NCBI GenBank assembly: GCA_021927905.1
Contig: BLLK01000060.1
Span: forward strand, 310,001-374,000
Length of the DNA stretch: 64,000 bases
DNA from: Chaetoceros tenuissimus
Lineage: Eukaryota > Bacillariophyta > Thalassiosirophyceae > Chaetocerotales > Chaetocerotaceae
Direction: 5' to 3'
The notes beneath the pieces were generated by a model. The model made no database searches and was not told the origin of the DNA. It saw nothing but the letters and a program-made list of their open reading frames with translations. The translations under genes and the position numbers were made by a program. Positions 1 to 64,000 of this stretch are shown here, piece after piece (position 1 is the stretch's first letter; every line of letters begins with the position of its first letter).

Positions 1-412
1 GTTCAACTACACAAAATTACGTCACTTTCCGGGTTGCCTTGGATTGAAAATCAACCTTCAACGATCGTTATGTACGTACTTGTACAGTATCTACCAATAT
101 TTTTCTACTTTTGAACGCATCACAAAAACAGAACTTCCTCCTCAAGCTCCCAGTTGTTCCTGGCCATCAACTTATTCTACATCTACTAGGTGATACTCCG
201 TTGACCCGAACACTACAGTTCCCTATTGCACTAATTGAGTTTCAATAAGCTCCTTTGTGAAGTTTCTGTGTTTTCGTAGCTCGTTGAAAAGAAAGCAAAT
301 TAAATTCTGTTCAAAAGCTAGAGAGAAATTCTTTTTCGTAAAATTGAAGTTCTACGTACCAAAAAGAATGTACCAAAATATAACTCAACAATCACGCACA
401 TACCAATCAGGA
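1..412. other. 5' flank, no gene recognised
   Basis: No convincing coding region is seen. The open frame of the next gene extends upstream to position 257, but those residues are basic and Phe-rich and do not look like a targeting leader. The stretch most likely holds the promoter and 5' UTR of the thioredoxin-like gene. Confidence 0.4.
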
Positions 413-1256
413 ATGGATACTGCTACTTTTTCGTTAGCTTCATCTAGCTCTTCTGTTCGAGAAAGGACTTGTCGTTCATCTCGCACATCGTGGTGTCATG
501 CGTACTTAATTCTAGCTGTTTTAGGTTCCATCTTCCCATCGATTTCGTCGTTTACCATACAGACAAACCATCCAATCTCTTTGTCCAATAGAATATCAAC
601 ACAGTCAAGATCATCCATATATTCAACTATAGATAGACCGTCATCGTCGTCATCAAACGAAATGTCGAGTTTCGAAAAGCGAATGAGGAGACTCATCAAT
701 CCCAAAAATACAGCTACACAGAAAAAGAGAAAATCATATGGAAAAAGTAATGTCCCTCCAAATTTGATCAAGATACAAACTTTGAATGAATACAAGGATA
801 TGATTTGCAAGAATAAGGATCGTATTGTAGTTGTTAGATTTTATGCAACTTGGTGCAAGGTAAGAACTTTATAGCATTGTATGCCATAGGTTTTGACTAG
901 CTCTATTTATCTCACAAACCATGTATTCATAGGCATGCAAAGCTATCGCTCCGTCATATTATAGATTAGCAACCACGTATAAAGACGCTCTATTTGTGGA
1001 TGTACCAGTAACACCAGAAAATGCAAATTTGCATCAAGGTCTAGGCGTCCCATCATTGCCATTTGGACACATTTATCATCCAACCGGTGGCCTCGTTGAG
1101 GAGTTGAAAATTGCCAAAAAGAATTTCCCGAAATTTGCAAGAGTTTTGAAATATTATTTGGATGGAAAGTGTGATGTAGAGGAGTATGAAGAGATCATGA
1201 GCAAGGTTGTTGATGATGGGGATGAGGGTGCTGTTGAAAGCGGGAAAAGGCCTTGA
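413..1256 (+). CDS. Thioredoxin-like protein, probably plastid-targeted
   Basis: Two exons, 413-859 and 933-1256; the 73-nt intron (860-932) begins GTAAGA and ends AG. Splicing restores the redox motif W-C-K-A-C-K: exon 1 ends on the first Cys-Lys and exon 2 opens with Ala-Cys-Lys. The V-P-S-L-P stretch at about 1044-1058 fits the cis-Pro loop. These features place it in the thioredoxin fold and suggest disulfide exchange. The start at 413 is preferred over the upstream in-frame ATGs at 257 and 368. It puts a hydrophobic segment (A-Y-L-I-L-A-V-L-G) near the N-terminus, followed by S-S-F, a Phe-after-cleavage site of the ASAFAP type, so plastid location is inferred. A Ser/Asp-rich linker precedes the domain. 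WCKAC is not the classical WCGPC, so it is a thioredoxin-like branch rather than a canonical thioredoxin. Substrate unknown. Confidence 0.82.
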
Positions 1257-1922
1257 GCTTTTGGAAATTGAGGGTACTAGTTCAGGTAGTTTAATGACAT
1301 AAATACTCTAGAGTACATAATTGTATAGTATGATTATAATTTATTTTGTTTCTTTATTATTTCTAATAAACAACATCAAGTCAGTGTGCATAATGATTTC
1401 TTATTTCTTGAGAATCAAACAACCTCGTGGGACTCGACCCTAGGGGTCCTTGTTTGACCCTTTTCTACAATCGAAAACTATCATACTTACCTCTGTATGA
1501 AACAGTTTACTATTCAGAACTAGGATTATTGTGCTCCGAACTGTATTCTGTAAATTATTCATATCGCCCTATGTAATGAAAATATGCACAACAATGACCT
1601 CATGAACTCCCTATCCAACAGATACTACTCCTAGACTTTCTAAAACTTTTGTAAAAGTTTAGTAAGAACACAGACGTTGCTACAGGCTACAGACGTCACC
1701 CCTGCTCGGAATTCTTTTCGGAAGAAGATTGAAGAATACGAAAGAACAGTTGATTGACACTGAAGATCCAATCGAAATCAACGTCCATCACGTTCTGAAC
1801 AGTGTAAAAAGATTCTTTTCCTCTTTCCTTGCATCGCCATAAATCATAACAGAAGAAAACTTCAACCTAAAAAAAGAACAATCATTGATATTTCAACAAA
1901 GCAACTCACATCAACACAAAAC
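1257..1922. other. Intergenic, nothing recognised
   Basis: 3' flank of the thioredoxin-like gene and 5' flank of the uracil phosphoribosyltransferase gene. No ORF, RNA gene or repeat was recognised. Confidence 0.5.
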
Positions 1923-2779
1923 ATGTCTAAATCTAGCAGCGAATACAGCAACATAATGGTGTCCGAGCACCCAATCCTCTCTCACAAAATTTCCATCCTC
2001 CGATCATCTTCAACGGAACCACAGTCTTTCCGTACCGTATTGCGTGAACTAACATTCCACCTAGGGTACGAAGCTACCTCGAAACTGACCACAAAGCCAA
2101 CACCTCTCACTGTTCCAATGGGTCTTGATCATGTTGAGGCTACAGGAGCAACCTTGGCGGAGAAAGTTGCTCTAATTCCAATTCTAAGATCTGGTCTTGG
2201 TATGGTTGATTCCATGTTGGAGTTGGTACCTAAAGCTGCTGTACACCATATTGGTATGTACAGAAGAGATATGATGCCTGTTCAATATTACAATCGTCTC
2301 CCTAGAAAGTGTGAGGCAGATGTTGCTTATATCTTGGATCCATTGATTGCAACTAGTAATACTGTCATGAGTGTGATTGGAATTCTCAAAAAGGTACGTG
2401 TAATTGATATGGAAGCATTGGAATTTCAAAATGTCTGTCTGATGTAGCTGCACTTCAAGGTTCTACGTTGTATTTTCTGAATCTCATAGTCTAACATTGC
2501 TTATTTCATCATTTACTATAGTGGGGAGTCGAAAAGATTCACGTCGTTGCTGTGATTGCATCTGAAGAAGGAATTACAAATCTTGCATCTACCCACCCAG
2601 ATGTGAAAATTACTGTAGGAACTATTGATAAGGAGCTTACCAAGGATGGAAATATCTTCCCAGGAGTGGGTGACGCTGGAGATCGACTTTTTGGGACACC
2701 ATTGATTGAGGATGAAGAGGAACTTATGCATCCTTCCAAGAGAAGAAAGAGTTCTGCAGACTACACTGCTACTAAGTAG
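1923..2779 (+). CDS. UPRT: Uracil phosphoribosyltransferase
   Basis: Pyrimidine salvage enzyme making UMP from uracil and PRPP. Exons 1923-2393 and 2522-2779; the 128-nt intron begins GTACGT and ends ATAG, in phase 0. Family landmarks are the P-I-L-R-S-G-L-G-M segment at about 2179-2205, the Y-I-L-D-P acidic pair of the PRPP site at about 2329-2343, and a C-terminal P-G-V-G-D-A-G-D-R-L-F-G-T uracil-binding loop at about 2660-2698. Unusually, the PRPP loop after L-D-P reads I-A-T-S-N-T, where most family members have L-A-T-G-G-S/T. The last ~25 residues form a short acidic/basic tail (E-D-E-E-E then K-R-R-K) not needed for the fold. No targeting peptide is seen, so cytosolic action is likely. 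Family assignment is secure; activity with the altered loop is untested. Confidence 0.92.
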
Positions 2780-3616
2780 ATTTTAAGGTTGGGTCAGAAA
2801 GGTAGAGGGTCTATCGTAAAAGGAGTTGGTACCATGGAATCTTTTCCAATTTTCCATTGGTAAATGCTATTGGATATTCGTCGTTACTTGAATAGAATCA
2901 AGAAACTGCAGATGTAACTTGCACGGACAATTTTTGCTAGAAAAAAGAGTTTGGTCGGCTACCAAACAATTTTCTTGAAAGAGTATTCCATTGTTGGATA
3001 CTTGTAGAATAATGAACTATAAAATGAATACAAGCTATGTTTCGATACACTTTTAGAAGTGTGGATCCAATTTTTCTTCCCCTCATTTTTCTGTAAATTT
3101 ATGCACAAATATCAAAATTATAAAACTAACTAAGATATCATTATTTATAAGTAAGTAAGTAAACCACTATTTTCAATTTTAAAAATAAAAGAAGAAGAAA
3201 TTTTTATTATTTTTTAATAAAATTGAAAACAATCCGACAAGAAGCGAATATACGTGCGTACGTACTACGGAGTAAGATCTAAAAAGATACTGGGGGTCAA
3301 GAGAAAAGTCAGATTCCACCCCTCACGTACTTCAAATAGCTATGAGGCTAGCTATTTAATGGTGTCAATTTCATTTTTTGAGATGACGAAGCTCCTCACT
3401 CACCTCACGCCGCCAGCCGAAGAAGAAAGGATGGCAAAAGCACATTGTTACTTCAACTTCAAAACATCTGCTTACTTCTTTATAGTTAGATCTTCATAGA
3501 GGCCAGCACCACTATCTACCCTCTTCTCTACTATTGATCGGGCAGTACTGGAGAAGACTAAGCCATCAAAGCTAGCTGCATTTCGTCTAATATTGAATAG
3601 CAAAAACCTTTTCATC
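2780..3616. other. AT-rich intergenic region
   Basis: The part at about 3100-3240 is very AT-rich with A/T runs. An 81-codon open frame at 3254-3499 has no recognisable protein features and is not called. Probably 3' and 5' flanking sequence. Confidence 0.45.
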
Positions 3617-5587
3617 ATGAGATATACAAGGATAAAACATAACATCATTATTGAAAACAACAATACAAAGAAACGAGACAATGAAAAGGGGTCAAGGAGA
3701 AATTCAAATCAGATATCTGTGCGATCTTTGGTCTACCTTGTTGCTTGCTCATATGCGATACATAAGTCAAAGAATGTAAATGTCTGTGCATTCGTTCCTA
3801 CTTCCATTATTCCTACAACACCTTCATCGTCATCAACAAGCAATTTATTTCGGGATCAGAACAGGCAACAAATAAAGTCAAGAGCATCGACGAGACAGAG
3901 ATTCACATCATCAGCATTGAAAATGGTTCTCACAACACCAGCAGCAGTTATCGAACAAGCATCGACTAAAATTTTACTTGATGACCTCATCGATGAATCT
4001 GTACGTACGCAAGCTCGATCACCCATTATGATGCAATTTGATCCATCATCAGGATGGATCTGGAGAAGATGGAAGGGAACAGTATTTTCTGAAACATGGC
4101 GTACTTTTATTCGAAATATGATTTATGCCTCTGTCGTATGTGTCATTTTTAAATGCTACAAAACGCAATTCTTGCAAAATCTATCTGGATTTAATATTTT
4201 ATGGGGACAGCTCTTGAGCGTGACAACTTTTACCTTGACATTCTTTTTGAATCAGAGTTATCAGTTATGGAGAACGTGTTATGGGTTTAGTAGAAGATTA
4301 CAGGGACGATTGAATGATTTGAACATGACAATGGCTGCTCATGCGGCGAGATCAGAACCTACAGCTGAGAAAAAGGAGAAGAAAAATTCAGATTCTAAGG
4401 TGACCGCTTCTTCGACATCACTGTTTTCGTCTGTTGTGGCAAAAGAAGATGAAGATGAGGAAGACGAAGACAAGAAGGATAAGCATCAATTTTCAGTTTA
4501 CACTGAGCCAGCGAGACAAGTTCTAGAATTGATGGCGAGGTATACTCGTGTTTTCAATTTATTGACGTATGCATCCTTTACTGGATCACATAGACCACTT
4601 CTTACGCCTCAAGGTATGCGACGTCTAGTCGATCGTGGAATCATCACCGAAGATGAACGTCAAGTACTGTCTGATGTACAAGTGCCTGTGACCCAGCGAC
4701 ATAATGTTTTGTTGCTATGGATTATCAGACTTTTCTTGGATGCGAGGAAAGCTGGTCATATTGAGGGTTCCGATGGATTTGAGCAGCAATTCTTGGAGAA
4801 ATGTCACGTAATTCGTGCTCAATATGGAGGTATTGGAGATGAACTTTCTGGACGTATGCCATTAGCATATGCGCACATTGTGCAAGTATTGGTAGATATT
4901 ATTCTTTGGATGTATCCATTCATGGCATTTTCCACTGGCATGACACCAGTTCTTGGAGTTTTGGGAACTGGTTTGCTAAGTTTGTTTTATCAGGGATTGT
5001 TCGATCTGGCAAAACAGTTTTTGGATCCTTATGATAATGAAAGTTATGGAAAGGGAGAAGATCCACTTTGCATTGATACTTTGATTGCAGAGACAAACTC
5101 TGGTTCTGTGAGATGGATGAATGGACTTGCAGAGAAGCCTTTTTCTTACCACAAATTAGCAGCAGGGGAGACCCTAGACTATCAATTACCTCTAAGAGGA
5201 TGGACTGTAGAAGAAAATGATGAAAGAGAGGAAAAAGAGCTAATGGAACAATTACGTCTTGAACAAGAAGAGGCTGAAAGAGGTAGATTAGAGGAAGAGT
5301 CAAAGGCAATGGAATTGGCAACGCAAATAGCACAAGAAGCCATGGCAGTGCAAGAAGCTAATGAAGAAGCTGAAGCACCAGAAATTGAAACCGAGGCAGC
5401 ATCGGACGTAGAGTCTGAAGCGCCATTGATACTAGAAATTGATGATGGTTTAGAGGAGATTATGAATGGTCCTGATGTCTTGGTGGAAGAATGTCCAAGT
5501 ACCATGAGTCAAAGTATATCTCAAAAGAATATGACAATGGAAGAAGCTCTAAACCAAATGGATGATTGCACCGAAAAGGTTCCATAA
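3617..5587 (+). CDS. Bestrophin-like anion channel, plastid-targeted
   Basis: Single exon. The first ATG is at 3617 (the frame is open from 3593 but without an ATG). A basic leader is followed by a hydrophobic stretch and the motif V-C-A-F-V-P at about 3784-3801, a textbook ASAFAP-type plastid presequence. The body has paired hydrophobic segments around 4105-4260 and 4880-5010. The early part carries R-W-K-G-T-V-F and the later part Y-T-E-P-A-R-Q-V-L, and after the last membrane segment comes L-D-P-Y-D-N-E followed by an acidic stretch that resembles the Ca2+ clasp of bestrophins. Plant and algal bestrophins are thylakoid anion channels used in proton-motive-force control or bicarbonate supply; that role here is inference. 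About 150 C-terminal residues form a Glu-rich, coiled-coil-prone tail. An acidic insert lies at about 4360-4490. Confidence 0.8.
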   Translation: MRYTRIKHNIIIENNNTKKRDNEKGSRRNSNQISVRSLVYLVACSYAIHKSKNVNVCAFVPTSIIPTTPSSSSTSNLFRDQNRQQIKSRASTRQRFTSSALKMVLTTPAAVIEQASTKILLDDLIDESVRTQARSPIMMQFDPSSGWIWRRWKGTVFSETWRTFIRNMIYASVVCVIFKCYKTQFLQNLSGFNILWGQLLSVTTFTLTFFLNQSYQLWRTCYGFSRRLQGRLNDLNMTMAAHAARSEPTAEKKEKKNSDSKVTASSTSLFSSVVAKEDEDEEDEDKKDKHQFSVYTEPARQVLELMARYTRVFNLLTYASFTGSHRPLLTPQGMRRLVDRGIITEDERQVLSDVQVPVTQRHNVLLLWIIRLFLDARKAGHIEGSDGFEQQFLEKCHVIRAQYGGIGDELSGRMPLAYAHIVQVLVDIILWMYPFMAFSTGMTPVLGVLGTGLLSLFYQGLFDLAKQFLDPYDNESYGKGEDPLCIDTLIAETNSGSVRWMNGLAEKPFSYHKLAAGETLDYQLPLRGWTVEENDEREEKELMEQLRLEQEEAERGRLEEESKAMELATQIAQEAMAVQEANEEAEAPEIETEAASDVESEAPLILEIDDGLEEIMNGPDVLVEECPSTMSQSISQKNMTMEEALNQMDDCTEKVP

Positions 5588-5615
5588 ATGAGTATTGGGA
5601 ACTCAGAAGCTATTT

Positions 5616-6890
5616 TTATTTAAAATTTCTATGCTCTTTTTCTGATTCTTCTTGAATATCTTCTTGTTGAATTTCCTTTACTCTTTTTGCAGTTTCTGCA
5701 CGTGATTTTCCCAGGCGAGCTTTTTTGGTTTGCCACTTTGATCTTACGTCAACCGACAACACATCTTCAATACAGCTCTTAATGCTGTCAAATGCCTCTT
5801 CATCAGAGGCATCACGCCCTGTGTCAGTTCCATAAAATTCCAATTCCTTCTTTTCGTCACCCATGATTATATTCTTTAATTGTTCTTCACTTTCTTTCGA
5901 AAAAATCACTTCCCTACGTTTATCTAGACCGTCACTAATCCATTGTGGTATTCGGGCTTTTTCTTCCATTCCTAATCCATGTTGATACATAAATCCGACA
6001 GAATCATAGTGGGGGACATAAGGCTTGATATCCAAAACTGGAGTACCATCGACTAAATCAAGCCCACTCACATAAACATGGTATGGAACTTCACTTGCCT
6101 TTTGATGTCTCTTCTTCTTTGGAATCACAACTTTGTCAACTTTACACAAACTAAACCCAATTTGATTTGGACGATGTGGAGTTCGAGTAGCAAAAATACC
6201 AACTTTCTTTCCACCCAATGCTGGCGGCTTGATTTTAGATGGAAACTGACGTTTGGCAACTTTACCTTCTTCTTTTGTCTGTTTACTTCGTTCTACAGAT
6301 TTTACATTTGAATTCAAATGAAATACAAAAACAATCCATACGTGTGAAAATTGATCTAGAGAAAGAACTGAATCTGGTGCGATACGATTTGGATCCAAAT
6401 CAATTCTTCCTCTGGAATTTGGAGCTAATAATCCTTGTCGTGGAGTACCTACGCATAATCTGTATACACTTGATATATGTCCAACAGGTTGCATAGTGAT
6501 TGAATTCATAAGTGACGCATCTGGTTCATCAACTCTTGCTTTAGTTTTTTCTTGAACTTTCGCTTGTATTATTGGTGTATTCTTTTCATCTACACTTTTC
6601 TCAGTCTCATTATTGTTTGTTTCTTCATTGTCAATGTTTGTAGAACTTAATGAACTCTGATTACTAGATTCCAAAGTCAGAGTTGAAACATTTGGAATAG
6701 AAGATTGAAATGCATCTGTATTCGTTGTCGACTTTGAAAGAAAAGATAGTGAAAGTAGTGATGCCAAGAATGATGTACGCATATTGGATGGATCTGATGC
6801 TTTTCTTCCAAGTTGATAGGCTCCAATTGCAGTGACTAAAAGAGATGTTGCCAAAAGAGTTGCAGATTCTAATTTAATACTTTTCTGCAT
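5616..6890 (-). CDS. TRMO: TrmO/TsaA-family tRNA N6-methyltransferase
   Basis: TrmO-type enzymes use SAM to add a methyl group to N6-threonylcarbamoyladenosine at position 37 of ANN-decoding tRNAs. Landmarks in order are P-V-G-H-I-S-S-V-Y, T-P-R-Q-G, a D-Q-F-S-H-V-W-I segment, A-T-R-T-P-H-R-P-N-Q-I-G, and D-L-V-D-G-T-P-V-L-D-I-K-P-Y-V-P. These correspond to the conserved beta-barrel core of the family. The C-terminal extension (P-Q-W-I onwards) matches the eukaryotic form. About 130 N-terminal residues precede the domain: a hydrophobic helix (A-T-L-L-A-T-S-L-L-V-T-A-I-G) right at the N-terminus, then a Ser/Asn/Glu-rich linker. The helix could be a membrane anchor or part of an organelle leader. 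It is convergent with the bestrophin-like gene, with only 28 bases between stops. Confidence 0.87.
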   Translation of the reverse strand: MQKSIKLESATLLATSLLVTAIGAYQLGRKASDPSNMRTSFLASLLSLSFLSKSTTNTDAFQSSIPNVSTLTLESSNQSSLSSTNIDNEETNNNETEKSVDEKNTPIIQAKVQEKTKARVDEPDASLMNSITMQPVGHISSVYRLCVGTPRQGLLAPNSRGRIDLDPNRIAPDSVLSLDQFSHVWIVFVFHLNSNVKSVERSKQTKEEGKVAKRQFPSKIKPPALGGKKVGIFATRTPHRPNQIGFSLCKVDKVVIPKKKRHQKASEVPYHVYVSGLDLVDGTPVLDIKPYVPHYDSVGFMYQHGLGMEEKARIPQWISDGLDKRREVIFSKESEEQLKNIIMGDEKKELEFYGTDTGRDASDEEAFDSIKSCIEDVLSVDVRSKWQTKKARLGKSRAETAKRVKEIQQEDIQEESEKEHRNFK

Positions 6891-7166
6891 CCTGTGGTGA
6901 ATGTATTTGAAATCTAATGAGAGATATTAAGGAAGAATAGCTTTTCATTGTTCACATGACTTTTAGAACATTCAATGGTCACAAATAAGTCAGTTAAATT
7001 ACCGGTTACATTTCCAGTCAAACACACACAGCGTGCCTCTCTCTGCTCTTGCTCTCTCTGGCGTTCAAATCAATTTTCATTTTACTTGCTGGTATCATCC
7101 TTGCATACTGCATTTAAAAAGCATCACCAAAGCTAACATTACTCGCATATTAACCATCCATTCACC

Positions 7167-7949
7167 ATGCAAGCTACTACGTCACTGCCTCCTGTAGCCA
7201 AAGGGCGTATAACTCGTGAGTTGTCTCAGCTAGCAACGTCTCCGCCTCCAGGAATCTCCTGCTATGCCCCCTTTGACAACATTACATACCTTCACGCACA
7301 GATCCAGGGACCCCCAGATACACCATTTGCATCTGGTATTTTTCTATTGAGCATCCAGATTCCAGAGAGATACCCATTTGAACCGCCAAAGGTTCGTTTC
7401 TTGACTAGAATCCATCATCCAAACATTGACTTACAAGGCAGAATATGCTTGGACACACTCAAGACCAAACCTACGGGAAGCTGGTCTCCCGCTGTTTCTT
7501 TACCAAGTCTCTTGCTCACTCTACGAGCTTTGATGGAAAAACCAAATGGAGATGATGGTCTTGTTCCTGAAACTACGCATCAATTCAATACTGCTTACAA
7601 TGAGTGGTATTTACAAGCTAAATCCATGACGGAGCGAGAAGCGACTGATGTCAAACTTTTGGAAAGGGAAGAAGCGGTTAGGAATGCTTTGAATGATGAA
7701 AACAAAGAGCAGCAAGTTCAACAGAAGAAAAGCTTCAAGCTCAAGAGAACAAAAGTGAATAGGTTGAGTAAAAGACGAGACAATGTCATGGACATTGATG
7801 GAGGTGATGAACATGATGATGATATGAACATGGAGAGTCATTGTTCTACTAGTAGTGCTACTGGGAAACGAAAATCTGGGGAGTTGGAAGTAGATGAAGA
7901 TTTAGATATAGATCAGGATAGGGACACAAAGTTTAGACGAGGTCTATGA
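7167..7949 (+). CDS. Ubiquitin-conjugating enzyme E2, UBE2T-like
   Basis: The E2 (UBC) fold covers roughly residues 7-155. It shows the P-F-E-P-P-K-V-R-F strand, H-H-P-N-I-D, and the catalytic Cys in G-R-I-C-L-D, followed by the W-S-P segment. H-P-N-I-D with I-C-L-D and the E-K-P-N-G-D-D stretch resemble UBE2T, the E2 that monoubiquitinates FANCD2/FANCI in the Fanconi DNA-crosslink repair pathway. The ~105 residues after the domain are charged: a basic Lys/Arg patch (K-L-K-R-T-K), an Asp-rich stretch and a K-R-K nuclear-localisation-like site. A nuclear role is therefore plausible. E2 family membership is certain; the UBE2T assignment rests on a few motifs. Confidence 0.88.
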   Translation: MQATTSLPPVAKGRITRELSQLATSPPPGISCYAPFDNITYLHAQIQGPPDTPFASGIFLLSIQIPERYPFEPPKVRFLTRIHHPNIDLQGRICLDTLKTKPTGSWSPAVSLPSLLLTLRALMEKPNGDDGLVPETTHQFNTAYNEWYLQAKSMTEREATDVKLLEREEAVRNALNDENKEQQVQQKKSFKLKRTKVNRLSKRRDNVMDIDGGDEHDDDMNMESHCSTSSATGKRKSGELEVDEDLDIDQDRDTKFRRGL

Positions 7950-8151
7950 AAGTCTCCCTGATTGTATCATTGAAAATGACTATTTCATTTGTCATGTCTT
8001 GTTCTTTTGCTACATACTGTCCGTCCTAAGTTTCCTTTCCTATTGTAAAAAATGATATCCTTGTAAAAGAATTGAAAAAGGTATCTGTAAATATAAGCAA
8101 ATATAATTTCATCCTAATTTACATTTCGTTATTGTCAAGATTATCTAGTAA

Positions 8152-8829
8152 TCATTTCTTTCTTCGGCTGGCAGCTGCCACTTTTGTATCAGAAGGATTC
8201 CAAGGCTTAAATTTCTTCTTCTCGTCACTTGTGTACTTTGTTCGTCCACTTCCGACTGTACCACTCATTCTTCCTTTTAGTCCATCGCCTAAATATTCTC
8301 CACGTTTCGTCACAACACCGGTTTGATTTGGATGACCAATGCTTGCTATACCCCATTTACTACCAGTCTTGTGTGTATCTGCAGGTTGTATTGGTCTTTT
8401 CCTTTTGACTCCGGCAACATCATCCCTCTCTTGAGCAATCACGTCAGAATTTCTCCAAACTGCAAAACTCCATTCTTCTGCCAAGTCATCTCTGTGAGGT
8501 GCACCCTTCACGTCCATTAACTTTGCATATGCCTTTTGAACCAGTTGAAATTTTCTCAATGCTTGTTCGGGTGTGTCATTTTTGTTGACATCTGGGTGTA
8601 ATTCTCTTGCTTTTCTTTTGAATGCATCTTTGATTTCTTGTGTAGTTGCTCCCCATGATATATCTAATGCAGCATATGGATCATCTTTTTTCATAGTGTC
8701 TGTGTTTGTGAATAGATTGCGATGAAAATCAAGCAATGGGATAATATTGCTAGCAGAATGAGTCTTTGATTTGGAAAACATACAACGAGATATATTGAAC
8801 TTCTTTGTAAAAAGAGTCATGATTTTCAT
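8152..8829 (-). CDS. DnaJ-domain (Hsp40) protein
   Basis: A J-domain begins at D-D-P-Y-A-A-L-D-I and includes the diagnostic H-P-D tripeptide in A-R-E-L-H-P-D-V-N-K, which stimulates Hsp70 ATPase. The ~45 residues before it are basic, Ser-rich and lack acidic residues at the start (K-K-F-N-I-S-R-C), compatible with a mitochondrial presequence. No Gly/Phe region or zinc centre follows, so it is a type III J-protein. The C-terminal ~110 residues are basic, ending in S-R-R-K-K, with no domain recognised. Translation could start at 8829 or at the second ATG at 8820. Confidence 0.8.
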   Translation of the reverse strand: MKIMTLFTKKFNISRCMFSKSKTHSASNIIPLLDFHRNLFTNTDTMKKDDPYAALDISWGATTQEIKDAFKRKARELHPDVNKNDTPEQALRKFQLVQKAYAKLMDVKGAPHRDDLAEEWSFAVWRNSDVIAQERDDVAGVKRKRPIQPADTHKTGSKWGIASIGHPNQTGVVTKRGEYLGDGLKGRMSGTVGSGRTKYTSDEKKKFKPWNPSDTKVAAASRRKK

Positions 8830-9486
8830 GTTGGCATTTGGTGTTCTATTGATAGAGATTCCTTGGTTATGATTTGTTTGAATCCCTTTGCTACCAGCAC
8901 AAAAGGTAAAGTGTACAGGAGAGGTAGTAGAGAGATGCTGAAGAAGCTTTCTTTACAAAAAAATGCCACTTTCTCTCCAAAGAGGAAACCAAGACTATAA
9001 GTACCTGACTATAAATTGAGTTTAGGTATCGCTGATCGCCTATTGCCTTTTGTTACTGTTTATGGCTCATCATTTCTCATCATAAAAGAATGATGGTTTC
9101 TTTTCGTTTTCGTTCTTCTTCCGTCGTCATTCAGCATCATCCTACTCTAGTGAAGGCCCCCTTCTTTCGTGCTATTTGACTCTTATTTTTTCCAATGCTC
9201 CCTCTTGTCTATGAAAATTTTTATTTTCATCAAATTGAAATTATTTCTCATCGCATTTGAATTTGTATGATAGCAAATTGAAATATTGTCAGACATCATT
9301 TAATATCTTTTTTAGAATCATGAAAGTGCATTGAAAGTTGCATTGTTATTAAAGTTAGATCGCATTTGATATGAATTTACAGAACAATGTTTTCAGATTT
9401 CAGATATAAGCAGCAGTCTGTGTAATTCTTATATCATCATTCACATTGCTTTCCTTCTTCATGCGATGAAGCCATTGCAAGGGGAG
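8830..9486. other. Intergenic; 3' region of the ArsM-like gene
   Basis: Contains the 5' flank of the DnaJ gene and, toward 9150-9486, the downstream region of the methyltransferase on the minus strand. It holds the SECIS-like hairpin listed separately. A diverged copy of about 9150-9486 recurs at about 10540-10830. No further gene seen. Confidence 0.55.
9383..9450 (-). promoter_or_regulatory. SECIS-like hairpin
   Basis: Read on the minus strand, 37-104 nt after the terminal TAA. An outer helix AGCAATG (9450-9444) faces CATTGTT (9389-9383). An internal loop follows that ends in ATGAT. An inner 8-bp perfect helix GATATAAG (9435-9428) pairs with CTTATATC (9410-9403), and TGAA follows directly on the 3' side. 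The apical region starts with AA, followed by a possible CAG/CTG mini-helix. An ATGA opposite a GA, a helix of about 9-11 bp and unpaired AA at its top are the defining parts of eukaryotic SECIS elements (form II here). The inner helix is shorter than usual and the T-T mismatch below it is not ideal. Assigned by eye. Confidence 0.5.
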
Positions 9487-10354
9487 TTATAGGGAGGGTC
9501 TCACGGCAACAAAGTCAGATCCTCTTGTTTTCGATGACGTCCAAAAGTCAGTGTACTCAATAAACTTCACTTCTGTAAAACCTACCTTCTCTAAAAGAGA
9601 AATGTAATCACTGACTCGAAGGCACCCAGTTACTCAGCTTGTTGTGGCGTCTCCAATTGTACATGATATTTCAACGTTGCGGTTCTCGTCAACGACGCAC
9701 AAGTCACTCAATAAGAAAATACCCCCTGGCTTCAGTAATTCAAATGCTGTCCGAAATGCATTTTCTTTTTGAGTACATAGGTTTTTAACTCCATTGGAAA
9801 TAACTCTATCCGCAATACTTCTTTGTAAAGATCCAATTTTTGTGCATGAGAACAATTCATCAGGTTGGTCGATACTCTTTCGAAGAAATTGGAAAGAAGA
9901 AGGAAATAGATCTTTCACAGTCTCCGTATATTCTTCGATATTTCTTTCGGCTTGATCAAGCATAGCTTGCGTAAAGTCAATGCAAAATACTTTACCACTT
10001 GAACCTACTAAACCACCAGCCAGAAGTGAGTCAGTCATGTCCAGCACCACATCCTAGATCAACTACCGTGTCTCCTTTCTTTGGAATATACTCATCATTC
10101 GCTATTCGGAGTGGACATCCACTTCCGCAAAATGCCGCAAAAAGATTTTCGATTGAATTTTGTTTGGGGTCCTCCTGTATTCCTGTTGCTAATTTCAGAG
10201 AGCACTTCTTCAAAAACTTTGAGTCATATCCTAAGTTCTCACCACGTGATTTCAGCACTGAACTGCCTTCTCCACCGTTTTCGACATAAGATGTATAGAC
10301 TTTTTTCACTTTTTCTTCGTAGTGAGAGGTGGTTTTATCAATAGATGATTTCAT
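9487..10354 (-). pseudogene. ArsM-like SAM methyltransferase: possible selenoprotein, frame broken
   Basis: Resembles arsenite/ArsM-type SAM methyltransferases. Landmarks are F-C-G-S-G-C-P, then V-V-D-L-G-C-G-A-G-H-D (SAM-binding motif I), G-K-V-F-C-I-D-F-T-Q-A-M-L, S-N-G-V-K-N-L and L-L-K-P-G-G. Two anomalies exist. First, after G-H-D a tandem TGACTGAC (10030-10037) shifts the frame and gives a TGA at 10031-10033; without one four-base unit the frame continues S-L-L-A-G-G-L-V-G. Second, an in-frame TGA at 9634-9636 is followed by 48 more sensible codons (V-T-G-C-L-R-V-S-D-Y ... E-K-V-G-F-T-E-V) to TAA at 9487-9489. That TGA falls where ArsM proteins carry the conserved Cys of E-C-x-S-G. With the SECIS-like hairpin downstream, selenocysteine is plausible. 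Alternatives are a decayed gene or a sequencing error at the repeat. With one TGAC removed, the reading frame is 288 codons including the stop. Confidence 0.7.
10030..10037. repeat. Tandem 4-bp duplication breaking the methyltransferase frame
   Basis: GTCA occurs twice in tandem on the + strand (TGAC twice on the coding strand). Removing one copy lines up the SAM-binding G-A-G-H-D with S-L-L-A-G-G-L-V-G at the spacing usual for the family. Confidence 0.75.
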
Positions 10355-10954
10355 AGATCTAGGCGGAATCTGAATATTATCAGCACTTCGTGTTTCAATT
10401 ACGAGTAAAGTGAAGCTGTGATGGAGTGATGGCTACATATACATGCAGATTGTACCATACCTTATGATGTAATAAGAAGGTGATTCTGAATTATTGATTC
10501 GATTCGTGACATTTGACAAGTGTCCATCTGTGACAAACGAAGGCCCCTACCTTTGGTGACATCAGTCGTGCCATTTGATTTCTTTATCCAATGCGCTCCT
10601 AGTGCTTTTCTACTTATATAGTTCCCATCGCATTTAGAAATGAAAATAAAAATATCTTACTTTAGAATCACGAAAGTTCAAGTGATTGAAAGTTGCAGTT
10701 TACAAAATTTTTATCTACAAGACAATATTTTCAGATAGAAGTCCGTATGGTTACATCCATTTCCTTCTTCGTACAATATAAACACTACAAATTCTGATCA
10801 AGGAAGGGTCTCGTGGCAACGAAATCAGATCCTCTTGTTTTCGAGGATGTCAAAAGTCAGTGTACTCTATACACTTTGCTTGTTGCAAAAAGATTCTTGA
10901 CTGCTGGTACTGTGGTGTGATCATAAAATTATTGTACTACAATCAAGCAAGGAA
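10355..10954. repeat. Degraded duplicate of the methyltransferase 3' end
   Basis: From about 10540 to 10885 the sequence is a diverged copy of about 9150-9560. Shared blocks include a Lys-Thr-Arg-Gly-Ser-Asp-Phe-Val-Ala coding stretch (minus strand, around 10800-10850), a GTACACTGACTTTTG block and A/T-rich downstream blocks such as TTTAGAATCA. The part matching the SECIS-like inner helix is shortened and lost. No intact ORF remains. The methyltransferase 5' flank occupies 10355 to about 10530. Confidence 0.65.
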
Positions 10955-11554
10955 CTACTTCATTCTTCCCACTTGAACTCTTTCCCATCTTTCAAAGTGA
11001 TATATACTATCTTTAGCCTCCTCTATTAGCATTTTCCAATTTACATCTTTGATATAATTTCGTACTGCATCTTTTGTTTGTATGCCAAAAATCTTTTCAA
11101 AAGCCTCTACTAGCCTCGTTCTAAAATATATATTCTTCATTGCAACCGAGATAAATTTGGCATTACATCTTGTTTGCGATGTTACCAGACATGAATGCCC
11201 TCTACATATCTCTCCTTCTTCTCGCATGCGCATATTAACATATCCATTCTTTCTCAACATCTTCACGTTTTCAACAATTTCTCGTACATCATCAAACGAC
11301 GGTTTTGAGTTGCACTCTGAAGAATTGAATATAGAAGCTCTTTCTGTGTGAGAAAGTTTGTTTCGTTTACTGTTTCTATTCCTTCTTTCAAGCTTCTGGC
11401 CCAATTGTAGTGCTAGCAATTTTACTCTACTTTCGAGTGTAGAAGAATCTCGGTGTAATTCCAAAGTTGGTGCGCACTTGTATAGCCTTGCCTCGAAGGC
11501 AGCACTAAGCTGTGTGAGATGTTTCTCTTCTATGCCATGATTCATCTCTTTCAT
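10955..11554 (-). CDS. Hypothetical protein, possibly KIX-like N-terminus
   Basis: Not recognised with confidence. The first ATG is at 11554; the frame is open a little further upstream but without an ATG, so an upstream exon is possible. The N-terminal part A-R-L-Y-K-C-A-P-T-L-E-L-H-R-D-S-S-T-L resembles the three-helix KIX-like repeats common in diatom proteins (a helix, a stretch with D-x-S-T-L, then R-V-K-x-L-A). A basic linker K-R-N-K follows. The C-terminal half has four Cys between about residues 105 and 140 without zinc-finger spacing and ends in an amphipathic W-E-R-V-Q-V-G-R-M-K. Rich in Arg/Lys overall, so nuclear location is possible. Judged coding on length and composition only. 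Confidence 0.5.
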   Translation of the reverse strand: MKEMNHGIEEKHLTQLSAAFEARLYKCAPTLELHRDSSTLESRVKLLALQLGQKLERRNRNSKRNKLSHTERASIFNSSECNSKPSFDDVREIVENVKMLRKNGYVNMRMREEGEICRGHSCLVTSQTRCNAKFISVAMKNIYFRTRLVEAFEKIFGIQTKDAVRNYIKDVNWKMLIEEAKDSIYHFERWERVQVGRMK

Positions 11555-12180
11555 GTTTCGCTTCAAAATTACGTTGCTTTATTTTGAAGGATATTAGTTA
11601 GAACCACTTTTGTAAAGAGAAGAGATTAAGGGTTCTCCAGCCATAGAAGCAATGTCTTCGTCTCCTCAAATACACATGGGTGTGACAATTTCATCAGTTA
11701 CGAAGTGAAGGCAACTTACATTTTCGCTTTAATTTCGTCACGATATGCTTGATCCTTATTCTTGTTATGGTTTTCCATTATGTTGTATTTAATCGATAAT
11801 AGAGAGAATGCATGTCAGATGTTGGCATTGAAAAAGGCACAGATCACGGTATTGAAGGAGGCACATACAGATGGCAGAAGGTTTGGAAGGGAAGGTTTTA
11901 GGGCCTTCAAGTAGCACATGTGACATGTACGTATGTGACGTAAGGTTTAAGGCTCCGAAGGGAAGGTTTTCGGCCTAATTTCCACTGACGTGGCAGAAAC
12001 TCGTGGAATTAGCCTGGATTAAATTGTTCATTCTCTGCATTGGACCGGAAGTTCCTTTGAAACTACCATGCTCAAGCTCATTCTTTTACTACCCCTAAAG
12101 AAATTTTTCAACTAGCAAAAAGTCGATATAGATAAAAATTTAATTTTAAAGTATCTCCTGAATACAAAAACTCAACAAAA
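11555..12180. other. Intergenic, short internal repeats
   Basis: Holds divergent 5' flanks. A GGGAAGGTTTT block occurs twice, at about 11890 and 11960, and a G-A-rich GGCACA block twice around 11840-11865. No gene seen. Confidence 0.4.
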
Positions 12181-14411
12181 ATGACTGCCATTTCCTCCAA
12201 AAGCCAAGGAAAGAACCAACTTCGTGATCATCATGTTATGCCAAAGAGAATAGTTCGTGTACCTTCTGTTCCAAGGCGTACAAGGACCGAACCAAAACCC
12301 ATATCATCAGACGTATTATCAGACGTATTATCAAGTGTATCTTCCTCATCCTCAACCAATTCAGTTGCGGTTGAACTAATCCGGTCAAATGTAATTGGGC
12401 AGAGACGTCTTATCTCCTCGCCTTTTCATGACAAGAATGAAATTGTTTATGCTGATTATACGGCTTCAGGGCGCTGTCTACAATTTATCGAGGACTACAT
12501 GGCCAAGGTTGTAGCTCCAACATATGCCAATACACATACTGAAGCTTCTGCAACTGGAGCTCAAACAACGCGTCTACGTGAAGAAGCTCGTAGTATTATT
12601 CATGATGCAGTCAATGCTCCAAAAGATGAATACGTTGTCTTGTTCGAAGGATCAGGATCTACAGCTGCAATTGATAAATTATTTCGAGTGTTGGGTTTTG
12701 GCATCTCGGAATATGCTGAGAAGAAATGGAAACTTGGTGAAAAGGTACCAGAAGAAGAAAAGCCAGTAGTCTTTATTTCTTCATATGAGCATCATTCGAA
12801 TGAATTAATGTGGAGAGAATCGCCAGTCGTAAGATGCGTCGTAATTCGTGAAGGTAAGTTGATTGTAAAACTCATTATTCATGAGAAACATTCTGCATCT
12901 AACACATTATTCACTTTAAAGGATTTGACGGTACTCCTGACCTCAACCATTTAAGAGATGAGCTACAAAGCTTTTCGAAGGATAATGTTCCTATGATTGG
13001 TAGCTTCTCTTCGGGGTCGAATGTAACTGGAATGAAAACACCAGTGAAGAGTATTGCCAAACTACTTCACGGATTTGGAGCATATGCATTTTTTGACTAT
13101 GCCGGAGTTGGTGCCTACGTTGATATAGACATGAAAGGAACACACGATTCATCTGGTGACAACTCTCTTGATGCAATCTTTTTATCACCTCATAAGTTCG
13201 TTGGGGGTCCAGGAGCAAGTGGAGTTCTAGTTGCTCGTCGCAAGCTCTTCGACAGAGCATTCGATATTAAAACTGAGTTAGCAAGTACTCCTGCAGGAGG
13301 AACAGTTGACATAGTAACTAAGACGGTCTCAACATATTCTAAAGATATAGAATATCGTGAGGATGCCGGAACGCCTAATATACTTGGAGACATCAGAGCA
13401 GGACTCGCATTCAGAGTAAAGGAAATGATTGGGTGCAATACTATTGAAAACCTTGAAAATATTCATTGCTCTCTCGCATTGAACGCTTGGAGGTCCAATA
13501 ATGCCATCGCATTGATGGGTGGAAACCGCGTATCATACCACTTTGCCACTCGAAGAGTGTCAATCTTCTCGTTCAATATATTGTCACCGTTCGAGTTAAA
13601 GAATAGTCCACAATCACCTTCAAGTACAGCAATGGATTTACGTCACGGAAAAACTTTGAAGGGATTGATAGCAGAGCCTTTGAATAAGGTAGCCAATATG
13701 GGATCAATCAACTCTACAAACACATTTGTCCCATTGCATTACAACTTTGTGATTGCTCTGCTCAATGATCTATATGGAATCCAAGGAAGAGGAGGATGTT
13801 CATGCGCTGGTCCTCTTGGGTGGGATTTGTTCGAATTTGATGATAAATTGAATGATGAACTGATGAGTTGCTTTGAATGCTCGGCATTCAAACCAGGTTG
13901 GGCTAGAGTGAATCTCAATTACTTCATTAGTCAGCATGAAACTACATTCATCATTGAAGCAATCAACCAAATTTCAAAGTATGGATGGTTACTCCTACCT
14001 CTCTATGTACATGATTTAAAATCAGGGACATTTGTACACCATTCTCTGATCGATGATGATGGAGAAATCATGGAGAAGCAAAAATTGGAATCTACAAGTC
14101 TATATGATCTTACTTTTGAAAGCTTTGTACAAGGAACAAAGTCAAAGGCCAAAGCAACATTCCCAAAGCGAATGCCTATTTCGGAAGAAAGACCACGTTC
14201 GTCGTACATGAATGTGTTGAGAGAGGCAAAAAAGATTTACAGAAGAGAAGCTACGAGAAACACTAGTTCTCGTAATGTTCGAAACTTTACAAGTCGATCT
14301 TTGTCGCACATCGAAGATGGAAAATTGAGTGAAAATATTTGGTGGTTGCTTCCTTCTGAAGCAGAGGAATATTTGATGATGAGAAATCAAAAATTAGAAT
14401 TTAAAAAGTAA
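12181..14411 (+). CDS. PLP-dependent class V aminotransferase-like protein
   Basis: Two exons, 12181-12853 and 12922-14411; the 68-nt intron (phase 1) starts GTAAGT and ends AAAG. The joined protein (~720 residues) belongs to the cysteine desulfurase/class V aminotransferase superfamily. Landmarks are Y-A-D-Y-T-A-S-G-R near residue 90, Y-A-N-T-H-T, the G-S-G-S-T phosphate-binding segment, Y-E-H-H-S-N-E, D-Y-A-G-V-G-A-Y-V-D, and S-P-H-K-F-V-G-G-P-G-A-S-G with the Lys expected to hold PLP. C-G-G-C-S-C-A-G-P-like Cys (G-G-C-S-C-A-G-P-L-G) lies at about 13792-13819. The last ~130 residues are basic and Ser-rich with no domain recognised. Whether it removes sulfur, an amino group or something else is not clear. 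The first 65 residues are Ser-rich and not clearly a targeting peptide. Confidence 0.82.
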
Positions 14412-15238
14412 AAATTCGTATGTTTCATTGTATCATGAACATGCATGATTTCATTTACCGAGACTATTATTATAGTATCTTTTGTCAATATTACGTACAT
14501 GCATAAATCTTTTCTAACAAGTCCAAACTCCCATTAGCTTTTACTTTCGCAATATCAAATGCATAGTATCTTTCACAATGCTACAACTTCAACTGAGAAG
14601 TGATGCTCTAGTTTCTTCTTCAGGTAAGTAAGAAAGGATCAAATGATTTACATAGACGGATAAGGTAACGAAAGTAGTATGTTAGCATAAGTGACTTCCT
14701 ATGCAAGTGCTACTAATGATGACGAGATGAGATTTCCCAAAGGTGCTCATACGTGGGCATCTTTTTGCCTCTTCCCTATCATACGTAGGAGATAAGACTA
14801 TGTACCTACGTCATTTAAGAAAAATGGTGTATGTACGTATGTTGTGTAGGATTTAGTCGTAAAAGCTCCCGAGAATGACGGACCGAAAATTCATAATTGT
14901 GACAAGCAACCAAATTGTTGCAAGAGGTGTCAGCTGATGGAACCATTTGCTAATTGTATATTATATTGTCAATTCAATTAGTTTACATCCTTGCTCTCTT
15001 TCTAGAGTTCCAGCTTCTAGATGGTTATGACGCATGAACACAATTTTGAAGCATTGTAGGACGGAGAGACAAAAAGATGCCGCGTATGAGCACGCATCTT
15101 CAGTCCTGGGAAGTCTCATCTTCGAGCCGGCCGGCCGCCATAGCAAATGCTCTAATATTTCCCACAGATAGTACCTCCTTGCTTATTGGAAGTTAATCCA
15201 TTTCATACTGTATTTACGAGTTACCAGTATCCATAATA
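14412..15238. other. Intergenic, nothing recognised
   Basis: Contains 3' flank of the aminotransferase-like gene and 5' flank of the epimerase. CGTACGT-type short palindromes occur around 14760-14840. A 61-codon open frame at 14961-15146 is not called. Confidence 0.4.
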
Positions 15239-16591
15239 ATGTTCTGCTGTGGCAACAATGATGCTGCTATTTCAACAATTTTACCAAGGAACAAAGAAGA
15301 ATCAGACGAAATATCTGTTGACAAGCCTGCTCCAACGCATCTGAAATGCGTGATGGTGACAGGAGGAGGTGAGAAGAGTATTTATGCATAATTAGAATCA
15401 GACGAAATATCTGTTGACAAGCCTGCTCCAACGCATCTGAAATGCGTGATGGTGACAGGAGGAGGTGAGAAGAGTATTTATGCATAATTAATTTGGTAAC
15501 AAGTTTCAGCTTTCTCGTTTTTGAAGAGAAGGAGAAAAGAATGTCTTCATTATTGTTGCTTACACTTCCTCATCAAAATTTATAGTCGGTTTTGTAGGCT
15601 CTCATATTGTAGAGGGCCTTCTCCGGGATGGTATAAAGTGGTAGTTTATGATATTTTCAATGGTGAGACCACCCCTGTTACAGAAAAGGAAGACAATGCC
15701 AGACTCCTTGCTGAAGTTGCTGAAATGTTTTCAAAGGATGGTGCATCATTGCAAGTCATTCGTGGTGATATCAGGGACAAAGAAAAGATCATTGAGGTCA
15801 TTTCAAATTATGGCGTCACCTCCTGTATTCATGTTGCTGCAATGGTTGACGACCGTCGTTCTGTCTTTCATCCCGATGAGTACATTGATGTGAACGTTCG
15901 TGGAACAGCAATGCTACTTGACGCTCTTGGATCATGTGGGGTCAAGGTCGTAATCCAAGCCTCAACGAGATCTGTCTTTGGGCAACGTGCAGATAATGGA
16001 GTCTACCTTACTGAAAAGGCTGATCGACGTCCAGTAAATCCTTATGGAGCAAGTAAAGTCGGAGCAGATGCTATGGCACATAGTTATTCTCATTTGCACA
16101 AAATCAATCTTACTCTAGTCAGAATATTCGCAACCTATGGGCCTAGAGGAAGACCTGATATGATTCCACGTATCCTCATTGAAAATATCGTCAATGATAA
16201 ACCAATTCGCAAATTTGGCGATGGAAGCGCAACGCGTACTTGGATATATATCTCAGATATTGCAGCAGCTTTCATTACCGCCCTACGTAATCCAAGCAAA
16301 GGATTTGCAGAATTTAACACTGGAGCTCCTAACTCCACCACATTGAATGAACTAATTGCATGTGCTGAAAAGGTGACTGGCAAGAAAGCAATCATTGAGC
16401 ACTTTCCTGTACCTCCTGGAGATGCTCATACCGTTGGTCATCCATCATATGATCTAATCCAAAGTACTTTGGGCTGGTCACCAAAAGTCAGTGTAGAGGA
16501 AGGTATGCGACTGACTCACCTGGATTATATGGAAAAGAAAAGGAAAGTTGCAGACACTGATAACGAGGAGGAGAAAAAGGATGATTTTTAA
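15239..16591 (+). pseudogene. NAD-dependent sugar epimerase (GAE/UDP-glucuronate epimerase-like) with frame break
   Basis: Exon 1 is 15239-15368 (M-F-C-C-G-N-N-D ... C-V-M-V-T-G-G), exon 2 begins 15586 (G-F-V-G-S-H-I-V-E-G-L-L-R-D-G); the intron starts GTGAG and ends ATAG. Splicing rebuilds the Rossmann T-G-G-x-G-F-V-G-S-H motif for NAD. At 15630-15634 the frame must slip back one base to continue Y-K-V-V-V-Y-D-I-F; otherwise TAG at 15642 ends it. Downstream all landmarks are intact: S-T-R-S-V-F-G, the catalytic Y-G-A-S-K at about 16044-16058, T-Y-G-P-R-G-R-P-D-M and T-R-T-W-I-Y-I-S-D-I. The enzyme would epimerise a nucleotide sugar for cell-wall polysaccharides. A one-base deletion, a sequence error, or an alternative start inside the long downstream frame (open from 15521) are all possible. 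The C-terminus is charged (K-K-R-K, E-E-E-K-K-D-D). Confidence 0.72.
15298..15489 (+). repeat. Perfect 96-bp tandem duplication
   Basis: Units 15298-15393 and 15394-15489 are identical. Each unit contains the last ~71 bases of exon 1 of the epimerase, its GTGAG donor and 25 intron bases. The second unit, with a second identical donor at 15465, therefore sits within the intron if the first donor is used. Reading through the first unit meets an in-frame TAA. Confidence 0.93.
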
Positions 16592-17044
16592 AAGTTATAA
16601 GTTTGATTTGTATTCGGAGTATTCAATACCTGTGTCTGTACTGTAGTATTTTTTATTGTGTATTTGAATTATGTTTTAGTTTTAGGGGACTACATAGTAT
16701 ATACATATTACATTTCAGCATATGTGGTCGTCTGCTAAGTTACTTTGAAATATATGATATCAATAAAAGTTTTGCGGATTTGAAAGTGCATTGTACATAT
16801 ATATTAAAAAAGACCCAAGGGAACATCATCGAAAAATAAAGAAGAGGAGAGAAGAAGAAGGAAATGATAATATTCTTCGAGCCATATAGAGAGATAAAAT
16901 AGAATATATGGCTAGGATAAAAATTCCAACTGGAAGTTCGTTGTTGTTGGTAATTTTCAATTTGGATGGCTTCTGGCTTCATCATTCATCAGTTGTAAAA
17001 TACTTGCACTTCAATTTCAACAATTCCATTCAATTCCATTGGAC
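16592..17044. other. Intergenic, AT-rich
   Basis: Flanks of the epimerase and Ufd1-like genes. Contains ATATAT-rich stretches and A-rich runs around 16800-16870. No gene recognised. Confidence 0.4.
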
Positions 17045-17971
17045 ATGATATCTATAATATCAAAAGTGACTTTGTTCATACAGGCTTGGTGCCTTTTATG
17101 CTCTTCTTTCGCATCTGCGTCAACCTATCAATTTCATCCATCATCCCAGCAACCAATTTCACTTAAATCAGGCATAGTGAAAGCTATCGTGACCAAATGG
17201 CAGAATGCAAACAATCTAGCAGTACTTGAACAGGCGGTTGAAGATTTCAACGCAGAAGAAATTGTGGCAACTGCCCCAGATGCGACTTCAGCAGTAAGAT
17301 ATAGACGCCTCATAGTACTTCCTTTGGACGAAAGATTTGATCCTCCAGCAGGAGTTTTCTCTCATGGTCATGTACAAACTGGTGATAAGATGAGTTTGCC
17401 TCGTGAATTTTGGACAGCTATTCAAAAGTCTGGAGCGGAGGTACCTTGGTTGTTTGAAGTATCTAGAGTAGATGGTGTGACTGGACCACGTGTCGTTTTC
17501 CCACCAAGCATGGAAGATCCAAAGTTGGACAGGGTAGTAGGTGGAGCTATTGATTTTCGTTCACCTTCCAACTATGTATTTTTACCAAGATGGATGATGC
17601 AAGCTCTTGCACTCAAACCTAGAGACGTGGTAGATGTAAAATTGATTGAGACTGTACCAGCAGGTTCTGCTGTAAAACTTCGTCCTCATTCTTCTGAATT
17701 TGTAAAGATTGCAAATCATCAAGCTGTATTGGAGACAGAGCTAAAGCATTACAGTGCATTGGTGAGAGGTTCCACTATTCCTTTTGATTACAATGGAAAA
17801 AGATTTTATTTTGATGTTGTCGATCTAAGAAGTGCACCTAGAGGCGAGAAAGTGCCAATGGCGAAGGTGCAAGATTGTGATATTGCTGCCGAGTTTATCC
17901 GTGCAAAAGATCAAATAAAGACAAAGAAGAAACGCATTGTCAGAGACGAGGATGACGAAGATGATGAGTAA
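17045..17971 (+). CDS. Ufd1-like protein with signal peptide (SELMA candidate)
   Basis: The first ATG is at 17045. The N-terminus is a clear signal peptide (I-S-K-V-T-L-F-I-Q-A-W-C-L-L-C-S-S-F-A-S-A-S). About 80 residues later the Ufd1 double-psi barrel domain begins: R-R-L-I-V-L-P-L-D, G-D-K-M-S-L-P, P-W-L-F-E-V, then Y-V-F-L-P-R-W-M-M-Q-A-L and A-G-S-A-V-K-L-R-P. Ufd1 works with Npl4 and Cdc48 in ERAD. A secreted version is the hallmark of the symbiont-derived ERAD-like machinery (SELMA) that pulls proteins across the second outermost membrane of red-derived complex plastids. The residue after the predicted cleavage site is not Phe, as expected for delivery to the periplastidal space rather than the stroma. 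The C-terminus is an acidic D-D-E-D-D-E tail. Location is inferred. Confidence 0.85.
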   Translation: MISIISKVTLFIQAWCLLCSSFASASTYQFHPSSQQPISLKSGIVKAIVTKWQNANNLAVLEQAVEDFNAEEIVATAPDATSAVRYRRLIVLPLDERFDPPAGVFSHGHVQTGDKMSLPREFWTAIQKSGAEVPWLFEVSRVDGVTGPRVVFPPSMEDPKLDRVVGGAIDFRSPSNYVFLPRWMMQALALKPRDVVDVKLIETVPAGSAVKLRPHSSEFVKIANHQAVLETELKHYSALVRGSTIPFDYNGKRFYFDVVDLRSAPRGEKVPMAKVQDCDIAAEFIRAKDQIKTKKKRIVRDEDDEDDE

Positions 17972-18721
17972 AACAGTTTTATAATACTGAATAAGATTGT
18001 AAAAAGTCTTTCCTTTTTTTGAATGTGTGTAGTTTTCCTTCAATGTACAGATACTGTCCGGGACAATACACTATGTTCATTCATAGTCCACGTATCTTGT
18101 GAGGATTTCATAACGAGCACTTAAATTCCTAAATGTATGGAACAAGCTGAGAGCCGTCTACCTTCTAAGTTCTACAGATGATGAAGCCGATGTAATGTCA
18201 TTGGATAAAGATACTTTGTTAAAATAGCTTCATTGACGCAAGAATCTTTCTACACTTGAAGTACAAAACCAGTGTCAAAATTTGACCACGTCGTCAACGA
18301 CATAAATACAATTGCCCCTTCTAAAAAATGAGAACAAGACTCCGACTAGAGCATTCACATTCGTATCTCTTTCCTCAAATCTAGAGAAAAATCAAAGATT
18401 CATCATGTCTTATCAATATGTTTGAAGCTTTGAGCGTTTTCAAATACAATGCAGAGATAAAGACTTCGTAATTTATCTTCTCATAGTGAATTAATTGTCT
18501 ACAGCTAAAGGGAAAATTTATACATCTACAAGTGACTCATCTATTTACTATCTCACTCTTTTCAGCAACAAGAATTATCTCGGTAATCTCAACAAGATTG
18601 AAGAGATACTAATTTGCCATGACTCTTCTGACATACTATTTAAATGAAACAGCAGCAGATGGTAGAGATGTTAACATGAAAGGAACAAATCATCACTAAT
18701 GGTGACATACATCTCTTGACG
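17972..18721. other. Intergenic, nothing recognised
   Basis: Flanking sequence of the Ufd1-like and Lys/Ser-rich genes. No ORF, RNA gene or clear repeat recognised. Confidence 0.4.
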
Positions 18722-20188
18722 ATGATGGTTTCGAAAAATTTCAGTGCATTAGTGACGCTGTTTCTAATTTCATGCCCCTGCTCTCAATCTCTAGAAGTGA
18801 CGAGGAGAGTCAAGACGAAATCTGAGAAAGCTGCATCTAAAAGCATCAAGTCTGAGAAATCAGTCAAGACGAAATCTCCAAAATCGAAGTCAAGTAAAAG
18901 TAAATCTTCTAAAAAGAGTTGGGAGTATCCAAAGGTTACGAGGAGCCCAACTTTGCAACCAAAGAAACAGACAAAGAGTCCAAAGAGTGTTAACTCTCTT
19001 AAGGGCAGTGATTCACACAAAGTTTCAAAATCTACAAAGGTCACTTCGTCCCCTTCCGCTGTAGGAACTGATGCAATTGTTACAACGTCCCCCACTGTTA
19101 GAACTACACCAAGCCCTATTACCTCAAGTCCAACTAAAAGCCCTTCATCTAGTCCAATTGAGACTTTAGTAGAAGATGCCATCTTTTCACCAAACATCAT
19201 CCAATGTTCTTTGGTTGATCAGCAAGAAGACGGAACTTCGCAAAGTATAGAGACAACTACCGTATCCCTTGACTATGCAATTGTAACAAGTACAATTGAC
19301 GATGACTCTCTCAATGAACGTCTACAGACTTTGGAATCTGAGATTATCATATCATTAGAAGATATATGTGATAGTTTTGACAGGAATCTTCTTCTTCATA
19401 TGAAAATGAAACGCAGCTTACAAGTCGAAAGTTTAACATGGGGACCAATGAACATGGGAGGTAAGTCACAAGGTTATTGGTTTATTTTGTCGCACACTAT
19501 AAAAATTGCATATTAATGGGAAACTCATGATGAATAATATTTTGCACCTTATACTATAGAGAGCACCTGTGGCCCAGAAACCTGTGAAATCTCACTTTCA
19601 AATGAAGTGGAAGTTGTCACAACCAATGAAGATCCTGAGTCTGACATTTGCAAAATCATTTCATTAATCAAAAATGCTTTGGATAGTATCTTAAAGATGG
19701 ACTCGTTAGGATTGGACGATGCACACTTAGATTCAAGCTATGCATGCCATCCTACAACTCAAGATGACACGCCTATATCTTCCCAGAATGAACCAACTTC
19801 TCCGAACACAAATACAAATGTCACTGGGAAAAAGGACATTGGTTTGTATTTTGTCAGTGGAGCAATGATGGCCATCATAGCACTTGTTATTATGAAGGTG
19901 GTAATTAGTAAAAAGACGCACCATGAAGTAGAAAAGAGTGAGCATCAAGTTGAGATTGTTGTCGGCGAAGATGAAACACTTTGTACCGATGAAGGAAGTA
20001 GTAGATTTTTCGCAAAAACTTTGACTACTGGTTCTTACAAGTTCGTCGATGATCAAATTGATCAGAATGACTATGAAGAAAATGAACATTCTTCATTGGA
20101 AGAAATCGCGTCAGAATCTATTGTAGAGATGGAAGTAGATACTAGAAGCTTTATCTCTAGTATCTCTGACCTAATGAATGCATTTTAA
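18722..20188 (+). CDS. Secreted Lys/Ser-rich type I membrane protein
   Basis: Exons 18722-19460 and 19560-20188; the 99-nt intron (phase 1) begins GTAAGT and ends ATAG. The chosen ATG at 18722 gives a signal peptide (A-L-V-T-L-F-L-I-S-C-P-C-S-Q-S). Next comes ~60 residues built of Lys-Ser pairs with repeated K-x-x-K spacing, then a Thr/Pro/Ser mucin-like stretch (S-P-T-K-S-P-S-S-S-P). A luminal domain of ~190 residues with Cys follows, including C-G-P-E-T-C. One transmembrane helix (I-G-L-Y-F-V-S-G-A-M-M-A-I-I-A-L-V-I-M) and an acidic ~85-residue tail close the protein. K-x-x-K clusters in secreted diatom proteins recall silaffins and other silica-matrix proteins, and the single-pass layout recalls silicanin-type proteins. 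Function is inference; no homologue named. Confidence 0.65.
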
Positions 20189-20706
20189 AGACAAAAATGG
20201 AGGCCGAAAATAGAAAAAGCAGGCCATACTGAACATCAACACCATATTCATATACATGAAAGCTACAGTATATTGTACCATTGAATGAAATTTGCATATT
20301 TAGCTAGAAAACATAGAAAATATCTTCTTAAATTACGAAATACATATCTCATTTGCGGACCAGTATCCAATATCAATATTAATTTGTAAGAAAACCTATT
20401 TATCAACACAAATAAATGGAAATTTGAAATTTTGTCGAACAAAAATGATCCTCATACTCTTCAGCAATCGAAAATATTTTCCCTGGACTGTCGATGAAGA
20501 TATGTCTTTTTGCATAGGAAGGCTGATTTCCCGCGTCGGATTATATTTCAACAATCACAGTGTTAACGGTCAATAGATCTATGTTGGATGTTGGTACAGA
20601 GAAAGAATCTGAAGTGAATTGCACTCGTCAATCAACGCATACATTATTTGTATCTCCTTCGATTCTACGAGTATATAAATTTAGATCTATCTCCTCGAGA
20701 TAAAAG
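20189..20706. other. Intergenic; TATA-like box near the next gene
   Basis: Mostly AT-rich flanking sequence. A TATATAAAT at about 20672-20680 lies some 30 bases before the ATG of the MYND gene and could be a TATA element, although the short distance would leave little 5' UTR. Confidence 0.35.
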
Positions 20707-22200
20707 ATGAGCAACGAGAGAGGTGATGATGCCTGGTCGGAAGACGGATACAAGAAGCTTTTGCTCGCTTCTCGTCCAGCAAGGATACAAGATCTATGGA
20801 GTCCATTCAGGTCACTAGGAGGCGCAAGAGCGAGTGATCACAATTTAGCCCATGATCTATTCATCTGGGCTAAAAACTCTGAAATTGAAGAACTATTGAG
20901 CAATGAGCAAGAGTTGAAAAAAATCACTTTCAGTCTTATCCACAATTTGGCTGCTTTAGGTCAAATGGCAGAGGAGAATAATTTACAGGATCGTGAAAAC
21001 ATGGTTTTGGTACCTCCTTGTTCTGGATGCAGTGACCCGTGCGATGCGGGTTTCTCTACTTGTGATAAGAGTAGACAACGCCAAAGGATACCACATGATC
21101 ATACTCTACACACTGCTATCCTACAGTGCACAGTGCTGTCGCAGCTTTTGACTCATGAAAAGAGCGATCTTTTATGTACTGTCGTTTCCAGGGAGTTCCC
21201 ATCAAATGTCAAAAGTGTAGTTGATAAGAGTTTGTATATTCAAAGCAAAATGATGGAGGGTGATCCGCAAGGATTTTTGCCTTGTCTAGTGGGAAACTTT
21301 GATAACCTTACTTGTTTTCCAAAGCTCTGTCACATTTCTGGTGGTTTGATGAGCTTGATTGTTGCAAGAAGGCCTGCGGCATCATTTGATATCCTTGGGG
21401 AATCATTATTTTGTTCGTCCATCTCAAAATACATCCGATCGTGCTTTCCTCTCGTTTGCAACAATAAGTGTATTGTCGATGAGTACTTTGGTATAGCTGC
21501 ATTACTCAACTTGTTGCCACTACTTTATTTGATGGGATCATGGAAATCTCTTCAAAAAACAAGAGAATTCGATGACGTTTCAAGGTTTCTAATTACTGTC
21601 ATTGAAAATGTTTGTTTCCAAATCACAGAACCAAGTGGTAATGCGAAATTTGATAAACGTCCCGATTTGGAAGAGCTACCTGAGACAAGAAGTGCACAGA
21701 TTGTGATTGAGCCTTTGGAGCGCAGGACTTGGAGGAAAGATCTTTTGTCAAAATATCCACATTCATTTCTTGTGATTGCTTGTATTGAAGTCCTTGGTTG
21801 GTTTTCACATAATGGTGTTGACATGAATAATATTCGCCTAAATATGGATACTGGGGAAAAACCTGATGTCCCAAAGGCGCTAGGAGAATTCAAAGACCGA
21901 TACTATGAATTGATTAGACGTGTTGAAGAATATGAGTATATCAAACCAGTGTTGGATGCACTTATTGATAGGAAAAAGGCACCACCACCAGATCCAAAAC
22001 TTTCACTTTTGAATGGCCCTCTTCTTGACTCCTGCAAACGTTGCGCATTACATTCTTGCCGAAAAAACAAGAAGGATATTGGGCGTCCATTGTCAAAATG
22101 TGCTGGAAATTGTGCAGGTCTCGTCTACTACTGCTGTAAGGACCATCAAAAAGAGCATTGGAAATACCACAAGAACTTTTGTAGAAACTGTTGGAAGTAA
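20707..22200 (+). CDS. MYND-type zinc-finger protein
   Basis: Single exon, 497 residues. The last ~45 residues hold a Cys/His cluster in MYND order: C-x-x-C, then C-A-G-N-C with Y-Y-C-C, and finally H-Q-K-E-H-W-K-Y-H-K-N-F-C. MYND fingers bind proline-rich peptides in partner proteins. The preceding ~440 residues look helical with no recognised domain; a second Cys group (C-S-G-C-S-D-P-C-D-A-G-F-S-T-C) lies at about residues 106-120. Many diatom genomes hold MYND proteins of this layout. No targeting peptide, so cytosol or nucleus. Confidence 0.78.
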   Translation: MSNERGDDAWSEDGYKKLLLASRPARIQDLWSPFRSLGGARASDHNLAHDLFIWAKNSEIEELLSNEQELKKITFSLIHNLAALGQMAEENNLQDRENMVLVPPCSGCSDPCDAGFSTCDKSRQRQRIPHDHTLHTAILQCTVLSQLLTHEKSDLLCTVVSREFPSNVKSVVDKSLYIQSKMMEGDPQGFLPCLVGNFDNLTCFPKLCHISGGLMSLIVARRPAASFDILGESLFCSSISKYIRSCFPLVCNNKCIVDEYFGIAALLNLLPLLYLMGSWKSLQKTREFDDVSRFLITVIENVCFQITEPSGNAKFDKRPDLEELPETRSAQIVIEPLERRTWRKDLLSKYPHSFLVIACIEVLGWFSHNGVDMNNIRLNMDTGEKPDVPKALGEFKDRYYELIRRVEEYEYIKPVLDALIDRKKAPPPDPKLSLLNGPLLDSCKRCALHSCRKNKKDIGRPLSKCAGNCAGLVYYCCKDHQKEHWKYHKNFCRNCWK

Positions 22201-22465
22201 ACAAAAAAGAGAAATGCTTAGGCCAACTAAGATCTGTCCGAAAGATAATATCAGTTATCCTGGAAGATAATACATTTACATTTATTTCATAATATATATC
22301 TTGATATGCTAAAAAATAAAATAAATGAAATGAAATGAAGATCAAACCTCCGTAAAGAGAGAGCAACTTCTATCTTCACTTGAGTATTCTCATTCCTATG
22401 TTCTTGATGACTCCACCAAAGGGGGCTTCTTAGTGATGGCGTTATTTTGCCGCTTGCAACCATCC

Positions 22466-23647
22466 TTACTCCTTTTCGGCAAAAACTAATTGGAGATGTG
22501 CAATTTCACTGCCAGCGTCGTTGTCAGTAAATGTATCAAAAGAAAATTCGTAAACTCCGTCGTCAATTCGGGTAGTCTTTCCTTCCACTTTGAGCCCATG
22601 TGTGCCAGCCTGAACAAGAGATTTTGCATCAAGAAAACCAGTCTTTGCAATGAGAGGCTTGGTAGGTACTCCATATTCATTGCATAAAACAACTACGGAT
22701 TGCATTGCAGCATCAACAAGATGGGCGATAAGAAATGCGACTGGTAAGCATGGAGATGTATCGAAATGACCAAAGCATTTGGAGGGGCATACGGTAGGAA
22801 TCTTGGCCTGATAAAAAATAGTGTTATGATCAAGAAACTTGGAGTCGCTTATTGGGATATAAATGGGGTCGGTGTATGGATTATTGTGTTTTTGTGGGCA
22901 CCAAGGACCGAGTTTTGATTCGTCGATATTTGCAAGTGGTGGAAAAAATCGACTGTAAACAGATTCTGACAATACCTTGTAGGAAACGTTCAGACGAATA
23001 AAATTCCCATCCTCTTTTGAAGAGAAATAGACCTCAGAAGTAGCCTCACGTTTGTTGAAGCTAGTTGAATATGCAAAAATTTTTGCCTTCCCAGCAGTAT
23101 ATGGGATGAGATTGTCAATTTCATCCTGAATCTTCTTAGGAAGCACATCATTGTGTTGCATAGATCCATTTAAAGCTAGATAGTAATTTTTGGCTACCTT
23201 GGGATTTGCGAGCGCTGCGGCAACAGATCCAGCGATGGCCATGTGACGCATGGCTTCACTAAAGCCCATATGACCACCTTCTTCAATGTGGAACGGCATT
23301 TCCTGGCTTACTTCAGCTGCAAAACCAATAGGTTTTCCATCAACCTTGATCACAGATTCATTTTCGAGTGCGTAGTAAGGGCGAGAAACGTCAATAATAT
23401 TCTGAATAGCATCGTATGACAATTCATCCTTTTTGGTAGATGAAGCACCTTTGATAAGCTTCTCCATCTTCATGGTGGTATCATTATTTACTACACGCTG
23501 AAGGGTGCCATTCGAGAGAACAAAAGGATGAGGACTGTTTTGTGGTACCTGAAATTGTTGAGATGGAACAACGAAAAGGAATGCCATAAAAAGACACACT
23601 TGAATTGAAGAAATACCGTTTCTTTGATAAAGATTAGCTTGCATCAT
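22466..23647 (-). CDS. Plastid-targeted protein, possible double-hotdog fold
   Basis: Single exon, 393 residues. The N-terminus is a signal peptide (V-C-L-F-M-A-F-L-F-V-V-P-S-Q-Q) followed directly by F-Q-V-P, so an ASAFAP-type plastid leader is likely. Two similar halves can be made out. The first has H-I-E-E-G-G-H-M-G-F-S-E-A-M-R-H-M-A-I-A near residues 115-135. The second has C-F-G-H-F-D-T-S-P-C-L-P-V-A-F-L-I-A-H near 290-310, which resembles the G-H-F-P-x-x-P-x-x-P active-site segment of FabA/FabZ dehydratases and hotdog thioesterases. Each half ends in beta-rich sequence. If correct, it acts on acyl thioesters in the plastid. The assignment rests on short motifs. Confidence 0.6.
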   Translation of the reverse strand: MMQANLYQRNGISSIQVCLFMAFLFVVPSQQFQVPQNSPHPFVLSNGTLQRVVNNDTTMKMEKLIKGASSTKKDELSYDAIQNIIDVSRPYYALENESVIKVDGKPIGFAAEVSQEMPFHIEEGGHMGFSEAMRHMAIAGSVAAALANPKVAKNYYLALNGSMQHNDVLPKKIQDEIDNLIPYTAGKAKIFAYSTSFNKREATSEVYFSSKEDGNFIRLNVSYKVLSESVYSRFFPPLANIDESKLGPWCPQKHNNPYTDPIYIPISDSKFLDHNTIFYQAKIPTVCPSKCFGHFDTSPCLPVAFLIAHLVDAAMQSVVVLCNEYGVPTKPLIAKTGFLDAKSLVQAGTHGLKVEGKTTRIDDGVYEFSFDTFTDNDAGSEIAHLQLVFAEKE

Positions 23648-24668
23648 TTTTGTACGGATAGTGTTGGAGAAATAAGTTGCAACAAAATTGTTTTATGTCT
23701 GTACTGAATAAATAATTATGAGACAATGGAAAGTTCACATAGCATTATCCATGAGCATTATTCCTGTGTATCCACGAGCATTATCCATGACCCTCACCTC
23801 TTTGGAACACTGGGGGTTGAGTTGTCGGTGGCAAATTTCATTTATCCATGATCACTTTGATTTTTCTGCGCGCCAATTTTTGAGTTAAACATTTTTCAAC
23901 AGGGCGGTAACACAAAACACTAAAAATCTATAGTTTTGCTTTGTCTCTTTTATTATCACGTTCATCACCTACTAGCTCAATCAACATTGATAATCCATAC
24001 TTATGCCTTTCAGACACTTATAAAGACGTTTTCGAAAGGCAAGAGCGAAATGAATCGAAGGAAGAAGTGAATGAAGGGGAGGCGGTAGTTCAGTGTCTGT
24101 TACAACTACGTATTTTCGTATTCTCGCCGCTTCTTGTATAGCTGGACCCGAATAGCAGTGATAACGAATGGCCTAGATTTGACCAAATTTTTCTTGGGAT
24201 TCGCTATGACATTCTTTCAAATCTAGTTTATGAACTGCCGAACTTCTTTTCGAACTTACTCATCAATCGTATTAGATCGTAATTTCTATCATGAAAAGCA
24301 CCATCTCTAGTTTGTTGATATGAGCATATTCTCTCTACTTCAAAAAGACAAAGATATTTTCGATTTTCAAGACTTTTCTGCTTCTTTCAAAGCTCAAAAC
24401 TCTATGTAAGAACATTTGATATATTTATACGGATTACGTACAAAAGCCGAAAACATTGAAAGTATCAGTCTGTACGCGTGAGAATGACGAAAAACGTTTA
24501 TGAAAAGTGGACCGGGCTAGAATGGAAAATCTATTTGAAAATACAACTGTATCAGTTCATGAATAAAAGGTGAGCTGAAAAGTGTTTATCGTGATAGTAC
24601 ATACATATTCATATGATTCACAATATCCTTTTCACCTATTCACATTATGTTATTCTAGGATTAATTCT
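23648..24668. other. Intergenic, nothing firmly recognised
   Basis: A GCATTATCCATGA block recurs at about 23742 and 23780. A 66-codon frame at 23941-24141 lacks any recognisable feature and is not called. Confidence 0.4.
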
Positions 24669-25103
24669 ATGTCTTGCATTGCCATTGCTCTGATTTTGGA
24701 AACAACAAAATCCATTTACTCCTTGGCAGGAACAATCATCAAGAACGCTGTATTCGTACTTCTTGAAGCATTATTCCTTTTCTTTACACTTGTTGTGCGC
24801 TATGGATGTATTCATAGAAAGCTGAATGTTTTCATATACATCTATATATTCATTTCGGATGTTACTAAGGCTGCACAGAATTGGATCTTACTCCTCATTT
24901 TTACAATTGCGTGGTTGATGATGCAAGAGTTAACGAAGAAATGTAATGAGGATGCTTACATTCCCCATGGCTGTCGGCATTATGATCCAGAACCACCAGC
25001 GAAAGACCAAATGAATAAGGCAGTTGTGTTCATAGGCTATATTGGAGGTTTATCATTTATGCATTTGCCTCGTTTGTCCTTGGAAAGTTCCAACATGAAT
25101 TGA
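24669..25103 (+). CDS. Small hypothetical membrane protein
   Basis: Not recognised. The first ATG is at 24669 (144 residues); the frame is open upstream to about 24580 without an ATG. Two to three hydrophobic segments are present (I-A-I-A-L-I-L, A-V-F-V-L-L-E-A-L-F-L-F-F-T-L-V-V, W-I-L-L-L-I-F-T-I-A-W-L-M-M). A soluble loop follows with C-N-E-D-A-Y-I-P-H-G-C-R-H-Y-D-P-E-P-P, whose composition looks genuinely coding. It lies alone in a 2-kb gap. Could be a small membrane protein or the last exon of a longer gene. Confidence 0.35.
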   Translation: MSCIAIALILETTKSIYSLAGTIIKNAVFVLLEALFLFFTLVVRYGCIHRKLNVFIYIYIFISDVTKAAQNWILLLIFTIAWLMMQELTKKCNEDAYIPHGCRHYDPEPPAKDQMNKAVVFIGYIGGLSFMHLPRLSLESSNMN

Positions 25104-25802
25104 GAAATGGTACAGCATTCAATTACTAGTTTTTCAACATGTTGTAGAAGTGGCAATATGTCATACAAAAGAAAATGAAGAGTAAAGCTAAGTTATTCAT
25201 CGATAGAAGCTTTGATCTATCTTTTTCAATCTGAGTCTTCTCATGTTTATATAAAATTGGCATGTTTAAAGAGAACCTAAAATGTCTTGTAAGAGGGAAT
25301 TTTGTCGTACCATACCTTCCTTGCAGTTATATTTCTAGATTTGTTGTTACATTGTTCATTGTTGATACTCCGTGTGTGACACTATCCTTATCCATATTCA
25401 GTTAGGACCATATGATCATATCCAATGACCCTCAAGCAATTACCAGTTACTATCAAATCCATTCTCACCACATGATGAGCACATCCATGCAATTCCTGTG
25501 ATTTCATTCTCATTTAATTGGTAATCTACTTAACTACACATTGACATACATGAATCAAAATAGAAATACGTAGTATAATAATAAAGACAAAGTTCAATGC
25601 ATACGTACTGACTTACTAGTACGTCTGTATGTCCGACTTCAATGAACCGACCCGACTTTACATGGAGGACGCTTGGAAGCTATTCGTCCTTGCTACGTAC
25701 GTAGAAGAAATCGAAAACAACAGACGATGATGATGTTCTTCGAATAAAAAAAAAAAGATCTTCTTCATTCTCCCATTATAATTTAATTACATCAATTTCA
25801 CC
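25104..25802. other. Intergenic; short palindromes and A-run upstream of DJ-1-like gene
   Basis: Contains TACGTACGTAG-type palindromes (about 25693) and a 12-base A-run near 25747, shortly before the DJ-1-like start. No gene seen. Confidence 0.4.
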
Positions 25803-26480
25803 ATGGCAAAGACTGTAGTACTTGTGGCAACATCTGCATCAAAGCTAGGATCGCATGATACAGGACTATGGCTAGAAGAGCTTGCAAGTCCATACTATGA
25901 ATTCCTCGAGGCAGGCCATGAAATCATCATTGCATCTCCAAACGGCGGCCCAGTTCCAATTGATGCTGCATCAATGTCTGAGGGATTTTTCACCGAACCA
26001 GCAAAGAAATTCATGCATGATGGGACTGCTTTTGGAAAACTTTCACATTCTGTCAAAATCTCTGACTTGGATTTGGAAAAGGTAGATTGTCTATTTATGT
26101 GTGGGGGACATGGTACTTGTACTGATTTTATCAATCAGCCAAGCTTGAAGAACGCAATCGAGACTTGCTACAATGCGAAAAAGATTGTCGCGGCTGTGTG
26201 CCATGGACCTATGTGCCTGGCTGACTGCGTAAAGGATGACGGATCTCCAATTGTGAAGGGGCTAAAGGTTACTGGATTCACCAATACCGAGGAAGAGGTT
26301 GTACAGCTTACTGGTGCAGTACCATTCTTGTTGGAAGATAAATTGAAGGAACTTGGGGGAATGTATGAACGTGCTGATGACTGGAACTCAAAGGTTGTTG
26401 TGGATGGAAACTTGGTTACTGGGCAGAACCCTCAGTCTTCTGAAGCATGTGCAATTGCTTGTATTGAGAACTTGCAATAA
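25803..26480 (+). CDS. DJ-1/PfpI-family protein (Hsp31-like glyoxalase/chaperone)
   Basis: Class I glutamine-amidotransferase-like fold, 225 residues. Landmarks are the acidic L-W-L-E-E-L near residue 22, the D-C-L-F-M-C-G-G-H-G-T segment, and the nucleophile elbow A-V-C-H-G-P with the catalytic Cys around residue 138, followed by G-F-T-N-T-E-E. The larger-subtype insert and the E-E pair fit the Hsp31-type branch, enzymes that convert methylglyoxal to lactate without cofactor or act as holding chaperones. V-T-G-Q-N-P-Q-S-S-E at the C-terminus is typical. No targeting peptide, so probably cytosolic. Upstream neighbour unrelated. Confidence 0.9.
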   Translation: MAKTVVLVATSASKLGSHDTGLWLEELASPYYEFLEAGHEIIIASPNGGPVPIDAASMSEGFFTEPAKKFMHDGTAFGKLSHSVKISDLDLEKVDCLFMCGGHGTCTDFINQPSLKNAIETCYNAKKIVAAVCHGPMCLADCVKDDGSPIVKGLKVTGFTNTEEEVVQLTGAVPFLLEDKLKELGGMYERADDWNSKVVVDGNLVTGQNPQSSEACAIACIENLQ

Positions 26481-26796
26481 TGGACAAAAAGAAAAAACAA
26501 CAGAGTATGAATATATTGTCATCATATACAAACATGGCAATGATATCTAAATACTTTCCTTACTAATTTCATTCTTGTTGGAAAATATGTTGATGAACAT
26601 TTTGTACTAGAGCACTATTACATCAAATACATTCTTCTTAGAAGATATGATGTTGTTCATATTAAATACTTTTGTAACATTTTAGCAGTACCAAAAAGAC
26701 GTACGAACTTCAACGTATCAGAGGATCTTTGTCTACTTCACTACATATTTAAATATGAAAATGATTTAGTGTATATTATGCATATTATGTATGAAT
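26481..26796. other. Convergent 3' flanks
   Basis: Short AT-rich gap between the DJ-1-like and SET-domain genes. Nothing recognised. Confidence 0.4.
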
Positions 26797-28242
26797 TCAT
26801 TGGCTTTCTTGGGCAGCATAATCGCGGAGTCCGACTGCACATGCCAAGAGAACTTTGTGTTGGCTCCAACGAAGAGCTTTAGCTAGTTCTGCAGCAATCG
26901 TATCTTCGTCAAATGATATCACTTCATCATTTTTCTTGGAATCTGACTCTGGATGTTCAATCACCAAGTCAAATGCAGCATCAGATATTCTTTTGGCTAG
27001 TCTCAATGCAACCTCTGGAGGGAAAATGTTTCCTGGTTCATTTTCATCGCTTTCATTTGCACCAAAAGCTTCGGCACCTTTCTCTTCTTCCAAGTATGCC
27101 GCATATGCTGCTTCTACTAGATCGGTTGGGATTGTATGAGTGCTCACTTCATAACGACCTCCATTATAAAACACTTCTGCTACGCATTCATCGGAGCCCT
27201 CAAAGAGTTCGTCCTCTTGTCCTTGTGTTTTATAGTTAGGAATGAATCCATAACTCTGTAGACAACGCCAAGTTGGTCTAGCAGAATCACCGTAATCAAT
27301 ATAGATCTGATCATTTGCAGATATTTCTCTTCTTGCCCTCACAACTAATGATTTCTCATCATCTTCTCCTTCTAATCCAAAATAAGCATTAGAGCTTCCT
27401 TCTCCATTGTAATTACTTGAACCATGATTGATAAAGTCGAATATTGGAGCTATCACTCTTAGTGGCGGACTGAGCTGCACGCCATCAATGCGTTCAACCC
27501 TGCAACTTCGCGTCTGAACAAGATCGAGAGCATTATTGCATAGCCTGTTTATGTCTAGACCTTTTTCGTTGATTGTATCAAAACTAGCACTGGCCTTCAA
27601 AGCACTTTCAAGAGATGCCACAGCTTCATATCTTGCAAAATAAGCTGAATCGTTTGCAATCTCCAAAGCTGTACATTTTGCACTTGCCAAAATATCTTCT
27701 TTCCAATGAATAGGCAGAGATGCAGATAGCAGTTTTGGATCAGGCATCATTTTCAACCACATTTTCCTTCCTTCAAGCACTTGTGGTGTATCTTTAGAAT
27801 CCGAAAGTGAAAGATCCAAGTCGATCAACGAAGCTGCTAGGCGTACAGCCCATTCACTAGGGTTAAAATGATTTGGGTTAAAGTCATCGTCCATCTTTTG
27901 TTCCTCAAACCAAGATGGAGGTTGATCGTCTCTTATGCATGAAGATAATGGTATCTTTAAAATACAGCCATCTTTCTCGATATTTTTCTTGGCTACAATA
28001 CCCCTTTCTCCATCATTTGTCAGTAGAGAAATAGTATCCTGAGGTTCTTTCAAAAGGTTGTTACATAGATCTTCAAATGTTGGATCTTGTAGAGCACTAT
28101 CGATGATTTCATTATGTGAAGATTTCGTTGTTTGATGTAGTTCGATTCTACTTTCTTTGAGATAAGGAGTAGGAGAAAAGATACTACTTTTGGGATTCTT
28201 GGAAACAAAAGCCAGAGATGCCACAAACTGAGGAAGAAACAT
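26797..28242 (-). CDS. SET-domain lysine methyltransferase, Rubisco-LSMT/SETD3 type
   Basis: Single exon, 481 residues. The split SET domain begins with E-R-G-I-V-A-K-K-N-I around residue 77. After a long insert it shows the core A-P-I-F-D-F-I-N-H-G-S-S-N near residue 265 and I-Y-I-D-Y-G-D near 315, with Y-G-F-I-P following; these form the SAM and lysine channel. The C-terminal ~150 helical residues correspond to the Rubisco-LSMT substrate-binding domain. This family methylates Lys (or His in actin for SETD3) in non-histone proteins. The N-terminus (F-V-A-S-L-A-F-V-S-K) has an A-F-V reminiscent of the plastid cleavage motif but is short, so an upstream exon may add more leader. Substrate unknown. 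Confidence 0.83.
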   Translation of the reverse strand: MFLPQFVASLAFVSKNPKSSIFSPTPYLKESRIELHQTTKSSHNEIIDSALQDPTFEDLCNNLLKEPQDTISLLTNDGERGIVAKKNIEKDGCILKIPLSSCIRDDQPPSWFEEQKMDDDFNPNHFNPSEWAVRLAASLIDLDLSLSDSKDTPQVLEGRKMWLKMMPDPKLLSASLPIHWKEDILASAKCTALEIANDSAYFARYEAVASLESALKASASFDTINEKGLDINRLCNNALDLVQTRSCRVERIDGVQLSPPLRVIAPIFDFINHGSSNYNGEGSSNAYFGLEGEDDEKSLVVRARREISANDQIYIDYGDSARPTWRCLQSYGFIPNYKTQGQEDELFEGSDECVAEVFYNGGRYEVSTHTIPTDLVEAAYAAYLEEEKGAEAFGANESDENEPGNIFPPEVALRLAKRISDAAFDLVIEHPESDSKKNDEVISFDEDTIAAELAKALRWSQHKVLLACAVGLRDYAAQESQ

Positions 28243-28604
28243 TCTTTGGTAGTAATGGAACCTGCTTTTAGCTTTTCTACAGATTTCGATACTTCAATAA
28301 TATGAGTAGGTAGAGATTTGATTTCCATGTTGAACATGAAACCCATCACAACATCATCGCATCTCCGTACCTTACCGATCAGATCATCGTGTCATCCATC
28401 CATTTCTAAAAAGCCTATTTTAATTTTTGACAGCTCAAGAAATTGTCGCAAAAGATGACGAGCTCATTTTATACGATCCACGAACGAGAAGCATGCAGAA
28501 CAGTTCAGAACTCCAAACTGTGATCAAAAGCGAACATCATGATCGTCTCTGTCCAATCAAATGAAAGTACACAATATTATAAACAATAAATAATAACTAT
28601 CAAC
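28243..28604. other. Divergent upstream region
   Basis: Separates the divergently transcribed SET-domain gene and the acidic hypothetical gene, so it should hold both promoters. No specific motif assigned. Confidence 0.4.
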
Positions 28605-29252
28605 ATGAAAACACAAGAACAACTAGTTTCTACACTAGAAAGAATATATATTGGTAATAGAACCACAAACACTACGAACCAAGTGATGACAGTGAACGAA
28701 ACCAATCTACACAACAATAGAAATATGCAAAACATGACAAAGTATTCCAGAGAACAATTCGACAGTGATACAAGTGATACAGACTTTCTACAGACAGAGT
28801 CGTCATCAGAAGAAGGCTCTTCATATGATGAAGATAATGGGTCTTGTACTACAAAGGATAAATCTACCGAAGACAATCCCTTTCAAAAGAAATCATCGGA
28901 ATGGAGTAAACATGACCATGAATGTCAAGGTGCTACAACCACAAAGAAGAAAAAGACTCCCAGTAACAGTCATGTTAGGTTTAGCTCCAATTTGATTACT
29001 GAAATACATTTTTGTCCTGAAATCAACGAGGCCGAGTATGGTTTACTATACTATTCAGCACATGAGCTGCAAAAGTTAATGGATGAAGCAGCACGGAACA
29101 GGAATAATCAACTTTTAATTCGTTCATTTGAGTCTGAAGAAAATGATGATCTAGACTATGTGGGTCGTGTCTTTGGTGATTATAATTCTGATGACGAGGA
29201 GGAGGAGTATCATTGTGGGCTCTATGATTCATATTTCGGAGAAGATTGGTAA
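28605..29252 (+). CDS. Hypothetical acidic protein with a diatom-type V-R-F/Y-Y-S motif
   Basis: Not assigned to a named family. 215 residues, single exon, strongly Ser/Asp/Glu-rich in the middle. The conserved-looking part is S-H-V-R-F-S-S-N-L-I-T-E-I-H-F at about residues 124-138 followed by Y-Y-S-A-H-E-L-Q-K-L-M-D-E-A. This pattern (V-x-F, acidic stretch, W/Y-Y-S/T-x-x-E-L) is common in lineage-specific diatom proteins of unknown role. The tail is acidic. Convergent with the mTERF-ankyrin gene. No membrane segment or leader. Confidence 0.55.
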   Translation: MKTQEQLVSTLERIYIGNRTTNTTNQVMTVNETNLHNNRNMQNMTKYSREQFDSDTSDTDFLQTESSSEEGSSYDEDNGSCTTKDKSTEDNPFQKKSSEWSKHDHECQGATTTKKKKTPSNSHVRFSSNLITEIHFCPEINEAEYGLLYYSAHELQKLMDEAARNRNNQLLIRSFESEENDDLDYVGRVFGDYNSDDEEEEYHCGLYDSYFGEDW

Positions 29253-29340
29253 CATATTTCGAAATGAACAAAAATCTGACTATGTTCCACAATAGTAATG
29301 TATAATACAAATAGAATAATTGATAATATGATATACTATA

Positions 29341-31258
29341 TTACATTTCACTGTCCCAATCATCGGTAAATAAATCTATAGCCTTCTTACGTTCATCGTG
29401 TTCGTCAAGAGTGTCCCAACTGAAGAAATCTAATGCCAAAGTTTCTGCTTTGCCGTCGACATCTTCGACTTTCAAGTCATCTTTCAGCCATTTCACAACA
29501 TCTAACCTTCCATATGCAAGAGCATGACTCAATGGAGTGTTACCAGCATTGTTGCCTACTGAAAAGTCAATATCTAAAATGTCATGTAGATACTTGCACA
29601 CTTCTAAATTGCCCCCACTCGCAGCCCAATGTGCGACAGTACAGCCATTTCTGTTGCGAATATGTACATCTGCTCTATGTCTTACCATCAATTTGACAAC
29701 ACCCAGTGTACCTGACCATGATGCCCACATCAAGACTGAATTCCCGTCTTTTGTGAGTGCATTAACTACTTCTCTTTGAAGTTGTTGGCCGTGGCAATTG
29801 TCCATGAGGAATTTGCACACATTAATATGACCTCCACAACCAAACTCTTTACTCTTGGCACCTGCAGCAGCCCAGTGTAGAATACTCGCACCATCCCTAT
29901 CTGCCTTCAATTTCACGGCCTCTTCGATTCCTCCTGGCAAAGCCTGTATAAGTTGCTGAAGAGTTGAAACTTCTCCTGATCCTGCTGCCCAATGAAGTAA
30001 AGATATATCACGAATGTCTCGTTCTAATGGGTTTGAACCATGACGAGTCAGCAGCTGGATCATATCAGCAGCAGTAATATTGACATGTTTCAAGTGTTGA
30101 TCCATAGGATCCATATCATTTCTCGCCGCAGCCATGATGCCTCTTAAAAATAATGAATCAAAGGCATCGACTTGCTTAGGGGTGATCTGCTGTATTTCAT
30201 TGCATGGAAAAGATTCATCTTCGTATTCAGTTCCGTATTCTTTACGCCATTTATTACATAATGCACAAAATGTTTTTGTTCTCCTGCAAGAAACTAAAAA
30301 TTCTTGAAACAAAGCTGCATTATTTTCCAATAACTTTTTGCCATGTGGAAGTCCTAAAAATATGTGAGATTTGTGTGAGATATGCTAAAGGAAATAGTAG
30401 AATTCAGGCGATCTATTGAACAGTAGTAAAAGAGTCATGCGCGGAAAGTTTGTCATCAATAATCAACAGACCTATCATTGTGTGTATTTAAATATACGGT
30501 GCATACATCATTCTCTTTTGTGCAAGTCTTTGTTTGATATCAAAATTGGTAGATAGATCTTACTTACCTGTGTACATCAAAAAGGCATGTCTCGGTGCAA
30601 TTACTTTCTCCATTCTACTTCCAAAATATTGAGGTGGGATTGATTTTGCTTCCTTTGACAGCGTTTGTGGATGATTCTCCTGAGACAATTTTTGAGTTGG
30701 ATCATACTTTTCTTGAAGTGTATGTTTGATAAAGCGAAGCTTTGGTCGAAGATGTCTCTTTACATCTAAGTCTAGTAGAGGCGGAAAGTATTTACTCATA
30801 TTATCAATGTCATCATCCGCGAATCCTCCGTATTCGCGTAAATAAGTTCTAGCACATGTCATTGATTTCGAGCTTGGTGCAATCTTTTGATCGTCAAACA
30901 AACTACTATCATGTCTGTATAGATGCATGAATGAATGATTCATACGACGCGCCTTTCGTGGTCGTTTCACTCTTTGCTCATGGGGTCTCTTATCTATTGG
31001 TTTTGGTTCACTGAAATCTCTCTCTAACGTTGTTTCTTCTATTGATTGATCGACTGTCTCAGATGCTGATCTAATAGAACTTGCTTTCACATTAGACAGA
31101 TTTGTAGTTGTCGTAAAACACGAAGCAGTGTCAATCAAAATAAGAAGCATAAGAATAATTGATATGCAAAGAAACATGGTAACTGATGAGTATAAGCACG
31201 AAGAGGACTGTTGATCTGGTCTTATTTTGGAAAAATCTGCAATGATTTTACATAGCAT
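29341..31258 (-). CDS. mTERF-like/ankyrin fusion protein, plastid-targeted
   Basis: Two exons, 30568-31258 and 29341-30353; the 214-nt intron starts GTAAGT and ends TTAG. The second exon lacks a start ATG, and the join gives A-P-R-H-A-F-L-M-Y-T-G-L-P-H-G-K-K-L-L, uninterrupted. Exon 1 carries a leader (best start at the ATG at 31177) with L-L-I-L-I-D-T-A-S-C followed by F-T, an ASAFAP-type plastid signal. The A-R-T-Y-L-R-E-Y-G, Y-F-P-P-L-L-D-L-D-V-K-R-H-L-R-P-K-L-R-F and M-E-K-V-I-A-P-R-H segments look like mTERF-type helical repeats, which bind organellar nucleic acids. Exon 2 encodes about five ankyrin repeats (L-L-H-W-A-A, L-H-W-A-A-A, L-M-W-A-S, A-H-W-A-A, P-L-S-H-A). A role in plastid gene expression with a protein-binding arm is inferred. 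Confidence 0.7.
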
Positions 31259-31602
31259 GGAATTAAACTCTAGATAAAGTAGTACATGTTGTTGTCAAAA
31301 GATTACCTGAGAGATTAATGGGGAGAATCAAACAGGAGATGGCAACGTTTATGAGCCGAACATGTTAGAGGGTCAGAGGTCAGAGGGCGTATGGCGTTGG
31401 TAAGAGCAACACCAACACAAAAAAAAAATAAGTGGATAAGAACGTTGTGGTTAAATTACGGGTATAAGTACGACTCAATACTACATGTAAAATACCAGCG
31501 CTTTGTCATTGGAAAGTACGGTAAGGTCATACTCTTTTGATTGAAAAAAAAATACATAGCTTTAATCTGATTTAAGTAGATAATACATATTACATTCCAT
31601 AT
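31259..31602. other. Intergenic; poly-A runs
   Basis: Contains A-runs at about 31421 and 31544 and no gene. It separates the 5' end of the mTERF-ankyrin gene from the 3' end of the purine enzyme gene. Confidence 0.4.
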
Positions 31603-34600
31603 TTACTCAAGCTCTTGTTTCATTACAACTTGTTCGCCCTCTCCATTGACAAGGATACCGAGGTCGTAAACATCCTCTCCAGCTTGCTTCAAAAGCTCCT
31701 TTGCTTCAGCAACCTTGTCAGCCTTTACTACAAGGACCATTCCAACACCATTGTTGAACGTTCTCAATATTTCCCGGTCATCGAGTCCACTTGCTTGTTG
31801 CATCCACTTGAATACTGGTGGAAGAGGAGGATGTCCGGTAATCTCAGCAACAACTCCCTTTGGAAGACTTCTAGGAAGGTTCTCGAGAAGACCTCCTCCA
31901 GTGATGTGAGACATAGCAGTCAATAACTGGTTCTTCAAAAGTGGAAGACAAGCCTTAACATAAATTTTTGTTGGAGTAAGAAGGGAGTCAGCGATAGTCT
32001 CACAGCTTGCATCCCATGGACAAGGGCTGTCGAAAGTAAGTCCTTCGCTTGCGATAAGCTTGCGAACTAAACTGAATCCATTACTGTGGACACCACTACT
32101 TGATAAACCAAGAAGAACATCTCCTGCTCCAACTCCGCTTGGAAGAATACGATCTCTGTGAACTGCTCCTACGCTGAATCCAGCAAGATCGTAGTCGCCA
32201 GGTGCATACATGGAAGGCATTTCTGCGGTTTCTCCACCAATAAGTCCGCATCCAGATTGCCTGCATCCCTCAGCAATTCCTCGTACAACAGCTGCTGCCT
32301 CATCGACCTCAAGACTTCCAGTAGCATAGTAGTCAAGGAAGAAGAGTGGCTCTCCACCAGCAACGATCAAGTCATTCACACACATTGCAACAAGATCAAT
32401 TCCAACGAAGTCGTGCTTCTTGGTTGCCTGTGCAATACGAAGCTTGGTTCCAACTCCATCGGTAGCTCCAATAAGAACAGTGTCCTTGCTATCAAATCCT
32501 GCTGCAGCTAGATCAAAAAGTCCTCCAAAACCACCAAGGTCAGCATCACAACCTGGTCTGATGGTGCTCTTGCATGCTGGTTTGATAATTTCTACGAGCT
32601 CATTTCCTGCGTCGATACTAACTCCAGCATCTGCATAACTAATTACAGTCTTTCCACAGTATTTTTGAAGCGCTTCTACAAACGCTGGTCCCTCCAATGG
32701 TTGAACCTTTGTTTTCAATGATTCTGCAGTCTCTCCAGCTTCAATTTTCACAGACTTTTGTACAACAATTGGACCTCCGTCAACCTCTTCAGTAACTTGG
32801 TGGATAGTGCATCCGCTCTCAGAATCACCTGCATCGATAGCCATTTGATGAACAGCAAGGTCCATTCCTCCAGCATGTTTTGGAAGGAGAGATGGGTGTA
32901 CATTGATGCAGCGTCCAGCCCAGAACTCACAAAATTGCTTAGAAAGAATTCTCATGTATCCTACAAGAACTACGAATTCAGCTCCAGCTTCGAGAAGAGT
33001 GGAAGTACATTCAGCATCGTATTGAGCGCGAGAAAGTCCCTTTGATGAAATAAATTTTGTAGTTACAGTAACTCCGAGAGATTTTCCCTTCTCTAGAATG
33101 AGAGCATCCTTTTTGTTACTAACAACTGCAACAATCTCTGCATGAAGAGCTCCAGAAGCACAAGCTTCAATGATTGGGAGAAGAGCTGTTCCTCGGGTTG
33201 ATCCAAGTACTCCAATTCGAAGTTTCTTGTTCAAAACTCCCTTAGCAATATCAGTTCTATAGTGCATCAAAGATTCTCCGTTACTTCCAACGAAGTCAAT
33301 TCCCTTGATAGCTTCGTAAGATGCTCCAAGAGCATCGGTGAATGATGGTCCCATTCCAGTGATCGCAAGTACACGCCCTCCTGAACAGCGAGTGACAGTA
33401 TTTTCATCCAATTTAGTTCCTGCATGATATACCTTTACACCTTCAATAGCATTTGCAGCATCGATTCCAGTAATTTCCATTCCCTTTGGATAAGTCTCTG
33501 GGTATCCCTTTGCAGCGCAGACTACTGTTGCTGCACAAGTGTTTTCCTTGAATCTTACATCAACTGATCCAAGAGTTCCGTCACAACAAGCGATGAAAAC
33601 CTCATATAAATCTGTCTCGAGAAGTGGGAGTACAACCTGAGTCTCTGGATCTCCAAATCTGCAGTTATATTCGAGCATAGATGGTCCGTTTGGTGTACAC
33701 CTGAATGGATTATAATGTAATGCCTGATTAGAAATTGAAGACAAGAACAGAAACACTCCTAATCTGAGATAACTTACATGATTCCAGCGTACAAAACTCC
33801 TACATAAGGAGTGCCTCTCTCTGCCATTTTCTCAACAGTCGTGATGCACATAGCTTCAATCTCTTTTTGCATTGAAGGAGTCACAACTGGAGCAGGGGCA
33901 TAAGCTCCCATTCCTCCAGTGTTAAGACCTTCATCATTATCTAACGCACGCTTGTGGTCCTGTGCAGCAGGCATAAGTACTGCAGTCTTTCCATCGCAAA
34001 ATGCCAAACATGAAGCCTCTGGTCCAGTCATAAAAGATTCAATTACACAGGTATCTCCAGCATTTCCAAATGACTTATCAGACATGATTTCCTTTACTGC
34101 TGCAATAGTCTCTTCTTTGCTAGTTGGGATAAGTACTCCCTTTCCAGCTGCAAGCCCAGATGCTTTTACAACTTGACGATCATTTTCGTCCAAACTTTCA
34201 ACGTATGCAATTGCTTCGTCTGCATTTGTGAAATTCCTGTACTTTGCAGTTGGGATTCCATGTTCTTGAAGGAAATCCTTGGTGAATGCTTTACTTGCTT
34301 CTAGCTCTGCTGCTGCCTTACTCGGTCCAAATACTCTCACATCTGGGCATGCAACTGCCATTGCATCTACAATTCCATCAACCAAAGGCTGCTCAGGTCC
34401 AACTACAACCATATCTGCATTTACACGTTTAGTCAAAGCGATGATAGTATCATTGTCTTGCTTCCCATTCACCCCTTCTGCATTAGTTACCTTTCCTCCT
34501 TCAACAGCAGTTCCTCCGTTTCCAGGACAACAAATGACTTTTCCTACAAGTGGCGATCTTGCCAAAGCCACTGCAAGAGCATGTTCACGTCCTCCAGATC

Positions 34601-35142
34601 CAACAACAATAACAGTATCAGACTGTTTCTTGGATCCAAATTGTGATGAAGCAAGAACATCAAGGGAAGAAAGAGATTGAATTGCAGCTGAAGCAAGAGC
34701 ATCCTTCTTTCCATCGTCATTTGAAGCTGCTACAATGTCATCAACTGAACCTCCAACAAAATCATCAGCCTTGGTATCAAAAATAGCTACAGTTGCTGTA
34801 GAAGAAAGGATAGCTGAACGTACAGTGTTTGCTTCAGATCCAAAACGAAGATATTCTGAAACAGAAGATGGAAGACAGTAAACAATCAAATCTCCTGCAG
34901 TTTCATCATTCCCAGCAGAAAAGGTTCTATATGGAGCCTTCAAAAGAGCACTCTGAATGTTCTGCGATCTAACAGATGTGATGTTTGAAGAAGATTTCGA
35001 CAAGAGCTCAAGAACCTTTCAATATAAAATCATTAGCAAATTTCTCCATCGAAATCGCATAAGATAAATAGAAGAAATGTCATTTATCATATCTCACCTT
35101 TGCAGGTGCTCGAGCACCGAAACCGATTACAGTAGCAACCAT
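31603..35142 (-). CDS. Trifunctional purine enzyme, order GARS-GART-AIRS
   Basis: Three exons: 35098-35142, 33778-35015, 31603-33700; introns begin GTGAG and GTAAG and end AAAG and TCAG. The protein is ~1125 residues. An N-terminal ~130-residue region (V-I-G-F-G-A-R-A-P ...) precedes PurD/GARS, which starts V-I-V-V-G-S-G-G-R-E-H-A and includes G-P-E-Q-P-L and N-C-R-F-G-D-P-E-T-Q across the second splice. PurN/GART follows (L-R-I-G-V-L-G-S, G-Y-M-R-I-L, I-N-V-H-P-S-L-L-P, H-Q-V-T-E-E-V-D-G-G-P). PurM/AIRS is last (G-A-T-D-G-V-G-T-K-L, G-G-E-T-A-E-M-P, S-H-I-T-G-G-G-L-L-E-N-L-P). Together they catalyse steps 2, 3 and 5 of IMP synthesis. Animals use GARS-AIRS-GART, so the order differs. No targeting peptide is evident. 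Confidence 0.93.
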
Positions 35143-35467
35143 TTTTAGGTTTAATTAGGAATTATGTTCTTTCATGATAGTAATTTGACGTGCTTGATGA
35201 GAAAATTGGAAAAGTGAAGGCGATCTTGATTTGGTGGCTGACAGAAAACCCATGTTGGCTAAGGTATTTATGCAAATACTCTCTTTCTTTGCTTCCCTTC
35301 CTTTTCTTTTTGTCGTCAAAGATACTCTGTTGATTGAATAATGACATCAGTTGGACTTCAAAGATTTCCTTTTTCTCGCCAACTTTTTTCACAAGTGAAA
35401 GTATATCTAATCAAATACTGACTGTCATTCAAATACTCGTAGATCAATAAACACTTTGTGCGAAATC
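35143..35467. other. Divergent promoter region
   Basis: Lies between the divergent purine enzyme and chalcone-isomerase-like genes and probably holds both promoters. A 76-codon minus-strand frame here lacks features and is not called. Confidence 0.4.
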
Positions 35468-36155
35468 ATGTTTAGAAACTTATTCATTACTATTGCTTTA
35501 ATTTCATGTGCAGTTGCTTGTCATGGTATGACTGATAAAGCAACTGGCATCAGTTTTGCTCCAAAGAACAATGGACTTGATTTGTTTGGAGTTGGAGTGA
35601 GAAAGAAGGGTCCAATCAAGTGAGTATTGTCTATAATAGTAATATGACCAGTCAATCAATACCTAGATTCTAACCGATATGTCATATAGGGTATATTCTG
35701 TAGGCATGTATGCATCAAGCGCAGCAAAGGGTGCATTGGCGAACATTTCCAAACAAGCTGATAAAGTCAAGGCGTTTGCTACACTAAGATCATCTGTATC
35801 AGCAAATCCACCTACATCCTTTCTTCTTAAAATGAATTTCGGAGTTGGAGCAGAAAAGATGGCTTCTGCAATCGCAGAAAGTGTTGCACCTCGTCATAAG
35901 AATGCAGCAGAAGTAGATGAACTTAAAACTCTTATTTTTGATGGTGTTGAAGCTAAGGGAGGAAAAGCGACAAAGGGAACAACTTTCCAGTTTGATTGTG
36001 CAGCAAGTGGAGTTGATGTTAGTGTTGATGGAAAGAAGCAAGGAAATGTTGCATCTAGTGGTCTCTCAAAGGCATTTTGTGATGTATATCTTGATGATAA
36101 GTGTGTTTCTGCTCCTTTGAGAGAAAGCTGTATTGATAACTGTTGTGCTCCTTAA
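35468..36155 (+). CDS. Chalcone-isomerase-like protein with signal peptide
   Basis: Two exons, 35468-35619 and 35690-36155; the 70-nt intron begins GTGAGT and ends ATAG. Exon 1 supplies a signal peptide (M-F-R-N-L-F-I-T-I-A-L-I-S-C-A-V-A-C-H-G) and the strand L-F-G-V-G-V-R-K-K-G-P-I-K; exon 2 continues V-Y-S-V-G-M-Y-A-S. These are the first conserved strands of the chalcone-isomerase fold. Non-plant members are fatty-acid-binding or structural relatives without chalcone isomerase activity, so the name refers to the fold. The C-terminal half (A-S-G-V-D-V-S-V-D-G-K ... F-C-D-V-Y-L-D-D-K-C-V-S) also fits. Cys-rich end (C-I-D-N-C-C-A-P) suits a secretory compartment. The predicted leader puts it in the ER or a compartment beyond. 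Confidence 0.8.
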
Positions 36156-36675
36156 AAAGTGATGAAAGATAATGAACATGTGAATCATGTACTTACAAAA
36201 AGAAATTATAGTCATAAAATATTATTGAAAATGTAGGACGGTTTGGCAGCAATAATAATTCAACTTTTGGTCTCTACTCGTACACACTCACGATTTTCAC
36301 GTGTCACTATGATTCATACGTTTTTGTCTCAATCAGCATTGGTCAGATATATATTTGCGCCTATGTATGATTAATTGTATATGAAACCTGTAACAATTTC
36401 TTCTGAAGCAGACGAACTGAGAGATGAATTTCTTGAACCAATATCTTTTGGCAGAAGGAGGAGAATCAAAAGATCATGTAAAACAAACGAAATAATTACA
36501 AAGTCCACATGTATGAAATACTACTAATAATACAAATGTTTCTAAGAAGAAAGACATGCTAGCTTATGACAAGAGCAAAAGCAGTAACTCTAAAAGATCC
36601 CGGCATCGCAGTAACCTAACCTTTTGTCACTAGTAACATTCATTCGTTCATTTTTTTCTTTTAGCTTAAGTGCAT
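36156..36675. other. Convergent 3' flanks, nothing recognised
   Basis: AT-rich sequence between the chalcone-isomerase-like gene and the ribosomal protein SA gene. No gene or repeat seen. Confidence 0.4.
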
Positions 36676-37497
36676 TTACCACTCAGATCCAGCCTGCTCA
36701 GCAGCACCGTCCCAACCAGCATCAGCAGCAGCTGGGGTAGCCTCGAAAGCATCAGCCTCGAATACTGGCTCCTCCTCTACAGCGTCCTCAGCTGGTTCCT
36801 CGTAAACTGGAGCAGCAGCAGCTGCTGCAGCTTGTTCAGCCTTAGCAGCAGCCTCCTCATCAGCACGCTTGAGCTCCTCAACATCACGGTGGAAGAAAAG
36901 ATCAACTGGAACATCCCAGTCAGCCTCACGGGATACAACTCCACGAAGTCTAAGAACCTCACGAGCAAGCATCCAGTAGATAAGTCCAATGGAAAGCTTT
37001 CCCTTGTTGTTAGCTGGGATAGCAACATCAACAAACTGAAGTGGGGAGTCAGAGTCACAAAGAGCGATAACTGGGATGTTTACGTAGGAAGACTCCTTAA
37101 CAGCCTGGGAATCGGTACGTGGATCAGTAACAATCAAAAGACGTGGTTCCTTGAACTGCTTGGTGATCTGGTTAGTGAAAGTTCCTGGAGTGTAACGTCC
37201 AGCAATGGAGTTGGATCCAGTGTAGTGAGCGAACTTAAGAACAGCACGCATTCCGTATGGACGAGCGGAGATTGCACATACATCCTGTGGATTCTCGATG
37301 GAAACGATGATACGTGCAGCAAGCATAAGCTTCTCCCAGGTCTTTCCGATGTTAAGGATGTAGATTCCATCCTGACGGCGGCGCCAGATGTACTCCTTCA
37401 TTGCGTCATCGGAGTTCTTGGTTCCGGAATGAACGTTAGCGGAGAGCATCATCTGGATGTCCTCCTCCTTTGCTTGCATGCATGCTGGTAGACTCAT
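36676..37497 (-). CDS. RPSA: 40S ribosomal protein SA (uS2)
   Basis: 273 residues, single exon. Landmarks of eukaryotic uS2/p40 are [62 protein letters not shown], and L-R-L-R-G. It is a structural component of the small ribosomal subunit head-body junction. The C-terminal ~70 residues are an Ala/Glu-rich acidic tail, shorter and different from the animal laminin-binding region. Codon choice is more restricted than in neighbours (TCC, ATC, AAG rich), as expected for a highly expressed gene. Confidence 0.96.
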
Positions 37498-37836
37498 GGT
37501 TCACAGTAGATTTACAAACTTTTCTAATGAAGTTGTGAGATGAAAGCTTTGTTGGTGGTCTTTCAAAGAGAAAAGACATGAATTTTTTTCAAGTAAGAGG
37601 CTCAGGAGGTACGAAGTAACGACGGACAGACCGAAATTTACTTTTTCTTCCCTTCTCTTCTCCTTCTTTGGGCCCTTTTCGCGCAAAATGTGATCCAGGG
37701 CCCAGGGCCACTGAAAAGATGAGACAAAACCAACAAACAAAATGAAGAGAAAAAGAAAAAAAGTGTTCTATTGAATGGAAATAACAACGTAACATATACA
37801 ATCACTGAACAAAGTCTCAAAGTATAGTTTGGAAAA
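37498..37836. other. Divergent promoter between RPSA and bystin
   Basis: About 340 bases separate two divergent ribosome-related starts, suggesting shared regulation. No motif is assigned. Confidence 0.4.
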
Positions 37837-39291
37837 ATGCCAAAAGAAAAGAAGAGAGGACCTACCACTGGAAAGGCGCAGAGACATGCTCCGCTTGGAC
37901 AAGTTATTACTGAAGATGAAAACAGATCCAAGTACGCTGCTGTAAGATCACGTGATGCAAAGGCTTCCAGTAAAGAAAGCAAGTACCAAGAAGGGGAACT
38001 ACTTGATGAGAAAAGTACAAGAAAAATTTTTGAGCTCAGTAAGCAGCAAATGCTTGAGATTGAAATGGAAGAACAACAAGTAATGGAGAATAAAAGACGA
38101 AGGGAAAGTGGAAAGAGAAGAGGAGGTGATGCAGATAGCAGTGATGAAGATGAAGATAATGTTTCTGCTATGGGAGAAATTCTTGATGAAGGAGATGATG
38201 AGTAAGTACAATATTGTTGAATGAAATCTAAATATATATATTGCTGTGAAGCCCGAATGCTAATATCATTCATTCAAATTCAATACAGTTGGGTAGAACA
38301 TGATGAAGGATTTGTAACTATTGCTGACGATGCAGCTGGACTTTCACCTGAAGAAGAAGCAATCGTAGCACAAATGATGGGTGGAGACCAACAAGAAAGA
38401 CGTACACTCGCAGATATTATTATGGACAAGATTCAAGAAAAAGAAGCACAGCAAGCTATGGGAGAGGAAGAAGAAGAGGATGATGGTTATACTGATATTC
38501 CACCAAAGGTTGCAGAAGTATACACCGATATTGGAAAAATTCTATCGCGCTACACAGCAGGAAAGCTACCAAAAGCATTCAAAGTTATCCCATCTCTAAG
38601 CAACTGGGAAGAAGTATTATATTTAACTAGACCTGATCAATGGACACCACAGGCAATGTTTGCTGCAACTCGTATTTTTGCATCCAACTTGAATCCAAAG
38701 ATGGCTCAGCGTTTCTACAATCTTGTTCTTTTAGATGCAGTCAGAGCAGATATCGTAGAAACACACAAACTCAATTATCACTACTACAGATCTTTGAAGA
38801 AGGCAGTTTACAAACCAGCGGCATTCTTCAAGGGAATTCTTCTTCCACTTTGTAAATCCAATTGCACTTTGAGAGAGGCTGCAATTGTAGCTTCTGTTTT
38901 GCAGAGAGTTTCTATTCCAGTCCATCATTCTGCAGTTGCAATTCATAAACTTGCACAAATGGAATACAGTGGAGCAGCATCCATTTTTATCAAAACTCTA
39001 TTGAACAAAAAATACTCCCTTCCAGCTCCTGTAATTGGAACTTTAGTGCGACACTATGCATCCTTTATCAATGACGAAAAGATCGTTTTGCCAGTTTTGT
39101 GGCATCAGAGTTTGCTTGTTTTTGTTCAAAGGTACAAGAATGAAATACAGGGTGATGCAAGAGAAGCACTAAAGGCTGTAATGAAGAAACACTTTCATCA
39201 TAAGATTACTCCAGAGATCAGAAGAGAATTGTTTGGAGCTCAGGCGTGGAAGGAAGAGCGTGAAGCAGTACTTAACGCTATGCAGGAGTAA
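37837..39291 (+). CDS. BYSL: Bystin (Enp1), 40S ribosome assembly factor
   Basis: Exons 37837-38201 and 38289-39291; the 87-nt intron begins GTAAGT and ends ACAG and joins G-D-D-D-W-V-E-H-D. The N-terminal ~150 residues are charged, with K-K-R-G-P-T and a run of Asp/Glu. The bystin domain covers the rest: Y-R-A-G-K-L-P-K-A-F-K (here Y-T-A-G-K-L-P-K-A-F-K), W-E-E-V-L-Y-L-T, W-T-P-Q-A-M, N-Y-H-Y-Y-R-S-L-K-K-A-V-Y-K-P-A-A-F-F-K-G, and C-T-L-R-E-A-A-I-V-A-S-V. Bystin/Enp1 binds pre-40S particles in the nucleolus and accompanies them to the cytoplasm. Divergent from RPSA, another small-subunit gene, ~340 bases away. Confidence 0.95.
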
Positions 39292-39629
39292 CTTCAGTTT
39301 TAGTAAACATTATAAAGGATGTATCAATTAGAATAACTACCATTGGTTCAGGTACAGATATTTTCTTCTTGGGTAAAAATATTGGAATAATACGATCTGT
39401 ACCTTGAGGGTGTCTTTTGACCATTTTTTAATTCAAATGGATTTCTGCATTGTAAGCAAACACAGAATTGCAATGTCAGTAGGAAATTGTTTTTTCCTTG
39501 AGAAGCTTTTCTTTGTATGAAGTTTTTATTTGAATGTAAAGTAAAAAGCACCTTGATTCCAGCTATATTCTGAGTCGCAGTAGAAAACCTATGAGAGCAA
39601 CTGAAGTTCTACCTAGCATACATTTTACT
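39292..39629. other. Convergent 3' flanks
   Basis: Short spacer between bystin and the P-loop kinase gene. Nothing recognised. Confidence 0.4.
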
Positions 39630-40232
39630 CTATGAATCCATGATAATTTCAATAATTTTCTGTGCATTGTCTTCTATTGAGTCAAGACCATTCAAAATCA
39701 GATGCTCGAATTCAACTTTTGCAAAATTCCATTCACTGTTATCCTCATTATTGACGTCACTAGCTACATCCATTTCAGATTTAGAGTCGGTTTCGGAAGA
39801 ATCTGTTTTTGTCGGAGCACCCTTATAGAAATGCCCTTCCCGCTTCTGAATCCTATCCTGCGCTTCTTCACCACTTGTGTCTACTAATATCCATTTTGCA
39901 TCGGGAAATCTTTCCCGAAACACATCTCTCAAATCAGTATTTACAAATGAAAAAGAAATGAGTATCTTCACACTGGCACCACATGCATCTGTTTCAAAGC
40001 GATTCTTCTGCTCATCTACATAGTCACATGCACCAACTGCAAACTCTTTTCGTTGCTCCAATGTTGGATATATTCCTTTTCCAAAATTATCCCTCATCCA
40101 TTGAGGAACACAAACATCTAGATCTAGCCCATGCACATAACCGCTAGTTTTTTCTTGTTTGCACAACTGCAATGCTTTGTCGGTAACACTGCTTTTCCCA
40201 GCGCCAGGTCTTCCAAAAATTATCACAAGCAT
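39630..40232 (-). CDS. P-loop NTPase/small-molecule kinase-like protein
   Basis: The start is placed at the ATG at 40232 because the Walker A motif (I-I-F-G-R-P-G-A-G-K-S-S) follows at once, as is usual for small kinases. The open frame continues 46 codons upstream. The protein is 200 residues. A Walker-B-like strand (V-K-I-L-I-S-F-S-F), L-R-D-V-F-R-E-R-F-P, K-W-I-L-V-D-T and R-I-Q-K-R-E-G-H-F-Y follow. The R-x-x-K-R-x-G-H-F pattern is like that of gluconate kinases, which have R-L-x-x-R-x-G-H-F. Substrate is uncertain. A Ser/Asp/Glu-rich insert precedes the last helix. Divergent from histone H2A.Z with ~255 bases between starts. Confidence 0.72.
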   Translation of the reverse strand: MLVIIFGRPGAGKSSVTDKALQLCKQEKTSGYVHGLDLDVCVPQWMRDNFGKGIYPTLEQRKEFAVGACDYVDEQKNRFETDACGASVKILISFSFVNTDLRDVFRERFPDAKWILVDTSGEEAQDRIQKREGHFYKGAPTKTDSSETDSKSEMDVASDVNNEDNSEWNFAKVEFEHLILNGLDSIEDNAQKIIEIIMDS

Positions 40233-40487
40233 TGTAATAATCTCTGCAGTATTAAAAAATATGACACATAAAAAGGAGAGGCCAGGAGCGTTTTGGGGGG
40301 TGGATTTTAGCCGCGCCAGATTTTGCCTCACCTTGCTACGTACACAAATAGTAGTATTTTCATATTTCAAATCAGTCCCACCAAAAAGTTCGTTGCCTTT
40401 TTCCCTGCCCCTTTCCCTGCGTTAGGTTGGAAGATCATAATTTACAGTTCAACACGAACTCATACCCATTCTATTACAAACGATATC

Positions 40488-41201
40488 ATGGTGAGTATAG
40501 CTCCGTTGCTTATTCTGACCACGGCACTGTGTTCCTCTCAATGTCTAGTATATGGGGATGCTGTGAAATTTGGAGATTGGTCCAAAACTGATGAATATTC
40601 AGAGTTTACCGTGATGGCTAGTGATTGACACAAGATATGTTCTCGATATGATGCGTATATTACCCTCCTAACACATTCTATTTCCACTTCTCAATACTGC
40701 AGTCTGGAAAAGGTGGCAAAGGAGGTAAGGGAGGAAAAGGAGGAAAGGCTCCAACCGCAAAGAAGGCTCCACAGTCTCGTTCTTCCAAGGCTGGACTTCA
40801 GGTAAGTGTAATCAGTCCTTCCTCGTCATTCTCAAGAAGTACTTGTAGCATAATCTCACTTCTACATTCTTTCTTTGTGCCATCAATAGTTCCCAGTAGG
40901 TCGTGTACACCGTTTCTTGAAGAGCTCTGTACAGACCAGTCAGCGTGTGGGAGCATCTGCTGCTGTATACACTTCTGCCATCCTTGAATACCTCACCGCA
41001 GAAGTACTCGAACTTGCTGGTAACGCATGTAAGGATCTTAAGGTAAAGCGTATCACACCAAGACATCTTCAGCTTGCAATTCGTGGAGATGAGGAACTCG
41101 ATACCTTGATCAAGGCTACCATCGCAGGAGGAGGAGTTATTCCTCACATCCACAAGTCTCTTATCAACAAGAGTACCAAGGGAAAGAAGCCAAAGTTTTA
41201 A
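40488..41201 (+). CDS. H2AZ: Histone H2A.Z variant
   Basis: Three exons: 40488-40490, 40703-40801, 40890-41201. The ATG is alone on exon 1, directly followed by GTGAGT; exon 2 begins S-G-K-G-G-K after TGCAG; intron 2 begins GTAAGT and ends ATAG. The mature protein reads a Gly/Lys-rich tail, [59 protein letters not shown], and [20 protein letters not shown] with [10 protein letters not shown] is diagnostic of H2A.Z, the variant placed at promoters by SWR-type remodellers. Length is 137 residues. The first intron is 212 nt. Confidence 0.95.
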
Positions 41202-41476
41202 ATTGTGGCAGATCCTTTTTCAACGACGTCTCGTCATTCATCCCATCAACGCTCTGCAACCTTATGCTAGGATTTTGGCTTCTCGAGCATGTTGTGTAGT
41301 TCTTTTGTTAGAGCACATGATACCTTACAGCTCAGGTTCACCGTTTGTTTAGAGGCCAGGGGGGCCTTTATGTCGTTTTTCACACATCCATAAAACTATA
41401 AAAATAATTGTGACATTTAAATAATGATTAGAACACTTTATCCCAACTGCTTTCTATTTCCTAATATCCTCTTCAT

Positions 41477-43345
41477 TCAAGGCAATGGCAAAGCTCCGTC
41501 GCTCATACCTAAAGCAGGATCAGCCGACTGGAGACTAGTGGTATCGGCATCATCCTGATTCACAGACTTGGAACTAGCACCAATAGACTTTATCGATTTC
41601 GCAGTTGCCAAACTCACATTACCACTCTGAGAATAGGATCCAAAGTTTCTGCGTCTAGCAGAACGAACTGGTAATCCAGGAATGGTGATTCCATAATTCT
41701 TCTTCAATACAATTGCAACGTCCTGAGCCTCGACACGTTTCCTCTTTCCATCGTTTGCATTGCCGGAAGTAACAGTAGTACCATCTTCTTTTGGTAGTGA
41801 ATGACGATGTTGAGCTACACGCATAGACTTTTTAATCAATGAATTGGCAAAATCATTCGCTAGTGCCAGTAGTTGTTCCTCTGCATCTTCCTCCAGGGTA
41901 AATAGTCCTGATGGATCTAAAGACTTGATGAGTGAAGAGAGTTTAATTCCAACCAATGGTGGAGCTGGTTCGTTTTTGTTGGATGCAGCAGTTGTAGATC
42001 CTCTTCTCTTTTTACCAGAAATTTTAGCTTCTGCCTTGGTTGGTTTCGGTGTTGGTACTGGCGCTGGTTTCTGCGCTTTTTGTAGTTGCTGTTGCATCTG
42101 TTGCTGAAGCATATTTGTTGCTGGTATGTTGTTACTCAAATTTCCAGCTCCTGGTTGTTGAAGAAGTTGTTGCTGCTGTTGTTGAATTTGTTGTTGCTGA
42201 GCATTCTGTTGGAGTGCTCTTCTCTGGTATTCCAATAGTTGAGCCTGTTGAAGCTGAATCTGCTGTGCTTGTTGGTTTTGCTGAACCTGTTGTTGCTGTA
42301 CCTGCTGCACTTGTTGTCCTGCGATTGGATTATTGGCAATGCCTGTCATGTTTGTATTCATGGTCATGGAATTGGGTTGCGCCTGTTGAACTTGCTGTTG
42401 CCGAACTTGTTGCACTTGTTGCTGCTGCACTTGTTGCTGTTGAACTTGTTGCTGTTGCTGTTGGAGAGACAATCTTCTTTGTTGCATTGCAGCAGCCTGT
42501 TGCATTTGAAGTTGAGACATACCGCTCTGTGCTTGAGCATTCGTAGCAGCTTGCATAGTATTCAAAGGCGTTGGCGCAATGACTCCCCCACTATTCTGCT
42601 GCAAATTCATTGGCGGTAATCCTGCCGCTTTCCTCGCTTCATTTTGCCTAGCTATATCAGTCATGGTATTTACATTCGAAGGTGCGGGTGCAAGAGAAGT
42701 CATGTTTGCAAAATCTTTTCCTTTGCCCTTGACTCCAGTTGAAGTTTGTACTTGTTGCTGTACTTGTTGCTGTGGAACTTGACCTTGTGCCTGCATCTGA
42801 TTATTATATAAATTTTGCTGTGAAACTTGCTGCTGAGCTTGCAGTTGCTTCTGTTGGAGAAGAAGCCGCTGTTGCTGTAATTTTTGCTGTTGTTGTTGCT
42901 GTTGGAGTTGTTGCTGCTGCTGGGCGTTAAGTGATGAAGACTTATCAGGCGATTTACGTTGCATCTGTGCAAAATCTTTTCCTTTCGATCTACCTGTAGG
43001 AGTGTTTGCGTTTTGCTGTATTTGTTGCTGTTGAAGCTGCTGTTGCTGAAGCTGTTGTTGAAGTTGCTGTTGCTGAAGTTGCTGATGCTGCTGTTGCATA
43101 TTCATCATATTCTGTGGTTGAATCTGCTGTTGCTGTTGCTGCTGCTGCTGTACTGGTTGATTCGGCATGAGCTGCTGATTTGGAAATTGAACCTGTGCAT
43201 TTTGTGCTTGACCTTGGGTTGGCATTTTCATTTGCTGCTGTGGCTGTGCTTGTTGATTAGTATTGGAATTGTTTTGATCATCGGATTTATTTCCAAGCAT
43301 TCTCTGCATCAATGCAAGAGATTTTCCTCCTTTGCCAGCGTCCAT
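41477..43345 (-). CDS. TAF12: TFIID subunit TAF12 with long polyglutamine region
   Basis: 622 residues, single exon. Residues from about 15 to 420 are dominated by glutamine, coded by mixed CAA/CAG. A G-K-G-K-D-F-A-x-M motif recurs (G-R-S-K-G-K-D-F-A-Q-M and G-K-G-K-D-F-A-N-M). The C-terminal part is the histone fold: L-S-S-L-I-K-S-L-D-P-S-G-L-F-T-L-E-E-D-A-E-E-Q-L-L-A-L-A-N-D-F, A-Q-H-R-H-S-L, V-E-A-Q-D-V-A-I-V-L-K-K-N-Y and I-T-I-P-G-L. That pattern matches TAF12, which pairs with TAF4 in TFIID and is shared with SAGA. Animal and plant TAF12 also end the fold in W/Y-x-x-x-I-P-G. The Q-rich region is likely an activation or condensation domain. Confidence 0.85.
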   Translation of the reverse strand: MDAGKGGKSLALMQRMLGNKSDDQNNSNTNQQAQPQQQMKMPTQGQAQNAQVQFPNQQLMPNQPVQQQQQQQQQIQPQNMMNMQQQHQQLQQQQLQQQLQQQQLQQQQIQQNANTPTGRSKGKDFAQMQRKSPDKSSSLNAQQQQQLQQQQQQQKLQQQRLLLQQKQLQAQQQVSQQNLYNNQMQAQGQVPQQQVQQQVQTSTGVKGKGKDFANMTSLAPAPSNVNTMTDIARQNEARKAAGLPPMNLQQNSGGVIAPTPLNTMQAATNAQAQSGMSQLQMQQAAAMQQRRLSLQQQQQQVQQQQVQQQQVQQVRQQQVQQAQPNSMTMNTNMTGIANNPIAGQQVQQVQQQQVQQNQQAQQIQLQQAQLLEYQRRALQQNAQQQQIQQQQQQLLQQPGAGNLSNNIPATNMLQQQMQQQLQKAQKPAPVPTPKPTKAEAKISGKKRRGSTTAASNKNEPAPPLVGIKLSSLIKSLDPSGLFTLEEDAEEQLLALANDFANSLIKKSMRVAQHRHSLPKEDGTTVTSGNANDGKRKRVEAQDVAIVLKKNYGITIPGLPVRSARRRNFGSYSQSGNVSLATAKSIKSIGASSKSVNQDDADTTSLQSADPALGMSDGALPLP

Positions 43346-43868
43346 TTTGAAGTAAGTATATGCGGATGACTATAAATACGTAGAAGAAAACAAATGAAAC
43401 TATGAAATTGAACCAGTTTGCTGAGAAAGTAAAAGAGTGTATTATTCCCTGTATATATGTGAGAAGCTAGTGGTGAACAGCGTATTGGTCTTGCTTGAAT
43501 TTTGGACGATGAAATTGCCTTCCCGCTCCTCTGATGTACTCCAAAAGCTGAAATGTGTGTAAAACCACTGCAAAGACTTGGAAACAGTGCAAGTGAGTAT
43601 GAAAACTATTTTTAATACACTGTAAATAGAGAGAAATTAAATCATTTGGTACAAAACGAAGAGAGAATACAATACTTAGGTATGTGCACCAAAGGGGTTT
43701 GTTCAGTATTAGGTTATGAATAGATTCGTCATGTGTAATCAATGACGTACATAGTACTTACATGAGAAGAATGAACACAAAGTAACAAGAGATGATGAAG
43801 ATGGTCTCTTCACTTTGGACTTCATTTACTTTCCCATAAGTAGTGCTATTTCAACAAACAAACTAAAG
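43346..43868. other. Divergent upstream region
   Basis: Holds the 5' flanks of TAF12 and the tautomerase gene. A 91-codon minus-strand frame at 43467-43742 shows no recognisable feature and is not called. Confidence 0.4.
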
Positions 43869-44184
43869 ATGCCTTTTATTCACGTCACATGGCTTCCTAA
43901 AGTGAGTTCGAAGAACATGGACTTTCATGTCATCACAAATATAAACCAGACAAAAATGAGAAAGATACTCACTCTTTACTTTTTCTTTGTAGGCTTGCAG
44001 AAATGATAAAGTAAGAAAAGAAGTAGCAACTGCTATCCTCAAAGCTTTGACTGCTCCAGAAATTGCTGCAAAGGCTGATATCCCTCCAGAAAATATTGTG
44101 GTTAGGTTTTCAGAAGCTGTGGATGGATTTCCTTTGCCAAAGGGTCATGATATCACTAATTGCGATGTCATGGAGAAGAAGTAG
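43869..44184 (+). CDS. Tautomerase/MIF-superfamily small protein
   Basis: Two exons, 43869-43901 and 43993-44184; the 91-nt intron begins GTGAGT and ends GTAG. The mature protein is 74 residues: M-P-F-I-H-V-T-W-L-P-K then A-C-R-N-D-K-V-R-K-E-V-A. The Pro right after the initiator Met is the catalytic base of 4-oxalocrotonate tautomerase-type enzymes, and P-P-E-N-I-V-V-R-F-S-E-A matches the second half of the short tautomerase subunit. Such proteins form dimers or hexamers and tautomerise keto/enol acids. The last 34 bases are copied downstream at 46514-46547 as part of a segmental duplication. Confidence 0.78.
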
Positions 44185-44467
44185 AAATTGATAATGTTTA
44201 GTAGAAACAGTGCTACATGTGAGCAAGTGAATGTGACAAAGATGGATTTTTGAAAGAAGCTTGATATGGAACGATAATATCTATTTTAGACTATCACGTC
44301 ATAACAAATCACAACCTCTCTGCTCGCTCGTACTGCCTAATTGTTCTTTGTTATTTGTAACTCTGTTTCGACAAAGAATTAGCTGCTAATTATTGAAGCT
44401 TGATGTAAAACGATATGCCTATTTTAGAGTAGCACATCATCAAAAACCATCTATTCCTACTGCCTAA

Positions 44468-46508
44468 TTATTCTTCTACTATGTCTGCTGTGCTGTGAAG
44501 CTGCATGTTCCACATTTCAGCATACTTGCCATTCTTTGCGAGTAACTCGTCATGAGTTCCTTGTTCAAGAACACATCCATCACCGAGAACGACAATATTG
44601 TCTGCATTGCGAATTGTTCCAAGTCTGTGCGCAATGACAAGACAGGTACGTTCTTGTCCAAGCACATCAAGAGCCTGTTGGATGGAATTCTCAGTGACAG
44701 TATCCAATGCGGAAGTAGCCTCGTCTAATACCACAATTGGTGGATCTTTCAGCAGACATCTATTAGGGAAATGACGGGTGAGTATTGATTCAATAATTTG
44801 TCAAAGGTCAAAAACTAGTCAAAGTCACAAAGCGTCAAAGCATCATATCTCAAGAACTACCAACTCGATTTTGTTCGTTGATGGCGCAATCGAAAGAGGA
44901 GATCAAGGAGAATAATTATATGCAACTAACTCACCGAGCGATTGCCGTCCGCTGCTTCTCCCCACCAGATAACTTCAATCCACGATCACCAACCATTGTA
45001 TCCCATCCCTCAGGCAATGCGCGAATAAATTCGATTAATTGAGCAGATTGAGCAACTTCGTCCAGCTCCGAATCAGTTGCGTCTCTCTTTCCATATGCAA
45101 TATTTGCACGAATGGTGTCATTGAACAAACTCGTAGCTTGTGGAACTACCCCAATCATTTCACGAAGACTTTTTTGGGTGACGGTGCGTACATCAGTTCC
45201 ATTGACCTTGACTGCACCTCCAAGAACATCATAAAATCTAAACAAGAGTCTACTAATCGTAGTTTTTCCGGCTCCTGTAGTTCCTACAACTGCGGTAGTG
45301 GTTCCTTTCTTCATCTTGAATGATACACCCTTCAACCCTTGATGATCGCCTTGGCTAGGATATCTGAAAATGACATTATCAAACTCCACTGCGACATCAG
45401 GATCAGTGACATTGGATCTTGGTAATTCGATAGCGTCGTCTGCATCTACAAGATCTGGATCTTCTGCGAGAAGTTCAGAAAGATTTCTCAAGTCTACCAA
45501 TGCCATTACGACTGCGTTGTATACACTACCAAGGAAGTTGAGTGGCCCAAACAAGTTTAGAGTATACGTCAATACAGCAACGAAATCTCCAATTTCCAGT
45601 CCAGAACATGCCACCTGAGTGGAACAGCATTCAATTAGTTCTGTATTGTAGTCGCAGCCATTCTCTACACAACAATCGAAACGATTCTTCTTGACTCCGT
45701 ATGCAGCTAGGGATAAAGCTGTGGCAAGACATGTCTGCATCAAAACCATTTGTGTGATGTTGAGGAAACTCAAAGATGCTTGCACATTCACAGAGCTTGA
45801 TTGATACTCCTTCACGGATTCGCTGAATCTCTCAATCTCATACTTTTCAGCAGTAAAGTATTTTACCGTCTCAAAGTTAATCAAAGAGTCTGTGCATTTG
45901 TCATGCCAATCGTTATCAGACTTTGCAACAGACTTGCGAAACTTCTTTCTCCACAAAGTGACAACGATAGTCCATGTCATATAAATGAAAACGAAGCAAA
46001 AGATTGTCAACGCCAATGGGAGATAGTTGAAATAACTCGCGAAAATGATGCAGACCAAGATGCATTCAGCAACAGCTGGCACCATCCAGAGAAAAAGATA
46101 TTTCATCAAAGTATCACACGCCAAGATACCTCTGTCCATGGAACGAATAACTTCACCTAGCTTCTTCTTGAGATGCCAATCAAGACTTAGACTGTGTAGA
46201 TGATAAAATGAAACTTCGCTCAATTGAACAAATGCTGCTTGTGCCACTTTAAGATAGACTAGACTTTGACATTCCTTGAGGAAGGTTGATGAAAACTGAA
46301 TCACACTGAAAATGATTGCATTTCTTGCACATTCTATACATGAGGAGAGAAAATAGTGAGTTAGAAATACACGTACGAGAAACTATATTGGACGAAATCA
46401 AAGTATATAGGTACTCACCTGCATAATCAAATTGAGCCAATGCCGTAGATGCCTTCCCTAGGAAAAGAGGTGATGCCAAACTACAACCTTTAGCTCCAGC
46501 AACAAAAA
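44468..46508 (-). pseudogene. Truncated duplicate of ABCB6/HMT1-like transporter
   Basis: Exons 44468-44759, 44935-46333 and a partial exon 46419-46508 correspond exactly to the full transporter at 46837-49730 (shift 2369). The translated parts are identical to that copy, introns included, as far as I compared. The copy lacks the first ~320 residues, including its start codon and the N-terminal membrane domain. At 46508/46514 it is joined to the last 34 bases of the tautomerase gene. It keeps the second half of the membrane domain and the whole nucleotide-binding domain, but has no ATG of its own at a sensible place. Best seen as a non-functional fragment unless a new promoter and start are used. 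Confidence 0.85.
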
Positions 46509-46836
46509 TGACCTATCACTAATTGCGATGTCATGGAGAAGAAGTAGAAATTGATTTGTTTGAGTAGAAACAGTGCTACATGTGAGCAAGTGAATGCGAG
46601 AAAGATGGATTTTTGAAAGAAGCTTGATATGGAACGATAATATCTATTTTAGACTATTACATCATCACAAATCACAACCTCTCTGCTCGCTCGTATTGAA
46701 TAATTTTTCTCTGTAACTCTGTCTCCACAAGGAATTACATAATTGCTATCAGCACTAATTATTAAAGTTTGATGTAAAACGATATGCCTATTTTAGAGTA
46801 GCACATCATCAAAAACCATCTATTCCTACTGCCTAA
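46509..46836. other. Duplicated tautomerase tail and spacer
   Basis: Junction bases, then a copy of the tautomerase 3' end with its TAG, then diverged spacer. Within each spacer a roughly 70-base block beginning AGCTTGAT/AGTTTGAT and containing CTATTTTAGA occurs twice. No separate gene. Confidence 0.6.
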
Positions 46837-49730
46837 TTATTCTTCTACTATGTCTGCTGTGCTGTGAAGCTGCATGTTCCACATTTCAGCATACTTGCCA
46901 TTCTTTGCGAGTAACTCGTCATGAGTTCCTTGTTCAAGAACACATCCATCACCGAGAACGACAATATTGTCTGCATTGCGAATTGTTCCAAGTCTGTGCG
47001 CAATGACAAGACAGGTACGTTCTTGTCCAAGCACATCAAGAGCCTGTTGGATGGAATTCTCAGTGACAGTATCCAATGCGGAAGTAGCCTCGTCTAATAC
47101 CACAATTGGTGGATCTTTCAGCAGACATCTATTAGGGAAATGACGGGTGAGTATTGATTCAATAATTTGTCAAAGGTCAAAAACTAGTCAAAGTCACAAA
47201 GCGTCAAAGCATCATATCTCAAGAACTACCAACTCGATTTTGTTCGTTGATGGCGCAATCGAAAGAGGAGATCAAGGAGAATAATTATATGCAACTAACT
47301 CACCGAGCGATTGCCGTCCGCTGCTTCTCCCCACCAGATAACTTCAATCCACGATCACCAACCATTGTATCCCATCCCTCAGGCAATGCGCGAATAAATT
47401 CGATTAATTGAGCAGATTGAGCAACTTCGTCCAGCTCCGAATCAGTTGCGTCTCTCTTTCCATATGCAATATTTGCACGAATGGTGTCATTGAACAAACT
47501 CGTAGCTTGTGGAACTACCCCAATCATTTCACGAAGACTTTTTTGGGTGACGGTGCGTACATCAGTTCCATTGACCTTGACTGCACCTCCAAGAACATCA
47601 TAAAATCTAAACAAGAGTCTACTAATCGTAGTTTTTCCGGCTCCTGTAGTTCCTACAACTGCGGTAGTGGTTCCTTTCTTCATCTTGAATGATACACCCT
47701 TCAACCCTTGATGATCGCCTTGGCTAGGATATCTGAAAATGACATTATCAAACTCCACTGCGACATCAGGATCAGTGACATTGGATCTTGGTAATTCGAT
47801 AGCGTCGTCTGCATCTACAAGATCTGGATCTTCTGCGAGAAGTTCAGAAAGATTTCTCAAGTCTACCAATGCCATTACGACTGCGTTGTATACACTACCA
47901 AGGAAGTTGAGTGGCCCAAACAAGTTTAGAGTATACGTCAATACAGCAACGAAATCTCCAATTTCCAGTCCAGAACATGCCACCTGAGTGGAACAGCATT
48001 CAATTAGTTCTGTATTGTAGTCGCAGCCATTCTCTACACAACAATCGAAACGATTCTTCTTGACTCCGTATGCAGCTAGGGATAAAGCTGTGGCAAGACA
48101 TGTCTGCATCAAAACCATTTGTGTGATGTTGAGGAAACTCAAAGATGCTTGCACATTCACAGAGCTTGATTGATACTCCTTCACGGATTCGCTGAATCTC
48201 TCAATCTCATACTTTTCAGCAGTAAAGTATTTTACCGTCTCAAAGTTAATCAAAGAGTCTGTGCATTTGTCATGCCAATCGTTATCAGACTTTGCAACAG
48301 ACTTGCGAAACTTCTTTCTCCACAAAGTGACAACGATAGTCCATGTCATATAAATGAAAACGAAGCAAAAGATTGTCAACGCCAATGGGAGATAGTTGAA
48401 ATAACTCGCGAAAATGATGCAGACCAAGATGCATTCAGCAACAGCTGGCACCATCCAGAGAAAAAGATATTTCATCAAAGTATCACACGCCAAGATACCT
48501 CTGTCCATGGAACGAATAACTTCACCTAGCTTCTTCTTGAGATGCCAATCAAGACTTAGACTGTGTAGATGATAAAATGAAACTTCGCTCAATTGAACAA
48601 ATGCTGCTTGTGCCACTTTAAGATAGACTAGACTTTGACATTCCTTGAGGAAGGTTGATGAAAACTGAATCACACTGAAAATGATTGCATTTCTTGCACA
48701 TTCTATACATGAGGAGAGAAAATAGTGAGTTAGAAATACACGTACGAGAAACTATATTGGACGAAATCAAAGTATATAGGTACTCACCTGCATAATCAAA
48801 TTGAGCCAATGCCGTAGATGCCTTCCCTAGGAAAAGAGGTGATGCCAAACTACAACCTTTAGCTCCAGCAACAAAAAACCAAGTACAGATTGCACGTGTA
48901 CGATTCAATAATGCGCTAGAAGCTGTAGCATCTGGCCAAAAATACGGCTTCAAGATCAAAAGAATAGCCCGTCCGAGATGTGCCTTTTTGTTGTTTTTTT
49001 CTTCATCTTGAACCACCATCTCGCTAGGATATCTAAATATTTTAGATTCAACAAGAGCCAAGATAAAGTATGCAATCAAGCAAGTCATGACAATGTAATC
49101 AATCGCAGTGGATCCCGCAGAAGTACTTGGTGGACTTGATACTAGCACAATACAGCCCAACATGGTGATTGCGGTCGAGAAAACAAAACACAATCTCTGT
49201 GCAAAGGAAAATCTCATTCTATTATAATCTCTGATAGATACCCAAAGACCAAAGAAAACTCCAACAGTAGATGCTCCTAATGGCATAGCACTATAGACAG
49301 CATCATTGATGGAGTCATACTTGGTATCACCCTTTGCAATGAAAATAGTCATGACGAGAAAAAAGATGAATGCACATAGTTGAGATGAAAGCGACACTAC
49401 AGAAAGAAGCTTTTCCAATGGAGTACGTTCAATCTGTACTTCAGCTTCTGCTTCTTCTACATCACTTGCTCCTTCATTTGTATTGTTTTCTGCAACATTG
49501 CCGTTGGTAGATTTTTTCTGGAGACTGAACCTGTTGATGCTCAGTCTGCCATCAAATACCTTGGTTGACTTCTTGAGAGATTCTCTGGAGCTAGTAGATT
49601 TATCAAGAAGCTGCTCCTCCTTCTTGTCTTCAGCTTTGGCAGCGACTGCAACAACATCAATTGCAAACCGGAGAATGTTGAAGAAGGCTCCAATGAATGA
49701 CACAATCAATGAATACTCTGGAGCAGTCAT
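46837..49730 (-). CDS. ABCB6/HMT1-like half ABC transporter
   Basis: Three exons: 48788-49730, 47304-48702, 46837-47128; introns begin GTGAG and end ATAG. The product is ~877 residues. An N-terminal membrane domain with about four to five extra helices is followed by the standard six-helix exporter domain ([13 protein letters not shown]-like [12 protein letters not shown]) and then the ATPase. Walker A is G-T-T-G-A-G-K-T-T, the Q-loop follows in V-V-P-Q, signature L-S-G-G-E-K-Q-R, Walker [13 protein letters not shown] and the switch I-A-H-R-L. The extra N-terminal domain and E-T-V-K-Y match the ABCB6/HMT1/ATM-type group that moves porphyrins, glutathione or metal-phytochelatin conjugates, usually in mitochondrial, vacuolar or endosomal membranes. 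A Cys-rich insert (C-C-V-E-N-G-C ... C-C-S-T-Q-V-A-C) lies between two helices. Confidence 0.87.
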
Positions 49731-50399
49731 GATGTTGGAGGTTACTAAGGTGGTTTATGTTTGTTTCGACAAGGAACTATGTGATTAGAATCAGTTTTGC
49801 TTTATTCTCAGAATTTAGTAGTAGTATGGAGAGAGTTCTGTTAATGGTACTTTTCTTAGGTACGGTACCATGTACTACTTTTGATCAGATACTAAACCGC
49901 TTGCTAGCCCAGCAAGAAATTGCGGATTGGAGATGTGAACGGATTCCGTCTGTTTTCAACCGTACTAGGCTAGGGTCTAGCTATTTGAATACTTCCCGCC
50001 ATTTTTCTTGACACATTTCTATTCCATCCTCTTTTCACTGCTCCTCCCGATCTTCACAACTCATTTCAATTTCTTTCACCTTCTATGTTACTTTTGAGCT
50101 ATCGTTGAGCTATAACAAAGATGTCTGATAGCAAAAAGAAATCATATTCTTCCTTCATAACTCACGATTGAATAAGCGGCACGAGCATGGATGGATTGGT
50201 GCTCTATCATGAGCTAAATAATTCGAAAACTAGATTCAAATTTTTTTCGTGCCAAAATTACTATTGCCTCTGCGACTAATTACTATTGCCCTCATCTATT
50301 TAAAAATAAAGAAGATAATTCAAAACTAAATAAAAGTATGTACATCATATGTAGCTCTTTTCATAATATACATTTATACAAAATATCATACCATTTATC
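49731..50399. other. Intergenic, AT-rich
   Basis: Holds the 5' flank of the ABC transporter and sequence upstream of the transposase-like gene. AATTACTATTGCC occurs twice, around 50258 and 50279. No terminal inverted repeat partner for the downstream gene was found. A short open frame at 49757-50011 is not called. Confidence 0.4.
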
Positions 50400-53300
50400 A
50401 TGTCATCGGAACATCAACTCGTATCACCTCCTCCTATTACAAAAGTAATTCATCACAGAGGATCTAAAAGAAAAAATAGATCTCATCTTGTAACAAAAGC
50501 AAGTGTAGCTTCTAAGGTTGCTGGATTTGCTGTTAAGGAAATAGAGAAGGCAGCGATTTCACTACAATCCTCGTGCATACCATCACAAAAGAAAGATATT
50601 GAATCAATTCAATTCATGGCAAATGCTGTACAAGACATGCTGGTAGAATCAAGGAAAGATTTCCAGTCTTCCAATGATACTTTGAAAATAACAGGTGCTG
50701 AGGAGAGTTCTAGTTACCAGTTTGCACTTGCAAAGACTGCGCTCACAAACAAACGACAGCTACCAGTTGCTGTACATGCATTTTCAGAGAAGAGTCTACG
50801 ACTATATAAAAAGATCAAATTCAATGATGATGAGATTAGTTTAAATGAAGTTTCAGATAGTGAATCTATTCTAACTCAAGGCAGTCCTCCCCAGATGATA
50901 TCTACAAGTCAATGCTTTGATCCTTCAAATTTCATTCCTCCTCCTTCTGATGGTAGTTTTTACAAACCATACCAAATTTACAAATTAATAACTGATACCA
51001 TATTGAATGAAAAGGAAAAAGAATGGTTTCCTAAAGATAATGAAAGAAATATAAAAGGAGCGTTGGTGAGATTTGTGTTGGAGAAAAATTATGTCAATTG
51101 TAAAAGAACAAAATTGTACGACTTACTCTCTACTGAAGGACTGACCGAAGAAAATTATGGTCACCGTGATTGGAAGGACAGCAGTGGAAGATCTGCTGCT
51201 GTTGATTGTTGTGCATTGATTGAGTCTTTAATAACAAAAGGAAACTTTGCTAATGGGGCGACAATATCTAATAAGGAGATTTCCAAAATGATAATTGCTT
51301 CAGCACTTGAGCTTTGGGTAAGTTCTGGGAAGCCAAGGTCTACCTTCAAAGCTCCTTCTAGCCACCAGCTCCATAGAGCTATTTCTATAATCCGAGCTGA
51401 TCCTAGATTTAATGAATACAAGCGGGTGTCAGATAAAGATGAATTAAGGGAGATTGCGGAGAATTCTGTAAGGGCTGCGTTGTCTTACCTATTTTGTGTC
51501 ATCACTAGCCCATTCGGTACAACGCGCAACGGGGGATCCCCGTTTTTCAGAAAAAAATTTGAGGGGCCAAAATCAGCGAAAATCAGCCTAAATATTCGAT
51601 TTTCCTAGGGATTTTCACCGAAAATCAATGAAAATCATGCCTTTTTTCTTCCCCTTTGCCCCGTCGCGCGGATTCCCCGTTTCTAAAAAAAAATCTCCGC
51701 GTTGTACCGAATGGGCTAGTCATCACTACACATTTCTTCCATGGGAAGTTTGACAAAGCCTATCATGTTCCTAGAGAAAAAATGAGTACAGGTGCGAAGC
51801 TTATGTATGATCTAGTAAAGGTGTTCAATCCTCCAAAAGAAAATGAGGATTTGATATATGTTCTGCCTTGGCTTGTTACTACTACTGATGAGACGACAGT
51901 GTTTGCAACAATGGGTGACGTTGAAGATCCTGACGAGTTCTTCTTGACTGTGAAGGAAGATCCCCTTTGTAAGAAGCCTGATTCCTCCAAAAGAAATATC
52001 TACCATACGGGGCTAACAGGTGACAAGCATATGAGAGGGCTGCGCATTTGTCTTAATAATACCTGGAACGCAACAGGTGATGCTGCGCCAATTTGGGCTT
52101 CAATTTATGGGCTTTCAATTGATGAAATGCCAGGAGAAGAAGATATTTGTCTTATTCCTATAGAGGGTCTGAATATGAGAGAAGATCTATCGCAAACTGG
52201 ATTTATTTGCTTTGTTCGGGGAAAGATTGATGCTGAAACAGGGGAAAATTTGGAAGAAAATGACGAAAATAACGCAAATGCATCAAAACAAGCAAGAGTT
52301 ACAGATTTGTATTCCAAAAAAGTATATTATCCATTTATTGATTATATCAGAAAGAAATATGCTGGATATACATGGGATGGGACCTCACAAGTTCCCAATC
52401 ACTTAAGAGCAGTAGCATGGATCGATGGAGCGCAAGGGCAGCTCTCCTTACTAACATCTGATTCTTCCTTGGTTGAAGATGATAAAAGGAATATAGTCCG
52501 TTGCAAACACAATGCGAAAAGAACAGGTGTAGAACAAGCAGCAGATGTGTCGCCAGCCTTTCGATTGCTGAAGTATTTAGTGAGACATTTCACGCAGATA
52601 TTTTCCGTGAACGAAAAAATGTTATTTCTCCACCAAAAGACATCCATGAAATTTGAGGAGTTACAAGAGTCAAACCAAATAGTACTACCATCCTTCAAGC
52701 GCAATTCCATTGTCTTATTTGTGAGTAAACTTCCACAAATAATGATGAAGGCATACACACGAGTACACCTGATGTCAGGATTTCTGGGAAATGGGATGAT
52801 TGATGGTGAGAGTTTTTCAGTCCCAGATGGAATAGAAATTATGAATACAATGCGGCATGAATACATACCTTTTTCAAATTTATCTGAAGATAATGTACTT
52901 CAGTATCGTGATCACTTTGAGCTTTTATTCAAAGCATTTTATGATCCTATGATTGTAACTGGAATGATTTCAGAAGAAAAATTTGATGAGAATAATATAG
53001 GAAAAGATACTGCAACCACTGGTAAAATTCATGAGCGGGATTTTTCCATCTCACAGGAGCATAGGCAGAGGGCGAAGGTTCTTTCTCACACAAGGCAGCG
53101 AGAAGAGAGAAAGAAACTATTGGATGAACGTAGGAAGGCATCTATAATGCAGCAGTGGGATAGGTATGAATCTGAACAAAAGGTATTTGCAAAGAATAAA
53201 GAATGTGAGGATATGTTGAAAAAAAGCATGCAGAGATTGGCTACTGTGAACAATCAAGCATCTGTGGAACTTACTCTCAGTAACTTGGTTGCTGCACACT

Positions 53301-53551
53301 TTGGCGAGAAGCCAGCAAAGAAATATTTCTTCCCCGGTAACGAACTCTTGAAGGCTTTTCTCAAGGTACGATCACCTCAGCTTGTCAAACTTGCGAGCAC
53401 AGGTAGGGTTACATATAAAGTTCCACTCAGTAGTGAGGAGCAGAAGAACAGAGGGTCCTTGATTCTGAAGTGTTTGGAATTGCGAGAAGCTGCAGTTGTT
53501 TCTCCAAAGATCGACAGACCGACGGTGGAGAGACCTACCTCAAACACATAA
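50400..53551 (+). pseudogene. Transposase-like gene split by a MITE insertion
   Basis: One long coding frame runs 50400-51505 and continues from 51727 to 53551; between them lie a 213-bp element and one copy of its 8-bp target duplication. Without the insert the frame reads F-C-V-I-T-T-H-F-F-H-G-K, unbroken, giving ~976 residues. The first part is helical and basic with a K-R-K-N-R patch. The second part has L-P-W-L-V-T-T-T-D-E-T-T-V-F, N-N-T-W-N-A-T-G-D-A-A-P-I-W-A, A-W-I-D-G-A-Q-G-Q and a later basic coiled-coil (R-Q-R-E-E-R-K-K-L-L-D-E-R). The T-D-E-T-T and W-I-D-G-A-Q acidic residues look like the first two members of a DDE catalytic triad; the third was not located with confidence. I do not recognise the family. 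It may be a domesticated or decaying DNA transposon. As it stands, translation ends in the insert at 51606-51608. Confidence 0.55.
51506..51718. mobile_element. 213-bp MITE-like element with 8-bp target duplication
   Basis: Ends are the inverted repeat TAGCCCATTCGGTACAACGC and its reverse complement. GTCATCAC flanks both sides (51498-51505 and 51719-51726). It has no coding capacity. An 8-bp duplication with TAG ends suggests the hAT group, but the terminal bases are not a perfect consensus fit. Confidence 0.92.
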
Positions 53552-54104
53552 ATACATAAAGAATAGATACCATATTTTTAGGCTTCTCACCAAGCCTAGC
53601 TAGGAGTAGTGGTTAGTGCTAAGTTCAGACCTCACTAAGCGGCTTGTTCGATGACCAGGCAAACCACCGTTACAGTGTAAGGTATGCGTCCTAATGGTCA
53701 TGTTTCAGAACAAGTGCTTGTTTGGTGTTGATCGGTGATGGACGGACGATAGAGGTTGGTTGTTGTATTTTTTGATTTTTACTGGCTGTAACCCCATCAC
53801 TACTTGACACGGATAAAAAGTCCGGATTCCACATTTCGGGGGGTTGCTCGCTTGCTGAAACGAGAAAGCTTGTTACTGATGATGTGTGATGGATGGAGAG
53901 AATTCAAATGGAGACCAATGAGAACACTTCTTGATTTGCTTTATAGCCCGAGTATATCCCCTTTTGTTTTGATGGGGGATGCTTGCTCGTGGCCAGTCAT
54001 TCATCTCGAAAAACAAAAATGAAGAGAGAAGATGTAATGAAAGAGAAAACAATAAGATCACAAGCAAACTTTAGAAGTAACATTTTGCTTTTAAGCCACT
54101 CATT
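53552..54104. other. Intergenic; tRNA-like B-box only
   Basis: A TTGTTCGATGACC near 53646 looks like a pol III B-box and TAGTGGTTAGTGC (53607) like an A-box, but the stretch does not fold as a tRNA. Otherwise nothing seen. Confidence 0.35.
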
Positions 54105-55511
54105 ATGCCAAACACCAAGAAAAAGACTACGTCGTCCAAGAAGAAAAAGGGAGGACGCAAAATAAAGCAGCAAACCCCTCAAAACCCACCCGATGTGAAT
54201 CAAGTTCTTCAACAGGCAGATGCAGCACTTGAAGCATCCAACTTTGAACAAGCTATGCAACTCTACACTTATGTAGCAAATGTTTTGCGTAATAAGGTTG
54301 AAACTTTGACAAACAATGAAGAAAAAGAAAGTAATATTCTTCTCTTATCGCGTGTATTGGGAAAAATGGCTGAGACAAAGGTATCCGTGGGAGACCAAGT
54401 AGGTGCACAGCAAGACTTTTTGGAAGCTACAAACTTGTTGAGTGGAGATGGATCAGGAAATAATCCTGTTGCTCAAGCACAGTGGAAGGAAGCAAGAGCA
54501 AGTTTGTATCTTTATTTAGGACAATTGTCAACTTCGACCGATGCATTGGAAGCTTTCAAAAGGGCAGTTACAGATTTGACTTCTTGTGTTGCATTATTGG
54601 AAGAAGCTGTCAAGAGTAATAATGGTGATGAATCGTTGCAATCTGCATTATTGGAAACTAGGTAAGTTCATATGTATTTTATATTTGTACCATATGCATT
54701 GTCTTGATGAGCTCTTTCATCTTACCTAGTAATGTAACTTGCCAATACACTTAGACGTCAATTATGTGGGGCATATTGTTCAGTAGCAGAATTATTCCTC
54801 ACCGATTTGTGTTTTGATGAAAATGCGGAACAAAACTGCGAAACTGCATTGCAAGCGGCAATGCAACTAGATGATCCACAATCGTCTCCAGATGCAGTGC
54901 AAGCAATGACAAACTTGAGACTTTCACAAAATAGAGGGTTTGAGGCAGTCACATTTATGATGGAGGCGTACAAACGGGTCAAAGTTGGTTGTGAGGCAAT
55001 GTCTGATTTAGTTGGTCTTGGGGTAGATAACGACTTTGAAGAGGAGAAAGAACCGATAGCAAAAGAACTCAAGGGAGATGCTTTGGAAGCGGCGAATTCG
55101 TTGCCTGGGTTTGAATTTAGATGTCAAATGGCAAAGTTGTTATTGGAATGTTCCTCAATATTAGAAGATACTTCTGAGGATGCTGAAAAGAGAACCGAAC
55201 AAAGGAAATACTGTATTGAATCAGCTATCCAAGTTTTGGGAAGTCTCATGGCTGAAAATGATGAAGTCATAGAGACTTGGTTTCTCCTCGGTTGTGCATT
55301 TTCGTCGATGGAACCAAAGAATATTGAAGCGAGTAAACATTACTTTGAAACTACTATTGAAATGTTGGACAAGGTCAAGAAGTGTCTCAAGCAGGAAATG
55401 CCTACAGAGGAAATCAAGGCTGATATTGATGATGTAAAGCAAAAACTAAAGGACGTCAAAGCTAGGTTGGAAGCTCTTACAAGTATAGAAGATACAGCTA
55501 TGGAAGAATAA
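54105..55511 (+). CDS. TPR protein, Acl4-like assembly chaperone
   Basis: Exons 54105-54661 and 54755-55511; the 93-nt intron begins GTAAGT and ends TTAG, joining E-T-R-R-Q-L-C-G-A-Y-C. The protein is 437 residues. A Lys-rich N-terminus (K-K-K-T-T-S-S-K-K-K-K-G-G-R-K) is followed by TPR-type helix pairs (A-D-A-A-L-E-A-S-N-F-E-Q-A-M-Q-L-Y), then C-S-V-A-E-L-F-L-T-D-L-C-F-D-E-N-A-E-Q-N-C-E. The latter segment is strongly like Acl4, which protects newly made ribosomal protein L4 (uL4) until it is built into the 60S particle. The C-terminal tail is acidic (D-D-V-K-Q-K-L-K-D then D-T-A-M-E-E), as in other ribosomal-protein chaperones. Third ribosome-biogenesis gene in the window. Confidence 0.83.
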
Positions 55512-55581
55512 ATGAATCTGTTACTCTTTACCAATGTTCATTGGTTGATTTTATATTAGCATATGTGCAATATCTCCAATG

Positions 55582-57037
55582 TTAATCAAGAATATCATCC
55601 ACATTATTGATTCCGTAGGATGGTGGCAATCCAGTGAGTTGTTTGTGTGTCATACAAAAGTTCATATCAATGGAGTGATCATCGTTCAACCAATGTTCGT
55701 TGCGAAGATTTTGTGCCCACATAATGATTTCATCTATACATGGAGTCTTTACTTTCAGCTGCTCTGCTACCCACTTGGCTAGGAGTAAACCATATGGGAT
55801 GTCTATGTTTATTGACAAGTTGGATAAGAAGGTAATTTAGAGGACTTTTCAAGACAAAGTATAGTGCACAGATGTCAGGGAATACATAAACTTACCATCC
55901 GTGAAAAATCTGCAAGTCGTATCCAAAATTCTGCTTCCATCCTCAAGTTCCAATGTTGGAGTTTTGATAGCACCAAGCTGAGGACTGTCCTTGAAGGAAG
56001 CCTTAATATTTTCATGTTTGCTGTTGTGGGATAGCTTCTCAAGATCCAAATAACTCAGCATATATGTAAAAGGTCTATCTACAAAATGCTTCCTCACTGC
56101 AGCTCTAACTGCAGAATAGTCCTCATCAACACCCTTTAGAATGTCTGCAGATATATCATCAAAGTCACGGTAAAAGTAAGGGACTGATTTTAGATCTGGC
56201 CACTTTCCTCCATACTCTTTCCACAAGCCATAGCAACGAGAAGGATGAATCATTTGATTATCAACAGATAAAGTAAGCGATAGGAAACTGCATGCCTGCT
56301 TAAATTTACCCTTCTTCATTGGTGTCCAAGAGATATCATCAAGAAGAAGTGAGTTCAATTTTTCAAACTTTTGTGGAGGTGTTACTGCTACAATATTTAT
56401 GAGTTTTCCTCCATAGTTTTGCACATGATGGCCATATTTCGTGGTTCTGCAAATCCATGGAATCAGACCTACGGCAAAACAAACAATATTACTCAAGTCA
56501 TATTCTCTCTCAACCTCGTGTACCATCCAATTAAATCCAGCTATGTTGGAAAATTGATGAGAAGCAAGTTTTAGAATTCCAACTCTGTAGCGTTCTATCG
56601 TGACTTACCTTGTCCATAGATTGTTCCCACGAATACATCTTCCTATTATAAATGTTGACAAGTTAGAAGTTTGATGAGCAGATATATCTTGGAATTTGAA
56701 GATAGGTTCCATCTTGACTTACCTTTTCTTTATTTAGATGAGGTGCGATTCTATCCAATGCATGACGATACTGATGAACAGGCATACAAAGAATGATTGC
56801 ATCGGCCTCTGGAATTACTTCAGAAGGATCACTACTCTTTTTATTAATCTGTCCTCTGAAAGTATCGGTGATTTCGTTTTCAATAGTAACGATATCACAT
56901 ACAACTTCATCTTGCCATTCGTTTGGTCTCCTTGTTAAAAGATTAACTTTATGGCCTGTAGTAGCCAAGAAAGGGATGAGAACATGTGCTGAATTACCAC
57001 CTCCTACAACACATACAGTGAGTTTTGGCTTTGTCAT
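55582..57037 (-). CDS. NAD(P) octopine/opine dehydrogenase-family protein
   Basis: Four exons: 56723-57037, 56609-56642 (only 34 nt), 55896-56540, 55582-55802; all introns are GT-AG. The joined protein (~404 residues) starts with a Rossmann motif (V-C-V-V-G-G-G-N-S-A-H-V) and the L-L-T-R-R-P segment. I-I-L-C-M-P-V-H-Q-Y-R follows, then across the micro-exon D-V-F-V-G-T-I-Y-G-Q-A-G-F-N-W-M, and N-I-V-A-V-T-P-P. The C-terminal octopine dehydrogenase domain has N-Q-M-I-H-P-S-R-C-Y-G-L and, after the last splice, D-I-P-Y-G-L-L-L-A-K-W-V-A-E. The His of I-H-P and Arg following it are part of the active site in opine dehydrogenases. Such enzymes reductively couple a keto acid to an amino acid; the true substrate is unknown. 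No targeting peptide. Confidence 0.85.
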
Positions 57038-57511
57038 GATATTTTTCGTTTTTTTAGTAAGTTTGTAAAATGTTTGTGCAATTCTGAAAATGATTTTTTT
57101 ATGGCGTGAAAAAGAAACGTAAAGAATTCTTCTTCGTCGAGCAATGATTTGTTGGTGTCAGTGTGAATCCGAAGGGTCAATCAGAACCCTATTCTCTTCT
57201 TCAAAATGTGAGGAGGAAATAAAGAGGTATTTGGACGTTAAAAGGAATCAACTTCTACTTCGGATTCCTTCCTAGTTTTGTGGTGTCTTCTCCTCCACCA
57301 GATTTTTTCATATCTGGTGCAACCCGGAGATGGTAAAAAGATGACGCGAAGCATTTTGATTGGCTCAGACGATGTCTTTTCAAGGCCTTTTATCGGAGGA
57401 CGAAGAATCTTTCCATCAGTTTTCACTTTCAAAGATACTCCACTTCCCATAAATTTCAATAGCTAGTGCAATTTCAATAATTTCATTGCAATTGAAACGG
57501 ACATAGCTATA
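57038..57511. other. Divergent promoter region
   Basis: Between the divergent opine-dehydrogenase-like and GH94-like genes. CAATTTCAATAATTTCATTGCAATTG around 57470-57496 contains short CAAT/ATTG inverted elements. No gene called. Confidence 0.35.
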
Positions 57512-60500
57512 ATGCAAAGCTATCAAAATGGAAATAGCGTTGCCAATGGTAACTCTAGTGAAACGGAGCCTTTGAAGAGAGATCACAAGTGTAAGTTGGA
57601 GAAACTATGTTATGTGATGACAGTGTTCTTCTTTTTTCACTCACCGACTTTGATCTCTAGATGTCTCCTTTGACTTGAATGGAAGTCACTCGGATGGTGC
57701 TAAAAATCGTTTGAAAATGCTTGTAGGCGCAATGGCTTTTGCAGGTGTAGGATTTATTGCTGCAATGTACAGTGGATCGTTCAGTGGTGCTCCAATTACT
57801 GCTCAAAACACTTCTATTGTGAAACCGCATGACGTAGAAGTAAGCAGTGATGGAAAGCTTAAGCTCTTTGATTCCCACAATCGTTATGTTTTGGAAGACT
57901 TCGATGCTAAGCCTACCTTTTCTAGTTTTCTTCCAGCTGTAGCAGGAGTATATGGAAAGCCTGTGTGGAGTTTCTATGTGAATCGTGGACAGGGAGTTGC
58001 GAGTTTTGGCTTCTTGTCCAAAGATTATCCTATCCTTGAATTCAATGCTGCAAACAAGGCTTATCAGCTGACACCATATATTGGTTTCCGTACCTTTATC
58101 AAAGGTACTAGAGATGGAAAGGACTTTTTGACCGAACCATTTTCCCCAGCTACTTCTCGTAATCTTGATTCAGATGAAGATCAGAATTCTCTGCCAAAAC
58201 GTATCATGTTTGTTGGAACAAATGAGTTTGAAATCCGGGAGATTGATTCTGGTAATGGCCTGACTACTTCTGTGAAGTATATCGTACTTCCAGAAGATGA
58301 CTTTGGAGCTCTTGTGCGCAGAACAAACATTACCAACTCTGGAACTACTCCTGTTACCATTGGTGCCCTTGACGGTCTTGCAAAGATTGAGCCTGTTGGA
58401 GGTGCTCTTGATTGGTCTTTGAAAGAAATGGGACGTACACTTGAAGGTTGGATGGGAGTTTATCAGGGTGGCGAAGGAACAACCATGCCTTTTTACCGTA
58501 TGTCTACTGAGCCAGGTGACTCTGCTTCTGTTAAGATTGAGCTTGCTGGACATTATGTACTTTCATTCCTTGAAAAGTCTGGTGGTGACTCTACCCTTTT
58601 GCCAATTGTGTATGATTCACATGCTGTTTTTGGACGTGATACTTCTCTTCTTGAACCAGATGGTTTGAAGGTCAATGATGTAAAGGATATTCTTGCGAAA
58701 CCACAGTATGGACAGGCAAGAACTTCTTCTGCTTTCGCTGCAGTCCAACAAATTACTCTACAGCCTGGTGAATCTATCAGTATTGCATCTTTCTATGGAA
58801 AGACTGATCATATTGAGGAAGTGAAGCCAATTGCAGACAAGATCACAAAAGAAGGATATGTTGAAAGCAAATTCCAGCTCGCTAGAACTATGATTAATGC
58901 TCTTACATCCAGTGTAGAGACAAACACCACTAGTCACTTGTTCGATGGAGCTGTGAAACAGATGTTTCTTGATAACTCTCTCCGTGGAGGAATGCCAATT
59001 ATTCTAGGAGATGTCGATGCTGACGCAAAGTACTCCAATTACGATGAGGATGAGCGTGTAAAGGTATTCCATGTTTTCAGCAGAATTCATGGTGATCTTG
59101 AGCGTGATTACAATGCATTCTTTATTGCTAATACATACTTCTCTCAGGGACATGGAAATTACAGAGATGTAGCACAGAATCGTCGTGATGATGTAACTTT
59201 CACCCCTCGTGTTGGATCTTTTGACGTACAAATGTTCCTGTCCTTCATTCAGGCAGATGCATACGAGCCGCTCACTGTAGAAGCTGTCATTTACTTCATC
59301 AATGATCCAAATGAAGCAGCGCAAATTGCTAGTGAGTGTACCAAGGATACAAAGAGTGCTGAAGTTCTTACCAATGTATTGAACGGAGGTCCATTTAGGC
59401 CAGGACAACTTTTCCAACTTCTTGACCAGCTAGATATTGAGATTTCTCTTCCAAAACAACAGCTTATTGATAGAATCGTAGCTGCTTCTACTGACCTTCC
59501 TATGGCTACATTCGGGCAGGGATACTGGGGAGACCATTGGGATTACTACTTGGATTTGATTAATTCTTATCTTGCAATTTATCCTGATGGAGAAGAATCG
59601 CTAATGTACGATAAGGAGCTTAGATACTTTTTCAGTACTGCAACATGTAAACCAAGAAAGGAGAAGTATGTTTTGACTCTGACTTTCGATGGAAAATCAA
59701 AACATGTGTTGCAACTTGACAGTACCGTCTTTGATTTGGATAAAGAGGCTGAACAAAACAAGTTCCGTTCTAGGAAAACCGGAATTGTGAGTTTTGATGC
59801 GTCTTGGCAAAGGGTGGATGGAGGTCTTGCTTTTACAAGTTCTCCAATCGCGAAGCTTTTCTTGCTTGCTTCTATCAAATATGCAACACGTGATGCATAT
59901 GGAATGGGAATTGAATATGAAGGGGGAAGACCTGGATGGGACGATGCTATGAATGGTGAGAAACTCTACTTTGTATTATTATCTTGATCTTCATGAGGAA
60001 ATTTCTCACTTTACTTTCTCAGGATTACCTGGTATGGTTGGAAGTGGAATGCCAGAAACATTTGAGTTGTATCAGCTTTTAAATTACGTCAATGGGGTAG
60101 TTACCAAGTATGGTAGACCAATCGTTATCCCAGTGGAACTTGATGAAATGATTACAAAGGTAAATGGTGCTCTTGATGATTTGGAATCCAGTTTTGTAGA
60201 GCCAGAATCTCTTTCTTTTGATGTCCCTGCTGAATTGTTTACCTACTGGGATACTGTAGCAACTGCTCGTGAGGATTATCGAGAGCAGGTGAAGTATTAC
60301 TTCTCCGGTGAAACTGTAGAATATAGTGCTGCTAAGGTTAGCACCATGATTGAACGTTGGACAGCTCAAGTTTCTCTTGGTATTCAAAGAGCAGTGAAGA
60401 TTGGAAGTCATGGATTTGGAGATGATGGGTACGTATAACAATGCAAAGTACTTCAATACAATTTGAGTTACCAGATGGTATAACTAACAGCTTTGTCTAT

Positions 60501-61433
60501 GACTATAGAACCTCGGGAATCCCACCATCATACTTTTCATACAACATTACATCATGGGAGCTGAATGGATTGACTAATGAAGTTGGTCTTCCTCTTGTGA
60601 ATGCAAAATCTATGAGTGTTGGGCGTTTCCCTCTTTTCCTTGAGGGTCCAACTCGTTACCTGAAAACAATTAATAGTAATGTCGGCGATGTAGAGAGCAT
60701 GTACAACAAGGTGAAGGTATCTGGACTACGTGATGAAGAGCTCAAAATGTATTTTGTTTCTGCTAGTCTTGAGGGACAGAGCTATGATATGGGTAGAATG
60801 ATGGCATTTGCACCAGGGTGGCTAGAGAATCAGAGTATTTGGATGCACATGTCTTATAAATACTACTTGGAGCTTCTCAGAGGCAAGCTTTACGATCAGT
60901 TCTTTGAAGAAATGAGAGGAGGAGGAATGCTACCTTTCATGGACCCAGTTAGATATGGTCGCTCTCTTATGGAGTGTTCGTCCTTCTTGGCGAGTTCTGC
61001 ATTCCCTGATCCTAGTTACCATGGACGAGGATTCAGTGCAAGATTAAGTGGAAGCACAGCAGAATTTTTGAGTATTTGGAAACTTATTTTCATCGGATCG
61101 AATCCATATACTATCGATGAAAATGGAAATCTCGCTTTCTCTCTGAAGCCTGCAATTCCAGCTTGGATGTTCAAAGATGATGATCCAAATGCTGCAGCGC
61201 CTACTTATGATGACCATGGTTTCCTAACTGTCAGTTTCAAGCTGTTTGCTCATATTCCTGTGACTTATCATAACTCTAAGGGAGGTGACTTGTTTGATAT
61301 TGCGCCAAATGGATACAGAGTGACAATGGTTGATGGAAGTGAGAAATTGATTAATGGTGGTGTCATTAGTGGCGATTTGGCAGATAAGATTCGTAGAATC
61401 TGGGATGTTCAGTCTATCGATGCTTACTACTAA
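57512..61433 (+). CDS. Membrane-anchored GH94-like glycoside phosphorylase/hydrolase
   Basis: Four exons: 57512-57590, 57661-59955, 60023-60428, 60509-61433; introns are 70, 67 and 80 nt, GT-AG. The joined protein has ~1234 residues. A 45-residue N-terminus is followed by one transmembrane helix (L-V-G-A-M-A-F-A-G-V-G-F-I-A-A-M-Y), a type II anchor typical of Golgi enzymes. A beta-rich domain follows (S-F-Y-V-N-R-G-Q-G-V-A-S-F-G, A-N-K-A-Y-Q-L-T-P), then a catalytic helical barrel with F-S-R-I-H-G-D-L-E-R-D-Y-N-A, G-N-Y-R-D-V-A-Q-N-R-R and G-Y-W-G-D-H-W-D-Y-Y-L-D. The end has H-G-R-G-F-S-A-R-L-S-G. These match bacterial proteins of the cellobiose-phosphorylase-like (GH94/GH36-related) group. 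Reaction unknown; polysaccharide remodelling in the secretory path is inferred. Resemblance to bacterial relatives may indicate old transfer. Confidence 0.8.
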
Positions 61434-61769
61434 AAAGTTTGTGAATTCATGTGATTGCTCTAGGAACTCTAGTATTTCATAAAAATAAGAGTCTTTTGTA
61501 GGAAAATTTATTTACCTTTTCCGCTCCATCGCAGATTCCTTCGCTGAAAGAAGTTTGATGAAGTACACGGAAGAGGAGAATGGACAAAATATTGATAACG
61601 TTTTTCGATCCACGTTTTCACGATGAGACCTAGGAGCGGATCCACGTCTTACTATTCTTCATCGTGGTAGCGTGATTCTATTTTCTCCTACAATGCACTG
61701 TGCACAAAAATGTAAACGAATTTTGCATAGAATACTCAAAATCTTCAATTGGACTAAATAAATCTTGCC
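61434..61769. other. Intergenic, nothing recognised
   Basis: Separates the GH94-like gene from the F-box-like gene. No gene or clear repeat. Confidence 0.4.
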
Positions 61770-62486
61770 ATGGAATTACACCAAGGTTCGAACTCTAGAA
61801 ATCCTGCTCGGCAGACAATTACATCAAATTTTCCAAGAGAAATACTAAAATTATGCCTTGAATTTGTAGGAAGAGACTCTTATCGTTTTGTAGCTGGAAC
61901 TTGCAAACTTTTCAGAGAGTGCTACATTGAAATGGTCAATGCTTTGCCGAGAAGATCATTTCAAGAGTTATATAATCAATATACCATTATTCACTCACCG
62001 CAACAAATAATTTATGCTCCACAAATATCACCCGGGAGGCAAAGATATTATCATGATACGTCGCCACAATTTCGCACTTCCATTACTTTTGTGTTGATCT
62101 CGCCATCTGCTATGCAATTGTACCTTGATGATGTGGGACTGCTACATCCTAATGTTCCACAACATCTTTTGCTAGAATGGAATTATAAAATCCTCGCAAG
62201 AGTTGCGGTCAAGGAAGGCCGTGTGGATGTCATGAATCATATTTGTAGAACTTTGAATAAATGTCGTATTCTTTGTGATGAAGAGTTTCGATGCGAAATA
62301 GTGAAAACTGCCAGTAAGTTTGGTCATGTTTGCATTTTACAATGGCTATATGCTTCCTGCAAAGAACCACTTCGGTTTTGTGAAGTCATTGCGATAGAGT
62401 CAAACGCTCTCTTGTACAACCAAAAACATGTGCTGAAGTGGATGGAGTCGAATAACCTCAAAACTCACATTACAGTATACTTGTAA
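61770..62486 (+). CDS. F-box-like/ankyrin-like protein
   Basis: 238 residues, single exon. The N-terminal F-P-R-E-I-L-K-L-C-L-E-F-V-G-R-D-S-Y-R-F-V-A-G-T-C-K-L-F pattern is the form taken by F-box-like motifs in the large diatom families that combine this motif with ankyrin-type repeats. Later segments A-R-V-A-V-K-E-G-R-V-D-V-M-N-H-I and T-A-S-K-F-G-H-V-C-I-L-Q-W-L-Y are ankyrin-like helix pairs (A-x-x-x-G-x-x-x-x-L-x-W-L). The protein is short for the family and ends soon after the second repeat, so it may be truncated. F-box proteins select ubiquitin-ligase substrates; that role is not shown here. Confidence 0.6.
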   Translation: MELHQGSNSRNPARQTITSNFPREILKLCLEFVGRDSYRFVAGTCKLFRECYIEMVNALPRRSFQELYNQYTIIHSPQQIIYAPQISPGRQRYYHDTSPQFRTSITFVLISPSAMQLYLDDVGLLHPNVPQHLLLEWNYKILARVAVKEGRVDVMNHICRTLNKCRILCDEEFRCEIVKTASKFGHVCILQWLYASCKEPLRFCEVIAIESNALLYNQKHVLKWMESNNLKTHITVYL

Positions 62487-62654
62487 ACTTTAAAATTTAT
62501 AGTCTTTTACTATTAGACTATGGGATTCGCAAGTTACCAGGTATGCTTGTCTCTCTTGATACGTACTACAATTCAAACCGACCTGATTTCTCAGGTGTCA
62601 CATTTCAGAACGAATCCAATTTCAATCACACATAAAAAAAACTAGTAAAAGTAA

Positions 62655-64000
62655 ATGTCCAACAATGGAAATAACACAGATTATGATCCATTTTCATTCA
62701 TTGCTCAGGCAAAAAAGATAAATAATGACTTGGGAAGACATGTTCGAAAATGTGGATTTAGCAACAATTTATCTGGCCGCTTCTATACAAATGGTTCATT
62801 GCAGTCACATCAGGCACGAGCCAGAAGAATTACCCAGATGCAAACGAAACGAAAACTTCTCGAACGATCAATAAAAATGGAAGAAAAGAAGATTGAATTC
62901 TTAGAGGATGAATTACGAAAGAGAATTGACGAGCGCCGAAAAGACGAAGCTATGAATTTGCTCTTGAATGAATCGGCAATCACTATACAACAATTTGTGC
63001 GAATCCATCAGGCTAAGGAAAGAGCCAACATAATGAGAGTGGAGAATGAAATAAAGGAATACCTGGCAGTATTTTTGCAATCTCGATATCGAGGTAACAG
63101 AGATCGCATAAGTTTTGAAAATAAAAAGAGGTGGCGTCTTCTCCACGAGCTGAAAACTTTGTCTGCGATCCGAATACAATGCAAACAGCGTGAAATTATA
63201 GCAAGAGAATGTTTGAAGAAAAAGAGGAAAGAAGAGCAATTGAAAAGAACTCGTTTGGCAGTAGTGATCCAATCTTTTGCAAGAGGATATCTTGCAAGAC
63301 GATTTGCTTTATCAAAGAGGAGATTCAATGCAAGCATTTGCATACAGTGTTGTTTTCGATGTTTTGTTGCAAGACGTAAATTGAAGGTCTTGATCAAGAA
63401 AAAAGCAAAGCCAATGCGTGTTCCTCTGCATGAACGAAGATATAGTACGTATTCTGTGTCCAATGATGATGCCTCAGCTGGCAGCAAACTCCAGACCGTT
63501 ATTCGCAGACGAAAGTCCTCTTTGATGAGCCTCCAAGCTTTTCATACTCTTGCAGAAAAAGACAAAACTCATCAGTCTACACAGAAGGTGCATCATACGA
63601 GTAGTCAACAGCCAAAAATCCCAAAACAAGATTCTGGGAAGCACTTGAAAAGTCGAAATGATAAAGATGCTATTAGAGACGGAGATTCCAAGTCGACCGC
63701 CGTCAAATCAGATCGACAAGAATCCAATCAACAAACAGATGTTCAGGACAAAGAAAAACTCGAAAAGGAGACACAAATCAAACAAGCCCGCCATCGTGCT
63801 GCTCTAAGAGCTCAAAGAAACAAACAAAAGTCACAAGATGAAGAGAGCAAGAAACAAGATTTAAGAATGGCTAGGAAAATCGAATTGACTAAATTGGAAG
63901 ATAAGCGGAGAGCTGCAATCGCTCAAAGTAAACGAGGCATTTCGAGTAAAAAGACGAACGATCAATTGAAAGTACTGAAAGATAAAAAGCACTCAATAAA
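62655..64000 (+). CDS. IQ-motif protein, 5' part (runs off window end)
   Basis: Starts at the ATG at 62655 and stays open for 448 codons to the end of the window, so the C-terminus is missing. Two IQ-type motifs are visible: V-I-Q-S-F-A-R-G-Y-L-A-R-R at about residues 201-213, and I-C-I-Q-C-C-F-R-C-F-V-A-R-R-K at about 227-241. They bind calmodulin or related light chains. A third degenerate one (A-I-T-I-Q-Q-F-V-R-I) lies at about residue 109. The N-terminal part is a charged coiled coil (M-E-E-K-K-I-E-F-L-E-D-E-L-R-K-R). After the IQ region the sequence is basic, Gln/Lys/Ser-rich and probably disordered. It is not a myosin head; overall function unknown. Confidence 0.75.
   Translation, partial: MSNNGNNTDYDPFSFIAQAKKINNDLGRHVRKCGFSNNLSGRFYTNGSLQSHQARARRITQMQTKRKLLERSIKMEEKKIEFLEDELRKRIDERRKDEAMNLLLNESAITIQQFVRIHQAKERANIMRVENEIKEYLAVFLQSRYRGNRDRISFENKKRWRLLHELKTLSAIRIQCKQREIIARECLKKKRKEEQLKRTRLAVVIQSFARGYLARRFALSKRRFNASICIQCCFRCFVARRKLKVLIKKKAKPMRVPLHERRYSTYSVSNDDASAGSKLQTVIRRRKSSLMSLQAFHTLAEKDKTHQSTQKVHHTSSQQPKIPKQDSGKHLKSRNDKDAIRDGDSKSTAVKSDRQESNQQTDVQDKEKLEKETQIKQARHRAALRAQRNKQKSQDEESKKQDLRMARKIELTKLEDKRRAAIAQSKRGISSKKTNDQLKVLKDKKHSI

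Follow-up and report, generated by a model that had tools for sequence, protein, structure and literature searches.

The minus strand of the window (the whole 64,000-nt stretch of Chaetoceros tenuissimus DNA analysed here) harbors what is probably the gene of a diatom ArsM-like SAM-dependent methyltransferase selenoprotein, the sequenced copy being apparently disabled by a surplus of 4 nt. The gene is represented by two end-to-end reading frames of one methyltransferase. Frame A (10034..10354, minus strand) starts with the ATG at 10354, comprises the N-terminal 107 codons, ends with SAM motif I (VVDLGCGAGHD) and is closed by a TGA at 10033-10031. Frame B (9490..10035, minus strand) covers the rest of the methyltransferase domain with 182 codons counted from 10035 and is terminated by a TAA (9487..9489, minus strand). 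It contains one inner TGA (9634..9636, minus strand), the proposed Sec codon, which belongs to a U-V-T-G motif and falls on a conserved Cys column. The original prediction located this TGA, the TAA and the 48 family-like codons in between correctly. Its view of 9383-10354 as a single gene does not hold: frame A closes at the TGA at 10033-10031 and the remainder lies in a different frame, a break that had been overlooked. As for the selenoprotein reading itself, the Sec codon at the Cys position, the SECIS and the Sec-decoding diatom are well supported, whereas 4 extra nt upstream of the TGA interrupt the frame.

The break between frames A and B is caused by a 4-nt surplus within the stretch TGACTGAC (10030..10037, minus strand). 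Between the Asp of GxGxD and GKV there are 37 nt in the window as compared with 33 nt (11 residues) in the homologues. The 33-nt spacing is found in all 71 readable sequences among the best 80 of at least 500 homologues (the other 9 were unmatched by the pattern) as well as in both genomic paralogues. Serial reading of A and B requires either the loss of 4 nt or a +1 shift, which adds one residue. The frame is interrupted not only by the Sec codon but also within 10037-10030, and no full-length enzyme is obtained from the copy as assembled by ordinary reading. An intron of 4 nt as the cause of the surplus is impossible at that length. The surplus is situated outside any homopolymer and forms a direct TGAC repeat. 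Direct repeats of this kind are typical of genuine slippage, and the surplus is probably a slippage duplication.

It is possible, albeit doubtful, that the gene is a working one and that the surplus is an error of the assembly or consensus, or is present in one of two haplotypes with the other one intact. Apart from the surplus, the frame, Sec codon and SECIS are in order over 289 codons, and the tandem remnant located upstream (described below) has decayed while the main copy has not; both features would suit a working gene. On the other hand, the surplus is not homopolymeric and has the appearance of real slippage. Moreover, a single locus of this type was found in the assembly: the search lists only two pieces of the gene and two paralogues (34% and 30% identity, no inner stop), and no second intact copy was found in this assembly, which may have gaps. 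In the disabled copy, as we prefer to read it, the 4 extra nt after SAM motif I and before the following helix would lead to a stop after 107 residues. Since the post-break sequence otherwise remains in order, along with the Sec codon and the SECIS, the gene was most likely lost recently or is disabled in one haplotype.

The position of the inner TGA was compared with that in prokaryotic homologues, namely the best 80 of at least 500 confirmed stretches from a contig scan of prokaryotic genomes; all 80 were aligned, with the first TGA of each written as Cys. The column of the TGA is occupied by Cys in 78 and by an in-frame TGA in 2 of these best 80. Both TGA-bearing homologues (L034 and L035) belong to Chloroflexi, and their frames run on for 119 and 57 codons. 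A selB match above the curated cut-off is present in both of their genomes, and likewise in 2 of the 14 control genomes. Alignments with ArsM proteins from the PDB (five sequences matched) also cross the TGA, and Cys stands there in all three that were viewed (5evj, 4kw7 and 5eg5). With TGA written as Cys, the column is an invariant Cys in the alignment with four plasmid homologues and two paralogues from the same genome, the identity to these six relatives being 26–34%. These data confirm the initial placement of the TGA at the conserved Cys of ArsM. The codon is thus found at a Cys/Sec column with homology on both sides, as in a eukaryotic selenoprotein. A scan of viral contigs with frame B gave no relative among 14 stretches.

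The family assignment is looser than had been proposed. No Pfam match was found in frame A, and frame B matches methyltransferase models only. In NCBIfam, where the two frames were scanned apart, frame A gives weak matches to ArsM-type models (NF008823 with 22 bits, NF047649 and NF041537). Frame B matches the models of bacterial ArsM-type selenoproteins (NF041537 as the best with 87.5 bits, NF041536 and NF047649), all below their cut-offs; the curated cut-off of NF041537 (ArsM/AhpD selenoprotein) is 510 bits. The curated cut-off of the ArsM model NF008823 (263 bits) is not reached either, frame B scoring 80 bits and frame A 22. Hence the protein is ArsM-like, as predicted, but its definition as an ArsM-type methyltransferase is not borne out by the NCBIfam cut-offs. 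The Cys-type ArsM proteins (PDB 5evj, 4kw7 and 4fr0, and the diatom paralogue L003) share with the window gene the methyltransferase domain, the conserved Cys column and, apart from the surplus, the spacing at motif I. ArsM carries a further As(III)-binding Cys in its C-terminal part. In contrast to the Cys-type proteins, the window gene has a TGA for the Cys codon and lacks Cys throughout its final 44 codons, past residue 138 of the 182 in frame B (by count of positions). Because the ArsM cut-offs are missed, we infer rather than observe an altered arsenic chemistry, and the same applies to the substrate.

A quick tree was built from 87 rows, the window gene being represented by frame B only. 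Here the gene falls beside L038 and L066, both of Cys type, with a branch length of 8.91, and apart from the Sec-type L034 and L035, this placement being unsure. The tree does not support an origin within the bacterial Sec-type clade, with the same reservation about the placement. A separate ArsM-like methyltransferase domain is present in the same genome (L004, G000:C27:351361-351816); it forms part of a frame of 622 codons whose long N-terminal portion is not covered by the match.

The 3' flank of frame B contains a SECIS-type element (9383..9450, minus strand), formed by helix I of 8 bp (9450-9443 / 9390-9383), an ATGA/TGA core, helix II of 8 bp (9435-9428 / 9410-9403) and an AA that opens the apical loop. 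The core includes ATGA at 9440-9437, AA at 9427-9426 and TGA at 9402-9400. The hairpin does begin 37 nt past the TAA, as was originally predicted, with the ATGA, AA and 3' TGA in place. A strict SECIS motif, defined after the element had been seen and not applied to the control genes, has one match in both strands of the window (128 kb). In 2552 shuffled 64-kb strands it gave 103 matches, of which 6 had a helix I of at least 7 bp. When the search was confined to the 150 nt starting at the stop codon, 289,874 shuffles gave 35 matches, and one of these had helix I of at least 7 bp.

A looser AATGA score was defined after the element had been seen and after the hairpins of six control selenoprotein genes had been picked by eye. 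With this score the window has an AATGA hairpin 46 nt past the stop (−16.8), and five of the six controls have one at 43–68 nt past the stop (−14.6 to −23.6); control L009 fails. Thirteen of the 313 AATGA sites of the window, the SECIS candidate included, reach −12.9, which puts the chance of finding such a hairpin at that place at ~0.004 per 36-nt interval. By both motif counts the element is thus above chance. By energy the element is the 5th of these 313 sites with the looser score and the 4th with another scoring, which passed two of the six controls (L010 and L020) and scored L011 at the wrong ATGA. Earlier hairpin scans missed most of the six controls: one was right or plausible for L009 and L011, one for L011 and one for none of the sites adopted later. 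In folding, z is −1.72 and 9 of 200 shuffles fold equally well; the folding energy taken alone is weak support for a SECIS. The Rfam scan of the gene region yielded no SECIS, its four listed matches being far below the cut-offs; one of the sub-cut-off matches lies on the hairpin itself (a trypanosomatid snoRNA, 18.6 bits vs 108). Since no SECIS was detected by Rfam at the six control selenoprotein loci either, this silence is discounted. The 3' UTR SECIS is recognized by its sequence-structure pattern, according to features that were fixed after the element had been seen.

The genome itself decodes Sec. The tRNA-Sec model has 10 matches in it, 5 of them above the Rfam cut-off, and the anticodon is TCA at all three loci checked with ARAGORN. 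The same model matches all 14 control genomes, above the cut-off in 5, so the tRNA-Sec count rests on the anticodons. The matches above the cut-off are located on C27, C34 and C54, two of them ~2.8 kb apart on C34. The search for control genes with GPx, Rdx and MsrA gave seven matches with an inner TGA, and six of them were used. In these a TGA is found at the Sec site of three GPx frames (ASKUG, ASRUG and ASEUG), two MsrA frames (SGUFW and LGUFW) and one SelT (CTSUG). The seventh, the MsrA match L019, was dropped as a control, its TGA codons being at no clear Sec site; no hairpin was found downstream of it in two scans. The AhpC-TSA_2 search gave four matches, all without a stop. Both the tRNA-Sec and other selenoproteins are thus found in this genome.

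Upstream of the gene a decayed tandem remnant is located (10651..10890, minus strand, with weaker likeness extending to ~10566), which is what is left of a second copy, namely its C-terminal end and 3' UTR. In blastn one piece of it has E 3e-24 and the next piece only E 0.01. Its coding end is identical to the gene in 67 of 77 aligned nt (87%) and has a 1-nt deletion. The SECIS core is absent from the remnant: 28 of the 83 positions of the SECIS region are missing, and the flank is less alike. The 77-nt block past the TGA contains 9 substitutions, of which 5 are synonymous (read by hand) as compared with ~25% expected (P ~0.05). On this evidence the sequence beyond the TGA probably stayed coding once the duplication had taken place, although the sample is small. 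A wider coding stretch, which includes the poorly aligned start, has 17 differences, distributed as 3, 6 and 8 over the codon positions.

The broken frame and the adjoining decayed copy could also be expected if the locus were simply a pseudogene derived from a Cys-type ArsM-like methyltransferase, its TGA having arisen by nonsense mutation and its hairpin by chance. The modest z of the fold and the failure of the tree to join the gene with the Sec-type bacterial pair would agree with that. However, such an origin is unlikely. A Sec methyltransferase is known from another diatom according to the listing in PMC2375036, and a SECIS-type hairpin is present at the usual distance. Furthermore, the sole nonsense codon of frame B coincides with the Cys column, where a TGA also occurs in two of the best 80 of at least 500 homologues. 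Besides the TGA itself, 48 codons in the two frames (28 and 20) are one substitution away from TGA, so a random nonsense mutation would rarely strike the Cys column. Highly improbable is double recoding in a live gene, with a +1 frameshift at the first UGA (GAC-UGA-C, 10036-10030) and Sec at the second (9636-9634), both events being perhaps favoured by the SECIS complex: the break does coincide with an in-frame TGA that has C as its next base, a slow stop of the kind exploited by release-factor-2 and antizyme frameshifting, but the shift would give 12 residues instead of the 11 present in 71 of 71 readable relatives (among the best 80 of at least 500), and a slippage duplication of 4 nt is simpler.

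Selenoproteins of this kind have been described before. A SAM-dependent methyltransferase is listed among the selenoproteins of Thalassiosira pseudonana and of both Ostreococcus species (PMC2375036). For diatoms 20–44 selenoprotein genes are given in PMC7539508, the abbreviation list of which contains 'MT', and a figure legend dealing with the selenoproteins of Aureococcus includes 'MTR', methyltransferase (PMC5917014). PMC13188914 lists prokaryotic selenoproteins of the arsenite methyltransferase type that have the UxxG motif. Diatom ArsM is treated in PMC5552862, and a Sec form is not named in the part of that source relevant here. The family of Sec methyltransferases is therefore already known, and the present locus adds one apparently disabled member to it; as the family has been reported (PMC2375036), the gain consists in one more case and a clear test of loss. 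The protein of T. pseudonana and Ostreococcus is likewise a methyltransferase selenoprotein, T. pseudonana being also a diatom, and the likeness is one of description; in contrast to it, the Chaetoceros copy is frame-broken. With the bacterial ArsM selenoproteins (NF041537, NF041536 and NF047649) the gene shares the UxxG motif, here U-V-T-G, and in the two TGA-bearing bacterial relatives the TGA occupies the same column. The window gene differs from these bacterial families in being far below their cut-offs and in having a 3' SECIS of eukaryotic type, and it is not joined with L034 and L035 of the bacterial Sec type in the tree.

In a working form of the gene, ribosomes would decode the UGA in the position of the conserved active-site Cys as selenocysteine, and the insertion would be directed by the 3' UTR SECIS together with the Sec-tRNA of the cell. 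The predicted product is a methyltransferase with a selenol in place of the thiol of its relatives. If Sec is inserted, such replacement at the conserved Cys would tie the selenium supply to the methylation of metalloids or other substrates in diatoms. If the break is real, the locus would represent the loss of a Sec gene in one lineage with the Sec signals still legible.

Elsewhere in the window a tandem duplication of ~2.36 kb (44151-46508 and 46514-48877, 98.4% identical) repeats a minus-strand ORF of 483 codons. The genome contains 11 silicon-transporter matches, which mark it as that of a diatom. Three of these lie at G000:C17:442278-446357 and are listed with one 1459-codon frame; a single TGA and a single TAG interrupt the third.
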